Shown: one piece after another, positions 1-64,000 of the stretch
Numbering within the stretch: the stretch's first letter is position 1
Layout of the letters: the number at the start of each line of letters is the position of its first letter
The notes under the pieces: generated by a model
What the model was told of the DNA's origin: nothing
The model's input: only the letters and a program-made list of their open reading frames with translations
Databases searched by the model: none
NCBI GenBank assembly: GCA_028583605.1
Contig: CM053336.1
Coordinates: 22,677,004-22,741,003 of the forward strand
Direction: 5' to 3'
DNA: 64,000 nt
Source of the DNA: Dastarcus helophoroides
Lineage: Eukaryota; Arthropoda; Insecta; Coleoptera; Bothrideridae
Translations under genes and position numbers: made by a program

Positions 1-2110
1 ACCAATTTTAAATAGAATAGTATGAATTGAAAACATCGAATTTTTCAAAAAAATTGAAGTAAAGAAAGTCTGAATTTTTGGCAGAAATTTTACCTTTAAA
101 GAAAGACAAAAGTTTCAACAAAACTTCAATTTAAAAAAAGTCAAAATGTTTTAAGAAAAAGTTGAAATATTTAAAATGAATCGAAATTTAAAAAGAAAGG
201 TCAAACTTGCTGGAAGTCGAAAAAAGCTGCTTTATAAAAAACCCAAAACTGGAAACATCGAATTTTTCAAAAAGTTGAAGTAAAAATAAGTAAATTTTCG
301 GCAGAAATCGTAACTTTAAAGAAAGACAAAGTTGTCAACAAAATTTGAATTTAGAAAAAAAGTTAAAATGTTTCAAGAAAAAGTTGAACTATTTAATAGG
401 ACTCGAGATTTAAAAAAAAGGTCAGAGTTTTCAAGAAAAATTCGAATCATTTTAAACGGGTAGTAATATTCAAAAACGTCAAAATTTTCGAAAAAATCAA
501 AATTTAAACAATTAAATTTTCAGCAGAAACAAACTCTTTCAAAAAATCAATATTTAAAAAAAATTGTCAAAATCTGAAAGGTGTCCTAGTTTTAAAGAAA
601 GACAAAATCTTTACCAAACTTTGAAATTAAAAACAAATCGAAATTTTCAAAAAAAATGACGTTAAAGAAATTTTCAAAAAGATTGAGACAGTTAAAATTT
701 TCAAAAAATAGGATTAAAAAATGAAAGCAAAACTTTGGGAAAGGTGGAAATTGGAAAATGTCGATATTTTGAAGAAAGTCGTATGCAACTCTCAAAAAAG
801 TGGAAATTTTAAAATATTCCATAATTTAAAAAATCATAATTTTCAAGTAATAGTCAACAATTTTAAAAAGCCAAAATTTGAAAATTATGATTTTTTAAAT
901 TATGGAATATTTTAAAATTTCCACAGTATCCAAAGTATGAATTTTTGGCAGAAGCCGTAGCTTTAAAGAAAGACAAAATTGTCAACAAAACTTAAATTTA
1001 ATTTACAAAGTGAAAAGTCGAAATTTAAAAATAAAGTCACAGTTTTCAAGAAAAATTCTAATTATTTTAAACCGATTATAATATTGAAAAAGGTCAAAAT
1101 TTAGATAATCATATTTTGAACAAAAATCAACCTTTTCAAAAAATCAATATTTAAAAAAACATTGTCAAAATTTTAAAACGTAGAAATTTTACGAAAATTG
1201 AAAATTGGAAATAAAAATCTAATTTAAAAATAGTCGGAATTTTCAGTGGAGTCGGCGTTTGAAAGAACGACAAAATTTTCAGTAAAGCTTGAGGTTAAAA
1301 ACAAATCGAAATTTTCAAAAAAATTGAGGCCAATGGAAAAGATTGAGACAGTTAAAATTTTAAAAAAAATTAGGAATAAAAAATTACTGTCAAAACTTTG
1401 AGAAAAAGGGGAAATTAAAAAATGACGATATTTTGAAGAAAGTCGTATGTAATTTTCAAAAAAGTAAAATTGAAAAATATTTCATAATTTAAAAAATCAT
1501 AATTTTCAACCAATAGTTAACAATTTAAAAAAACCAAAATTTGAAAATATGCATGTGACACTTTTAAATAGAATTTTATAAATTGAAAACATCGAATTTT
1601 CCTACAAATTTGAAGTAAAGAAAGTCTGAATTTCCGGCAGAAATGGTCAATCATTGACAAAAGTGTCAACGAAACTTTAATTGAAAAAAAAGTCAAAATG
1701 TTTCAAGAAAAAGTTGAAATATTTAAAATGAGTCGAAATTTAAAAAAAAAGGTCATAATTTTTGGAAGTCGAAAAAAGCTGCTTTATAAAAACCCAAAGT
1801 TTGAAAAGGGTATGATTTTTCAAAAAAACTCCAAAATTAAAAAAAATAGAAATTTTAAAATAACGTCAGATTCTTTAAAAATGCAGAAATTTCAGTGAAG
1901 TAAAAATTTCGATGAAAAGTCGAAATTTATTTAAAAAAAATCAAACTTGCAAAAAATTGTAGTAAACAAATTTTTTACTGAAAAGCTCTTAAGGTACTAT
2001 TGTATACTAATAATTTACAAAAAAAAGTGAAAATCTCTTGGAACACTAGAAATTTTGACACAAGACAATTTTCGTGAAAAGCTTGAAATATTTAAATAAA
2101 AAGGTTACCG
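1..2110. repeat. A-rich degenerate tandem repeat block with higher-order duplication
   Basis: The + strand is a long run of degenerate short units built on AAAATTTTCAAAAAAG and AAGTCGAAATTT themes. Larger duplications are superimposed: about 1-245 matches about 1555-1805 closely (both run from an AAATAGAAT start through GGCAGAAAT to AAGCTGCTTTATAAAAA). About 251-905 matches about 930-1540, including the shared AAGATTGAGACAGTTAAAATTT and ATATTTTGAAGAAAGTCGTATG passages. Small ORFs here are low-complexity and not credible. It probably lies in an intron upstream of the LRR-gene exons. Confidence 0.75.
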
Positions 2111-2520
2111 GAAGAAACAGCAGAACAAATTGCATTTGACACTAAATGCTTGTGCACTAAAAGATAGTTTTTAACAAACTAAAAAGTAATGTTTGTACAT
2201 CAGAAAGGGGTCTTTACCCCTCCCCCCCTAACTTGGAAGACCTAACTTCGTCAATGTTAAACCCAAAATTTGTAAGAAAAAAGTAAACATTGTAAGCCTA
2301 AAATAAAATTTTGGGAAAAAATTTCAGTTTAGGTGTACATTTTTGTAATGACGAGATTAAAGTTTTGCTTAAAGTCGAAATTATTAGGAAAACTTTAAAG
2401 CATCAATCGCAGAAATTATGTCTGTGATAGTAGAACAGGATTCAGTAACTACGATGTGCAACGCAGTTGTGGCTAAATGCTTTAAAACTTTGAACTTGTA
2501 GAAAAAATTTTGAGTTTGAC
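2111..2520. other. AT-rich spacer without recognisable gene
   Basis: Unique-looking AT-rich sequence with a short C-run (CCCCTCCCCCCC, about 2217-2228). I see no coding potential, no splice-flanked exon and no inverted repeat. Confidence 0.5.
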
Positions 2521-2524
2521 TTGT

Positions 2525-2990
2525 AAATATCACAGCAAATATCAGAAGAGTTTCGTCTCTTGGACATACTGAGTTATCGTGCTCTTCTGTCTAAACTTTC
2601 TTATCCTTTGTACCAAATTTTCAATTCAGAAGAGTTTCGCCTCTGGTATGGTGGACATACTGAGTTACCGTGCTCTGATGTTTTGAAATTGGCTCCCGTT
2701 TTTTCATTTTTCATTTTTTGTATATTTCCTTGTATTTATCTCTTTGTTCCTGAAGAAGCCTCCTACGATGATGGGCGAAACGTCGAACACTTTTAATAGT
2801 TCTTTGACACAGTCCAATTCCGGAAAAAGTATATTCTGTACTTACTCTGGTCGTGGGAGTCTTCGTTATCATACAGCAAATATTTATAGAAACATTGGGG
2901 ACTTTTTAATATCTATTGTTATATTTATCGTAAATAGAGTTTGGTAGTTATGAATATTGATGAATTCTACCCTGTAAGGGTTAAAAATGT
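2525..2990 (+). mobile_element. Penelope-like element terminal repeat fragment
   Basis: Contains a partial tandem unit: GACATACTGAGTTA(T/C)CGTGCTCT occurs near 2563 and again near 2652. It then carries a hammerhead-like core (2745-2789) and a terminal stretch (about 2875-2990) homologous to the 3' end of the Penelope-like element at 29,320-29,440; both end with GTTATGAATATTGA...GGGGTTAAAAATGTC. The same family occurs as an inverted pair at 43.36-43.94 kb. No protein-coding part remains here. Confidence 0.6.
2745..2789 (+). ncRNA. hammerhead-ribozyme-like motif (Penelope-associated)
   Basis: The order of elements is stem I strand TGTTC (2745-2749), CTGAAGA (2750-2756, fits the CUGANGA core), a short stem II region with GCC/GGC pairing around a TCCTACGATGATG loop, GAAA (2777-2780), CGTC (the GUC cleavage triplet) and GAACA (2785-2789), which pairs fully with TGTTC. 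Stem III would be only ACGT, a self-complementary sequence that suggests a dimeric fold. One extra A sits at the base of stem II, so activity is uncertain. Hammerhead motifs are known from Penelope-like elements. Confidence 0.42.
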
Positions 2991-3490
2991 CAACAATTAT
3001 TTCTAAATATCAAATAAAAACCAGAGTAGTCAAAATTTAAAATTAAAAAAAATAATATTTCTAGATAACAATTAAAATTTCAAAAAATGTCGAGGATCAG
3101 AAAATTTAAGAGAAAATTTCTTGGTTTTTATTTTAAAATAGTAATTAAAAAATGTGAAAATCTCTAAGAAAGCTCAGAATTTTGATAAAATAGTTTAAAT
3201 TTTTTAAAAATGCTCGAAATTTCCAAATAAAAAGGTAACAGGAAAAACGGAAGAAAAGGCAATTTTCAAGGTAGAAAATGCTGCATAAAAATAGTTAAGA
3301 AAATAAAAAATAATTGTTGTAAATCAGGATGGAGGCTTAACCTTCCAGGTTCGCCCATGAAAATTATAATCACATTTTTTTCACTCTTGCACGTTTACTT
3401 GTCTACTTCAACGCCTAATTTGTCAAGAAAATCCTTAAAATTCTATTTTTAAAATTTTTTTTGGTTTACCGCTTACACAAAATATTTCAG
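2991..3490. other. intronic AT-rich sequence upstream of the LRR exon
   Basis: Decayed AT-rich sequence ending in an AATATTTCAG splice acceptor at 3481-3490. Nothing else is recognisable. Confidence 0.55.
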
Positions 3491-3883
3491 GAAATCCTCT
3501 GGATTGCGATTGTAATTTGCGGTGGCTACAAGCTTGGTCAAAAGATTCATATTCCCAAGGTCCCAGATGCAAAGATGGGAATTATCTCAGAAAAAAAAAT
3601 CTAAAATCCATAGACTGTAAGCCTCTTCTACAACAAGACTCAGGATGTTCAGAAGCAGCAACAAACTACGGAACATCTCAAATATTTTCAAAATACACGC
3701 GCTTACAAAACATCTCAAAAGACGAACATGGTAACTATTTGGCACCGTTACCTCAAGAATCTGATTACTTTTACGATGAATATGTAGATTATCCTTTTAA
3801 CGACACGTCAGATAAATTGTCTTTACAAAGTGGTGTCAAATCTGGAAGCATCCACACAACAGTATCACCGCATTTAACCCCAG
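3491..3883 (+). CDS. LRR cell-surface protein, penultimate exon (LRRCT cap)
   Basis: Exon between an acceptor (TTTCAG, ending 3490) and a donor (CAG|GTTAGC at 3884). It opens with (G)NPLDCDCNLRWLQAW, the classical start of a leucine-rich-repeat C-terminal cap. All four cap cysteines are present: the CDC pair, one in GPRCKDG and one in SIDCKPLL. The upstream intron is phase 1: a G from the previous exon plus GA restores the Gly of GNPL. The LRR exons themselves lie upstream of this window, so the intron is longer than 3.4 kb. After the cap the chain is polar and Ser/Thr-rich with Tyr/Asp-rich patches (ESDYFYDEYVDYP) and one NDT glycosylation site. The protein is probably secreted or on the cell surface. 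The specific orthologue is not identified. Confidence 0.82.
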
Positions 3884-3943
3884 GTTAGCAAGGTTACAAA
3901 GTTTAGCAATAGTATTATTATAATTACTAAGATTTTTTTACAG

Positions 3944-5148
3944 GTGATACCCCAACAATCTACGCAGCTGCCAAAAACAGAACTAAACCGGATATACCGA
4001 AAGAGGTCCAAAATTCGCCTAGTTCCAGCGGATTTACCTTCTTCGGAGTACCACTCCCAAGTCTGAATAAGTTGTGGGGAGGTGGAAAAGCAAAAATGGA
4101 CACTAAGGGGCGAGTCGCGGCTGTCCCTAATGCCGACCGCAAAACTGCCATCGTGAACACTCCGAGGGCGAACAGAATTGGCTTCAATCCGCCTAGTACG
4201 CCGGAAATCCAAATTGGGGGTTTCGTACCGGTTCTACCTGGATCCGGAGGGTTTACTCCCATTGTTGGAAACCCTTTCGCGACCGCAGACGAAGACTCGG
4301 TTAGAGTGACGTCTGAAGTTGCTCCAACTGAATCTCCAACAGTTTTCGTCAAGCATATAAACAACGCGACGAATGCTGCAGTTTTGGGCAGCTCTGTGAA
4401 TCCTCAGAATGTAACTGCGCGACCAGCTAGTGAAGAAACAAGCACCTACGTTATAGAAAAGCCAACTTCTTCAACAGCTAGTTACGATTTCATTAAGGCA
4501 GAGAAGAAACATACTAAGTTGATTATAGAGCCAGTCGCAGAAAAAATAAACGATGAGATATACGTGGTTGAAAGCTTGGCCCAAAGTCAAGTGATTAACA
4601 GTACTAAGGTCCTCCCGGAGAAAATATCGAATACTTCCGAGCCAAATGGTAAAAACGCAACCAGTTCTGGGGCCAGTCCTCTCAAAACTATAGCAAGTGC
4701 TATTAGTACTAGTACCATCGGTCCTCCGAGTGCAAAACTTCCTCTTGAGCACAGAGTCCTAGAAAATAAACATCATGATGCTGGAGAACTTAACCTAAGA
4801 AATAGTGAATCCGTTGCTACTCCTGTGTCTACGTTTGTCGTTCCAAAGAATAACCAAAATGTCAATCGGCCGGTTGGTAGATCGAGGATCACGAAGGTGC
4901 AGTCACCTCATTCGAGTCTCAGTGCCGACATGATAGTCAAGGATGTTGGGGATTTAGATGAATCTATGTTGGTCAAACGGGAAGGTAAAAAGGATGAAGT
5001 TATTGGGGAGGATAAGGGGTGGTATTTTGCCAATTATAATAAGACGTATGTGGAACCTTTCGTTGGGGGTGGAGTTGGGCGGGCACCTTGGGGCATTGCA
5101 AATGTTATGACTGTTTTTATTGTATTTGTAAATTTTTATATTCATTAA
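3944..5148 (+). CDS. LRR cell-surface protein, terminal exon
   Basis: Continues the LRRCT exon after a 60-bp intron (3884-3943) with a TTTTTTTACAG acceptor. A codon split G|GT gives GDTPTIYAAAKNR, keeping the frame through to the stop TAA at 5146-5148. The exon encodes about 400 residues rich in Ser, Thr, Val and Asn, with several N-glycosylation sequons (NAT, NVT, NST, NTS, NAT, NKT), as in an extended ectodomain stalk. The extreme C-terminus is a Gly-rich stretch (FVGGGVGRAP) followed by about 18 hydrophobic residues ending FYIH. That fits a GPI-anchor signal better than a transmembrane helix with a cytoplasmic tail. GPI-anchored LRR proteins such as connectin and chaoptin are known in insects; whether this is one of them is inference. 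Internal ATGs such as 4087 are not starts. Confidence 0.8.
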
Positions 5149-5161
5149 TCTTTACTAAAAG

Positions 5162-5167
5162 AATAAA
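5162..5167 (+). promoter_or_regulatory. polyadenylation signal AATAAA of the LRR gene
   Basis: AATAAA lies 14 bases after the stop codon of the LRR gene. It implies a very short 3' UTR, although a longer transcript cannot be excluded. Confidence 0.5.
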
Positions 5168-5419
5168 AATATGTTTAATGATATAAGTTCTGTTTTTTGG
5201 AACATTACAACCTGGTTATCATTTATGATTAGAGACTACATGCTAGTAAATGCGATACAACCTAATTCAATATTTTGTAATGAGCACTCAATGTTTGAAG
5301 TTCTTATTAAGAGCTGGGTAGAATGTTTACTCTCCTTGCTTAAAGCAGTAAATCGAAAATTTATATTCAACTCAATGGGTACCATTTTTTTTAAAAATCA
5401 ATTTTTTGCGTAATTTGTG

Positions 5420-5820
5420 TTTTATTATAAAATTTCGAATTTACTGATAAAATTTGACTTCTTTCTTATCACAATCTGATCTAGTTAAAATTTTAAATTC
5501 TCATCTCAACATTTTTCGTTTTCTTCCTTGAAAATTTCCATTTTTCAAAATTCGACCTTCTCTGAAAATTTCCATTCATTTTTTTAATTCGAATTTATGC
5601 AAATTTCGACTTGTTTATCAAAATTTGCCTTTTCTCCAAAATGTCATCGATCTTTTGATAAAAAAAGTGAAAATGTTGAAAACAATTTTTTTCGGAATTT
5701 CTGAATTTTTGTGTAAAGACAAAAAGCCTAGCAAATTTTATTTGAAAATTTCAAGGTTTTCCAGTTTTTTTAAATGCAATTTTCGGAAAATTCTGACTTG
5801 TGTCTCAAAATGTTAACAGT
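5420..5820. repeat. T-rich degenerate repeat
   Basis: Same low-complexity family as 1-2110 but with the T-rich strand on +: repeated AAAATTTCGACTT and TTTTCAAAATT variants. It contains no credible gene. Confidence 0.6.
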
Positions 5821-5839
5821 TATCTCAACAACAAAAAAA

Positions 5840-5864
5840 TACTCCCACTTTCAAAGTGGGAGTA
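5840..5864. repeat. perfect 12-bp inverted repeat hairpin
   Basis: TACTCCCACTTT and its exact complement are separated by one base (arms 5840-5851 and 5853-5864). This GC-containing hairpin stands out from the AT-rich surroundings, just upstream of the decayed LINE. Function unknown; it may be part of that element's 5' region. Confidence 0.6.
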
Positions 5865-5959
5865 AATTTTTCAAATTTATCGGAAATGTAGAGCGAATCC
5901 TTCTGGCCAAAGGAAAAGCAGATTTAACTTTTTTCTCAGTAAATCGACTGCGCTAAATA

Positions 5960-8810
5960 AAATAAACTCTACGCAATGACAATCAGTGTTATCTGATAAA
6001 TCTGTAAAACAAAATATAAGTCATAAAATAACTATAGCAAATCTCAACGTTCAGAGTCTACTTAACAAATTTGACGAATTAACTATATTCCTTAACGACA
6101 AAAAAAGATATTCTTTGCCTAACCGAAACTTGGCGGACTTCCGAAATTGTGGAAAGTTTACATGTACCAAACTATGTTATAATTCTAAGCAACACATTTT
6201 CTCGAAAAGTTGAAACATGGAGGCGTCGCAATCATAACAAGAAACATTCTAAAATGTAAAAATATTGTGCTGAATAATTTTATGGCAGAAAAAACTTTTG
6301 AAATCATTGGCACTGCAATTGTACAAATCAACGCAATGGTTATAATTATCTATAGAAGCCCTAATGTAGACTTATCTACATTTTTCGATAATATGGAAAA
6401 TTTATTGATCGCAGTAACCACCAAATACAAAAAAAAATAATTTACATTGCAGGTGATTTCAATAGCAACATTATGGAACTAACAAAAGATACAATTACTG
6501 TTTTAAATATAATGGCTGAATTTGCTTTACATCCTTGCTTCCGAGAGGCATCCAGAGTTACTCTTCCTGTTAATGCATAGACAATATATTTTCTAATAAA
6601 ACTAAATACCGCCTTAAAACTATCGGCCCTCACATATCGGACCATAAAGCTCAGTGTCTGTTCTTATGTAACAAGAAATTTGGAGGATCATCTCGAGACA
6701 CTCTAAAAGTACACCGTGTTTTTAATAAAAGGAACTTGGATCTCCTAAAGCAGAATTTGTATCTGATAGACTGGAAATACATAATGGATATAAAAAATGC
6801 ATTCTCTGCCTTTTTTCAAATCTTTAATTACGAATTTAATTTAACTTGTCCAGAAACAACAGTTCGTCAGAAGCATAATACGAAGACATTAAATTGGTAC
6901 ACTAAAGAGTTGCAATTAATAAAATTTAAGCTAGGCGCTATGAAAATTATAGGGAGAGCAACTAAAGATGATCAACTTCGTCTTTCATATAAAAATATGA
7001 GAAAAGATTATCAACAAAGTATTTCTGCATCGTGAATGCCGAAGACAAACCAAGAGCTATTTGGGATGTTATAAAAATGGAAACGAGAAGCAAATCGCAT
7101 GTTGGAAAACCAGACATCACCCCAGAAGATTCTAGTACCTTTTTTTCAGAGATTGGCAGTCGAACACAACATAAAATTTCCCCATCTAGGCTTACAGCAG
7201 ATCATTACTTGTCTCATTTAAGACATTCCGCTATCAATTCCATTTATTTCAAAAAAGTAGATGTTTAAGAAGTACGTACAATCGTTAGATCATTAAAGCC
7301 AAAAAAATCAAAAGATATTTATGGACATCCCACCATTATGCTAAAGCATATACTAGAGTCGATCGAAATCCCATTAACACTGCTACTAAATAAGTGTTTA
7401 TACCGAGATATTTTCCCATCAAAATTCAAATTAGCAAAAGTAGTGCCACTACATAAGAAAGGATATATAAATTAACCAGCAAATATCGACCCATATCCAT
7501 TTTGCCAATCTTTTCTAAGATCTTGGAAGTAGTTTTAAAAGAGAGACTTACTGATTACTTTGAAAAATTTAGTATACTTAATAGCAATCAACATGGTTTT
7601 CGAAACTCCAAGTCTACTACTACTGCTCTGATTGATATCACTGAATATCTTTTAAATACCTTGAATGAGGGTTTAATTTGTCATATGGATTCCTGTGATA
7701 TCAGCAAAGTATTTTACCCTGTTGATATTCAGATTCTCCTAAATAAACTACATTTTTATGGAATAAGAGGAATAGCCTGAAAATTAATAAAGTCATATTT
7801 TGAAGGAAGGTTTCAAACGGTTACTTTAAATGGCAGTACTTCGCAAATAAAGCAAATAATTTGTGGGGTGCCCCAAGGATCAGTGCTAGGCCCTTAAATG
7901 TTCCTACTATACATAAACGTCTTCCCAAAAAATTTAAAATGCTCAAAAGTGTTGTTTGTCGATGACACAAGCATTTTGAATAAGGAAAACAATAATAATT
8001 TAAAATCTATTTCAAGTCTATCTGAAGCAGAAAAATGGTTTGCAGCAAATACAATGCTCTTAAATATTGATAAAACACAATCGATAGTCTTCACAGCTAA
8101 TGCTTTGTCCGTAAAGGCGCGACTAAAATTCCTAGGAATATACTTGCAGCAAAACTTAAAATGGAATGAGCAAATAATTACTCTCACTAGCCGTTTATCC
8201 AGTACGGTATATTCAGTGCGACGTCTACTGCTAATTGGAACATTTGAATCTGCTTTGATGGCATACTATGGAAATTTTCACAGTCTACATATGGAATAAT
8301 CATCTGGGGAAACAACCCATTAAGAGATGAAGTCCTAAAACTCGAGAAAAAATGTGTACGTCTACTATCCAGAGTTGCCTATGCAGCAAGTTGTAGAAAT
8401 TTATTTAAAAAATTAGGTATACTTACTGTTACATCTCTTTATGTAATTGCCTGTGTAACATATGTGCACGAAAACAAATCTAAATTTCTACGGAATAATG
8501 ACTTTCATTCAGATAATACTAGATGTAAGGAGAAACTGATGATCCCCTATCAGCGTTTGCATTCAGCATTTCAAGGAGTAAACTCGATTAGCTTGAAATT
8601 ATATAACGCAGTCCCAGATGAATACAAATTACTACCAATTATTTCGTTAAAAAAAAGATTTAAGTCAATCTTATTACAGAGGACTCTATATAATATTAAT
8701 AAATTTGATGAAAATTGTATATAATTAAACATTATTATATGTACATAGAGTTGTTCTGACAATCCATGTAAACATCGATGGAAAAAATATATTATTATTA
8801 TTGGATATTT
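5960..8810 (+). pseudogene. decayed non-LTR retrotransposon (EN + RT, CR1/Jockey/I-like)
   Basis: Relic of a LINE ORF2 with many stops and frameshifts. In order it shows endonuclease pieces: ITIANLNVQSLLNKFDEL near 6030, a GGVAIITRN stretch near 6215, IIIYRSPN near 6345, IAGDFNSN near 6450 and a SDHKAQ box near 6637. Reverse transcriptase follows: a FSKILEVVLKERL/NQHGFRNSKSTTTAL block at 7502-7640, GVPQGSVLGP near 7867 (followed by a TAA stop) and FVDDTSIL near 7958, where the usual Y/F-ADD has become FVDD. C-terminal remnants run to about 8724. The 3' end is a short ATT run (ATATTATTATTATTGG, about 8789-8804), an expected kind of LINE tail. Non-functional. Confidence 0.8.
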
Positions 8811-8869
8811 TCTGACGTCTTGGTGGGGCACTCGTCTCCCTCTGACTTAGGCAGTCAAAAGAAAATACA

Positions 8870-9780
8870 TATTCAACTGGAAAATTTAAAGTTTTTTGCA
8901 AAATGTGCCCATTATTTTTCAAAATTTAAGTCTTTGAAATATTTTGAATTTCTACTGGATTTCGACTTTTTCCTTGAAATTTCTATCTTAAAATTTGACT
9001 TTCTATCAAAATTTACTTACGCAATTTCAAGGTTTTTCTCGAAATTTCATCTTTTTCGAAACTTTTTTTTTTAACATTGGATCCTTTTTGAAATTTTCTA
9101 CCTGCTAGAATCAGCACCTTCAAATATTTTCACTTTTTCTCCAAATGTTCATATTTATCGCAAAATTCACTATTTAATATTTCTGGAAAAAACGACTTTT
9201 TCTTCAAAATTTTTTCTTTTTTTTTTGAAATTTTAATCCTTTTCTTTAAATCTCTTTTTTTATTTGTTCTTGGAAATTTAGATATTTTTTCCTTGAAATC
9301 CGCTTTTTTTATTGAAATTTCGATAATTCTCTCAAAAATCATTTTTTGAAAATTTCGACTTTCATGTCAACATCATATCCATCATGGTTCTAGAAATCTC
9401 AACTTTTTCTTTGAAATCAATCTTTTTTTTCAAAATTTCCATTTTTTGTTTCAAATTCATATCCTTCAACTATTCTCAAATTTGACTAGTTTTTCAAAAT
9501 TTAACTTTCTGTGAGAAATTTCTATTTGTTTTCTCGAAGATTTGTCTTTTTGCGCGAAATGTTCGTTTCTTTTTCTCAAATTCCCATTTTATTCCAAAAT
9601 TCAACTTCTTTATAAAATTGACTTCCTTTGGAAAATTTTAAACTTTTTGTTAATATTCGACCTTCGAAATTTAAATTGTTTTTCTCGAAATTTTGCTTTT
9701 TTTTCGAAATATTTTTTTTTCAAAAACTTTAAATCTTTTAGAAACTGAACTTTCTCAAATTTTGACTGAATTCCTTAAAA
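8870..9780. repeat. T-rich degenerate repeat
   Basis: About 0.9 kb of TTTTTCTCGAAATTT, TTTCGACTTTTT and TTTGAAATT variants. ORFs here are Phe/Lys-rich shadows of the composition. Confidence 0.65.
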
Positions 9781-9984
9781 TTATTTGGGTGCACATTTAT
9801 TCGAATAATTTTTTGCATTTAGAGCACACTTAATTTTTTGGGGTATAGAGTAATTTGTAAGAACAGCATATTTTATGCAAGGATTCATTTATTTCATGAT
9901 ATATTAATATATGTATGATATAGGGATAACTTTAAATATTTAGTATTGCAAAAAAAGAAAAATTTAGGAACAAACAATTTCAAG

Positions 9985-10749
9985 TTATAATAAAAAGCAA
10001 ATTTTATTAATAATTTTGAAGAGTATGGTATTCTTCAAAACAGGTGGGTAAATGCAGTGGTACTTTGCATTCTTTGCACTGACAGGTGGTGTATTTAGTT
10101 TTTCATTATCTGTGAAATGCAAGAAAGATGAAATATCGAAAAACTTATTACGTGGCATAGTGTTTGAAAAAATTGGAGTACTTATAATTTGCCTTTTTGA
10201 CCAATACATTTCTAACTTTGGTTTCTTCATTTGAGCCATCAAAATGCATAATACAATATATGCTTTTAGTTCGTTAGAATTTATGGGCACCTACCTTTCG
10301 TTTCTTTTTTTCCAAAACCTTCCTTTTCTATCACTTGTCGGGCATATCTATTTATCTCTTCCACTATGCTATTCCAAAAATCTTCATTTAGAACCTCATT
10401 CAAGATATCCAAAGGTTTAGGATTAGCACCTAGCCTTCGCAGACACAAAGAATTTATTCCAGGTACTTCACGAAACCGTTTTACATTGGGTAGATTCCCT
10501 TTTTCTTCTCAAATCCATTGATCTAATTTCTCAGGAGAAGATTCACTGGTATCTTGTACGTCTTTTGCATCTCGGTTTTATCTCACTATCATCACCACTA
10601 TCATTATTAAGTTCGCTATAGTTTTCATCATCTTCACTTTGAAAGCCACTGTCATCACTAAAAAATTCTTTTTCAAATTGACCTAAATCACTTTTTTCAA
10701 TTAAATTTTCGCTATCACTTTCAAAAAATATGTCGCTAATTTGTGACAT
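9985..10749 (-). pseudogene. piggyBac-type transposase N-terminal part
   Basis: The reading frame starts MSQISDIFFESDSENL with the acidic N-terminus usual in piggyBac transposases (EFFSDDSGFQSEDDEN). After a break near 10,540 it resumes with [17 protein letters not shown] and NELKAYIVLCILMAQMKKPK, then MYWSKRQIISTPIFSNTMPR and FLHFTDNE. These are diagnostic blocks of the DDE_Tnp_1_7 family, upstream of its first catalytic Asp. The frame ends at 9985 after a run of unrelated residues (NTILFKIINKICFLL), so all catalytic aspartates are lost. It cannot catalyse transposition. Confidence 0.78.
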
Positions 10750-10945
10750 TTTGGGTCAGTATAGCACAAGATACATTTTGATAATGAAATTATTTTCTCC
10801 GTTGCAACTGATGCAAATTACTTTGAAATAAACAAGAATGAACATGTTAAATATTGTCTCATTTTCAACGACGTATCAGAAGGTCATGTGCGACTTTGAC
10901 CAAATTAATGCATGACGTTCTAATACGTCGAATGCGGTCAAAGGG
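9985..10945 (-). mobile_element. truncated piggyBac transposon with one intact terminus
   Basis: On the minus strand the element begins at 10,945 with CCCTTTGACCGCATTCGACG, immediately preceded by TTAA (10,946-10,949 on +), the obligate piggyBac target. A transposase reading frame begins at 10,749. The other end is missing: there is no CCCTTTGAC terminus left of 9985, and the protein stops after about one third of the usual length. The element is therefore a 3'-truncated or internally deleted copy. Confidence 0.75.
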
Positions 10946-10949
10946 TTAA
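10946..10949. repeat. TTAA target site of the piggyBac copy
   Basis: TTAA adjoins the CCCTTTGACCGC terminus (complement at 10,934-10,945). Only one of the two expected flanking copies is seen. Confidence 0.65.
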
Positions 10950-11935
10950 GTTTCTAGAAATTTTAACCATTCTCTCGAAATTCAACTTTTTCTCGAAATT
11001 TTGTTCTTTTTTCTTAAAATAAGTGTTTTCCAAAAACAATGTAACAATTCAGAAGGATACAAATTATTATAAATATTGTATTTTAACAAAAATACAAGAT
11101 TTAAAAAAAATCGAAATAATTAAAAAATCTCGTAATTAAAACAATTATTTTTAAACAAGCAAAATAATTCAAAATAAAATATTCAAAATCGATATTTTGA
11201 AAAAAAGAAATCAATATTTGGGAAAAAGGCCAACATTTTTAGAAAAGTTAATCCATCCTAAAATTTTTTAACAAACCTTTAAATCTCAACTTATATTTTT
11301 GAAAAAATGTAGCCTTTTAAGATGATCAATAATTTGTCCAAATTGAACTGAATTTTATGATTTTGAATTTAAAAGGTGACGGTATTATAAAATTTGCACA
11401 AGGGCAGCTGGATGGTTACCCGGGCGAGCCTGTCTCTGAGAATTTGTGGATTAATCTCAAATCTAAAGTCAAATTTCGAGGAAAAAAACAAAATTTCGGG
11501 ATTAACCTTTAAAATAAAACTTAAATTGTTAAAGTGGAAAATTCATTTTTAGTTGAAGACATAATTTTGGAAAAAATATAAATTTCGAAATGAATTTTGA
11601 GATAAATGTAGTTTTGAAAAAAATATTAATAAAAATTTTTTCTAAATCTCGAGAAAACTCCATGTTCGGGGCAAAACTTTAAACTAAACATTTCCAGAAA
11701 AGAAATAGAAATTTGTAGTTAGCCTTTTAATTTGCAGAAAACATAGTAAAAATTGATAGCATGTATTTTAAGAAAATGATAAAATTTTGAGAAAAAAATA
11801 TATAATGTATAAAAAAAGATTCTTGAAATTTTGTTAAAAAAATGGGCACTTGAAGATAAGAAGCGTTTTTAAAAAAATGTTAGGATTATTAAAAAAAAAA
11901 CCGAATTCGGATTAAAAGTAAAGAAAAGTCAAAAG
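10950..11935. other. AT-rich degenerate repeat sequence
   Basis: Mixed T-rich then A-rich low-complexity sequence. A non-AT island near 11,400-11,445 (GGGCAGCTGGATGGTTACCC) is of unknown origin. No gene is visible. Confidence 0.5.
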
Positions 11936-12340
11936 TGGTCATTTTAGATTTTAAACTGCCAACTTTCAGTGGCGGATTAAATCAACCAAACGCCTTAATT
12001 TTGAAATTTGGACTTTTTGGAAATCTAGTTGGTATAGTTAAACGTTGAATAATCAAATCCTTTTTTTCGAAATTTCTCCTTTAATGTTAAAATTCCAAAT
12101 TGTCTTGATAATTTTTATTTTATCAAAATTTGGCACTTGTTAAAATAAATTATGAGTTATGTGAAAATTAATCTTTTTTTTCCTAAATGTGGAGAACACT
12201 TTCAAAGTCTACTTTTTTCCCTGACATTTTGACTTTAATAAATTTTGATTTTTTTTTAGAAATTTCAACTTTTTTAAAAAATTGAAATAAAAATCTTGCC
12301 TTCTGAAACCAAGAAAGATTAAAAAACGCAACAAAGGCTG

Positions 12341-12384
12341 CTTTAACGCATTTTGACAACTAAGCTATCATCTTCAGAGAGATA
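12341..12384 (-). ncRNA. hammerhead-like motif, copy 1 (degraded)
   Basis: On the minus strand: CTCT, CTGAAGA (intact CUGANGA box), GATAGC-loop-GTTGTC (stem II with wobble pairing), then CAAAA in place of CGAAA, then TGCGTTAAAG. The altered GAAA box and poor stem I make cleavage unlikely. Confidence 0.35.
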
Positions 12385-12454
12385 ATGCATCTCTTTTAAA
12401 ATATAAATCTTGCCCCCTAAATCCAAGAAAGATTAAAAAACACAACAAAGGTTA

Positions 12455-12496
12455 CTCTAACGCGTTTCGACAGCCAAGCTATCATGTTCAGAGAGA
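12455..12496 (-). ncRNA. hammerhead-like motif, copy 2
   Basis: On the minus strand: CTCT, CTGAACA (one departure from CUGANGA), GATAGC-TTG-GCTGTC (a 6-bp stem II with one wobble), GAAA, CGCG, TT and AGAG, which pairs with CTCT as stem I. ACGCGT between the core boxes is self-complementary, so stem III could form between two molecules. Copies 1 and 2 together contain every core residue, though neither does alone. Confidence 0.38.
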
Positions 12497-12905
12497 TACT
12501 GTATCTCTTCCGGGGAAAAGATTTGTATTTCAATTCTTAAAGATAACCAAGGACCAGTCCGTTCCACCAAAATCAATTTTTTTTGACATACTCTTTCTCA
12601 ATTTTTGAAATTTAAACCTTTTCTCATAAAAAAGATAGGAAGCTCAAACATTTGAAAACTTTCATTTTAAAAATTTCCAGTTTGTTTGGAAATTTCTTCT
12701 GCTTTTTTTTCCAAATTGGCAACAAACCGAATTTTGTATTTGAAATTTAAACCTATTTTTTTTTAATTTAGGATTTTTCAGTTGAGTTTAAGAGAAAACT
12801 GTGAGAGGGTCTTTTGTCCAGGAGAATTCTTGTACATTGCACACATTAGTGTAACATTTTTCCCTCAGTCCTCCGATAGCTACGCTACTGAAATTTTGAA
12901 TATTT

Positions 12906-14890
12906 CCTAGAAATTTCGATCTTACTTGAAATTATTCTTCATGGCAGATACTTATTGGTCGGAAACATTAAGTCGATTAATTTTATTTAACCTTTCTGTG
13001 ACTCTATCTGGAAATAACTAAATTTTTAGTAATAAAAGTTGACAATATTCTGAAACATTTTTTTTAAATATGACTTCGTGATATCTCAAAATGTTGACAG
13101 TATTTAAAAAAAAATTCTTTCCAAATTCATTTTTCCTAATATTCGGTTTTTTCTCTGAACATTTTCTTTTTCTAAATTTATCTTCCAGAAATTTCAATTT
13201 GTTTTACAAAATTAGTTTTGTGATCGGTATTGGCTTGTCATGGAAATGTCATTTGAATTTGGTCTTTTTAAATCGGATTTTGTTCGGAACCGTAACATAA
13301 AGACGCGGACATATTCCTTTTAATAATTTTCAGCGCAACTCTTGGTTCGCCCAAGTAGACATCCACGTGTATTACAAAAAGGAACGCTGGAAGATATCCT
13401 ATTCCAACGAATGGAAGCATCACAGTGCAGCAGAAGATAGAACCCTTTGAGTGCTCGCGAGCAGAAGATAGAAGCCTTTGCCAAGCTCTCGAAATGCATT
13501 AGGAACCTGAAAATAATGAAAACGAGACCGTCAACCTTACGAATAAATGTAAGATAATTACGTGCCCCCTAGCTTTGGTGGTGTGAGGCTCCATAGTGAT
13601 GCTGCAGCTCTGTCCTTAATAATATCCGTATATCCAGGTTACTCCCTGGTGAAAAAAAAAACACAAAAACTCCAAAACATCTATAAGATTTTCGACGAAC
13701 ACACAAATCCGCAAAATGTGTCTAGTTAGTATTAAATAAATAAGACGTTTGCGGTTGTGGTTCATTTTTTTTTAGTAATCGCAGTGTAGGGTTCACCTAC
13801 AATTCTTAGCTTGAGATTTAACTTCAATCAACTGTTATAACCAAAGGTTTTTTGCCACCGTTGTATGCACGCCACTGTCAAATGATATCATCACTGGGAA
13901 TGTTTTTTTTACTTGTTGTCTTTGTCTTTTTCTTTTTGTAGCTGTATTTGTCAAGAGCAAACATTTGTTAGTCTGCTGTTGTTAATTTAAGTTATCTCGC
14001 TTAAGAAGATTCAGTAAAATATAATAAAGTGAATAACATCCAAGAGATCTTTTGCACAGTCAAACCGAATCAAAACAAATGCCTTGTAAACAAATAAGAA
14101 ACCCCTGTGTTTGGAATTACAACTTGTTTTTTCTTTTGAGTCGCAAAATGTAAAAAAACATCGTTTTTGTAATAATCCTTATTATTTTAAAAGCAAATAA
14201 CGAGTAGTATGTGCTGAGAAGCGAAGGTTATCAGATTACACAAAAAATTACCATTGTTCTATGTATGAGATATATTGAAAAACTATTTATTTAGCGATTT
14301 CATGTACTTATTAGAGTACATAATGACATTTGAAATACCCGAGCACGAGCAAATCCGTCGGGCGACAAATAGTTATGCAATGTTAGTGCATGTTATAACA
14401 AAAAATCACTAAAAATGATTGCAGACAGAAGCGTTCCTAAATGTTCAGCTGCGTACGTGTGTGTGTGCAGTATAATTTTGCAGCCATAAATTGTTTTGTT
14501 CTGATTAAGACGTAGGTAGGGCCGTAACCAAGAATCTTACAGAAGCTGCAAATTTACGTAAAAAAATTCTCGAAAAAAGAAATAGAAAATGCAAACTTTA
14601 AAATGTGAGAAAAAAGTCCAAATTTCCAAATAACCCAAAGTTTACATAAATTTTAAAGAATCGAAATTTTCTACAACAGACATAGGGCCAAAATTTCCTG
14701 CAAACGACGAAATTTTGAATTGTTAGCGAACAACTAGAAAAAAATCGAAACCGAAATTTTGTTTAAAAAATCCGAGAGTTTATATTAAAATACAAGTTAT
14801 TTTAAGCCTTTGAGTTTACAGGTCGAAATTTGTTACAAAAATGAAAATGACAATTTTGAAAGGAAAGTGGTAATTTAAAAAACAAACCGA
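12906..14890. other. intergenic sequence, unassigned repeats
   Basis: No conserved protein-coding exon is seen. A higher-GC island at about 13,290-13,660 has no recognisable product. A short GT run (CGTGTGTGTGTG, 14,456-14,467) and a small hairpin ATGTACT/AGTACAT near 14,302-14,322 are present. Confidence 0.45.
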
Positions 14891-14899
14891 TTTTATAAC

Positions 14900-15175
14900 A
14901 GATAGCGATACACAAAGCAAGATTCCTTGACTTGCTATCTAACTTGTCTTGTCTTGCTGAGCAAGTTGTTTTACTTCTTGTCTTGCCAATTTCTTGTCGG
15001 TTTGATTCTTTTCTTGTTAGCAAGAGTGTTACTTGTTCTTGTTCTTGCTCGCTTGTTTGTTTTGCGCATGAGCAAGAACAAAACAGATTCAGAATTAATT
15101 GCGACACGATTAGTTTAAAAAGTACATCATGTATAAAAGATGTAAAGACAATATAAAACGATAAATTGGAGATGT
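14900..15175 (+). repeat. CTTGT-rich dispersed repeat, copy 1
   Basis: Begins GATACACAAAGCAAGATT and runs through iterated TCTTGTCTTGCT and TTGTTCTTGCTCG motifs. It then ends with a non-repetitive tail (GAGCAAGAACAAAACAG, ATTGCGACACGATTAGTTTA, ACATCATGTATAAAAGATG). The same order of blocks occurs at 32,210-32,455, so this is a defined dispersed family and not plain simple sequence. Confidence 0.7.
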
Positions 15176-15282
15176 GGGTTCTCAAAAGGAAACCTAAAAT
15201 TTATTTTAAAAAATTGAAATTTACCTAAATGAATATCGAAATTTCGGAAAAAAATGAAATGAAAAAATAATCTTTGTTAAAA

Positions 15283-15515
15283 ATTGAAATACAAATCTTG
15301 TTCCCTGAAACCAAGAAAGATTAAAAATCACAACAAAGGTGGCTCTAACGCCTTTCAATAGCCAAACTATTATTTTCAGAGAGAAAATGATAGCTTGGCT
15401 ATCGAAATGCGTTAGAGCAACCTTTGTTGAATTTTTTATTCTTTCTTGGTTTCAGGGGACAAGATTTGTATTTTAATTTTTCACGATAACCAAGGACCAG
15501 CCCGTTTTACCAAAA
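15283..15515. repeat. palindromic pair of Penelope 3' ends
   Basis: A minus-oriented copy (15,283-about 15,382) meets a plus-oriented copy (about 15,383-15,515) head to head. Both contain the CTTTCTTGGTTTCAGGG and GTTAGAGC(C/A)ACCTTTGTTG blocks. The junction lies in the AGAGAG stem I stretch of the hammerhead-like region; the + arm retains GATAGC-TTG-GCTATC, GAAA and TGCGTTAGAG. Confidence 0.65.
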
Positions 15516-17550
15516 TCTTTGTTAGGTTTAACTTTTAAATTTAGACCAAAAATTTCGAGAAAAAAGGTTCATATTTAAAACATTGTTTTAGTAATAATTT
15601 CCCAAAAGCCCAAATTTCAAAATTTCTGTGTAAATTTAAAATTCTACTTTTACAACCAAAATTTTCGACTTTTCAATAAAATCTTAGTATTTTTTTTATA
15701 AAGATTTGAAAAATTACAAATCGCAAGAAAAAACTTAACATTTTATTTGGACATTGAGAACTTTTTTTGGACTTTTGAATTTTTTAAAATTTGATGAATA
15801 AATTAAAAGTTTTCATGCAAGTAGAATACAACCTAGACTGCAAATTCATGCAGCCCTCTAGGCGTGTATAGTGAAATCATAGGTAGCTGAACTCTACCAA
15901 CAGTTGAAACACCGCAATCTAGCGAAGCGGTTGCTCTCTAGAAAAGTTCCCAGAAGACAAGGATTCTAAGGCATTAGAATCCTTGTGGGGTGACGGTAGT
16001 ACTGACAAGGAAAGTACCCGAGGTGTACCCCACTGACTTTTTTCATGTTGTGATATGTTATAGTACATAACAAAATATTGGACACGTATTTTTTTTTAGA
16101 TGCTAACTCGGCGATTTAAGTGGTGAAACCACCCCTTAAAGTTAACCCCAAAAAACAGTTTTTCTTTAATAACTCAAGAATTAATTAGAATTTTTTGATG
16201 AAACAAAGGCTCTGTTATTTCTCATAAAAAAGCGCTCCTAAAAACATATTGGTTATGTTAAAAAGTTGCAACTCCTAATTTTTATGGGGGTGAGTTTGAA
16301 TTGTTTTCTTATATATCAACTTTTGAACAACTGAATTTTATCAAATTTAACAGTTTTATTAAGAACGCTAAAAAATAAAATCAACCTGTCTTGGGGTATT
16401 GCCTCTGAGTTATTAAGGAAAAAAAAATAACCATCGATCAATATTACTAAATTGATTGACTTTCTTTACATAATGGCTTTGAACTCTGAACATTGAACAT
16501 GGGGTCTCACTGACCCCGTCAGAGTTTTGAATAGGTATAGCTTATCTAAACCAGATCGAATACACAACTTTTTTTTACACCAGTCTTCGATGACTAAAAT
16601 CTACTGAGACTCTGGGGCGCAGACGGCTACGAGATGTATTGATTCTCAAAAATCACAGAACCCAAGAGGTTGTCCACAATTAAAGCTTAAAAATGAAGAA
16701 ATATATTTTAGAATTTTTAAATTAAACTTGAAATTTCCAGAGAAAAATCAAAATTTCCATATTAACGTCAGAAAAAATTAAAATCGACAGTTTAAATCTT
16801 TTAACTTTTCGGGGTAAAAATAAAGCAACTTAATTTAAAAGCCGATTTTCCATACTTACAAGGCTACAGCCCTTCAGGAACGAACTTATCTGGTTTTGGA
16901 AATTTCGACTTTTTTCTCAAAATTTCGAGTTTATCGACTTAGTTCTTAAAGTCGAAATTAGAAAACATTATAAATTGGTATCTTAAATTTAAAACGAAAA
17001 GTTCTAATTTATAAATAAAAACCAAAACGTTTCTAAAAAAGTTGGGAATATTTCTGAAACTTTCAGTTTTTTCTTTCGAATACCCAAATTTAAACTTTAA
17101 AGACGTTGGATATATGGGTTTCATCTAAAAGTTTTAATGTTGTCCTTGAAATATCGACTTTAATCACAAAATAGTAAATTTAGTGTTGAAATGTAAAAAA
17201 ACATACTAATACTACTTTTAAAGTTGAAATTCAGAGTAATGTGAAATTTAAAAAAAGATTCGAAATTGTGAAATAATGAAAGAAACATTTTCTACAAATT
17301 CGCTTTTTTCAAACTTTTTGCTTTCTTCTCCAAACTTTTCACCAAAGTAAATTGTTGGGACAATATCCAATAATTTAGATCTTAAGTTCGAAACTCCGAC
17401 CTTTTCTCAAAACTGCTAGTTTTAATTAAAAAAAGTAATAGTAAAATGGTTTAAATTTCATATTTTCTAAAAGAAATCGAAATTTTTAATAAAAAATGCT
17501 TGCTGATGGGGACATCAGCTTTCATATTTGCGAACGGCAGGCCAATGGTT
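15516..17550. other. AT-rich intergenic sequence with minor structured islands
   Basis: Mostly A/T-rich repeat sequence. A more complex island at 15,830-16,030 contains a strong hairpin (15,958-15,985). Around 16,100-16,560 is another repeat-like island with a GTGGTGAAACCAC mini-hairpin. No gene is visible. Confidence 0.5.
15958..15985. repeat. perfect 12-bp stem hairpin with GGCA loop
   Basis: CAAGGATTCTAA, loop GGCA, then the exact complement TTAGAATCCTTG, followed by GTGGGGTGACGGTAGTACTG. The 14-mer TGACGGTAGTACTG reappears inverted at about 35,908-35,921, inside the second RTE-type LINE, so this island is part of a dispersed element of unknown type. Confidence 0.6.
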
Positions 17551-17554
17551 TATG

Positions 17555-19085
17555 TAAAAATTGAAATACAAAAATTGTCCCCTGAAACCAAGAAAGATTA
17601 AAAAACACAATAAAGGTTGCTCTAATATAATATACTAACACCTAATCCTAAAAATTACCCTTATATACTAAGAATATTCACCTGGTGCATGATCGAGCGC
17701 ATCCGAACGCGCATGCGCATCTAATCAAACACGTCATAGTGTCACAATTTCTTATCTATCTACTTTAACTATTTTTAACAGAGATGAGTGGCCTAAAGGC
17801 CCAATGCAACCATTCATAAGGTTGCCTCCAGCCTTATGGATGGCTAAGCTTTCACATGCATTTAACATATAATTGTTATTTACTCCTCTTAACAATTTAA
17901 TATTATTATCTATCCTATGATCTAATTCAAACGCATGTCGAGCCACGCTTGACTTCTCAGTTCTTCCGTACCTCCAACGAGCCAAGTGCTCCTTCAGTCG
18001 GATTTTAAGAGATCGTCTAGTTTGCCCGACATACGTTTGAGGACAATCTTTACATGAAATTTGGTAAATACCGGACTTGTCCGTTTGCTCTACTTTATCC
18101 TTCAAAGTACCCAAAAGCGAATTTAATTTGCCGTTAGAACTATAAACAAGCCGAAAGCCCCGTTTTCGTAAAATTCCACCTAAACTATGCGTAAGCGAGG
18201 GTTCAAATGGAAGTAAGACGAAGTTAAAGTTTTTGTTTTCATCAGCTCGGAAAGTTGTGGTATTCACCAATTGACATCTAAATTTTTTCTTATTAATAAT
18301 TTTATAAATAATATTTGGATCGAACCCATTAATTTCAGCTATAGCTTTAATTGTCTTCAACTCTTTTCCGAATCTTTCCCTATTAAGAGGAAGACGTCAA
18401 GTTATAATCTATTTTTATTCCTAATAACTAAAGTGTCTAAAATGGTAACGCTGCTTCTTTCTCTAACTTTACAGTGAATTTAACAGTTGGAAAATGTGAA
18501 TTTAATACATCAATGAAATCATCTAAATTTTGATTTTTTGTGTCAAAAATAGCAAAAATGTCATCTACATATCTAACCCATACCCTAGGAAACAAACTAC
18601 ATTCATTTTTAAGACGATTTTCAAAAACACTCATGAAGAGCTCAGCCATGAAAGGTGACAAAGGATTTTCCATGGCTGTGCCCTCAAGTTGTTCATAAAA
18701 TTCGTTATTAATTTGAAAACAATTTTGATCCATACACATTTTCGTTAATAAAATATATTCGTCAATAATTTAACCTGAAAGGTTATTAGATTCCAGCAGA
18801 TTTCGAAGGTATAATAAGGTTTGAAGTATGGATACACTTGGAAAGAGGAAAGAAACATTAAAAGAAACCAACATTTCACCCTCAAATAACTCTTCATTCT
18901 GAATTTTCTGCACAAACTCTTGGAAATTCTTAACTGACAAAGTGAGTTGTTGGAATTTTAATTTGCTGAATTCTTTTATTAGCCATTTTGATGTTATAGG
19001 TCGGTGCTCCAATAGCTGACACAATTGGTCTCACCGGCTTTCCTGGTTTATGAATTTTTGGCAGACATGTTTCTAACCCCACTGT
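17555..19085 (-). mobile_element. Penelope-like element, copy 1 (5' truncated)
   Basis: Minus-strand PLE: coding remnants from 19,085 down to 17,752, then a 3' UTR to about 17,555 ending in the CTTTCTTGGTTTCAGGGGAC block. The 3' UTR (about 17,570-17,770) is inverted-homologous to 28,870-29,090 of copy 2 (shared GAATTGTGACACTA, GCGCGTTCGGATGC and GATCATGCAC...GTGAATATTCT). The 5' part ends where a foldback element is inserted (19,098). Confidence 0.8.
17752..19085 (-). pseudogene. Penelope reverse transcriptase-GIY-YIG endonuclease, broken
   Basis: In order on the minus strand: CLPKIHKPGKPVRPIVS (RT entry block, about 19,020-19,070); a degraded RT block with SFNVSFLFPSVSI (normally a D-V-S-L-F-T-x-V-P motif); EGTAMENPLSPFMAELFM and VRYVDDIFAIF (the catalytic YVDD), 18,437-18,739; then 17,752-18,360, about 200 residues with a GIY-YIG nuclease domain (GIYQISC...TYVGQTRR, with RLKEH). 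Frameshifts separate the pieces, and the N-terminal part is missing. The RT plus C-terminal GIY-YIG order is diagnostic of EN(+) Penelope-like elements, which encode a single protein used for target-primed reverse transcription. Not functional as it stands. Confidence 0.85.
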
Positions 19086-19097
19086 ACCTAAATTATA

Positions 19098-20683
19098 CCG
19101 GGTGTTTTTTTTTAGTTGGGAGGTTACCTTTATATGGAGTACTACTTAATATAAAGGCAAACTGATTTTGTTTATGGGGCTAATCGGAGCTAAACTGTCT
19201 TCTAAAAACATTTTCAACTTCTCCCCACTACCGTTTATACCGCAAGTAGACATCAACTTTCTTATTTTAAATAACAACCCCCAAATTTTATACTTTATTT
19301 AGATTTTACATAAAAAAATAAGGTGAGTTTATGTATACATGTTTATTGCTCCCTTTGATAGTTTTAAAGATATTTCAATTTTTCGAAAAAAAATGACCAA
19401 AAAGAGGGTTATTTTGATTCTTTGTATCTTTTTTATTATTTGTAGTAAAAACATGAAATTTGAGTTGAAGTCACGAAATATTATAAAGACTATAACTACG
19501 TAATCAGGTTTTACATTTATTATACAGAGTGATGGAAATTTTATAATCTTTGCTGTTTTTGTTTTATTCAGAAAAACTCTGTTTTTTTAAATAGGAACTA
19601 TATGTTTTTTATTCATTTTTGACTTCTTCACATAAAAAAAAGAAAAAAGTTATATTACTTATTTTTTAAAATTTTGTGCCGTTACAGAGGTATCTTACAT
19701 AAATCTCAAAATAAAAAAAATCAAACATGTCTTTTTTGTTCAAGTAGGAAATTAATTGTAGGCAATAAAAGCTTAAAGAATTAATCATAATAAGTAATAG
19801 GAAAAAAAATAATTGACAAAAAATTTACATCAAGAACAACAAGGACGATCTTCTGTTTCAATACATTTAAAGGTATAGTTTAAGATTTCGAATTGAGTAA
19901 CGTTTTTAAGCACATCCGATTGTTCCTAGCAATATGCTTGTCATGCAGTAGTCGTAAAAAAATTACTAAAAAATTTCCATTTCGATTTTCATTATAAAAT
20001 TTAACGCTTACAAATCCTGAGTTCTAATTTAACAGCATAACAGTTAAAGGACGAATTTTCTTGAACATTTGTTGTTGATTTTCATTACTCCAAAAATGAA
20101 AAGTCTGTTTAACAAACCATTTTTACGAAACTTAGATTCGTGGCTCCCTAAACATTTTTCAATAAGTATTCTAACAATTAGTCAAAAATTTATTCGTCTT
20201 GTAAGATTATCTTTCAAATGTTATTTAGCCTACAATTTTTAGGCCTTGTGGTTATGTTTTATTTTTGAAAATTTTGTTTTCTTCCAAGTTGCTATTAGAG
20301 AAAAAAAAGATATATTTTTCTTTTTTATTTTGAATTATATCTCTGTAACGCTGCAGAATTTTAAAAAATTAGTCATATACCTCTTTTCTTCTTTTTATGT
20401 GAAGACTCCAAAAATGATTAAAAAACATATAGTTCCTATTTAAAAAAACAGAGTTTTTTTGAATAAAACAAAAACAATAAAGATCATAAAATGTTTATCA
20501 CCCTGTGTATTAAATGTAAAACTTGATTACGTTATTATAGTCTCCATAATATTCCATGATCTCAGCCCAAAATATTGAGAAGGTAGTTTAGCTCCGATTA
20601 GCCCCATCGACAAAATCAGTTTGCCTTTATAATAAGTGATACTTCATATAAAGGTAACCTCCCAACTAAAAAAAAACACCCGG
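19098..20683. mobile_element. foldback element 1 (long inverted repeats, TA target)
   Basis: Starts CCGGGTG and ends CACCCGG, flanked by TA on both sides (19,096-19,097 and 20,684-20,685). The two arms match over several hundred bases: AGTTGGGAGGTTACCTTTATAT, CAAACTGATTTTGT...GGGGCTAATCGGAGCTAAACT and AGGAACTATATGTTTTTTA, continuing inward to about 19,750 and 20,235. No transposase is encoded. TA duplication and the non-coding palindrome point to a non-autonomous Tc1/mariner-like element. It sits directly at the 5' break of PLE copy 1. Confidence 0.78.
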
Positions 20684-20704
20684 TATTGTCTGCCAAAAAT
20701 TCAT

Positions 20705-21661
20705 TATTGAAGTTTTAATTAACTAGTCTTATTTATCATATTTACTGAGTCATGTGTAATAATAAAATTAATTAAATCTTTTCGACTCAACATGAGTCTA
20801 AAAGGAAAGTGTAGTTTTGGAATGATGGGAAAAATCAAAATTTCAAAAAAACTCGGACTTTGTCGAAAAATTTCCAATTTTTCTTTAGATATCATCTCGA
20901 AAAAATCATTGACATCTCGGAAATAAAGTAAAAAATTCTAGAAATAGTTGAAATTTGAGTTTGTAAACGTACTTTTAAAAAAAAAGTAAAAGAAGTGTAA
21001 ATTGGTATAAACCCACAATTTTGAGTAAAAGTAGAAATTCTCAAAGAAACTAATTTGCATTATTTCTTCTTTAAAAACCAAGTCTATAATTAAGATCTTA
21101 TGAAGAAGCAAAAACTGAATCTGTATACCCTTGGAATTATAAAGAAAATTGTTGAAATTCTGATATTTCAATTTGTAAAAAAATTGCGGTAAAACTTTTA
21201 AATAACGAGATCCAGGTTGAAATTTCGAGTTTATAATCCAAATAAAGACAAAAGAGTGAAAACTTAATCTGCAAATTTGGATAAAAATGTATAGGTTTTA
21301 AAAAATCTGTAAGCAAAAAAACTTTTCTAGAATTATTTTTAAAAAGTTGACATCCAAATTTTCATCTTAATGAGATTAATATTAAAGCAGAGCTGTAACC
21401 AGCTAATAACCTCACAGTCTTTCTCTCTTTGAAAAGAAATTTAAAATATAAATGCAATCAATTATTCAAAATTTGGAAAAAAGTTATAATTACGAAATTA
21501 AAACCTACATTATAAAAAATTCGAGGAATAAAACTGGAAGTTCTTAAGCATAGCCGAAATTTCAAGAAAGAAAAAAAATTGAAACAAAAGTTCAGTCCTC
21601 AGCAAGAAATTTCCAGTTTAAAATCGACATTTTTGAGAAATAAAAAATAAAAATATACCTA
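20705..21661. other. A-rich degenerate repeat sequence
   Basis: Low-complexity A-rich sequence of the window-wide AAATTTCGA type. No gene is visible. Confidence 0.5.
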
Positions 21662-21743
21662 TACAGGGTGTCAGAAAGAAAGGACCAACGCTAAACTGGA
21701 AATATTAGACAGGAAAATATTGCAATTGAGCTCAACATGCCTC

Positions 21744-22046
21744 CATATATGTAATACTTCTATATGGCGTGTTTTGTACCTTCGATTGTGTTCAAAAGGC
21801 GCGATGGATATATATGTTTGTCTTTTTGGAGGACAGAATTTATTAACCAATCCCACTTCTCGTCAGTTATCTTTGTTGTCATTCATTTATTAGTGTTCCC
21901 GCCCATCTTGTCATGTGTTCCCGCTTTAAATAAATGAATGCTTGTCCTCCAAAGAGTACAACATATACTTTCATCTCACCTTTTTGACAATGCATTTTGT
22001 AGTGGCAATTATACACAACACGCCATATAGAAGTATTACATATATG
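21744..22046. mobile_element. 303-bp MITE nested in the left arm of foldback 2
   Basis: Terminal inverted repeats begin CATATATGTAATACTTCTAT and run about 90 bp with gaps (inner shared block TTTGGAGGACA). It is flanked by an 8-bp direct repeat CATGCCTC at 21,736-21,743 and 22,047-22,054. Non-coding. The superfamily is uncertain: 8 bp suits hAT or P-like elements, but the terminus is atypical for hAT. Confidence 0.8.
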
Positions 22047-23081
22047 CATGCCTCATACCAATGTCGCTAATCTACGCGTTCAAAGTTTAAATTTTATTCT
22101 GAAATTTCTCAATAATTAAGAAAGTTTTCATGCTATAAATCTAAAAATTAAAAGTTTTATGTTCTTTAGTGTAAGGATTACGAATTTTAAACTTATTTTT
22201 CCCTTTCTTCCAGAAAGCGTTAGTTTCGCCGTATTATCTATGTATATCAAAACAATTCTTTTTTGCCTGTTGAGTTAGGTTCAAAATAAATAGAGTATAT
22301 TAAAGAACAATCAATTTTACAAAGAAATGGTTCCCTTGATTAAGCAGTCTAAATCTAGCGGGCATTTAAAATTATAAATGTATTTTTTGTTATTTTTTTT
22401 AAGGCGCAGATTGTTACAATATTTTTTTCAAATTTAAAGAATTTAGTTTATCAGGAAGAACTAAATTCTCTATAGGAGTTGCGGTAAATAATCCCAGAAA
22501 CCGCACATACGTTAGGTACATTTAAAAATAATAGGAAAATTTTGATTTTGATATTTAAGAGATAGAAATTTAAAATTGATTGAAGTTGGTGGTAGACACT
22601 TCTGACATTTGATTTGAACTTTGTCACTGTCTCCATTACCAATAATTATTATCGTTATTTACTGTTTCTTTGATTGCTTCTCCTTATCTTTGCATATTTT
22701 AAGAATAAAGAAACCATAACAAAATACATTGAACCTTTTAAATGCACATAGCTGGAAAACCTCTAGATTTAGACGACCTAAGCATCTAAGCAAGAGTACC
22801 TTTTCTTTGTAGAATTGCTTTTTTTATAATCTCCAGAGTTTTAAGCATAACTCAACAGATAAAAAAATATGTTTTAATTTACTTAAATAACAATGTGAAA
22901 CTGGCGCCCTCTAAGGGAAAGGTCAAATTTAAACCAATATTCGTAATTATCACACTAAAAAACATAAAATTGCCAAATATTAAATATATGGCAGTAAAAC
23001 TGTCTCTCTTATTGAGCAATTTCACAAGAAAATTTAAGTTTTGAACGCCCTGTATTCCTCAACCAGCTACATTGGTATGAG

Positions 23082-24227
23082 TAGCGCTGTTCAACTTATC
23101 AAAGCCCGCGGGCCATATTTTCTTCACCAAACATTTCGGGGGCCAAGAAAGTTGATAAATGAAAAGTCAGTTTATGTTAATTAAAAAAATATTTTATTTA
23201 TGCTAAAAAGAAAACTTTAAAATATTCGTAATATATTAATGAGAACAGTGTGGCCGTAATTGTTTAGCAACAATATCTTTTATGTCCACATCAATATTTG
23301 TTGTGGCAAGTCTAATTACATCTTCAAGAGTGGAATCTTTCAAACTGTTTCTATATTTTGACTTTATACCTTTCATATCGGAGTATGCACGCTCGTAGAT
23401 ATATGTACTTCCGAACATTGATACAATTTGAAGTCCAAAATCTCTCAATTTTGGATATTTCTCTTTATCTAAAAATTTGAATATTTCTATTCCAGTTACT
23501 CCACGAGATGTAAAAAATGGGTCAGCCTGCAGGTCGCATAATTTTATTTGATATTTAAGATCAACGGAGTTGATATCAATATTAATTGGATCACAAAATA
23601 AATCAATAGAGGGTTTAAGGTCATCAAATTGAGAAAATCTTTCATTGAAATCTGTAATTAGCATATCCAATTTTGGTAAAAATATTTTAAAATTCGCTTC
23701 TATATTACATTCTTTCATTTCTTCATAGATCTCTTTGCAAGATTCAAAATGAAATAAATTATTTTGCTCCAAATTAAACCTTAACAATTTTAATTTGTTT
23801 CTAAATCCAGTAACATATTTATTAAGGCAACACACATTTTTATCTTGCCCTTGCAAGGATTTATTCAAAATATTTAAATAATTTGTAATGTCCGTTAGGA
23901 AAGCAAGTGAATAAATAAAATTTTTATCAACTATAGATAAACAACAACCAACCACAAATATAATATGTGGCCCCAACGTTGAGCCAACCATCATCAGACG
24001 TTAAACGGATTGCTGCTGTATTCAGCCGGGACAAGTGAAGTTACGCAAACTAAATAGTACCTACCTTAAATTCAACTTAGATTTAAATTTTCACATGGTA
24101 AAATAATTTTGATATTAATAATAATAATTCAGTAACATAAATTTATTCTTAGTAAAATGTACTCGCGGGCCGTAAAAATAATTTGGCGGGCCGTGTCGGC
24201 CCGCGGGCCGCCAGTTGGGCAGCCCTG
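23082..24227 (-). mobile_element. hAT transposon nested in the right arm of foldback 2
   Basis: Terminus TAGCGCTGTTCAACTTATCA on the left, and (complemented) CAGGGCTGCCCAACTGGCGG on the right; both lead into GCCCGCGGGCC. Flanked by the 8-bp duplication GGTATGAG (23,074-23,081 and 24,228-24,235), as expected for hAT. At 1146 bp with a partial transposase it is an internally deleted copy. Confidence 0.87.
23236..23994 (-). pseudogene. hAT transposase C-terminal portion (GTF2IRD2/ZMYM-like)
   Basis: An open frame of 252 residues. The C-terminal hAT dimerisation region is recognisable: KLRDFGLQIVSMFGSTYIYE, RAYSDMKGIKSKYRNSL and LEDVIRLATT match the usual F-G-S-T-Y-x-C-E-Q-x-F-S-x-M-N pattern. 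Full-length relatives run to about 550-650 residues with an N-terminal zinc finger and catalytic Asp residues; those parts are absent, so the product would be inactive alone. It lies wholly inside the hAT terminal repeats on the minus strand. The annotated start is only the first ATG in the remaining frame. Confidence 0.8.
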
Positions 24228-24315
24228 GGTATGAGACATGTTAAGCTCAATCGTAATATTTTGGTGTCTAGTATCTCAGTTTAGCGTTACTCCATTTTTT
24301 CTGACTCACCCTGTA

Positions 24316-26400
24316 CAAGGTGGTTCTAAAAGTAGAACCATAAATCCAGGATCGTATTTTAAAGCCTAAAACAAGACGAAAAGTCATGTGTCGTAAAATG
24401 CTTCATTTCCCAGTTACAGGATGTGGAAAGTTAGTTCCTGATGATAGTTTTTAATTAATAGTTGGCAAACGTGTAGAGATATTTAAATGAAATTTGGCAC
24501 AACTTCATACCTTTTTATATCCTTTCAAAAAATCTAGAAATTAATTAACAGAACTTAACCAGTGGCGGGTATATCGAGAAGGGAGTGCTTAAAATGTGCC
24601 TTATTCGTTTTATGTGCCCTTTTGTAGCAGTTTCGTAACGAAAATATAAACTACAAACTTTTTACGTAAAAAATGTGCTCTTACTAAAACTCGATATTGT
24701 CAGAGGTTTGCGAGTAAAATGCATTTTTATATCTCGATGCATTAAAAACACTCTCCCAAAAATCTCGGATGTAACACAGTTAGCTTTAAAATGAAAGAAA
24801 AGCTGTTATATGTTTATTACCTAAAATGTACTTTTCAAAAAAAAAAAAAATTTAAATAATATTTAAATAAAAAAACGTTTCGTAAATATTTAATAAATAA
24901 CAAATTTAAAAACATTAGCTTTTATTTATAAAACTTGCTCAAAGTGGACACCGGTGACAAGAAAACATGGAAATCTCAATACTATTCATTTATTTTCATT
25001 TCAATATCAACTATGTGTTATATTCAAGACTAATTACATTCCATATTTTTGGGCAAGCACTTTTAATGCACCAAAATATAAAAATGCATTTTATTTGAAA
25101 ACCGCTGACAATATCGAATTTCTGTAGGAGTACTTTTTTATGTAAAAATGTCTCTAGTTTATACTTTCAAAATTTTAAAATTTTTAATATACATATGTAA
25201 ATTGTTTACTTTTTGCATTCTGTTTATATCTGATTATTACTTTAAAATATGTGATATCAGATAGACTCAAGGAGGGAGCTTAAGCTCCAAAACCTCCTAC
25301 TTGGGTGCCCCATTGACTAGATCTTAAATTGTTGTGATTTGCTAAAAAAAAACTAAATCAAAATCGTCAGTCTAAAATGTTATACAAGATTTATTTAGAG
25401 ATTTATTAGAGGTAGAATTTAATAATTATTAAATTCTATAGCTGTATAGCTGTATCAAAAAAAATATATTTTTATTAAAGCAAACCAGAGCAAATGATTT
25501 GTTTGTTATGTTTAGTATTTAACGAACCTCATTTCATTTCAAAACAATAAATTAGTTGACAACTAGATAATTAATTTTAATAGTTATCAATTATATCGTG
25601 CAATGCTTTATAATATTAGAGCAATATTGCGTAATATGTTTAAATTTAATGAAAGGTGGGTTAATAACCATTTACATTGTGATAACGCATGGTAAGGCAC
25701 ATTGTAAAGTCTATAAAAATATGTTGGTTATAACGTCTAAGCTTTAAATAAATAACGCAAAAATGAGGAGGCAATGATTTCTGATTTATCTTAGACTATT
25801 GTTTACATTTTAAATTATTTATAGCTTAATTTGAATAGAATCCCCGAAAACGTACTTAAAAAATTGCAGACTGACAAAATAATTGCAATATTTTGTTGGT
25901 CGTTACCTTTAGTTGTTTAAATTCGATTAAAATGAGCAAAACAGCTATCCAAAGTTACAAACGGTTGAAGCAAAATTATAATTTATTCAAAGCAGTCAAA
26001 ACAAATAAAATGTTGAAACCCACAACGAAATATTACGTTATCGAATGGTCGATTATACGGCCATAATCGAAATATTTCGTTTATATCACTCATTATCGTC
26101 CAACACTATAATTAAACCTAAAATTTTAAGAAAAATATCAAAAATTAATGTAAATATTGTAACAAGAAATTTGCGTTTACAATCAGTATTTTAAAAAAAA
26201 GTTAAGAATTGATATGGTAACTTGGTAATTTTGGAAACATGAGAAAAAATTCCAAATTTCCTAATAACTGAAAGTTAAGAAAAACTTTAAAAAGTCGAAA
26301 TTTCGAAAATAAAGCCAATATTTCTACAAAAAGTCGAAATTTTGAGTGTTTAACCGAACAACTTAAAACTCAAATCGAAATTTTGACAAGATAAGCTAGA
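24316..26400. other. AT-rich intergenic sequence with a foldback relic
   Basis: No gene. It contains inverted repeat arms at about 24,640-24,770 and 25,040-25,165, a perfect palindrome GGAGCTTAAGCTCC at 25,277-25,290, and a 7-bp hairpin GGTTCTA/TAGAACC at about 24,324-24,341. Confidence 0.5.
24640..25165. repeat. decayed foldback repeat
   Basis: The left arm (ATAAACTACAAAC...CTCGATATTGTCAG...ATGCATTTTTATAT) is matched inverted on the right (ATATAAAAATGCAT...CTGACAATATCGA...TTTATACTTTC), with about 0.25 kb of AT-rich loop. The ends are not defined. Confidence 0.55.
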
Positions 26401-26542
26401 TTCACAATTGTTAAACTTTATTAACGATTAAAACAACAACAGATATTTAAAATTCTACGATGTTTCGATAAATATTTGCTATGACTGGACTTGGTTTCGC
26501 TTTTCAGCACCATTGACGGTTATACCAGCAATTTGTTTAGGC

Positions 26543-26816
26543 GACGTTATTTACCAAATTGCATGTAAAGATTGTCCTCAAAGTATGTCGGGCAGACTAG
26601 ACGATCTCTTAAAATCCGACTGGAGGAGCATTTGGCTCATTTGAGATACGGAAGACATGGCTCGACATGCTTTTGAATTAGATCATAGGATAGATAATAA
26701 TATTAAATTGTTAAGAGTAGTACATAAGAAGTATATGTTAAATGCATGTGAAAGCGTAGCCATCCATAAGGCTGGAGACAACCTTATGAATGGTTGCGCT
26801 GGGCCTTTAGGCCATT
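26543..26816 (+). pseudogene. GIY-YIG domain remnant of Penelope copy 2
   Basis: Translates in pieces as VIYQIACKDCPQ (GIY position altered to VIY), a frameshifted YVGQTRR/RL region near 26,585-26,640, then MARHAFELDHRIDNNIKLLR and NACESVAIHKAGDNLMNGC, ending GPLGH. These match the C-terminus encoded at 17,752-18,060 almost residue for residue. Broken by a stop and frameshift; the RT part is missing. Confidence 0.75.
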
Positions 26817-28860
26817 TATATGTATATATGTATATATATTTTGGGATTAAATAGTCATGTATACATGTTAAACACAATACAATAACTATTACACAGCTAG
26901 ATGCTGCCTTCCCAGTGGTAATCGCCAGCCTTCGCGGTCGTGTACCGTGTATCAATCCTTCATCCATATCGGGGTCTCTCGTCGTTTCTCTGACCCCTTC
27001 GTTCCAGGAACGCCGGGGTCGTCCTCTTTTATTTCTTCCGGGTGGAGATCATTGGAATATGCACTTGGGCCATCTCGTATCTTCCATGCTTATAATATGT
27101 CCAAACCATTTCAATCCTCTTTTTTCGACTCTTTGGATCACGGTCTGTGTTGCCTCTATTCGATTTCGAATCTCTTCGTTCCTTATCCGCTGCAATCGTT
27201 ATAATTTGGCGCTTCTCCTCAGGTAATTCATTTCTACCGTTGATACTCTTCGTTTATCTTTTTCTTTCAAGCCCCATATTTCGCTTCCGTAGCATAACAC
27301 CGACACCACCATTGTTTGCCCTATCCTTTTCTTGTTCTTAACACTAATATCTTTGTCCCACCATATGCTGTTAAGTGCCCCGATAACCTTCCTCGAATTT
27401 ATTATTCGGTGTTGTAGTTCTGTTTTACCTATTCCTTGTTGATCTATGAATGCTTCCAGATATTTAAATTTTTCAACTTGTATTACTTGCCCTTGATCGT
27501 CTATGAATATTTCAAATTGTACATCGGTGTTCACTGCTAGGTACTCAGTTTTTTAGAGACTAACTTCCCATGTAGAGTATTCCGTGTGTAGTCTCCTCAA
27601 CATGAACTTCATGTCGAAAGTGCCTTATGCAAGAACATCCTGATCGTCCGCAAAGTGCAATGTAACGAGGTGTGTCTCACCAACTGCTATTCCAATCCCC
27701 TAGCATGATTGTTTCCATTTCCTCAAGGCTATTTCAACAGAGATGTTAAATAAAAGCGGAGGCAGGCAGCATCCCTGACGAAGTCTCTTCCTTACTTTTA
27801 TCGGTTCAAACAGATAATATCCTTGTTTTGCCTAAGCATTGTTGTTTCTGTATAGCTCTTGAATTATTTCTATCATATACTCATTTACCTCAAGAGCTCT
27901 TAAAGCTGTCCATAGTTTATTTTGAGGTAAGCTATCATAGGCTTTTTTAAGTCTATAAAAGTAATGTGTATCTCCTGATTTCTTCTTATCTTTTTTTCTG
28001 TTAGTTGTTGAAGGATGAATAAATTGCCTATGCATGATCTTCCTAGGGTAAAGCCACTTTGGTCTTCTGATACTCTGTTTCCTACTTCTTCTCTTATTCT
28101 TTTCTGTAGGATCTTTCCCCATAATCTACTAAAAATACTAGTCACGCATATGCCTCTGTAATTGTTTGGGTCTTTCTTATTTCCTTTTTTATATAATGAG
28201 GAGATATAACTTACTTTCTATTCTTCTGGTGTTTTCTGTTGATCTAAACAATGGTTGAAGAGATGTTTAATTCTTTGCAGTAATGATATCCCTCCATTCT
28301 TAATTAATTCAGCTATAATGTTTCCTGGTCAAGGAGCTCTCCCATTCTTTATTTCATAAGCACTCTGTCGTATCTCCTTTAGTATTATAGGTCTAAGTTT
28401 AGTGCGGTTTTCTATATTTACAACATTCTCTGTATTTAGAAATGATTCTCTATCCTCCCCCAATAAAGATGTATAGTACTCTCGCCAGTTTTCAAGGTTA
28501 ATCATGGACAATTTTTCCTTATTATTCTTTTAACTGCCTGCCACACTTCTGTTGTTCTGTTGACTGTATTCCTCCAATGTAAGTGTTTATTTTATTATAT
28601 TTTCGTTCCCAGAATTCATTTTTTTTTCGGCTTTTATATTTTTTCGCAGCTCTTTATTTGTATCTCTATATTCTTGTCTGTTTGCTTCCGTTTTATTTGC
28701 TAGATATTTCTTGTACAGTTGGTTCTTCTTTTTAATTAAATCCTTTGTTTCTTCGGATAAATGTGTATAATATTTATTGGGCTTGTTGTCCCGTTCTCCC
28801 AACGTTTCTGCTGCAATTTTTTGTCCGACATTTAGAATTTTATCGTATTCTTCCATTCAT
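26817..28860 (-). pseudogene. RTE-type LINE inserted in Penelope copy 2 (5' truncated)
   Basis: Minus-strand reverse transcriptase relic. From 5' to 3': KYYTHLSEETKDLIKKKNQL (28,587-28,856); NLENWREYYTSLLGEDRESF (28,329-28,511); the RT core with KILQKRIREEV, EDQSGFTLGRSC and ITFIDLKKPM (normally a F-x-D-L-x-K-A-F/Y-D block), 27,832-28,145; a thumb/C-terminal part with KFKYLEAFI, VLCYGSEIWGLKEKDKRR and MNYLRRSAKL (27,199-27,534); and a tail ending RPRRLAITTGK (26,900-26,960). Several frameshifts. The 3' tail is a TATATG/TATATA run (26,817-26,841). A CCATT stretch on each side is a possible short target duplication. Clade assignment is from general resemblance. Confidence 0.75.
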
Positions 28861-29136
28861 CCCTGTAAAAAATAGTTAAGGTTGATAGATAAGGAATTGT
28901 GACACTACGATGCGAATGCGCGTTCGGATGCAGTGGATCATGCACGAAGTGAATATTCTCAGTGTATAAGGGGAAATTTTTGGATTAGGTGTTAGTATTT
29001 TTCAGAAAATAATAGTGTGGCAGTGCCAAGGCGTTAGAGCAACCTTTGTTGTGTTTTCTAATCTTTATTGGTTTCAGTTTTGTATTTCAATTTTTGAATA
29101 TAACCAAGTCCAAAGTCCGTTCCACCAAAAGTCTTT

Positions 29137-29263
29137 ATGCTAACAAGCTCGATGGATCACATACTACTACGAATATTCTGTATAATCGAAGTCTTGGACG
29201 AGAATTGGGATTAGACGGAATATTCGTAGGAGTCTGCGGTCCATGGAGCTTATTAGCAAAACA
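29137..29263. repeat. about 125-bp imperfect hairpin in the Penelope 3' region
   Basis: ATGCTAACAAGCTC...CTACGAATATTCTGTATAATC pairs with GATTAGACGGAATATTCGTAG...GGAGCTTATTAGCA across a short TTGGACGAG loop. It lies between the PLE 3' UTR and its inverted terminus, where other copies carry a hammerhead-like motif. It may be a structured RNA element or a small inserted MITE. Confidence 0.55.
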
Positions 29264-29440
29264 ACGGCTAAACAAATTTCTGCTATAATTGCCGATGATG
29301 TTGAAAAGCTAAACCAGGTCAGGTCTTAGCAAACATTTATCGAAACATCGAGGAATTTTTGATATCTGTTGTCTTAGACGTTAATAAAGTTTAATAGTTA
29401 TGAATATTGAAGAATTCCACAAAGTAGGGGTTAAAAATGT

Positions 29441-32200
29441 CATTAAAAGAAGCTAGAACCCAAATAAATCTTCTTGAACTCGTTTAAGCACAACTGTGAA
29501 AAATTTTAAATGTTCTAAAATGTTTGGAGCTACTATAAAAATTTGACCAAAACTGTTCTTAATGCAGTTTTGCCTTTACAATTTAATGATATGAATTTTT
29601 AATTAACTGCTTGGTTTTGGAGAACCTAAAATTCTATTTTTATAAATGGAAATAATAGCAGGCCATGATTTTAAATGAAAGAGTCATTTTCCCTCTCTTA
29701 AAAAATATATACGATCATATATGTATTTCAAAAATTTCTGAGTTATAATTTTTCTATTAACTTATAATGTATTAATCACGGTTTACGTGATGTCAAAAGT
29801 TTAGAGAGCTATCTCTTCCAGAATGACGGCGCCAACGGGTTAAAAGAGCCGTTAGTTTTATTCTGTTTGGGAATTTTATGGACCAGCACGTATCGAGGTA
29901 GATAAAAGCGTTAGTATTCTCTAACATTGAAACTAATCTTAAGCTTAACATTGTAGTACACGTAGTTTGGGTCAGACCCGTTGGTTTCAAGCAGCGTGAA
30001 ATGTCTATATATTCTTATAATCAATGGTTATATAGGTTCGCGTCAAACTTACAGGAGGTTAGTTGGCGCTGTTTCGAAAATATTATGCTAATAAGGCGAA
30101 GGTTCTGCCTCCTTTCACGGACCCGCTCTATAAAATTCCCAAAGAGAGTTCGGCAAACCTACAATTGAGGCATTTTATGCAAGACCAAGTGAATCCATGG
30201 TTATGAAATTTTGATAAAGAAAAATCTCATTTGTAATACGTAATGTAAATAGGAAATATTGATGCCATTTGCTAAGTAGTAGAAGTATTGAACATGGGTT
30301 AGTGTTGTACTGTTAACGGTTACACTTACACATATTAATGTTCTGAGTAAAATAAGCTGAAAATCAGAAAATGTCTAAATGTGTTAGTTAGGTCTCTTTT
30401 GCACTAAATGCTACAATTTTAATCTGCTGTGGCCGTCGACTCTCTACCGATTGTTTCTTCGGAGGCGATAGCTCCTTAAATTTTCGGTATCACGTGAATG
30501 GCCAGGCAATGTTTTCCTTGGCAAATATAGCACACCAACCAGGGCTTAATACATACAGGGCGTCCCCCTAGGGCGGAATAGTAAGATATCTCAGTAGTGA
30601 CCGAAGTCATGGAAAACTTAAGAAGCAATTCCTTCTCTTTGTCTAAGTTCTACAAAATTAAAATAGGGTGGAGTATACTGGATGTTCAATTTTTCCTGTA
30701 CAGCTAGGTTAATTTTTTTTAAATTACAACCTGTATTTTTCATTTGATTTTCTGATTCCTAATGAAAAATAAAAGGTATGAAATTTCAAAATTCAAACTT
30801 CACTTTTTACTTTTATTCCCAAAATCAATAAAGATTCGAACAATTTCTAGAGTTGGGCTTTTATTTTTTCCAATTTATTCTAAAATTTTTTTCTAAAACT
30901 CAAACTATTTATTCAAAATCTCGACTCCAAATCCAAGCTTTTAATTTTTTTCCAATGCTTTTGCTTTTCGGTGTAAAATTTTGTCCTTAACCTAGAAATG
31001 TGGACATTGGTTTAAAAATTTCTAAAATATTTGTAATACTTTGAAAGCCTGAAATATTTTCTTAAAATTCTAACTTTCTATTTTTACTTTTTTTCTGAAA
31101 CGTTTACTAAACTCGGAATTATGACCTTGTTTAGGCATTTTTAACTTTTTTTTTAATATTTACCCTAATCTCGAAGTTTTCGATCATTCTCTCGAGATTT
31201 CGAGCGGAAATTTGAAAATTCAAATATCTTTTCTTCGACTCTTCTCTAATTCTAAGTTTGTTTTCTCATTTATTTTTTCTAAAATCTCTTTTTGCATTAA
31301 CCAAGTTTTCTCTGAAAGACTAGTTTTTAAATTAAAATACATATATAACGAAATAGACTACATAAGGAAGAATTTAAACCAAATTAATACTGAAGCATCT
31401 ATACTCATAGCTCTTGAAATAAATATTTTGCTCCAAAGCGAAAACAGTGAAATATTAAAATATATTTGGTTTTGAGCCAGGGCAGTTATAAATGCAGATG
31501 TTCTACTATGATCGTTTATGTAACATTTCAAGATTTTCAGTTCAGCATGTGAACTGGATTTACAGTTGGATCCTATGCATAGTAATAGACAGCTGTAGCC
31601 CACCACAAAATTTTGTGCCACTCTGTGCGTCATCACACAAAATTAGCATCTTTTCTGTTAATTATTGATGATTAGTTCAGAGTTTTGTGTTTTGTATCGC
31701 TAATTAAGACACTTTATTTATTGTTAATAGTCAATTGATAGCAACAAATTAAAACAAAATCGGAAACAATAGACTGTCAAATAACTGAATTATGGATGTA
31801 TTTTGGTATGTCCCAATATATTGTAGTTAGGGTTCGTACTGTTAACATTATAGCATGTTGGTAAAAAAATTATCATGATGGTAACGCGAAACGATAGGTT
31901 TACCTCCTGTTAAAAATCGCTCAACGAGACTAAGAAGTTTAAACTTAAAAAATGCATGATCGGCAACGGGTTTCCAATACGTGATATCTCAAGAAAGTGA
32001 AACTTGTGACATGTATACTCCTAACCAACCAAGCTATACTGGTTTTGATAAGTTCGCTTCTTTGGGTCTTAAGCATAACTATACACCTATTATGACAAAT
32101 TGATTATTGTGCATTGTTTAAATCATATTTTAGTTTGATTACTTTAATTAGTTAATTGTAGAATCATGCACAGTACAACAGTGAGTACCTTGGCGGTTTT
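29441..32200. other. intergenic AT-rich sequence, unassigned
   Basis: No conserved coding exon. 29,790-30,200 is a more complex, probably repetitive, non-coding island. ACAGGGCGTCCCCC near 30,554 resembles the end of the foldback family (CAGGGTG...) but no partner arm was found. 31,140-31,340 is T-rich repeat. Confidence 0.4.
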
Positions 32201-32204
32201 TTTC

Positions 32205-32460
32205 TAGTGATGCACAAAGCAAGATTTCTTGTCTTGCTTGTTAACTTCTTGTCCTGTCTTGCCAATTTATTGCTGGGTTGATTCTTGTCTTTCTAGCAAG
32301 ACTAGTCTTGCTCTTTCTTATTCTTGTTGGTTTGTTTGTTTTACGCCTGAGCAACAACAAAACAGGTTCAGAATTGACTGTGACACGATAAATTTAAAAA
32401 ATACATCATCTATGAAAGATGTAAAACAAAATACAACGATAAACTTGAGAAGTTGAGCTG
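32205..32460 (+). repeat. CTTGT-rich dispersed repeat, copy 2
   Basis: Same block order as 14,900-15,175: GATGCACAAAGCAAGATTTC, iterated CTTGTCTTGC and TTCTTGTTGG motifs, GAGCAACAACAAAACAGG, TGACACGATAAATTTA and ACATCATCTATGAAAGATG. Confidence 0.68.
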
Positions 32461-32466
32461 TCGCAG

Positions 32467-32690
32467 GCATTTAGAATAACGAGGTTTTTAGCTAAAAGCC
32501 TAGGCAATTTGGTAAACGCCGGCAAATAACAAAGTATTATAATATTTTATTATATGACTGATCTAAACTAGTCATTTACCCAAAAGATAACATGTATCGG
32601 GCAAATATGCAAAACATGTTATTTTCCTAAATGTCTGAGATAATTAATATTTTATTCAAATGACGGATCTGTTTTACGCGTTCGGTAAAA
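32467..32690 (+). repeat. left arm of a long-range inverted repeat
   Basis: GCATTTAGAATAACGAGG...TTTTTAGCTAAA, then AAAACATGTTATTTTCCTA and ATTCAAATGACGGATCTG. The same blocks occur in reverse at 40,845-41,068. The outer ends of the arms (32,467 and 41,068) are 8.6 kb apart. No clear target duplication was seen. Confidence 0.7.
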
Positions 32691-33370
32691 GTTAAATGGC
32701 TGCAAAAGAAGAAGCTGTACAATCCGTCAAAGGCCAAAAGGGAAATGGTGAAAAACTTTTGAAAACTTCCATAAAAAATTATAAACTTGTTATAAGCCCC
32801 TCCTTTCTATAGAAGTACCAGAGGTTGATTCTGAACCACTAGAATAAAAAAATATTATAGCTGAAGTATTAAAAGTAAAAAAAATCCTGTAAAAAATATT
32901 AGTCAGTCTATTCTAAAAAATTGGTTATCTGGAGCAAAATTCTTTACTGAAATTCCAAAAGATATTACATATTTATATTAAATTTAAAGAACGCGGCTTT
33001 AAAATATGTTTGTACAAATCATTCACAAAAAATGTTACTGTGAAGCGCGCTACGCTCTAAAAAAAAACGATTTTACGTGACCTCCTAAAAATAAATCGAG
33101 TGGCGGTAAGTCCGGCAATTAAGGTGACCATTTAAAAGTACTTCTTCTAATCCACTGCAATCCTCAAGTGCAGGGTTACAATTCAAGATTATTTAGTTGT
33201 GGCGGCTGAGGGTGAAGAAATAAGTTAGAATGGATTAGTTAATATATTGTTTGAGTTTCTCCCCGTGTTACAGGAACCCTTTCTAGAGACTTTTGATTTC
33301 TTTTTTGGCACCTTGAACATTTTTCGATACTGAGTTTGGTAATAATTTTGTTTTCTTTTTAAAGACTATT
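32691..33370. other. unassigned sequence inside the inverted repeat
   Basis: A short open stretch starting MAAKEEAVQSVKGQKGNGEK (ATG at about 32,697) breaks after about 40 residues and is not recognised. The rest has many stops. It may be remnant coding sequence of the element that owned the flanking inverted repeats, or mariner 5' sequence. Confidence 0.3.
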
Positions 33371-33374
33371 CTTA

Positions 33375-33856
33375 CAATAAATACCACCGCTATCACCAAC
33401 AGCTGATCAAATTGAACCGTGCTTTACGTGAAGAAAGGCCTGGCTATCAACAAAGACATGACAAACTAATTTTCCTCCACGATAACGCACCATCGCACAC
33501 GTCGAAATTGGTCCAAAATTACCTGTAAACACACAACTGGGAGGTGTTACCCCATCCCTCTTATTCGCCAGACCTGGCTCCTTCTGACTCTCACCTGTTT
33601 TCGTCGATGGGCCACGCACTCGCAAGAGTGCGCGAAGAGCATTTCGATTCTTACGAAGACGTTAAAAAATGTCTGGACGAGTGGTTTTCCTTGAAAGATA
33701 AGGAATTCTTTTGGTATGCACAAATTGATCGAGAGATGGGAAAAATGTATAGCTAGCGAGGGAAAGTACTTTGAATAAAATTCTTTTTTACTTTCTGTAC
33801 AAAACAGATGCGTTTTTATTACTAAAAAACAGCGGATTTAGGCTTATATACCTGGT
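33375..33856 (+). pseudogene. mariner transposase C-terminal half and 3' terminus
   Basis: Encodes HDNAPSHTSKLVQNYL, a stop, then PHPSYSPDLAPSDSHLFSSM, followed by FDSYEDVKKCLDEWF and a stop at about 33,754. HDNAPSH and SPDLAPSD carry the second and third catalytic Asp of the mariner DD34D transposase. The 3' end TTTAGGCTTATATACCTGGTA is a typical mariner inverted terminus next to TA. The matching 5' terminus is not found, and a stop splits the domain, so it is a dead 3' half. Confidence 0.82.
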
Positions 33857-33904
33857 ATATTTTATGATTTTACATCTAGATAGTGCATAGTTACCATTCC
33901 CATT

Positions 33905-36081
33905 TATTGTCAAGGTGGCAAATGTCTATAGTGCATGGCACCTACCACCGATCACAGTGAGGAGAAAGTAGAAGAATTCTACTCTCAGATTAAGGATCTC
34001 ATAAAGAAGCTGCCTGAACAAGAACTCCTTATTTTGATGGGCGACTTCAATGCCAAGATAGGTAAAGGTAGAGAAGGAAAATACATTGGACCTCATGGGC
34101 TTGGTTTTAAAAATACAAGGGGAGCAAATCTCGGTGTATTTGCATTCGAATATGACCTGGTAATAATGAGCACCTTCTACAAGCCGCCGGGCAGACGACT
34201 ATATACTTGAACTTCTCCTAGAGAAGATGGGGAAGACCATATCAACCAGATAGATTATATCGAAGTAAATCAAAGATATAGAAACAGCTTCACAAGCGTG
34301 AAAACATACCCGGGCGCAGATAGACAGTCAAACCACAACCACTTCTCGGAGAATATAGGACAAGGTTCAAGATTTTACGTAAAACAAAACAACCAAAATA
34401 CAATATTAAAAAACTTAAAAATGACACAGTAAGGAACCAAGTAAAGAAAGATATCAACGACAAGTGTAGGCTGATTGAAGAGAAGATTGACAACACGGAG
34501 GAACAAATAGTAATATGTGATGAAAAAACGGAGTGAAACACACGGAGTGAAATCCCGACACTCATGGAAGAACGGAGAAAATAAAAGATCAGCCCCTCAA
34601 CATACAGAAATATACAAATGGACATACAAAGGAAAATCAGGGACGCCAAACAAAAAGACATAGCTAAGAAATGCTAAGAAATGCTAAGAAATAGAAGCCT
34701 TGCAAAGCAGATTCGATGAGTTTAATGGACACAAGAAGGTAGGAGAATTTACAGGTAGGCTAAAAAAAACGGTGGGAAAACTTGTAAATGATGCATGAGA
34801 GCTGATAGTGGACAGAGAAGATGTAAGGGATTCTTGAAGGAAGTACATAGAGCAGTTGTTCTTTGATGGGAGAAGAGAGCTACCACCCATTCAAGTTGAG
34901 CCAGGACTTTTATCATGAGATATAGGGTTAAAGCTGCCATTAATACTTTAAAGGAAGGAAATACTCCGGGACCAGATGGAGTACACTCGCAATTCTTCGG
35001 GCTTGTTAACGATGAGCCCATTAGGTTCCGGAATGGCATTTACAATTCTGGGAAATCCCAAAAGAATGGCTCATCTCATTTATAATGTTACCAAAGAAAC
35101 AGGGAGCCAAAGCATGTGGTGACTACAGAACAATTAGTCTTATGAGTCACATGTTAAAGCTGTTTCTTAAGATTATTCATCGAAGAATCTGCAGAATCTG
35201 GAAGAAGAGAGTGTCACACACACACAATTTGGTTTTATGAAAGGCATGGGTATGAGAAACGCACTTTTTCGTCTGTAAGTACTATTTCAGAGCTGTAGAG
35301 ATGCGAACTGTGACTTTTTGCATGTTTTGTCGACTACCAGAAGACTTTCGATAGAATAAAGCTCGAAAAAATGATGGAGGTCTTGAGAAATACGGGGATG
35401 GATGACAAGGATCTGAGGATCATCCAAAACTCTTACTGGAATCAGATAGCTACTATTAAAATTAATAAGGAAGAGCAAACCAATGCAATAATCATTCTTT
35501 GAGGAGTTAGGCAGGGTTGTATTCTTTCGGCACTTTAATCTTTTAATCTTTACTCAAAGAAAATCTTTAAAGAGGCACTTGAGAATACCGATATAGGAAT
35601 CCTGCTAAATTGTGAACGAATAAATAATAACCGATACACGGATGATACTGTGGTTTTTACTGACAGCATAAACAACTGGCAAGAGCTAATGAACAAAATA
35701 AAAGATGTTGGTAGTAACTATGTCTTAGGGGACTTTAATGCTCAGACCAATAGATTTGAACATTTATTAGATTCGAAGTTTGGAAACCATATACCGGTTT
35801 CGATCTTCTTAGATTTCGTCAGTTTGGTATATCCAACTTGAATGCTAACAAATGTTCCGACAAGTAAGTACTAAAGAATTCACGGACGTCAAGCGTGTGA
35901 CTTCAGTACTACCGTCATCTATTGGTCCATAGAGAAACTATGGCCATCGCCAACAATGTCGTATGGCTTAGAGATTAACAGTAGTAAAACCAATTCATGG
36001 TAATTATTAAAGTAAGGGGTGAAAGACACGACCTAATGGTCAACAACACACAAATAGAGAGAGTTCCATAGTTCATTTACT
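33905..36081 (+). pseudogene. RTE-type LINE, 5' part (EN + RT), split by a younger LINE
   Basis: Starts inside the endonuclease: APTTDHSEEKVEEFY, then LLILMGDFNAKIGKG (about 34,030) and HINQIDYI. Continues with a linker, then RT blocks: CGDYRTISLMSHMLKLFLKI (about 35,117), DYQKTFDRIKLEKMMEVLRN, GVRQGCILS and the catalytic box YTDDTVVFTDS (35,638-35,668), a variant of YADD. About 230 bases of unrelated sequence (about 35,712-35,940) follow, then SYGLEINSSKT and NNTQIERV. It breaks in FIY at 36,081 and resumes at 40,226. Many stops. It resembles the insect endonuclease-RT family often annotated as CFDP2-like (RTE clade). Confidence 0.78.
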
Positions 36082-36171
36082 GAATTTTCTGGGCCGATGT
36101 GACATTAAACATAAACCCGTATGTACTGGTTTTAAGTGAGTGGCTGTACCACAGAACTTTTCAAAAAAATA

Positions 36172-37158
36172 ATGAAGGGGACAAGAGGAGCAAAAGCTAG
36201 TGAGCAAGTAGTGACGTGCGAATGCACGGGTATGACGGAAATTCTTGAAAAAATAAATAAAAAACTGGATTTGTGTTATGAGATTATTGATAAACAAAGC
36301 AAACAGATAAATGATTTACAAAATGAGATCAGGGAACTGAAACCAATGAAGATATGTAATGAGAGGCCTACACCGATGTACTCTGAAGTTACAAAGAAAT
36401 CTGAACATATTCTCGTAATAAAGCCGAAAAATACTCAAGAAGTAGACAAAGTTAAAAAAGATCTAAGAGCAAATATAAATCCAACAGAGTTACAAGTAGG
36501 AGTAAATATAGGAAAGAATGTACGTGAAGGTGGTGTTATAGTAAAATGCTCCGACTCAGGTGCCCTCAACACACTAAGAGAAAATATTGAACACAAAATG
36601 GGAAAGCAGTACAAAGTAGAAGTACCAAAAAGGGTTAATCCAAAGATCATTATTGTTGGAATAGATGAAGAGGAATTCAAGAATAACAAGAATGAAATAA
36701 CTGAAAAAATTATTAAACAAAACAAAATTCTCAGAGCTGATCATTTTATATTTGAAGCTATTGCATGTACCAAAATTAATAAAGGAAATTTTAATATAAT
36801 TGTTGAAACAGATCCAACTACTTTTGCATATTTAATGTCCAAAGAAGAGCAAAATCTGCATGTAGGATGGAGGAATTGTAGGATGTTTGAACATTTTAGC
36901 GTAAGAAGATGTTTTAAATGTGCGGGATATGGTCATGAAGCAAAAAACTGCAATGAAAATGTTACATGTGTATTTTGTGCCGAGAGTCATACAAGAGTTA
37001 ATTGTAGGAATGAAGAAGCGAAATGTATAAATTGTGTGAAGGCAAATAAAAAATTCAATCTTAATTTAGACTCTAGTCACGCGGCTACTGATAGGAAATG
37101 TGAGTGTTATATTAAGATTATTGAATCCATTAAAAAGAAAACTGCATATACCATATAG
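36172..37158 (+). CDS. non-LTR retrotransposon ORF1 (gag-like, zinc knuckles)
   Basis: 328 residues from the first in-frame ATG (36,172). A frame extending upstream to 36,136 has only a GTG. The N-terminal region is coiled-coil-like (LEKINKKLDLCYEIIDKQSK and following). The middle is an RNA-binding-like domain (VGVNIGKNVREGGVIVKCSD). The C-terminus carries CCHC knuckles: CFKCAGYGHEAKNC (Cys247, Cys250, His255, Cys260), then CVFCAESHTRVNC and CINC...HAATDRKC. Such ORF1 proteins bind element RNA and form RNPs. The frame ends at TAG 37,156-37,158 and is followed in the same frame by ORF2 with no intervening stop (see the readthrough site). Confidence 0.87.
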   Translation: MKGTRGAKASEQVVTCECTGMTEILEKINKKLDLCYEIIDKQSKQINDLQNEIRELKPMKICNERPTPMYSEVTKKSEHILVIKPKNTQEVDKVKKDLRANINPTELQVGVNIGKNVREGGVIVKCSDSGALNTLRENIEHKMGKQYKVEVPKRVNPKIIIVGIDEEEFKNNKNEITEKIIKQNKILRADHFIFEAIACTKINKGNFNIIVETDPTTFAYLMSKEEQNLHVGWRNCRMFEHFSVRRCFKCAGYGHEAKNCNENVTCVFCAESHTRVNCRNEEAKCINCVKANKKFNLNLDSSHAATDRKCECYIKIIESIKKKTAYTI

Positions 37159-37164
37159 CAATTA
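37150..37164 (+). promoter_or_regulatory. candidate stop-codon readthrough site TAG-CAATTA
   Basis: The ORF1 stop TAG (37,156-37,158) is followed directly by CAA TTA, an exact match to the UAG-CARYYA context known to promote ribosomal readthrough in tobamoviruses and alike. The downstream frame is ORF2 and is open from 37,159 to 39,999. No in-frame ATG occurs until 37,435, which is already inside the endonuclease domain. Confidence 0.7.
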
Positions 37165-40002
37165 CTAAACACAAATGGCATATTTTTAACTTTCTTCAAT
37201 GCTCAGAGTTTTTATAAAAATAGAGATGAAATTCTAAATTATGTAAATAATTATCAGCCAAATTTACTATGCCTAACCGAAACATGTATAACAGAAAATA
37301 TATGTGATAGTGAACTAAACATAAAATACTATACTTTACTTCGCTGTAACTCAAGTAGTCGACATACTGGAGGGGTGGTAATATATATAAAAAACAACAT
37401 AAAATTTAGTAACGTCAAAACATATATAATTGATATGAAACTCTGGCTACTAGCTGTTAAAGTCTATGTAAATAACGTTCCTTACTGTATAGTTACAATC
37501 TATCGATCTCCAAGCTGTAACCCAAATATATTCTTAGATAAATTTTATGAGTGGTTAGACTCTTACTTGGATAGTAATAAAAGCAGTAATATAATTATCG
37601 TTGGAGATTTTAATATAAATTGGTGTTCAAATAATTCTGTTAAAAAGAACCTTAAATCCAATATGCAAAATAGAGGGTTAAAACAGTTCGTCAAAGAATT
37701 CACGAGAACTACGAATATTAGTAAAACGTTAATAGATTTAGTAATAAGTAATGATTACACATTAAATGTATATGTAGAACAGGACTATATTATTACGGAC
37801 CATTCCATAATTCAAGTTAAATTAAAGCAAAATGAACATGTAAATAAATGTGTAACTATGCTCAGTAGGGGTAAAATAAATTTTGATGAAATGACAGAAC
37901 TGTTGATTAAAAAAGAATGGGAATATAGTAGCACAAATGTTAATTTAGTTAGTGAAGTTTTTATAGAAAATATCATTTTTTCATTAGATAAAGTGGCTCC
38001 AATAAAGGAAATTAAAGTTAAATCTAAGCAAAATTCATGGTTTGATAAAAAATGTAAAGAAACTGTAGTAAATAAAAACAAGGCATATAAAAAATATTAT
38101 TTTACTAGAGAGGAAAGCGATTGGGATAATTATAAAGTATGTAGAAATAATCTTGTCAAAGTGATACGAAATGCAAAGTGTAATTTTTACAAGAAAATGA
38201 TCGATGACAATAAGAAAAACAGTAAGCAAATGTGGAAGCACTTAAAGGAGATGGTTGGTAATAAAAATCAAACGATTAACAGTTTCCAAAATGGGGTAAG
38301 TTGTAACGGAACATTATACAACAATAATGATGAAATACCAGATGTATTAAATAAATACTATATAGGCAGTATTAAGGCTATAATTACAAGCATTGATTCT
38401 AATAACGTAGATAGAAACAATATATTGAATACTATATCGCAATATGAGTGTACAATGTCAACTTTTGCTAAAATATCGTTGCAAGACTTATATAAACTTA
38501 TAAGTAGCCAAGTTAAAAATTTCAGTACTGACGAAATAAGTTTACCTATTGTAAAAAATTTGTTTCACGTCCTCGGATATCCTTTTGTAAATTTGATAAA
38601 CCTAAGCTTAGAGATGGGAATTGTGCCAGAATGCTTCAAAATATCAACTATAAGACCTATACCTAAAGTTGTAAATACAAATCGGGCTGAAGAGCTGCGG
38701 CCCATAAATATGCTGCCCTTTTGCGAGAAAATCCTAGAACAGGTAGTCTTTAATCAAGTTATGAAGTATATAAACATTAACAACGTTTTATGTACCTACC
38801 AATCGGGATTTAGAGGTAATCATTCATGCGAAACTGCTCTTCAGTATGTTATTTCAGAATGGAAATATAAAATTGATAAAAAACGCTTTGGAGTATGTGC
38901 AGTTTTTATTGATCTAAAAAGAGCATTTGAAACTATAGATCGAGATATTTTGTTACTGAAACTTAAAAAATATGGATTCAAAGAAAATGTGTTAAAATGG
39001 TTTAAGAGTTATCTGTCTAATCGCTATCAATGTACCAAAATAGGAAATACTAAATCTTCATTGGAAACAAATAACTTTGGAGTTCCTCAAGGAAGTGTAT
39101 TAGGGCCGCTATTATTTATATTATATATGAATGATATAGGAAATGTTCTAAAGAAATGTAGAATTCATCTCTTTGCAGATGATACCCTAATATATTATGC
39201 GCATGATGATTTTAATGAATTAATATCTACTATGAATGAGGAACTTAAAATGTTTACAAATAAATTTAAATGTAACAAACTAAAAGTAAACGAACTGAAA
39301 TCTAAATGGATGTTCATAAGTAACAATTACTGGTATAATATATTTAACGAATTAAATTTAAAAATTGAAATAAATGATCAAAATGTAGAGCAGGTAGACC
39401 AAATAAAATATCTAGGTTTTACAATTGACAGAGAACTAAAGTTTACAAGTCATATAGATTATATTTCAAAGAAAATTGGCAAAAAAATTGGATTTCTAGG
39501 CCGAGTAGTTCCCTATCTAACAACTTCGACTAGATTAATGGTTTACAATACTTTGATATTGCCTCACTTTACTTATTGCTGCTCTGTATTATATGTTACT
39601 TGCACAAATTTTGATAGATTACACAAGTTACAAAATAAAGCAATGAGAATAATATTAAAATGCAATAGATACACTAGTATTCAGACTATGCTAAATTTGT
39701 TGAACTGGATTAAGATTGAAAAGTATTATTTTGTCCAAACAATGATATTTATTCATAAAATGAAAAACGATGCATTACCGGAATATTTAAAAAATCAGTT
39801 AACTGTAGTAAATGAAAGACACCTCTATCCAACTAGGTCGGCCCTTAACTTTTATATTCCACCAACTCTAAAGAATGCCACAATGAATAGCTTGTTTTAT
39901 AAAGGTATCAATCAGTACAATCTTCTTCCTCAAAATCTTAAAGATACTAATAGCATTAAAGTATTTGGAAAAAATATGAGAGACCTTGTTAGACAGACTT
40001 AG
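37159..40002 (+). CDS. non-LTR retrotransposon ORF2 (endonuclease-reverse transcriptase)
   Basis: 947 residues counted from the codon after the ORF1 stop. The APE-like endonuclease begins at once: FLTFFNAQSFYKNRDEI (catalytic Asn region), NLLCLTET (catalytic Glu), VTIYRSPS, IIVGDFNIN at about 147-155 and TDHS at about 213-216. Reverse transcriptase follows: STIRPIPK, LRPINMLPFCEKILEQVV, YQSGFRGNHSCETAL, AVFIDLKRAFETIDRDILL, GVPQGSVLGPLLFILYMNDI from 641, and LFADDTLIYY with the catalytic FADD at 672-675. A C-terminal region with ILPHFTYCCSVLY runs to the TAG at 40,000-40,002. No internal stop, so probably competent. It is CR1/Jockey/I-like by RT motifs; exact clade not assigned. There is no ATG upstream of the endonuclease core, so expression as an ORF1-ORF2 readthrough fusion (1,276 residues) is likely. 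Confidence 0.9.
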   Translation, partial: QLLNTNGIFLTFFNAQSFYKNRDEILNYVNNYQPNLLCLTETCITENICDSELNIKYYTLLRCNSSSRHTGGVVIYIKNNIKFSNVKTYIIDMKLWLLAVKVYVNNVPYCIVTIYRSPSCNPNIFLDKFYEWLDSYLDSNKSSNIIIVGDFNINWCSNNSVKKNLKSNMQNRGLKQFVKEFTRTTNISKTLIDLVISNDYTLNVYVEQDYIITDHSIIQVKLKQNEHVNKCVTMLSRGKINFDEMTELLIKKEWEYSSTNVNLVSEVFIENIIFSLDKVAPIKEIKVKSKQNSWFDKKCKETVVNKNKAYKKYYFTREESDWDNYKVCRNNLVKVIRNAKCNFYKKMIDDNKKNSKQMWKHLKEMVGNKNQTINSFQNGVSCNGTLYNNNDEIPDVLNKYYIGSIKAIITSIDSNNVDRNNILNTISQYECTMSTFAKISLQDLYKLISSQVKNFSTDEISLPIVKNLFHVLGYPFVNLINLSLEMGIVPECFKISTIRPIPKVVNTNRAEELRPINMLPFCEKILEQVVFNQVMKYININNVLCTYQSGFRGNHSCETALQYVISEWKYKIDKKRFGVCAVFIDLKRAFETIDRDILLLKLKKYGFKENVLKWFKSYLSNRYQCTKIGNTKSSLETNNFGVPQGSVLGPLLFILYMNDIGNVLKKCRIHLFADDTLIYYAHDDFNELISTMNEELKMFTNKFKCNKLKVNELKSKWMFISNNYWYNIFNELNLKIEINDQNVEQVDQIKYLGFTIDRELKFTSHIDYISKKIGKKIGFLGRVVPYLTTSTRLMVYNTLILPHFTYCCSVLYVTCTNFDRLHKLQNKAMRIILKCNRYTSIQTMLNLLNWIKIEKYYFVQTMIFIHKMKNDALPEYLKNQLTVVNERHLYPTRSALNFYIPPTLKNATMNSLFYKGINQYNLLPQNLKDTNSIKVFGKNMRDLVRQT

Positions 40003-40187
40003 AGCATATTTTACCCTAGCATCCTATAATGTCTTCAAGTCGTTTTAATCATGCTTTTAAATAAATTATTTGTAATTTAGATATTAAGTTTTAATGTGTC
40101 TTTTAAATTTTATTGTTATGTATGTACAATTTACTAATTATTGTTTATTTAATTAAATTCATGAGTATTGTATTAGATTATTTTCTA

Positions 40188-40196
40188 AATAAAATA

Positions 40197-40230
<34 letters not shown>
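40188..40230 (+). repeat. polyadenylation signal and (CTTA)n LINE tail
   Basis: AATAAA at 40,188-40,193 is followed within a few bases by about eight CTTA units. A simple-repeat tail rather than poly(A) is typical of CR1- and I-like elements. Confidence 0.75.
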
Positions 40231-40231
<1 letters not shown>

Positions 40232-40835
40232 GGGAACCATGATCAACGAGAAGTGGGACCTCTCACAGGAGATCAGGTGCAGAATAGAGAAAGCAAGAAC
40301 AGCGTTCAACCAAATGGCTAAATTGTTTAAAAGTCACAACCTCAATATCAATATCAAAATCAGAATACTCTGATGCTATATTTTTTGGGTACCCTTCTAT
40401 AGGATGGAGTCATAGATATTAATCGAGCCAACACAAAGAAGACTTGAGGCCTTCGAAATGTGGCTTTATAGAAGGATGTTAAAAATTTCATGGGCGGAAA
40501 GGGTGACCTATAAGACAGGGATGGAGAGAATGAAGAAGGACTTAGAAATAATTAATATCATCAAGGGAATAAAACTTGAGTAGTTCGGACACATTATGCG
40601 GAACGAAAGCAAGTATCGCAAGCAAAGTATGTTCTCCAGGGGCAAGTTTATGGTAAAAGAGGACCAGGAAGGAGAAGAATATCATGGCTTAAAAACTTGA
40701 AGACATGGTTCTCAAAAACTACTATCGAATTATTCAAAGCAGCCGTGAACAAAGTCATCATGTCCAGGATGATCGCCAATATTCGGAACGAATAGGCACT
40801 CGAAGAAGAAGATAGTGCATGTGTCTGTCTATATG
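40226..40835 (+). pseudogene. RTE-type LINE, 3' part (continuation)
   Basis: Resumes LGTMINEKWDLSQEIRCRIE, KARTAFNQMAKLFKSH and NIKIRIL; after frameshifts it gives FEMWLYRRMLKISWAERVTY, FGHIMRNESKYR, RRISWLKNLKTWF and NKVIMSRMIANIRNE before a stop at about 40,792. These are the usual C-terminal blocks of this insect LINE family. Degraded. Confidence 0.78.
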
Positions 40836-40844
40836 AAATTTTAT

Positions 40845-41068
40845 CCTAAAAGCCTAAAACAGATCCGTCGTTTGAATAAAAGACTAATTTATATCAATCA
40901 TATAGAAAAATAACATGTTTTAGGTATTTGCTTGATAAGCAGTGTCTTTTCGGTAAACAATTAATTTCTTCCTGTCAAATAGAAACATTTTTAATGATTT
41001 CTTTATTTGCTAGTGTTTATCATATTGCCTAAAAAGCCTTTAGCTAAAAACCTCGTTGTTCTGAATGC
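40845..41068 (-). repeat. right arm of the long-range inverted repeat
   Basis: Reverse of 32,467-32,690: AACAGATCCGTCGTTTGAAT, AAATAACATGTTTTAGG, TTTAGCTAAAAACCTCGTTGTTC and TGAATGC. Similarity is patchy in the middle, so the arms are old. Confidence 0.7.
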
Positions 41069-43080
41069 TTGAAACAGATCCAATAGAATGATCATCAGGA
41101 CGTTATCTGCCGACAGGGAAATTATTTTAAAAAATTATAAAGTCAAGGTGAATATATTCTGTTGTTCTAATTTTAGATCAACTGCATAAAAAAGATTTTA
41201 ACAAATTATAGGAAATGGCGAATCAAAAGTTCTAACAAAATAAAGAGAATTACTTTGTTGCAAAAAGTAATGATGATCCCTTATCTGCTATGAGTGAAAA
41301 TAGTACTTTCAATATCTTCAATGAAGTTGAAAATGGACGATGGAAGATGTTGGACAGATATTAAATCAGTCAAAACCCAAAGCATCTTTTTCAACATTTA
41401 ATTGGGAAGTTGATAGTTAATTATTTTAGTATAACCGAGCGGAAGAGAATACGAATATTCTTGTGTGTGATATCGAAAATTCGTATTCAATATTGTTACA
41501 AATGGTGAAGGCTACTAAATACTTAGTTTAACAGTAAGAGACAGTCCCATCAGAAGACTATTTTTTTAGCATTGGTTATTATTAGAGCCTGGAAGTTATG
41601 GCTGTAAAAAAATATGTTTTGGCGCCATAAAGGGCAAGTTAAATATGTGAAAATGGCAGTGAAAACAGATATATTGGTATTTATAAATTCTTATTAATTA
41701 TCAATATAATTTCATATGTATATGGAAAAAACCCTTTTACTTCTTAACTTGTGTACCAGATTTATGTCTAAATTTAATTTTAATTAATCTTTCTCATCAC
41801 CAAGTATCGCTTTGATTGCTTTCCTACGGTAATGACGATTTTAACGTAACTGTGTAGTATCAATTTTGATCTTCCAATTCTGCTATCTTTTGAGGAAAAA
41901 ATCTAGGATTTACCTATATAAATGTTGATTCGAATTTGCTTTACTAGCTTTTTAAACTTTTTAACTTTCTCACACAAAAGGCGTCATTTTCTAATGCAGT
42001 GTTTCCCAACCTTTCCCTGTTAGTTAGACATTTCCATTTTGATTGAAATTTTTTCTTTTGGTTAGACAATTTTTAATCATTCCAATCTAAACATTTTTGA
42101 AGGCTTAAAAAAGTCACCATAACAAATAATTTTCTTAGTTATTCTGACCTCGCAAGTTCTGACGATTATTAAAAACAGGGTGCGACAACAGATAATCCCC
42201 AATACACTCTCATCCAGTAAAGAACTTTGACTACTAAAAAGTGGAGAGAGACGTTTTAAAAAATGAAAACTTTTCCAACGAATCACTTATTTAGTTTTAC
42301 AAAGTCACCGTTATTCACATCAAATAGGCAGCTTCAATCCACGTACCTATAACAAACAAGTAAGTAGTATCTCTCTAAAGACGATAACTTGGCTATCAAA
42401 AAGCTTTAAGCAACTGTTGCATTTTTTAATCTTTCTTGGTTTCAAGGGACAAGTTTTTTATATCAATTTCTGCTACAAAAAAGATAACACATTGATACGA
42501 ATGAGGTATAGTCAGAAAACAAATTAGGGGATTGTGTGTGTCAATTGGAGAATTCTTCCCTCACTATTTATTAATAAGCCAGACATTTAAGATTCGTTTT
42601 CTAAATAAAGATAAATTATCAGAATAACATTATTATAAAATTGTAACTGATCTCAGTTAAATCACTTTATTGAATATATTTGAATATTTGGCAAAAAATG
42701 GCAATAACACCAAAAATGCAAAATAACCTGACATTTGTCTAAAATTACAAATATAGCGGCAAATAGCAAATGCCATAACTTTTAGGCTCTACTTATTATA
42801 AAAAAAATATTGAAAAAAGCAAGAAATCTTGTGTTAGCTATTTTAAGATTTTTAGTGTAAGAAATGGTCAGATCGCCACTTGACCACCGAAAACATGTGG
42901 ACTGACCAGCGACCCTATTCTAACAATAGAACACATGTGGGGTAAAATTTGGTGTTTTTAAGTAGTCTGTAGGTTTCGTACAAAGGAATTGCATCCCAGA
43001 TCTCGGCGATGTCAGTTCACTTAATAAACGTCGTTAAGTTTTCATAAAAACGCGTTTCATTTATTGGAGCTATCAAGACA
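41069..43080. other. intergenic sequence with a Penelope 3'-end fragment
   Basis: No gene. 42,365-42,470 holds a degraded + strand Penelope end (CGATAACTTGGCTATCAAAA, then TTTTTAATCTTTCTTGG and TTTCAAGGGAC). The rest is AT-rich and unassigned. Confidence 0.5.
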
Positions 43081-43089
43081 TGATAGTAA

Positions 43090-43252
43090 TTCCGAACATA
43101 TTGCTTCTTGCTAATTTCTTGACAAAAAATCTTGCTCTTGCTAAGAGAACTTCTTGTCTTGTTTTGTTATTGATCAGAAGTTTCTTATTTTGTTCTTGCA
43201 GCAAGAACAAGACAAGAACAAGACAAGGTAAGACAAGAACAAGAAATTCGTT
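43090..43252. repeat. TCTTG/CAAGA-rich repeat, third locus
   Basis: Iterated CTTGCTCTTGC and TCTTGTCTTG motifs on + switch near 43,195 to the complementary AAGAACAAGACAAG, making a near-palindrome. It shares the core motif with 14.9 and 32.2 kb but lacks their tail blocks. Confidence 0.6.
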
Positions 43253-43440
43253 AAACACTAATTTTTACAATAAGAGCGGATATGATGTTTATATCTCACG
43301 AGAAAGAAGTTTGAGCACGACGCCGCAGGCTAAGTGCTCAATTATTCGAGAATGTACTATCATAACGTAGGCTTCCACGCCCAGAGTCAGTACAGGATAT
43401 ACTTCTTCCGGGATTGGACCATGTCAAAGAACTACTAAAA

Positions 43441-43487
43441 GTGTTCGACGTTTCGCCCATCATCGTAGGAGGCTTTTTTAGGAACAA
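43441..43487 (-). ncRNA. hammerhead-like motif, degraded arm copy
   Basis: On the minus strand: TGTTC, CTAAAAA (the CUGANGA box is lost), AGCCTCC...GGGC, GAAA, CGTC, GAACA. Stem I is preserved but the core is mutated. Confidence 0.3.
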
Positions 43488-43844
43488 AGAAAACAAACAA
43501 TAAATAAAAAGAGAAATATAAGGGAATATGCAAAAATGAAAGAATGAAAAGGCCAATTTCAACACATCAGTGCACGGTAACTCAGTATGTCCACCATAAC
43601 AGAGGCGAAATTCTTCTGAATTGAAAATTGGTACAAAGGATAAGAGTGATAAGAGTACTGAGTTACCGTGCTCTTCTGTTTAAACTTTCTTATCCTTTGT
43701 ACCAATTTTCAATTCAGAAGAGTTTCGCCTCTGGTATGGTCGACATACTGAGTTAGGTGCTCTGATTTTTTGAAATTGGTCTTTTCATTCTTTCATTTTT
43801 GCACATTCTCCTATATTTCCCTTTTTATTTATTGTTTCTTTTCT

Positions 43845-43890
43845 TTGTTCCCGAAGAAGCCTCCTACGATGGTGGGCGAAACGTCCAACA
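43845..43890 (+). ncRNA. hammerhead-like motif, second arm copy
   Basis: TGTTC, CCGAAGA (CUGANGA with U to C), AGCCTCC...GGGC, GAAA, CGTC, CAACA. One core change and one weakened stem I pair relative to 2,745-2,789. Confidence 0.3.
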
Positions 43891-43959
43891 CTTTTAGTAG
43901 TTCTTTGACACGGTCCAATCCCGGAAGAAGTATACCCTGTAGCGAGAATGTACTACTTT

Positions 43960-44760
43960 ATAACCAAATATTTGTTAGTATTAAAAATAAAATGTAAAAT
44001 ATGGTACTCTAGTGCGCCAGAGATGACAGATGACAGGACCAATAAGATGTTGAAAATTGCCTGCAATAAATAAAAAGATTTTAAAGTTTATGTGTAACTG
44101 ATTTCATTATCAATAAATATTAGATTGGTTTCCCTGCAAGTCCAAACATCCAAATCACAAATATAAAAAGGTAGATCAGTTTGGCAGCATTTATTTTAAA
44201 ATATTTCCAATATTCTGACATATTTACTAGTGTTGGTTCGAACCATACTACATAGGTACCACAGATCATATGCAATGTTATTTCCTAATTTTAAGTTTTC
44301 ACCTCTAAGACTGCTTAATACTTTCTTATTGTAGCTATGTAAGAAATTGAAGGAGTGGCATGGCATGAATATATTTTTCATATTCCGGTAATTCCAAAGA
44401 GGCTCAACAAAAAAAAATTTTGAACCCTTGGTTAGACAGTATACGCTTTGAAATAAATTGAAATTATTGATTTTACTTTTGACTGCACGATGCACGTAGT
44501 TTGTGATTAGCTCATTTCAAGGCGTAATCGCAAATGCCAATGATAAAATTCCAAGTTGCGATTAATCGAATTGCATAATATTTTGTAAATTCTTGGAACT
44601 CTATACTGCAATTACTGACAATAATTTACAATTGCATCTACAGCTTGCTAATCAGTAATCAGCTGTTCGCTGTTCAAAATTCGAAGGCAATCTATTTACA
44701 TTTCCCACCAACTGTGACGTTGCCGACGTAATCCTCTCATCTTGCCAAGTTTGCCTTCGG
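43960..44760. other. upstream region of the ABCC gene
   Basis: No protein-coding exon is recognised. The composition becomes less AT-extreme from about 44,640 onwards, towards the presumed promoter. Confidence 0.4.
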
Positions 44761-44765
44761 CTTTT

Positions 44766-44803
44766 CATATATCCATACAATTTTGTGTTTTATTCTCAGT
44801 CTA
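44766..44803 (+). promoter_or_regulatory. possible core promoter of the ABCC gene
   Basis: CATATATCC (44,766-44,774) lies about 30 bases upstream of CTCAGTC (44,795-44,801), an arthropod initiator-like TCAGTY. No convincing DPE at the fixed +28 spacing. The predicted 5' UTR would be about 140 bases. Weak, motif-based only. Confidence 0.3.
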
Positions 44804-44936
44804 GCTATACGTTTACTCGGTGGAGTTAAGCCGGCGCGTCGCTAACTAGATCTGCGAGACCGCAACTATGTAAAGTGAAGGTTTAGTGATACATTGTGAT
44901 AATATATTAGAGTTTTTGTCAAATTAGTGATTCAAA

Positions 44937-45013
44937 ATGCACGTGTTAAGTGATAATTTTAGGAAAAAACATCCTGCTCGGAATGCCAATATATTTTCCC
45001 TGCTTACTTTTTC
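44937..45013 (+). CDS. ABCC transporter (MRP4 / lethal(2)03659-like), exon 1
   Basis: The ATG at 44,937 (context TCAAAATG) opens MHVLSDNFRKKHPARNANIF, then SLLTF and a split Ser codon (TC|A) at a consensus donor GTAAGT (45,014). The K-x-x-P-R-x-N-A-N-I-F-S-x-L-T-F-S pattern is the conserved N-terminus of insect MRP4-type ABCC proteins, directly before the first transmembrane domain. Spliced to exon 2 it reads SLLTFSYMMPIFRR in frame. ABCC proteins are ATP-driven exporters of organic anions and conjugates at the plasma membrane. The NBDs and most membrane segments lie beyond the window. Confidence 0.85.
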
Positions 45014-45500
45014 GTAAGTTATTATAATTATTCCTCGGTAGATCGATACCGGACTAATTAGTTATTTATGGTCGCGTGGCAATGACCTGCTAATATCTAA
45101 TATATTAAATTGGCCATTGAAGTCATCGGTTGTTGGAAAACATGTGAATGTGGGATTTTTCAGTTGCGCTTTTAACGCCGGCTTTGATAAGCAATGAATC
45201 AGTACATGTGCTTTCCTGGAAATTGCCGATGGCCTTGTGATAAAAGGACATTTAAAAATGATTAGCAAAAAACGCGTCTGTAGAATTTGGAACAATTTCG
45301 CTATACACTTAATGAGTTTAATTTCCATTTCAACTCACTTACATGGCACCTCTAAGCTTATGTTGGTTTTTAGGGTGTATATGCATTTTTGCTTGATGTT
45401 ACACAATATTAGATAAAAGTAAAAAATCGTAATTTAATCAGTTTTATTTATTTTTTTAATCAAAGTCGACAAATCCGGGCAAAGGCATTTATTTTTATAA

Positions 45501-46634
45501 GGGTAAAAACATAGTGGAGCCGTTCATCTCGCCGTTCATCCCGACGTTCATCTCGCCGGGCAGCTTGCTGCGCATCGAACCTAGATGCTGGAGAACATAG
45601 TGAAGAAGTTCACTTGAAACTGGTCTCAGTAGTTGTTAGTCGGTTTTATTGTAACTGAGTGGTAGTCAACATGTTCACAGATATGAATATGAATAAAATG
45701 TAGAAATATATAATTTAGTTAATGCTTTTCTACCGCTTACTTTTATGGCATCTTCTCGTAACTCCAGGAGAGGGTAATACTGGTCAACGATAGAAAAAGT
45801 TAAAGTTATAAAAATTTAATAGTTCTGTGAAGCTCATAAAAAAAGAAAGAAATTTGGATCAGGGCGCCGACAACCCAAGGGCTGGCCCTGAAACCGTGGT
45901 ATCAAATATTTTGTCCTAGAATATTACTGGTAATTACTGAAGGGTTTGTACATAACATCGTTTACAGAAATTAAGAACGATTATTTGCCTCAAACAGGTA
46001 TAAACCACAAATAATTTTTAAATACAATTATCTCAAAAAACTTGAAGTATATAAACATTGAGTGAAAATTATTATAAATGAAATTTTGTAAGATATTTAT
46101 AACAAATAACAATAGAACTTGTTGTTGTATATGAGGATAGTAAATATGGGGCCTGTAGCAGTCCCCCTTGGGCATATTACTCATAAATTGTAAATTACGT
46201 AAATAATGAATTTATAAGTTACTTTAGGACCCTGCTGTATATCAAATTTTAGTTTGTTGACTAAACAACAATTTTAATTTAAAATGTAATAATCCTTTTT
46301 TGTAGAATGTTAATTTTGTTGCTTTTTTACAAATTCAAAGGCAGCTTTTTATAACTGCTGGTCTACAAGACAACTGCTTAAAGCATTATACACTCGTGGT
46401 CGAAGTGTCTTGAGCGAACCAATCACAGAATGAGTTTCAGGCAACTGCATCCCCGAAAACAAACTATTTTGTTCGTCTAGTAGTGGCGAGATGAGCGGCG
46501 AGATGCGTGGCTTTGTGAACTGCCTGAGTATGTTTGAACTCATATAATTCTACAGAATTAAATTAACATCGCTGAGTGGCGAGATGAATGTCGAGATGCA
46601 CGGCGAGATGAACGGCTCCACTATGTTTTTACCC
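45501..46634. mobile_element. Harbinger-like non-autonomous element (TAA target)
   Basis: Termini GGGTAAAAACATAGTGGAGC and its complement (…CTATGTTTTTACCC at 46,634), flanked by TAA on both sides (45,498-45,500 and 46,635-46,637). A 3-bp TAA duplication with GGG ends suits PIF/Harbinger. Each terminus holds a small direct array of a 12-mer (GTTCATCTCGCC, GTTCATCCCGAC, GTTCATCTCGCC at about 45,522-45,557; GGCGAGATGAACGG types at the other end). 1134 bp, no transposase. Confidence 0.78.
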
Positions 46635-46904
46635 TAAGGCATAAATGTGTAAATAATTAAATGTTTCAAGTCTTTGTTGGTTATCTTTTATCTTATAAAA
46701 ATAATTTAAGACTTTGAGTAGTTTATTGGAATTAGTTATTTAAATTTTATGGAAATGACCTTTGAAAATTCGTTTTGTGCAATACATAAAAAAGGAAATT
46801 TAATTATTTTTTTAAATAATTTAATAACAAATCTGAATATTGCATCTTTTGGAAATTAATATTATAAAATACCAGGGATCACCCGCGACTACTTCTACAT
46901 TAAT

Positions 46905-47650
46905 TATAAGGGTTTTTTGAAAATTTACATCTTTGTTCAAACTTTTTACTGTTTCTCGAAGATTTAACTTTTTTTTTTAAAATTTCGACTTTTTTTTTTT
47001 TAAATTTTGCCTTTTGCTCGAAGTTTTTACTTTTATGGAATAAATTGGACTTTTATTTGAAAAATTTTTCCAAATTGTGACTTTTTGAAATTCTCGAATT
47101 TTTTCAGAATTTCTATTCTATTTTTAAAAGTTTCTATATTTTATCGTCAAAATTCGAAATTCTTTTTTTTCAAAAATTTGATTTTTTGCGAAAACTTCGA
47201 CATTTTGTCAAACATTTTTTAAAAGTGTTAAGCGTTTTCTCGAAACTTCGAATTTTTGTAACTTTGACTTTTTGAAAAATTCTCCTATTTTTGAAAGTTT
47301 TAAATTTTTTTGAAGAATCTAACTTTCAAAATTGTGAACTTCTAAATTCTGAACGAATTTTATAAAACGAATTTCAATTTCAAAGCTCCATTTTAAAAAA
47401 TAGCATCTTTCAAGTTAAGACTGAAATGATTCAAAAAAAGTCCAAAATTAGAAGAACTTTCGAAAAATAGGAATGTAGAAAAAAGAGTACAAGCGATCAA
47501 TTTAGAAATTACCATATTTAAATGAAAATGTGGAGAAAGGTCTTTTTTTGAAACATTTTAAAGTTTTTTCTCGAAATGTCGACCTCATTTCCAAATTTTG
47601 CATTTAAATTAAAAAATTCGAAAAAGAGTTTTGTAGAAATTCAAAAGTTA
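46905..47650. repeat. T-rich then A-rich degenerate repeat
   Basis: TTTTTTCGACTTTTT and AAATTTCGA variants to about 47,340, then mixed. No gene. Confidence 0.55.
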
Positions 47651-49330
47651 TATTTGACCTTAATCCCCGCATTAGAACTTTAGTCTAGAAATTCTAACTT
47701 TAGATATGAAATTTCAACTTTAAATTAAAAAAAATAACTCATAAAAAGACAAAATTGAATTGATCATCTGCATAAATTTGTGTAGAGACACATTTATCAA
47801 CGATATCAGTTCTTAGCGATTATAGGCAACTTCATTCATCAATATTATATAAAAATCGACTGCCCGTTAATGTTCATTTTTTCTGTTTAACTAGAGGCTG
47901 AATTTTTAAAAAACCTTTGTTAGTGCTCACCTACGTATTACGGCGAACACCTATAGGAAATTTCATACTCTGTTTAGACTGGGCGTTGCCTCTCATTCAG
48001 TGCTTAGAGATTTATTAAATAGATATGCCAAAATGTGTTTATTGAGAGAAAAGGTAAATCATTATGCAAAATTACAACAAGTTCTTATCCCACCTTAAAT
48101 TTAAATCGATTGTGATTTGAACTAAAGGATAATTAAATTCTTAATGTTAAAGAATCTAAAAAGTGGAATTAAGTAGGTATCATTTTAAACTTCACGCCAA
48201 CGTATTATGAAATTATGCACTGTTACTCATTCTTTATCGTTTAAAAAATTGATATATCTCTTTTTTTACAATAAATTGTAAAAAGCCATCAATAGTTAAA
48301 ATTGTAGTGGCCTTGTTACAGTAAAAAACATTCCACAGATTACATAGGTTTGGTATAATAACATCTATAATTTAGGTAAAGGCTACACATTCACCATTTC
48401 TAATATTACTGGTAGTAATTAATACTGTTCAAAGTAACAATTTAAGAGATGCAAGGTGTGCAAATTGCAAACATCCGGGGATAATTTTGTAATTAATTTA
48501 ATAACAAAGCAAATTATCCAAATGCAGCAGTGACCTCGTCTACAAGTTCCGAAAGCAAGTACAGTGGTGTTGCTAGGACGCAATAGGCCCTTGTGTCAGG
48601 AAACTTTCAGGCTCCCTACATTGTATGAATTTTTGCATTGGTGTGGGCAGAAATTTACCTCAGACAGAGCTGAGATTTCCAAGAACAAAAAACAATATCC
48701 ATATTGTATTGACAGACCGTCCATAAATTACGTTACATTGATCATTTCGACCTCCTTCTTTCCCAACCCCTATGTCATCGTAACACATACTACCTGATCT
48801 AATCCTTATTTCTTTTAATTGTATTACGCAATTAATCGAGACAAACTCCAACAGAAAAAATACTCGAAATTTGGAAGAAGAAAATGTCGTTTGTAAATTC
48901 TGCATTTACTTATCTAAAATTACAAAGAATTTTGTGGGACCTTGCATCTGTCAAATTTTAAAAAAAATCCAATAGCAAAAACCATAAATTTAAGGACAAT
49001 ATTTGTTATCCAAAGCGACCATAAATTATCAAATAAAATCGAAAAATGCAAAAATATATAGGGGGTCCCATTTAAAATAACGAAGTTGGTATCAACTTCC
49101 GGTATAAGCGGCAGTATTAAAACTTTGCGAATATTTGAGTTGTTGGCCTTGTCCATTTTGCAAAGTTGTTGAATTTTTAAATTTTTTAGATGTGTACTTT
49201 GTCAGATATCGATCGGTAGGACACACTGTATATCGTAATTTTGGCCTTAAATCCATAACATTTAATTACAAAGGTCAAGAAAATTACGCACCTTATAACT
49301 TAAAGTAAAAACTGAAAAAAAAACTTTAGA
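47651..49330. other. intronic sequence with repeat fragments
   Basis: 48,488-48,560 (AATTAATTTAATAAC...AAATTATCCAAAT...GACCTC) is repeated at 55,340-55,410. 48,712-48,795 carries a CCGTCCATAAATTACGTTAC motif of the kind frequent in insect interspersed repeats. No exon is recognised. Confidence 0.45.
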
Positions 49331-52300
49331 GGAGTTTAAATTTGATTACATCTTATTTAGATTTTTTTATTTAAATCTTTTCGAAAAATTTCGAATTTTT
49401 CAAAATTTACAATTATTTTTAAAATACTCATCTTTATAAATTTTTGAAAAATTTCGCCCTTTTAAAAAATTTGAATTTAAACATTCTCTGTCTTTTTTGA
49501 AAGACTGAATTTTTTCAGATATCACTTTTTTTCAAAAGTTCGAATTCTTCAAAATTTATTATTTGTAACTTTTCTTGCAATTTTTATCTTTTTTTAATTC
49601 GGCTTTGAAAATGTCGAAAATTATGTTTTATCTTTTTTTTTTAAAAATTTTGGAAAATATTAGGTTTTTTTGAGGATTAAAGTTTTCTTAATCCGATTTT
49701 ATTTCATAATTTGTCCTTTTGTAAAATTTTTCACTTTTTGAAAATGACTTTTAAAAGTGTCAATTTTTTTGAAAACTTTAGTCTTTTTTTGAAATTTTCG
49801 AATTTTTTATAATTTTTGCTTTTTTAAAATTTAAAGGTTTTTTTCGAAAATTTTGGTTTTTTAAATATTGGCTTTGGATAACTTCGACATTTTTCTCAAT
49901 CTTTTTTCTGAGTGTCGAGTTTTCTAAGAGTTAAACCATTTTTTGGAAAAAAATTGAATTTTTTGAAAATTTTCACTTTTTCAGATTAATTTTTTTTTGG
50001 TTTAGACCTTGTTTTAACTTTTCGAATTGATTTAGAAATTTTTTGAAACTTTCAAAGTTTTCGAAAATTTGGAGGTTATTTTGAAACATTTAGTCCTTTA
50101 GACAATTTTATTAATCTTTGATTAACTTTTTAAATTCCTCTTTTTTAAAATTTCATTTTTTAAAAATTTTTATCATTTAAATTTTAGAAAAATTTTTGCC
50201 TTTTGTAAAAATTAAAAAAAAAGTTTCCGTTTTTTTTGAAAGACCGAATTTTTTCAGAATTTCGCTAATTTTTAAGTTTTGATTTTTTAAATTTCGATTT
50301 GTCTTAAAATTTAGACTTTTCAATAGTTCAACATTTTCAAAAGCTGTTTATTTTAAAATCCAAACTTTAAAGTTTTGTTTTAATTTGACTTGGAAAATTT
50401 CGACTTTTTTAAAATTTCGTTTAATAACTTTCTTTTTTTGAAAACTTCCCATTTTTTGGAGGATTAAAGTTTTTCTTGATTGCTTTTTAAAATTTTTGAT
50501 CTTTTAGAAAATGACTTTTAAAAGTGTCAATTTTTTTGAAAATTTTAATCTTTTTTTGAAACTTTCAATTTTTTTTTTAATTTTTACTTGTTTAAAAATT
50601 CAGATTTCCTTCGACAACTTCGGTGTTTTAAATCTTCGCTGTTGATAATTTCGACGTTTTTGCCAAAATATTTTTTTTCTTTGTGTGTCGAAGTTTCTGA
50701 AAGCTGAACCATTTTTTCAAAAATTTGAACCTTTTGAAAATTTGTACTTTCTTAGATCATTTTTTTTTCGATTTAGGCTTGGTTTTAAATTTTCGAATTT
50801 ATTTGGAAATTTTCTGAAAACCTTACATTTTTCGAAAATTTGGAGGTTATTTCTTGAAATGTTGGCTTTTTAGACTTTTTTTGAAATTTCTTTTTTTTTA
50901 ACTTGTTTTTGCAAACTTTCTGTTTTTTAACTTTATTATAAAAATCTCCTAATTTTTGGAACTCGACTGTTTACTTTAAAATTTGAAACAATGGCAAACT
51001 AGTTTTGAAAAAAAGTTAAAATTTTTCAAAAAGTCTAAATTTTCTAAAAATAATTCAACAAATTAAAATAATGGCAAAATTATAAAAAAAATTACTTTTC
51101 AAAAAATAGACATTTTGAAAAAAGTTGAGATTTAAAAAATCAAAATTTCTAAGCAAAGTAGCAATTTTGAAAAAAGGTAAATTTTTAAATTATTTGTTTT
51201 CTAAAGGAATTGAAAATTTGAAAATAATGGTGAAATTAAAAAAAGGTCGACATTTTTTGAAAAAAATCGAGTTTTAAAAGATCGAAATATTTGAAAAAAA
51301 GTCGTAATTTTGAAGAAAGTCGTAATTAAAAAATTTTGCAAAATGAATTTTAAAAATGGATGAGAATTTGACAAAAAGTCAAAATAAAAAATATCCAGAT
51401 TTTTCTAAAAAGTTAAAAATTTTAATAAATCTTCAAATTCTTGAAAAGGTTGGAACAAGGTCAAAACTAAAAAAAATTACGTGAAAAGCCGAAATTAAAA
51501 AAAAAGTCAAAATTTTGAGAAAAAGTTGAAATTTTCAAAAAAAGTTGAGCTTTCAAAAAAATTGAAAAACTTGAATATTTAGATTTTCAATTAAGTCAAA
51601 AAAATTTTGAGATAAGTCAAAATGATGGATAAGAGTTTGACAAAAAGTCAAAATAAAAAATATTCAAATTTTTCTAAAAAGTTAAAAATTTTAAAAATCT
51701 TCAAATTTTTGAAAAGGTTAAAATTTTCAGAAAACTTTTAAATAAATTCGAAAACTTAAAACAAGGTCAAATCTAAAAAAATCGACATAAAAAATGCGAG
51801 AATTTAAAAAGTCAAAATTTTGAGGAAAAGTTGAACTTTTCAAAAAAGTTTAGGTTTCAAAAAAATTGAAAAAATTTGAAAGTTTAGATTTTCAAAAAAG
51901 TTAAATCCTGAGATAAGTCGAAATTTTTAACAAAGTTTACATTTTCAGAATGTTTACTTTTTTAAAAGATTCGGTCTTTTTAAAATATAGCTTTTTTAAA
52001 AAAATCCATATTTTTAAAACTCAAGTTTTCGATTTTTAAAAATTTCGATTTTATTTAGGAAATTTCGACTTTGTCGAGTACGAAGTACGAATTATCTTAA
52101 AATTTTCCGTTTTTTTTCAACTTTTTTAAAAACTTAAATTTTTTTGAAATCTCACCTTTTTCTCAAAACTTTTACTCTTTTGAAAATTTTGCCTTTTTTT
52201 GGATAGGCTTTTCGAATGCAATTGAAAATATCAGAAAATTTAAACTTTTTTGAAAATGTTGAGATTTATTTGAAATGGTCTTTTTAGAAAATGTAGGCAA

Positions 52301-53570
52301 TTTTTGGTTTTCACTTCTTTCTAAATTACATACTCATTTTTAAAATTTCGAATTTTCTGGAAACGTATTTTCAACTTTAACTTACTTCAAAATTTCGTTT
52401 TTTATTTTAAATTTAGATTTTCTTTTAAATCTTAACTATTTGTCAAATGTTACTTTATTAAAAAATATGGATTTTTTGTGAAAATTTCGCTATTTAAAAT
52501 TTTTTACTTTTTATACAAATTTCGATTTTCTTCAGGAAATTTCTCCTTTTTTATAAAGTTTGACTTATCCCCCAATTTAAACTTTTTTTTGAAAATCTGA
52601 CTTTCAATTTGTTCAATTTTGAAAGGTCAACTTTTTTGGAAATGTCAACTTAATATCAAATTTATAACTTTTTTTAAAAAAATTGGCTTTCCCAAGTCAA
52701 TTTTATTTTTAAATTGTTGTTGTTTTAAATTTTTTAATTTATTTGAGATTTTCGGAGAATTTTTACCTTTCCGAAAGTTCGGAGAATTTTTGAAATATCT
52801 AACATTTTAGAAAAATTTTGATATTTTTGATGTTGACGTTTTCTTTTTTGCAAACTTGCAGATTTTTAGTTTCGATTTTCTTCGAAATTTCGACGTTTTT
52901 CAAATACTTCGATCTTTTAAATCTCGACTTTTTATAAAATTTTCACCCTTTAAACAAAATACGATTTTTTTTTGAATATTTCGCGATTATTTTAAAATTT
53001 TTGATTTTTTAAAGAAAATGTAGACCTTTCAAAGAATTTAACTTTTTTTTAAATTTCTGCTTTGTCATTTTTAGATCCTTATTGACTCTCCTTAAATTAT
53101 ATCAATTTTATTTAAGCTTATCGACCCCAGTTTGTAAAATATTTAAATTATTATTCAGTAAGCTAAAATAAATTTGATATAATTTTTGATTTGTTTAAAA
53201 ATTTTAATTTACTTAAATCTAGATTTTCTTTCGAAACATTTACTCTTTTAAAAAGTAGACTTTTTTGATAATTTCGGCATTATTTTAAATTGACGAATTT
53301 TTTAAAGGAAATATCGCTGGAAACCGCTGCAAAAGGGAGCTATTATTATTTTCTTTATACTTTCAATTTTATTAAAAATGAACATATTTTTTTCGAAGAT
53401 TTCGACACTTAATTTTTGACTAAAAAAAATCCCTTATTTCAAATTTTTAATTTTTTTTTGAAAGTATTTAACCTTCAATTCTTTTTTGAAAGTTATTATC
53501 TACGATTCTTCAAAAATTTCCACTTTTATTTGAAAATGTTAATATTTGCAAAAAGTCTAAATTTCAGAGT
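49331..53570. repeat. strand-switching AT-rich degenerate repeat array
   Basis: T-rich on + from about 49,360 to 50,990 (themes TTTTTGAAAATTT and TTTCGACTTTT), A-rich from about 51,000 to 51,950, then T-rich again to about 53,540. Larger tandem duplications are visible: about 49,720-50,100 matches about 50,490-50,880 (TGACTTTTAAAAGTGTCAAT; GAAAATTTGGAGGTTATTT), and about 51,355-51,460 matches about 51,625-51,720 (GACAAAAAGTCAAAATAAAA). Confidence 0.7.
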
Positions 53571-54289
53571 TTCATAGTTTATAAAAAAATTCAGTTAGAA
53601 AACCAAGTTAAGATTTATAAAAAAAATCAAAATTATGAGTTTGGGAAAAACTAAGAATTAAAATCGAAACTTAGAAAACCAAGGTAAGATTTCTAAAAAA
53701 GATAAAAATTGTTTATTGAAAAAGAGATTTGAGAATAAAAGGCGAAGTTTCTTAGAAAAGGTAAAGCCAAAATTCATAGGATATTAAATTAAATTTTCCA
53801 GAAATTTCGAGCTTACTATAGAAAAAAAAAGTGAACATTCAAACAGTAGACTAGGAGTTTATTATCTAAAAATCTCAAATTTAAACTGGAGAAAAAATAA
53901 CAAAATTTAGGGATTAGATTTCCAAATAACATTTTAATCACTAAAGTAGAAATTTCGAGGAAACTTGGCTAAAAACATTATTTTTAGGAAAAAAAATCTT
54001 GAGATGTTTTAAAAAGAACATTTGAAGCATCAACAAAAATTCATGCATTGGGTTGAAATTTCAAAAGTGGATACTTTTAGAAAATACAGAATTTTATAAT
54101 AATAGATATAGATGAAAATAATAAAAATTGAAACCATGAGTTTTAAGAAAAATATGAAGTTTTGAGAAAAACAAAACATGGTTTTTAAAAAAAGATTCTC
54201 GCAATTTTGAGAAAGAATTTGAAGTCATTTCCAAAAAAAATCAATATTGCTAAAGAAAATATATAATTAAAGACAAACTTAAACGTGGT
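53571..54289. repeat. A-rich degenerate repeat
   Basis: A-rich continuation of the array on + (GAAAAACTAAGAATTAAAATC; AAATTTCGAGGAAACTT). No gene. Confidence 0.55.
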
Positions 54290-54930
54290 TATTTTACATT
54301 TTAAACTATCAACTTCCAGTGGCGGAATAAATCAGCGGGGATCCCAAGCGGTAAAAATTTTGAGAAATCTTTGATCTCGAAATTTCAATTTTTTGGAAAT
54401 CTGGTGCGTAAAGTTAAAAATTCGATTTTAAAACTGCTATTTTGGTATTAAAATTCCAATTTTTCTCCCTTTTCCCCAATATTTGGGGTTTACACTTTCA
54501 ATGTCTACTTTACTTCTCTATTATTTCCATTTCAAATTTGTATTTTCTAGAAATTTGATTTTTTTTTCATTATACGCTTTCTCGATTTCTTCAAACTTCA
54601 ACTTTTTCTCATAATTGCAAGCGTATTTTCAAGTTTTACCTTTGCTTTTAATTTTTAGAGAGTAAGGTCAAACATTCGACAATTTCATTGTATAAGGGTC
54701 CAGTTTTTTTTCAGATTTCGACATTAAAACGAACTTTTACTTTTTTTCTCTAAATTGGCAACAAACCCTTACAACCGAATTTTAAATTTGAAATTTAAAC
54801 TTAATTTTTTTATAAATTCGGAGTTTCTAAATTAAGGCTAAGAAAAAACTATGACAGGGCTTTTGCCCAGGACAGCTCTTGCGCTAAATGCCCCCGATAG
54901 TCGTGCCACTGAGTGAGCTCATAAAGCCAT
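54290..54930. repeat. dispersed repeat family, copy B
   Basis: Uninterrupted counterpart of 11,936-12,905 in the same orientation: CAACTTCCAGTGGCGGAATA, TTTTTTGGAAATCTGGT, AAATTGGCAACAAACC and CAGGGCTTTTGCCCAGGACA. Terminal structure is not evident. Confidence 0.6.
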
Positions 54931-56560
54931 CGGTTTTCTAGTATTTTTAAATTGAAATGCTTGGTTAGTTAAAATGTATTTTAAGGTTTTTTTCTTCCCA
55001 GAAATTTCGTACTCAGTGCGACAGAAATAAATCACAAACAATTCTCAATTAAGACTGTCCAAATCATTTGTAATTTGTATTGCGAATCTGTGACACATGC
55101 CAAAGGTGATACGTCAAGTAATTATGGTAGACGTTTTAGTATTTCTTGAGGATAACGATCTGACAAGGACATGTATTTCTGGTTATATCAATGAACTGAA
55201 GTTAAACTTATAAAGATTTTCACAAAACTATTGACATTGACGTTATATTTAGATAAAATCGTGGTATTTCTTAAGGATAATGATCTTACGAGGAAACATC
55301 TCTCCTATACTTTGAATATACATATAGTAGTGTAATTGTAGCAATTAATTTAATAACGCAACAATAAATTATCCAAATTCAATAGCGACCTCATGAACGA
55401 GCTCCGACGACTCGTCGTTGGTGGTTTTTTTTTTAGAAAATTATTCTAGAACATTTATAATAATCTAAAAACGTTTTTTCCCGAGAAATTCCGGTTTTAG
55501 GGAGACAGAAATATATTACAAATAATTCTTTTACCTTAGTTTTCAGTATTCAACTCTTGAAATATCTATTATATAATAGTTATTTGTCTAGAGAAATGTT
55601 TATCGATCGTTCGTCTACCTCTCTACCTGAAACACGAACTCCAAGGCTTCCTACCGAGATCAATATCTTGTGCAATCGTCTTTTTTACATTTCAGCTGAA
55701 TTTGCTTGGAGAGAGACTATTATTTGGTGCACAGCATGTTTCTTTTTAAAACATCGCCTCTGTTGAAGTATTTGATTTTTTCAATTAAACTATTTTCAAA
55801 ATTATAACTTTTTCTTAAAATGTCGACTTTCTGAAATTGACGAATTTTTAAAAAGTCTGACTTCGATTTTTATTGAAAATCTTGGCTTTCTTGAGACTTT
55901 TTTTTAAACATTTTAACTGCATATTTCGAATATTCGAATTTCAAATTTTTCCAGTTTTTTTAAGTCTCCGCTTATATCAAACGTTATCTTATTTTATAAA
56001 TTCTAATAACACTGGACAACAAAATTGAAGTTTTGTTATGTCACATGAAGTTCTTTTGTGTTTTTTAATAGTATTATTTGTTGTCATTTAAAATAAGCAG
56101 TTTTGAAATTTTCATCACCCAGAATATGTGTTTGTCAAATGTTTGAAAAATGATGTGTCTTTAGAAATATAACATATACAAATGTATTTGTATGCAGTTT
56201 TATTGGCTTTTTCTTCGCCGGTCACTCCTTTCACAATCCTAAATTTCAGTACCTTCTATTAAGGAGTGGCAATCTGTTTTAGATTGCCGCAAACAGCCAT
56301 TGCGTTGGATCTTGGTTTGTCAATCGCTGTTTGAGACTCAACACTGAAAAACACTTAAAATTATATTAAAATTTAAACGACGTAAAAAATAAATATCAAC
56401 AAGATTATTAAAAATTTTAACGTTTCGGGCAGTTAATATTGCTTATCATCCACGACTCAGGCCGTCGAATTATGAAGCTGGTAAAAAGTAGATGGCAAAT
56501 CTAGGTAGAAGACGCTGATCCCAATCGCCGTCATTCGACAGTCTACAAAACAGCGAAACC
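54931..56560. other. intronic sequence with repeat fragments
   Basis: Contains the second copy of the 48.5-kb repeat (55,340-55,410) and T-rich stretches (55,780-55,990). No exon is recognised. Confidence 0.4.
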
Positions 56561-56567
56561 TTACGAG

Positions 56568-56836
56568 CACGGATTATAGAATAAGGATAGTGCACACCCT
56601 ATATTGGCTATGTATAAAAATTTGACCAAAATGCGTCTAGAAAGTGGAGTAGCTCCGACTGTTTCTTTTCTCTCTCCCTCAACAGCCGTTTAATAGCCAT
56701 ATTCATTTACTTGGTTCCTCATTGGTAGTAGAAATCCATCACTCCTGATATCACGAGAGCGTACTACCTACTCTCTAGACGCTTTTTCGAAACCGTTTTC
56801 TACCTTCGTGCACTATCCTACTTCTATAATCCGTGC
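56568..56836. mobile_element. 269-bp MITE
   Basis: Inverted termini GCACGGATTATAGAA(T/G)(A/T)AGGATAGTGCAC, continuing to an inner shared GCGTCTAGA; flanked by TTACGA at 56,562-56,567 and 56,837-56,842. A 6-bp duplication is unusual; the superfamily is not assigned. Non-coding. Confidence 0.75.
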
Positions 56837-56842
56837 TTACGA

Positions 56843-58090
56843 ACAACAAACGTTATATTTACTGAAATAACCACCCGTAAAGGCGGAATTTTCGTTCGCT
56901 TTCGGTCTTTGTCTCTTGAACCTGTTGAGGGTGCGATCCTGGTTAAATATTTTATCGGCATCTTAGATCTTAGATGCTTATTCTAGATAATTCCTTGTCT
57001 TAGGTCAGCAGTTTGTTACAAATAAAACTCATTTTGTAGTTTGTGTTTGGTTTGCTGCCTTTGAAGCTGGGAGAATAACAAATAAGCGTTTTAATTTATT
57101 TTGATTTATTTTTGTACCATTTTGTATTTGTTTTATTAAATTTAATTAAGAAAATGGGGAAATTCGAAGGTAAATTCTGACAAATGGGAGATCTGTTCCA
57201 TTATTTAAGGCGGCGGTTTGGTACTCTTAAAACGTCGAAGTTCTTCGCTTGCCCCATTTTACAAACTACGTCAATACTATCGCTTAGAATTTAATAAAAT
57301 TTGGTAATAATGTTTAGAAATGTTGGGGAATTCGGGCTTTGGAAGCAGATTTTTGATTTTTTTTCTGTTTTCAGAAGCGAACATCTCGGAAGCTAAACAT
57401 AATTTGAAAAAAGTACTTCCAAAGCGTGAATTCGACATCCTTGCTTCATATTTCCAAATTTGAAAACAAAATGTTGAAAAATAAAGGCACCATTTGTAAA
57501 AAGGGAGATCGGTATTTGGCATAAAAATTGCGCTTAGATTTCGATTGCCCTCACACGAGTCAGGTAAGGTACGGAGACGGACGTGATGCGGAGCAGAGAA
57601 ATTTTTGCCCCTTCCCCAATACGTCATCAACAAACGAAGTACCTTCGGCTTCCAAGCTTATATTTCTTTATCTAAGCACGGCGGATATATCATAATAATA
57701 ATAAACAATATTAAAACATTTGTTCTACTAGAGTTTGAGAGTAAAATGAATTATTTAGTATTTGTAGCTTAGAATCATTTACTAAATATTTAGTGGTTTT
57801 TGTTTTTATATGTTTAGAAGAATTTTTTTCTCTCCTAATTAACATTTTTATATTACTCTTTGGAAAAATATAAATTGTGTCGATAAATAAATACTATGAT
57901 AGATTTAAGTAAAAAAAGAAAAATTGATTTTATATCGCTTAAATTGGAAATGTTATATTCTACTAGCATCCCTTGCAGTCAAAAATTGACAAATTATATC
58001 TGCAAGGAATGAAATTGTTTTTCACGTAATTAATTAATAGGTATTTATATGCAGATATTTAGTTCTTACCTTGACGACAGGAGAAAATGC
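56843..58090. other. intronic sequence, unassigned
   Basis: A 118-codon open frame on the minus strand (57,277-57,633) has no recognisable domain and lies in repeat-like sequence, so I do not call it a gene. Nothing else is visible. Confidence 0.4.
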
Positions 58091-60860
58091 GTGGGAAAAT
58101 AAAAATTTCAGCTCTATGAAAATTTCGAATTCTTCGAAAATTTTGGCTTTTTTCAAAATTTCGATAGTTTTTTAAAAATCTACTTTTTCTTGAAAATCTC
58201 AAATTTTTTTACAATTTGGACATCTTGAAACTTTGGAACGTTTTTGAAAGTTATGAATTTTTTTGAGGAATATGATTTTTATGATAATTTCGACTTTTCC
58301 TTATTTAGCTTTGAAAATTTCGACCACTCACTAAATATTATGACTTTTCTTGAGAATTCCTATTTTCTGATACATATTTTCAACTTTTTTTCAAAATCTC
58401 TAATTTTTCTTGAAGAATTGACATTTTTAATTTCTACTTTTTTAATGATTTCGACTTCGACATTTTAAAATTTCAAATTATCATTAAAAAAACAAAATTT
58501 TGACTTAATTAGAAAATTGTCACCATTTCAAAATTTTCCCTTTTTCTAAAATAGTGCTATTTTTGGAACTTCCTAATTTTTCTAAATTTCAACTTTTTCA
58601 GCAAATTTTTATTTTGTTATAGATCTCGATTATCTTTATTTTTTTTTAACGGTTTCGACATTTTAAAAAGGCAAACAAACGAATAATTTCGACCAGGTCA
58701 ACATTTCGAAAACTCGAATTGTTAGAAAAAAAGTCCAAATTATTAGAAAAGTTGTCTCAAAGTCAAATTTTTCGAAAAAGATTGAATTTTGAGAGTAAAG
58801 CCGAAGTGCTAACAAAGAAGAATTTTCAGAGAAAATTTGTAATGTCGAGAAAAGACTGGGCTTCCGTATCTTTATAGAAAAGTATATGTTAATTTTAAAG
58901 GAATTAACAGGAAACAAAAAAGGTAAAAGGAGGCATTTTTAAGTCACCTATTTCTAACTATGTACTTTACTTGTTTAGAGAACTGAAAGAAGGAATACGT
59001 GTCAAAGGATTTTTTTATAAGTTTGCAATTCGTTGGCCCAATTTCAAGCTTTTCCCTTGAAATTTTAAATTTAAAGTTTAACCTATTCGAATTTTCCTAC
59101 AGATTTTGAAATTTCATGGAAAACGTCGACAAGAATATCGAATATTTCTATTTAAAATCAAAGTTTTGTGACTAATGGGAACTTGAGAACTTCCTTACGT
59201 AAATCTCATTTTTTAAAAATCTGTTGCTATTTTTAAAAAATATCAGTTCAAATATAAAATCGTTTTTTTTTCATAATTCAAGGTGCAACTCTAAAGAGAG
59301 CATTTCAAATTTTTTGAATATTTTGGCTATTTTTTCAAAATTTCCAATTTAAATCTGAATTTGTTTTTTTTTATTTGGAATTGCAATTGTGGGAAGAAAA
59401 ATTAAATTTTCAGCCTTTACTTTCCAGTCAAAATAAAAATAGCAAAGTTAACATTTCAGGTAAAAATTCGAAAAAAAATTATTTGAAAAAAATGCACGCA
59501 ACGTCTTTTTTAATTTCCAATTTTTTGCAAAATTTCCGTTTTTTTTTTGTCAAAATTGGGGTTTTTTTTAAATGTCAACTTTTTCTTAAAAAAAAGTTTT
59601 TCAAAATGTCTTTAAAATTTATGTCTTTAAAATGTTACTGGTTTTGAAAGTTTTGACACTTTTATGTCTTTAATTGTGTCAGAACATTTATACTTTTATA
59701 AAAATTTCAATATTTTTTAATTTTGATATTTTCAAATTTAGATGTTTTAAAAAAATTTGGCATTTTTTATAATTTTTCCTCTTTAAAACTTTTTAATTTT
59801 TTGATAGTATAGATTTTTGAAGGCTTGACTTTTTTCAAAATTTCAACTTTTTTCAAAATTTAAATTTTTTGTTAAAATTACAGTTTTTTTTTTCAAAATT
59901 TTGTTTACTTTTTAAATTTGAACTATTTCATAATTTTGACTATCTAAAATTTTATTTTTTTAATTGCGGCCAGGTTTTAAATGTCGATTTTCTTCTTATT
60001 TTTTTACTCTACTTTCGTAATTCTTTTAATAATTTTTACCAAGTTTTCACTCTTTCAAAATGTTGTTTGTCAAAATTGTAATTTTATTTTGATTTCGATT
60101 AACAAATTTTTAACTTTTCAATATTTCGACTTTTTTTTTGAAAATTTTGATTTTTCTCATGATTTTAGCTTTTTTCAATATTTAAAATTGAAAAATTTTG
60201 GATTTTATTAAAAATTTGACACATTTTTTTAAATCCAGACTGTTTTTAAAATTTTTAGAATATATTTTAAAATTTCAAGTTTTTAAAAATTTTGAGAATC
60301 TTCTAATTTCTCAATTTTCCGAATTTTTTTGGAAATGTAGACTTTTTCAAAATTTTGACCATTTTTTCAAAATTTTGATTTTTTTCTAAATTGTATTTTT
60401 TTATTAATTTTAACTTTCCATGAAAATTTGGACTTTTTTTTTAATTTGAATTAAAAAATTTATTTTTTGTCAAAATTTTCACCTTTCAAAATTTTAATTT
60501 TTTTCAAAATATCAACTCCAAAATTTCTTATTTTCAAAATTTCGATTTGCTTTGAAAATTTGAAATTTTTTGAAAATTTTGGCTTAATTTTTAATTTTTA
60601 TTTATTTATTTTGAAAATACCTTTTGATCCAAAATTTTAACATTTTTAAATTTTCAACTTTCTAGGGAGTTTCTATATTTCAAAATATTGACGTGTTTGA
60701 TAATTTTAACTAATTTTTAAGATTTCGACTCGGCTTGAAAATGTTTACCTTTTTTTAAATGTCAACTTTTTTAAATTTTGACCTTGTAAAGGTTCTCATT
60801 TTTTTGAAAATCTTCACTTTGAATTCTCAATTTTTTAAAAATGAGTATTCGTCACTTTAC
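58091..60860. repeat. T-rich degenerate repeat array
   Basis: T-rich on + except for an A-rich block at about 58,680-58,930. Dominated by TTTTTGAAAATTT, AAATTTCGACTTTTT and TTTTCAAAATTTT variants. All open frames here are Phe/Lys/Asn composition artefacts. Confidence 0.68.
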
Positions 60861-60949
60861 GTACCTGATATTTCCTGTTAATGACAATAACTAATTTTCG
60901 CCGCCTAACTAACAAAATGATGATGTGTCAATGGACAGCTTGCAGCAGA

Positions 60950-61960
60950 AATGAAAAAAAAAATGGAAAAACGTGAAAAAAGTTGGACATTTTAAACGAA
61001 TCAGAATTAAAAAAGTCAAGATTTAAACAAATAATAATTTAATATTTCATGAGACAAAAAAGTCGAAATTTCCAAAAAATTCTAAATTTGAAAATCAGAA
61101 ATTTTAAAAAAGTTGAAATTCACCCAAAAACTTGAAATTAAAAAGTGAACATCTTAAAAAGTCGAAATTTACAAAATAAGTTAAAATTAGAGTTTAAAAA
61201 AATGGAAAATTTTGAATTTTGAAACTTTCGAAGTATAAAGTCATATAAAGTTAAAGAAAGTCAAGATTTTTAACAAAAATAGAAGTCAGATTTAAAAAGA
61301 AAACCTTCTTTTCAAAAAGTCAGAATTTTGACGAAAAACCGAAATTTTGAAAAAAAGTCGAATTAAACAAAAACAAGCATTTGAAGCAAGTAAGACAATG
61401 TTTTTAAAAGTCGAAACTTTCAAATAATTCAAATTTTCTAAAAGATTTGAAATGCTTAAAAAAAATTGAAATAGAAAAATAGTCATATTTGCAAAAAAGT
61501 TGGAATTTTGAGTCGACATTTTAAAAGAGGTTTACGTTTCAATAACAACATGAGCATTTTGAAAAAAAAAGGTCACAATTGTCAAAAATAAGGCCAAGAA
61601 TGTAAACAAATTTAAAATTTTGAAATAAAGTCAAAGTATTAAAAAAATGAAATACTAAAAAGAAATTTTACAAAAAAAAAAAGACATGATCAAAAATGTT
61701 TCCAAAAAAATAAACGTATATATAAAAAGCCAGAATTTTAAAGTTGAGTTTTTCAAAAAAATCAAAACTTAGAAAAAAGCCGCAATTTTCAAAAAGAAGT
61801 CAAAAGTTCGAGAAATAGTTGAAATTTTGAGAGTCAAATGAAAAAATGTCTACATTTTGAAAAAAGTGGATATTTTAAAATGTCAAAATTTTCAAAATAA
61901 TTTGAAATTTTTAATGAAAATGGAATTATTCAAAAAAGTGGGAATTTATACAAAGTTGAC
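60950..61960. repeat. A-rich degenerate repeat array
   Basis: Strand-flipped counterpart of the preceding block (AAAAAGTCGAAATTT, TTTTGAAAAAAAG). It starts after a short non-repetitive spacer at 60,861-60,949. Confidence 0.65.
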
Positions 61961-63020
61961 CCCCCTTTTACGTAGACGAGTGCACTGGTATCAGCTTACA
62001 TAAAGTATTTCATTTACAAATAAATATTTAGAAAAGATAGAAAATTATGGATGTATTATCGTTCTTGAACACCGGTGTTTGTGACATCGATGTTTCATTT
62101 TAAAAAAAACTCGATGCATCCCTATTTAAGGTTAGCCTACTGGCAGCAGTCTGGGAATTGTTGTCAGAAGTGAAAATTTAAAACTAGGAAGTAAGAGTAA
62201 TATTTTTGATTTTCAAATTGATTGTTTTACCGAAAATTGAAATTACATAATTTGTAAACTACAATTATCATTTTATTCACACTTGTACAGACTATTACAG
62301 TACTCACTGTTGTAATACACAGCGATTCTACAATTAAACAATTAAAATAATAATCAACATTGGACTTTGTTTAACTTGTTAGTTCGAGGTTGGTTAGCAC
62401 TGGCGGTTAACTAGATGATTTATAAACCTTTCTCCTTCAATATTTGACTTAAGGTTCGCTTATGAACTGCTTCAGTCATGCATGTTCCTTTTTCGAACAT
62501 ATTTGTTTCATATTGATCGACACTTCATGATCTTTGATGGTTATTCATCTTTGTTTACATTACTTATTGACAGCTTGGGCAAATGTTAGTAGTCAGGAGT
62601 CTTAACTGCCAATTTTATTAGTTGCCGCTTCAAAATTTATTTTTAATTATCATATTTAATTAATTTAATGATTTTCATAATAATAAATTATGGAATTGTG
62701 CTCTTTCTGCTGTTTTTTTAGTTAATTGCTTTTGTATTATTTTTAAAATTGTAGATTAAAAGAACTTTTTATTTATTTATTTTTTTGAAGATTGTATACA
62801 AAACATCCAACAGTTTACATCAACTTACATTAATAATAATAACACAACTAAACGATGTGTAATGGTAATAATTATTTAGATAAATATTAATTGTAATATT
62901 AATAAGTATTCCAAATCCTGTAACACTTTTTAATCATTAATTACAAAAGAGAGTATTATTTACATTTTGCTGGGACATGCCGCCCCAATCTCCTTAAATG
63001 TAGTTAAAGTTCGTATTCTT
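61961..63020. other. intronic AT-rich sequence
   Basis: Non-repetitive-looking AT-rich sequence. 62,290-62,345 shares, inverted, TTAATTGTAGAATC...ACAACAGTGAGTAC with about 32,150-32,195, so it includes a dispersed repeat fragment. No exon. Confidence 0.4.
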
Positions 63021-63104
63021 GTCAGAAGTTAGTATATCTTAATGGTTAAGGAGGTAGCCTTTACTTCATAGGTCTGATAAGTTGCGAGTTCAAACCCTTC
63101 TGAC
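63021..63104 (+). repeat. tRNA-like / SINE-head sequence
   Basis: GTCAGAAG (63,021-63,028) and CTTCTGAC (63,097-63,104) could pair like an acceptor stem. Between them, CTTAATGGTTAAG resembles a D arm/A box, and GCGAGTTCAAACCC resembles the T arm/B box. The anticodon and T stems are poor, so it is a degenerate tRNA or tRNA-derived SINE head, not a functional tRNA. Confidence 0.4.
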
Positions 63105-63261
63105 GAAAATGCATTTTTTTAATTCTATTACACGTCTGACTTATAGCTAGCGGCTAAAAAAGTTTTCAATAAAAAATAAAAATGAAGAACAAACGGATGA
63201 CTACAATTGGCTCCTTCCCAGTTTCCTTGATCATTAATTACCTATGAATTTTTTCATTCAG

Positions 63262-63495
63262 ATACATGATGCCGATTTTCCGAAGAACATGCAGAAAAGG
63301 CCTCACAGAAGACGATTTATTCGATCCTCTGCCAGATCACAAATCCAGCGTTTTGGGCGACAAATTAGAAGGAATATGGAAAGAAGCGTACAGAAAACAC
63401 AAAAAAGCTGCCTTACATATAGCCTTATGTAGAATGTTCGGAGTACACTTCGTACTTCTAGGTTTAGTAAAATTAGTAAACGAAATAATGCTAGT
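63262..63495 (+). CDS. ABCC transporter, exon 2
   Basis: Acceptor TTTTCATTCAG, then A completing the exon 1 Ser codon. Encodes YMMPIFRRTCRKGLTEDDLF, DPLPDHKSSVLGDKLEGIWK, a basic linker and the first hydrophobic segment (HIALCRMFGVHFVLLGLVKL). TEDDLF...DHKSSVLGDKLE...W is the conserved cytosolic elbow of ABCC4-type transporters before TM1. The donor is GTGAGT at 63,496, phase 2 (codon GT|T). The upstream CAT/ATG choices inside the exon are not starts, because exon 1 supplies the initiator. Confidence 0.9.
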
Positions 63496-63552
63496 GTGAG
63501 TATATTCCAATCGTGAAGTCCGAATCGATTTAATGACCGAATTATTTTCCAG

Positions 63553-63983
63553 TGTCGGCTTCCCATGGTTAGTCCGAAAACTAATTAAGTATTTTGAAGA
63601 GAAACAAGATGAAGTTTCTACAAATGATGCCTATTTGTACTTAGGCGGCCTAGTACTTATGTTTGTCATAAATACTTTCTGCGGTCATAACGTTATGATG
63701 GGATTGGCGCACATAACCATGAAATTAAGACTGAGCTGTAGTTCCTTAGTTTATAGAAAAACCCTAAAATTAAGCAGAACAGCCTTAGGATCCACGACGG
63801 TGGGACAACTTGTCAATTTACTTTCGAACGATGTGAGCAAGTTCGAACAAGGATTCATTTTAGCCCATTTCATGTGGGTGGGGCCGATTCAAACCGCAGT
63901 CGGTGTATATTTGATTTATTTGGAGATTGGACAAGCTGCCTTCTTTGGAATACTGTTCCTGTTGTCGTTCATTCCAATGCAAA
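63553..63983 (+). CDS. ABCC transporter, exon 3
   Basis: Follows a 57-bp intron (63,496-63,552, TTTTCCAG acceptor). Encodes VGFPWLVRKLIKYFEEKQDE, the second membrane helix (AYLYLGGLVLMFVINTFCGH), and the intracellular loop with the coupling-helix signature LVYRKTLKLSRTALGSTTVG, QLVNLLSNDVSKFEQG. Two more hydrophobic segments follow (HFMWVGPIQTAVGVYLIY; AAFFGILFLLSFIPMQ). The YRKxLxLS...TTVGQ-VNLLSNDV block is the hallmark of the ABC transmembrane domain type 1 of ABCC proteins. It ends at a GTAAGT donor (63,984), phase 1. The gene continues past the window. Confidence 0.92.
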
Positions 63984-64000
63984 GTAAGTACTAATTTCAG

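Follow-up and report, generated by a model that had tools for sequence, protein, structure and literature searches.

A candidate stop codon readthrough signal between ORF1 and ORF2 of non-LTR retrotransposon families in the genome of Dastarcus helophoroides

How non-LTR retrotransposons make the scarce reverse transcriptase (RT) of their second open reading frame (ORF2) is known for few elements and is debated for L1. Among stop codon readthrough signals, type I signals need no downstream structure, whereas in type II signals UGA stands before CUA or CGG, and a stem-loop usually starts approximately 8 nt 3'. CARYYA readthrough in viruses and readthrough of UGA-CUA are both established, and the tobamovirus context is A-UAG-CAA-UUA (PMC3542737). 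In human cells CARYYA drives readthrough with UAG similar to UGA, all six of its nucleotides are reported to matter, and UGA-CUAG is an efficient leaky context (PMC4132726). In a Drosophila mRNA, glutamine is inserted at a UAG that precedes C (PMC8417969). Gammaretroviruses are known to use gag-pol readthrough, and frameshift or bypass has been suggested for HeT-A, TART-B1, and LINE (PMC5009743). The LTR elements Tca2 and VdLTRE5 have a leaky gag stop, without CARYYA according to the extracts of the source (PMC3441728). Described routes to ORF2 of non-LTR elements are reinitiation, which SART1 is known to use and which has been proposed for L1, and 2A StopGo in trypanosomes and sea urchin (PMC5972666). 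A term search found no mention of readthrough in the extracts of PMC2881922 or of the Hebe paper (PMC2861651), and no readthrough of this kind in a non-LTR element was reported among the matches listed from open-licence full texts, a scope that leaves subscription journals and Repbase Reports aside.

We analyzed a window, i.e., a whole stretch of 64,000 nt of the Dastarcus helophoroides genome, which contains a copy of an element referred to here as family A (Table 1). The copy is an APE-type non-LTR retrotransposon: ORF2 encodes an endonuclease and an RT, 5'-truncated copies occur, and the element has a simple-repeat tail. The window copy is itself slightly truncated at its 5' end, and three near-identical copies (L010, L013, and L015) extend further upstream. 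PF14529 also matched in ORF2, and no Pfam match to RNase H was found there at E 0.01. The stop-to-stop frame of ORF1 spans 36136-37155 (340 codons), no Pfam family scored over the cut-off in it, and Cys/His clusters that resemble zinc knuckles by eye lie near its C terminus. The protein collection held eight ORF1 homologues (P0055-P0062), the nearest four of which are 48-56% identical. Since these four (P0055-P0058) all terminate at the residue homologous to the end of ORF1 in the window, we take the stop of ORF1 as a genuine end of the protein.

Table 1. Features of the family A copy in the window (position 1 is the first letter of the window).
Feature	Position	Strand	Basis
Non-LTR retrotransposon copy, family A	36076..40231	+	blastn of the region against fetched genomic copies
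ORF1, gag-like, 328 codons from ATG	36172..37155	+	ORF reading; homologues P0055-P0062
ORF1 stop TAG with A before it; candidate site of readthrough	37156..37158	+	sequence, copies, family comparison
CAATTA, 3' readthrough hexamer (CARYYA; equals tobamovirus CAA-UUA)	37159..37164	+	sequence, families; motif per PMC3542737 (extract)
ORF2 frame, 947 codons, same frame as ORF1	37159..39999 (to 40002 with stop)	+	ORF reading
Out-of-frame ATG, 16 nt behind TAG	37175..37177	+	sequence; absent in L026, L028
AP-like endonuclease domain, ORF2 residues 13-215	37195..37803	+	PF03372 match
Reverse transcriptase domain, ORF2 residues 510-756	38686..39426	+	PF00078 match
(TTAC)n 3' tail	40198..40231	+	sequence; TTAC ends also in 18/20 other copies

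The sequence-only reading of this window had described ORF1 and ORF2 as lying in the same frame with an exact UAG-CARYYA context between them, 947 open codons after the stop, an endonuclease core within approximately 15 codons, and a first in-frame ATG only after 92 codons, inside the endonuclease. This description holds throughout: the frame is open from stop to stop, the endonuclease match begins at residue 13, and the first in-frame Met of ORF2 is codon 93, within the domain. The stop that ends ORF2 is also TAG (40000-40002), followed by AGCATA, which is not CARYYA.

Other RT sequences are present in the window. Judged by eye, translations on both sides of the family A copy (35500-35840 and 40232-40790) look like pieces of another, decayed RT element, with YTDDTVVF upstream and LGTMINEKWD downstream of the TTAC tail, which suggests that the copy inserted into an older element. 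At 7487-8266 lies a more distant RT remnant, with 30% identity over 286 residues; TAGCAATCA at 7582 falls inside it in another frame and is a chance match.

Of 8268 stop triplets on the two strands of the window, 14 have CARYYA directly behind them (0.0017), as do three of 1558 TAG triplets; CAATTA occurs at 0.00045 of positions, and TAGCARYYA is found three times against 3.74 expected. Because TAGCARYYA is not enriched, the evidential weight lies in its position at the junction and in its conservation between families, and not in the motif alone.

We examined family A copies within the window's own genome (538.9 Mb, 50 contigs), the one genome searched here. A junction probe gave 29 matches, from which 20 stretches were fetched. 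At stop and hexamer, 19 of the 21 family A sequences, including the window, read TAGCAATTA, one reads TAGCAGTTA (L026, TAG-CAGTTA, still CARYYA), and one reads CAGCAATTA (the decayed L028, CAG-CAATTA); L026 and L028 are both older copies. Within the frame parts covered, TAG at 37156 is the only stop, and there is no indel, in six of the 21 sequences (the window, L010, L011, L012, L014, and L015). The arrangement belongs to a recently active lineage, since the five otherwise-open copies are 99.86-99.92% identical to the window. The alignment from TAG to the endonuclease has zero net frame change in the copies, except for an extra base behind the junction in L025; L029, which is interrupted just before TAG, was omitted from the count of other stops and indels. 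The shared frame of ORF1 and ORF2 is a trait of family A. Substitutions among family A copies are spread approximately evenly over the three codon positions, as in decay, and are uninformative on selection. The interruption in L029 is an insert of approximately 5 kb with approximately 10 nt of the junction duplicated on both sides, resembling a target duplication.

These copies bear on whether the TAG arose by decay in a copy descended from an element in which the two ORFs were fused or differently framed. Copies of non-LTR elements often decay, and in four sequences (L028, L030, L066, and L106) the stop position is indeed occupied by a sense codon. Nevertheless, we consider decay extremely improbable as the origin of the TAG, which is present in 20 of 21 family A sequences, six of them otherwise open over the parts held, and which coincides with the ends of P0055-P0058; at the family level this origin is refuted by the junctions of family A and of the distant families. 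An indel or nonsense change peculiar to the window copy, an idea raised by the Met positions of ORF2 relatives (P0001, P0004, P0005, and P0006) and by the out-of-frame ATG, is likewise refuted by the genomic copies. No natural ORF1-ORF2 fusion lacking the stop was scored among 1647 candidates of suitable length. Viral contigs searched with ORF2 and with the ORF1 alignment returned nothing, those searched with the ORF2 alignment returned one RT fragment (L001) away from the junction, and the genome contig collection gave no match.

Genome searches for distant families gave at least 120 matches with the ORF1 homologue P0055, at least 114 with the ORF1 of family E, and at least 99 with that of family D. 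A subset of these was read as 20 long stretches, 60 short junction windows, and 2 longer ones, which together with the window and the 20 family A stretches makes 103 sequences (including two duplicates, L055 = L090 and L063 = L091). When these were aligned locally to seven family references, 96 of the 103 could be placed in a family; L038, L057, L075, L076, L077, L089, and L109 were unassigned, and L071 ends short of the junction, leaving 95 junctions. UAG-CARYYA was found in 65 of these, 63 as TAGCAATTA and 2 as TAGCAGTTA. The remainder comprised 20 with TAGCCATTA (all family D), one with TGACTAGAA (family F), three with TAG and a single change in the hexamer (CAAATA, CAATTT, and CAATTC, one each, all family B), two that were decayed or cut (L096 and L105), and the four that had lost the stop to a sense codon. 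Copies inside one family are not independent, and families are the units of comparison here.

Among the unassigned sequences, L057 (reverse strand, approximately 180-600 in read orientation) is a further decayed ORF1/ORF2 type with TAG-CAATTA at its junction. Over its last 40-55 residues, the L057 ORF1 shares 36-41% identity with A, B, C, and E, and its ORF2 is 33% identical to B; as a single decayed copy with an earlier TAA and with ORF2 now in a different frame, it was left uncounted. L075, L076, and L077 are ORF1-like, 24% identical to P0055, and end in TAA TCAG. They have no long open frame beyond the stop in the same frame, give no support for readthrough, and are possibly another kind of element or a captured host gene.

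Comparison between families separates the junction from its surroundings. Families A, B, C, and E have A-TAG-CAATTA in common, with the nine bases of stop and hexamer 100% identical, while identity is 38.9% in the 12 nt before and 12 nt after, 33.3% in the 60 nt after, and 29% at random for this composition. Addition of family D lowers hexamer identity to 93.3%. The families are distant from one another, with pairwise identities of 24-35% for the ORF1 proteins of A-F and 34-43% for the ORF2 proteins of A-D, and an E-T-H-like motif is found at ORF2 codons 37-41 in A-D. The base that precedes the stop is A in families A-E and in the family F reference. UAG directly followed by CARYYA is exact in A, B, C, C' (a chimeric family described below), and E and is absent in D and F. 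ORF2 is fully open and joined in frame by TAG in A (947 codons), C (L043, 939), C' (L048, 973), and D (L090, 933), so that in these four the frame behind the stop is open, coding, and conserved, as at type I sites. No intact ORF2 was seen in E or F, and the best B copy has one extra stop. The stops that terminate ORF2 in A, B, C, C', and D have no CARYYA after them.

The sequence-only reading had proposed to check whether TAG-CARYYA is kept while its surroundings diverge. This was borne out within family A and among A, B, C, and E, with exceptions. The sense codons or other stop contexts that it had listed as contrary evidence do exist: another context characterizes each of families D and F, and individual copies of A, B, and E deviate. 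Its readthrough interpretation gains support, on sequence grounds, from conservation across copies and across distant families of the same genome.

Could the hexamer be kept for the Gln-Leu residues it encodes, or as an RNA or DNA element unrelated to decoding, with ORF2 expressed independently of it? Gln-Leu does stand behind the stop in A, B, C, C', and E, and its codons are common here (CAA is 0.67 of Gln codons and TTA 0.40 of Leu codons). With one family as template, identical Gln-Leu codons in three further families have a probability of approximately 0.02, only moderately unlikely, and codon choice alone is weak evidence. Residues behind the stop matter only under readthrough, however, and Gln-Leu is dispensable, as family D encodes Pro-Leu and family F Leu-Glu at the same place. 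We regard conservation for these other reasons as very unlikely.

Families D and F depart from the hexamer. Family D has TAG-CCATTA in 20 of 21 sequences (L090, 1504-1512, and 18 further places), outside CARYYA; L090 is intact, and the ORF1s of family D are in many cases 96-100% identical to one another. Since all six nucleotides of CARYYA are reported to matter, CCATTA counts against readthrough, and it may be either a variant leaky context or a sign that ORF2 of family D is expressed differently. Of five family F sequences, L040, L112, and L114 have TGA-CTAG, L115 has TGA-CTAA, and L113 is decayed; TGA-CTA thus stands in frame at the same junction in four of five sequences, in copies that have diverged. 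This is a different known leaky context, and we count it for readthrough. By eye, the ORF1s of D (L090, 238-1503) and E (L091, 3855-4994) have an N-terminal Cys/His region with a PHD/C1 look, for which the D ORF1 alone gave a weak Pfam C1_1 match below the cut-off; the family A ORF1 is without such a region.

Translation of ORF2 might instead start separately, with ribosomes reinitiating or entering internally at a start site that is non-AUG or lies downstream, the shared frame being incidental. An ATG lies 16 nt past the stop in A and 7 nt past it in B, both out of frame. A conserved frameshifted ATG had been named beforehand as contrary to readthrough, and 18 of the 20 other family A copies retain the ATG at 37175, which the sequence-only reading does not mention; the older L026 and L028 have lost it. 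Among relatives of ORF2 known as proteins only, separate initiation is possible in P0001 and P0004, because of a predicted Met at the endonuclease start, and in P0005 and P0006, where one lies approximately ten residues before. Family G, an abundant family of the same genome read at three loci (L116-L118), looks like an ordinary bicistronic element on its sequence and serves as an internal contrast: an upstream frame, taken as ORF1 without a homology test, is open for 209 codons in L118, ends in TGA TAG, and is out of frame with ORF2, which has an in-frame Met just ahead of its endonuclease. Against a separate start in A-F, the first in-frame Met after the stop is codon 93, 35, 26, 51, 183, and 26 in A, B, C, D, E, and F, respectively; those of B, C, and F lie inside the endonuclease domain, none of the six families has one ahead of it, and family C is without a nearby ATG. 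No ORF2-frame AUG of the SART1 kind, at or near the ORF1 stop, was found in A-F. Furthermore, reinitiation needs no shared frame and leaves the conservation of TAG-CAATTA alone, as well as TGA-CTAG in family F, unexplained. Overall, separate translation of ORF2 appears unlikely.

Downstream RNA structure was not unusual in any of the five families folded, with z values of +0.66 (A), +1.10 (B), +1.23 (C), -0.24 (D), and +1.81 (F, L040), and a stimulatory structure was rejected. The lack of unusual structure after the stop fits type I. Taken together, readthrough is in our judgement very probably how ORF2 is expressed. ORF1 protein would be made by normal translation, with most ribosomes terminating at UAG, and the A-UAG-CAA-UUA context would make this stop leaky, so that a minority of ribosomes continue into ORF2. 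By analogy with known cases, the residue inserted at UAG may be glutamine or tyrosine. The product would be a scarce ORF1-endonuclease-RT fusion that could supply the RT.

The signal is also found joined to another type of ORF2. At three loci (L048, L052, and L086, the latter two read around the junction only), the chimeric family C' consists of a family C ORF1 and TAGCAATTA followed by a family G ORF2. Over the ORF1 part, L043 (C) and L048 (C') agree at 930 of 941 nt, and they begin to differ directly behind TAGCAATTA; the boundary between family C and family G sequence is the first base after the hexamer. C' retains an in-frame Met at codon 15, immediately ahead of the endonuclease, which counts against readthrough. 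Family E has an ORF1 of the kind found in A, B, and C, with an identical signal, and the part of its ORF2 that was read is 35% identical to G and C' and only 22-25% identical to A-D. Since C' and E join it to the other ORF2 type, the signal travels with ORF1 across ORF2 clades. We lean slightly towards the view that, in one non-LTR lineage, ORF1 plus A-UAG-CAAUUA is a movable cassette of gag and leaky stop that has been joined to ORF2s of two RT clades (A-D, and E with C', whose part from G begins exactly behind the hexamer), that one family or more uses a different context (F, with UGA-CUAG), and that readthrough is an old expression mode of the whole group.

If readthrough operates here, one codon and one hexamer would set the RT dose, a simple handle without evident structure, and gag-pol readthrough, a feature of retroviruses, some LTR elements, and RNA viruses, would extend to the non-LTR class. 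C' would then amount to a natural experiment: an ORF2 from an element that lacks the signal was put behind a leaky stop and is now present at three loci. If the cassette view is also correct, the whole non-LTR group would have a retrovirus-like gag-pol stoichiometry.

Of the known systems, tobamovirus type I readthrough has the same A-UAG-CAA-UUA, an in-frame polymerase behind the leaky stop, and no listed downstream structure; the elements described here are non-LTR retrotransposons of a nuclear genome rather than an RNA virus, and the fusion would be ORF1-endonuclease-RT. In MuLV and other gammaretroviruses, UAG likewise separates gag from a pol that shares its frame, and RT is made as a minor gag fusion, but they are LTR retroviruses with a type III UAG-G and a pseudoknot, whereas there is no structure signal here. 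The Candida element Tca2 and the Verticillium element VdLTRE5 are alike in their in-frame gag/pol stop but are LTR elements with UGA and, in the extracts of PMC3441728, without CARYYA. TGA-CTAG or TGA-CTAA at the family F junction recalls OPRL1, AQP4, and alphaviruses (UGA-CUAG/UGA-CUA), which are cellular or viral genes, while the family F copies read are diverged and have no intact ORF2. SART1 (UAAUG) and mammalian L1 share the gag-like ORF1 and the ORF2 with endonuclease and RT; there, ORF2 is a separate protein with its own start, whereas the families described here have a shared frame, a leaky-type stop, and no early in-frame AUG.
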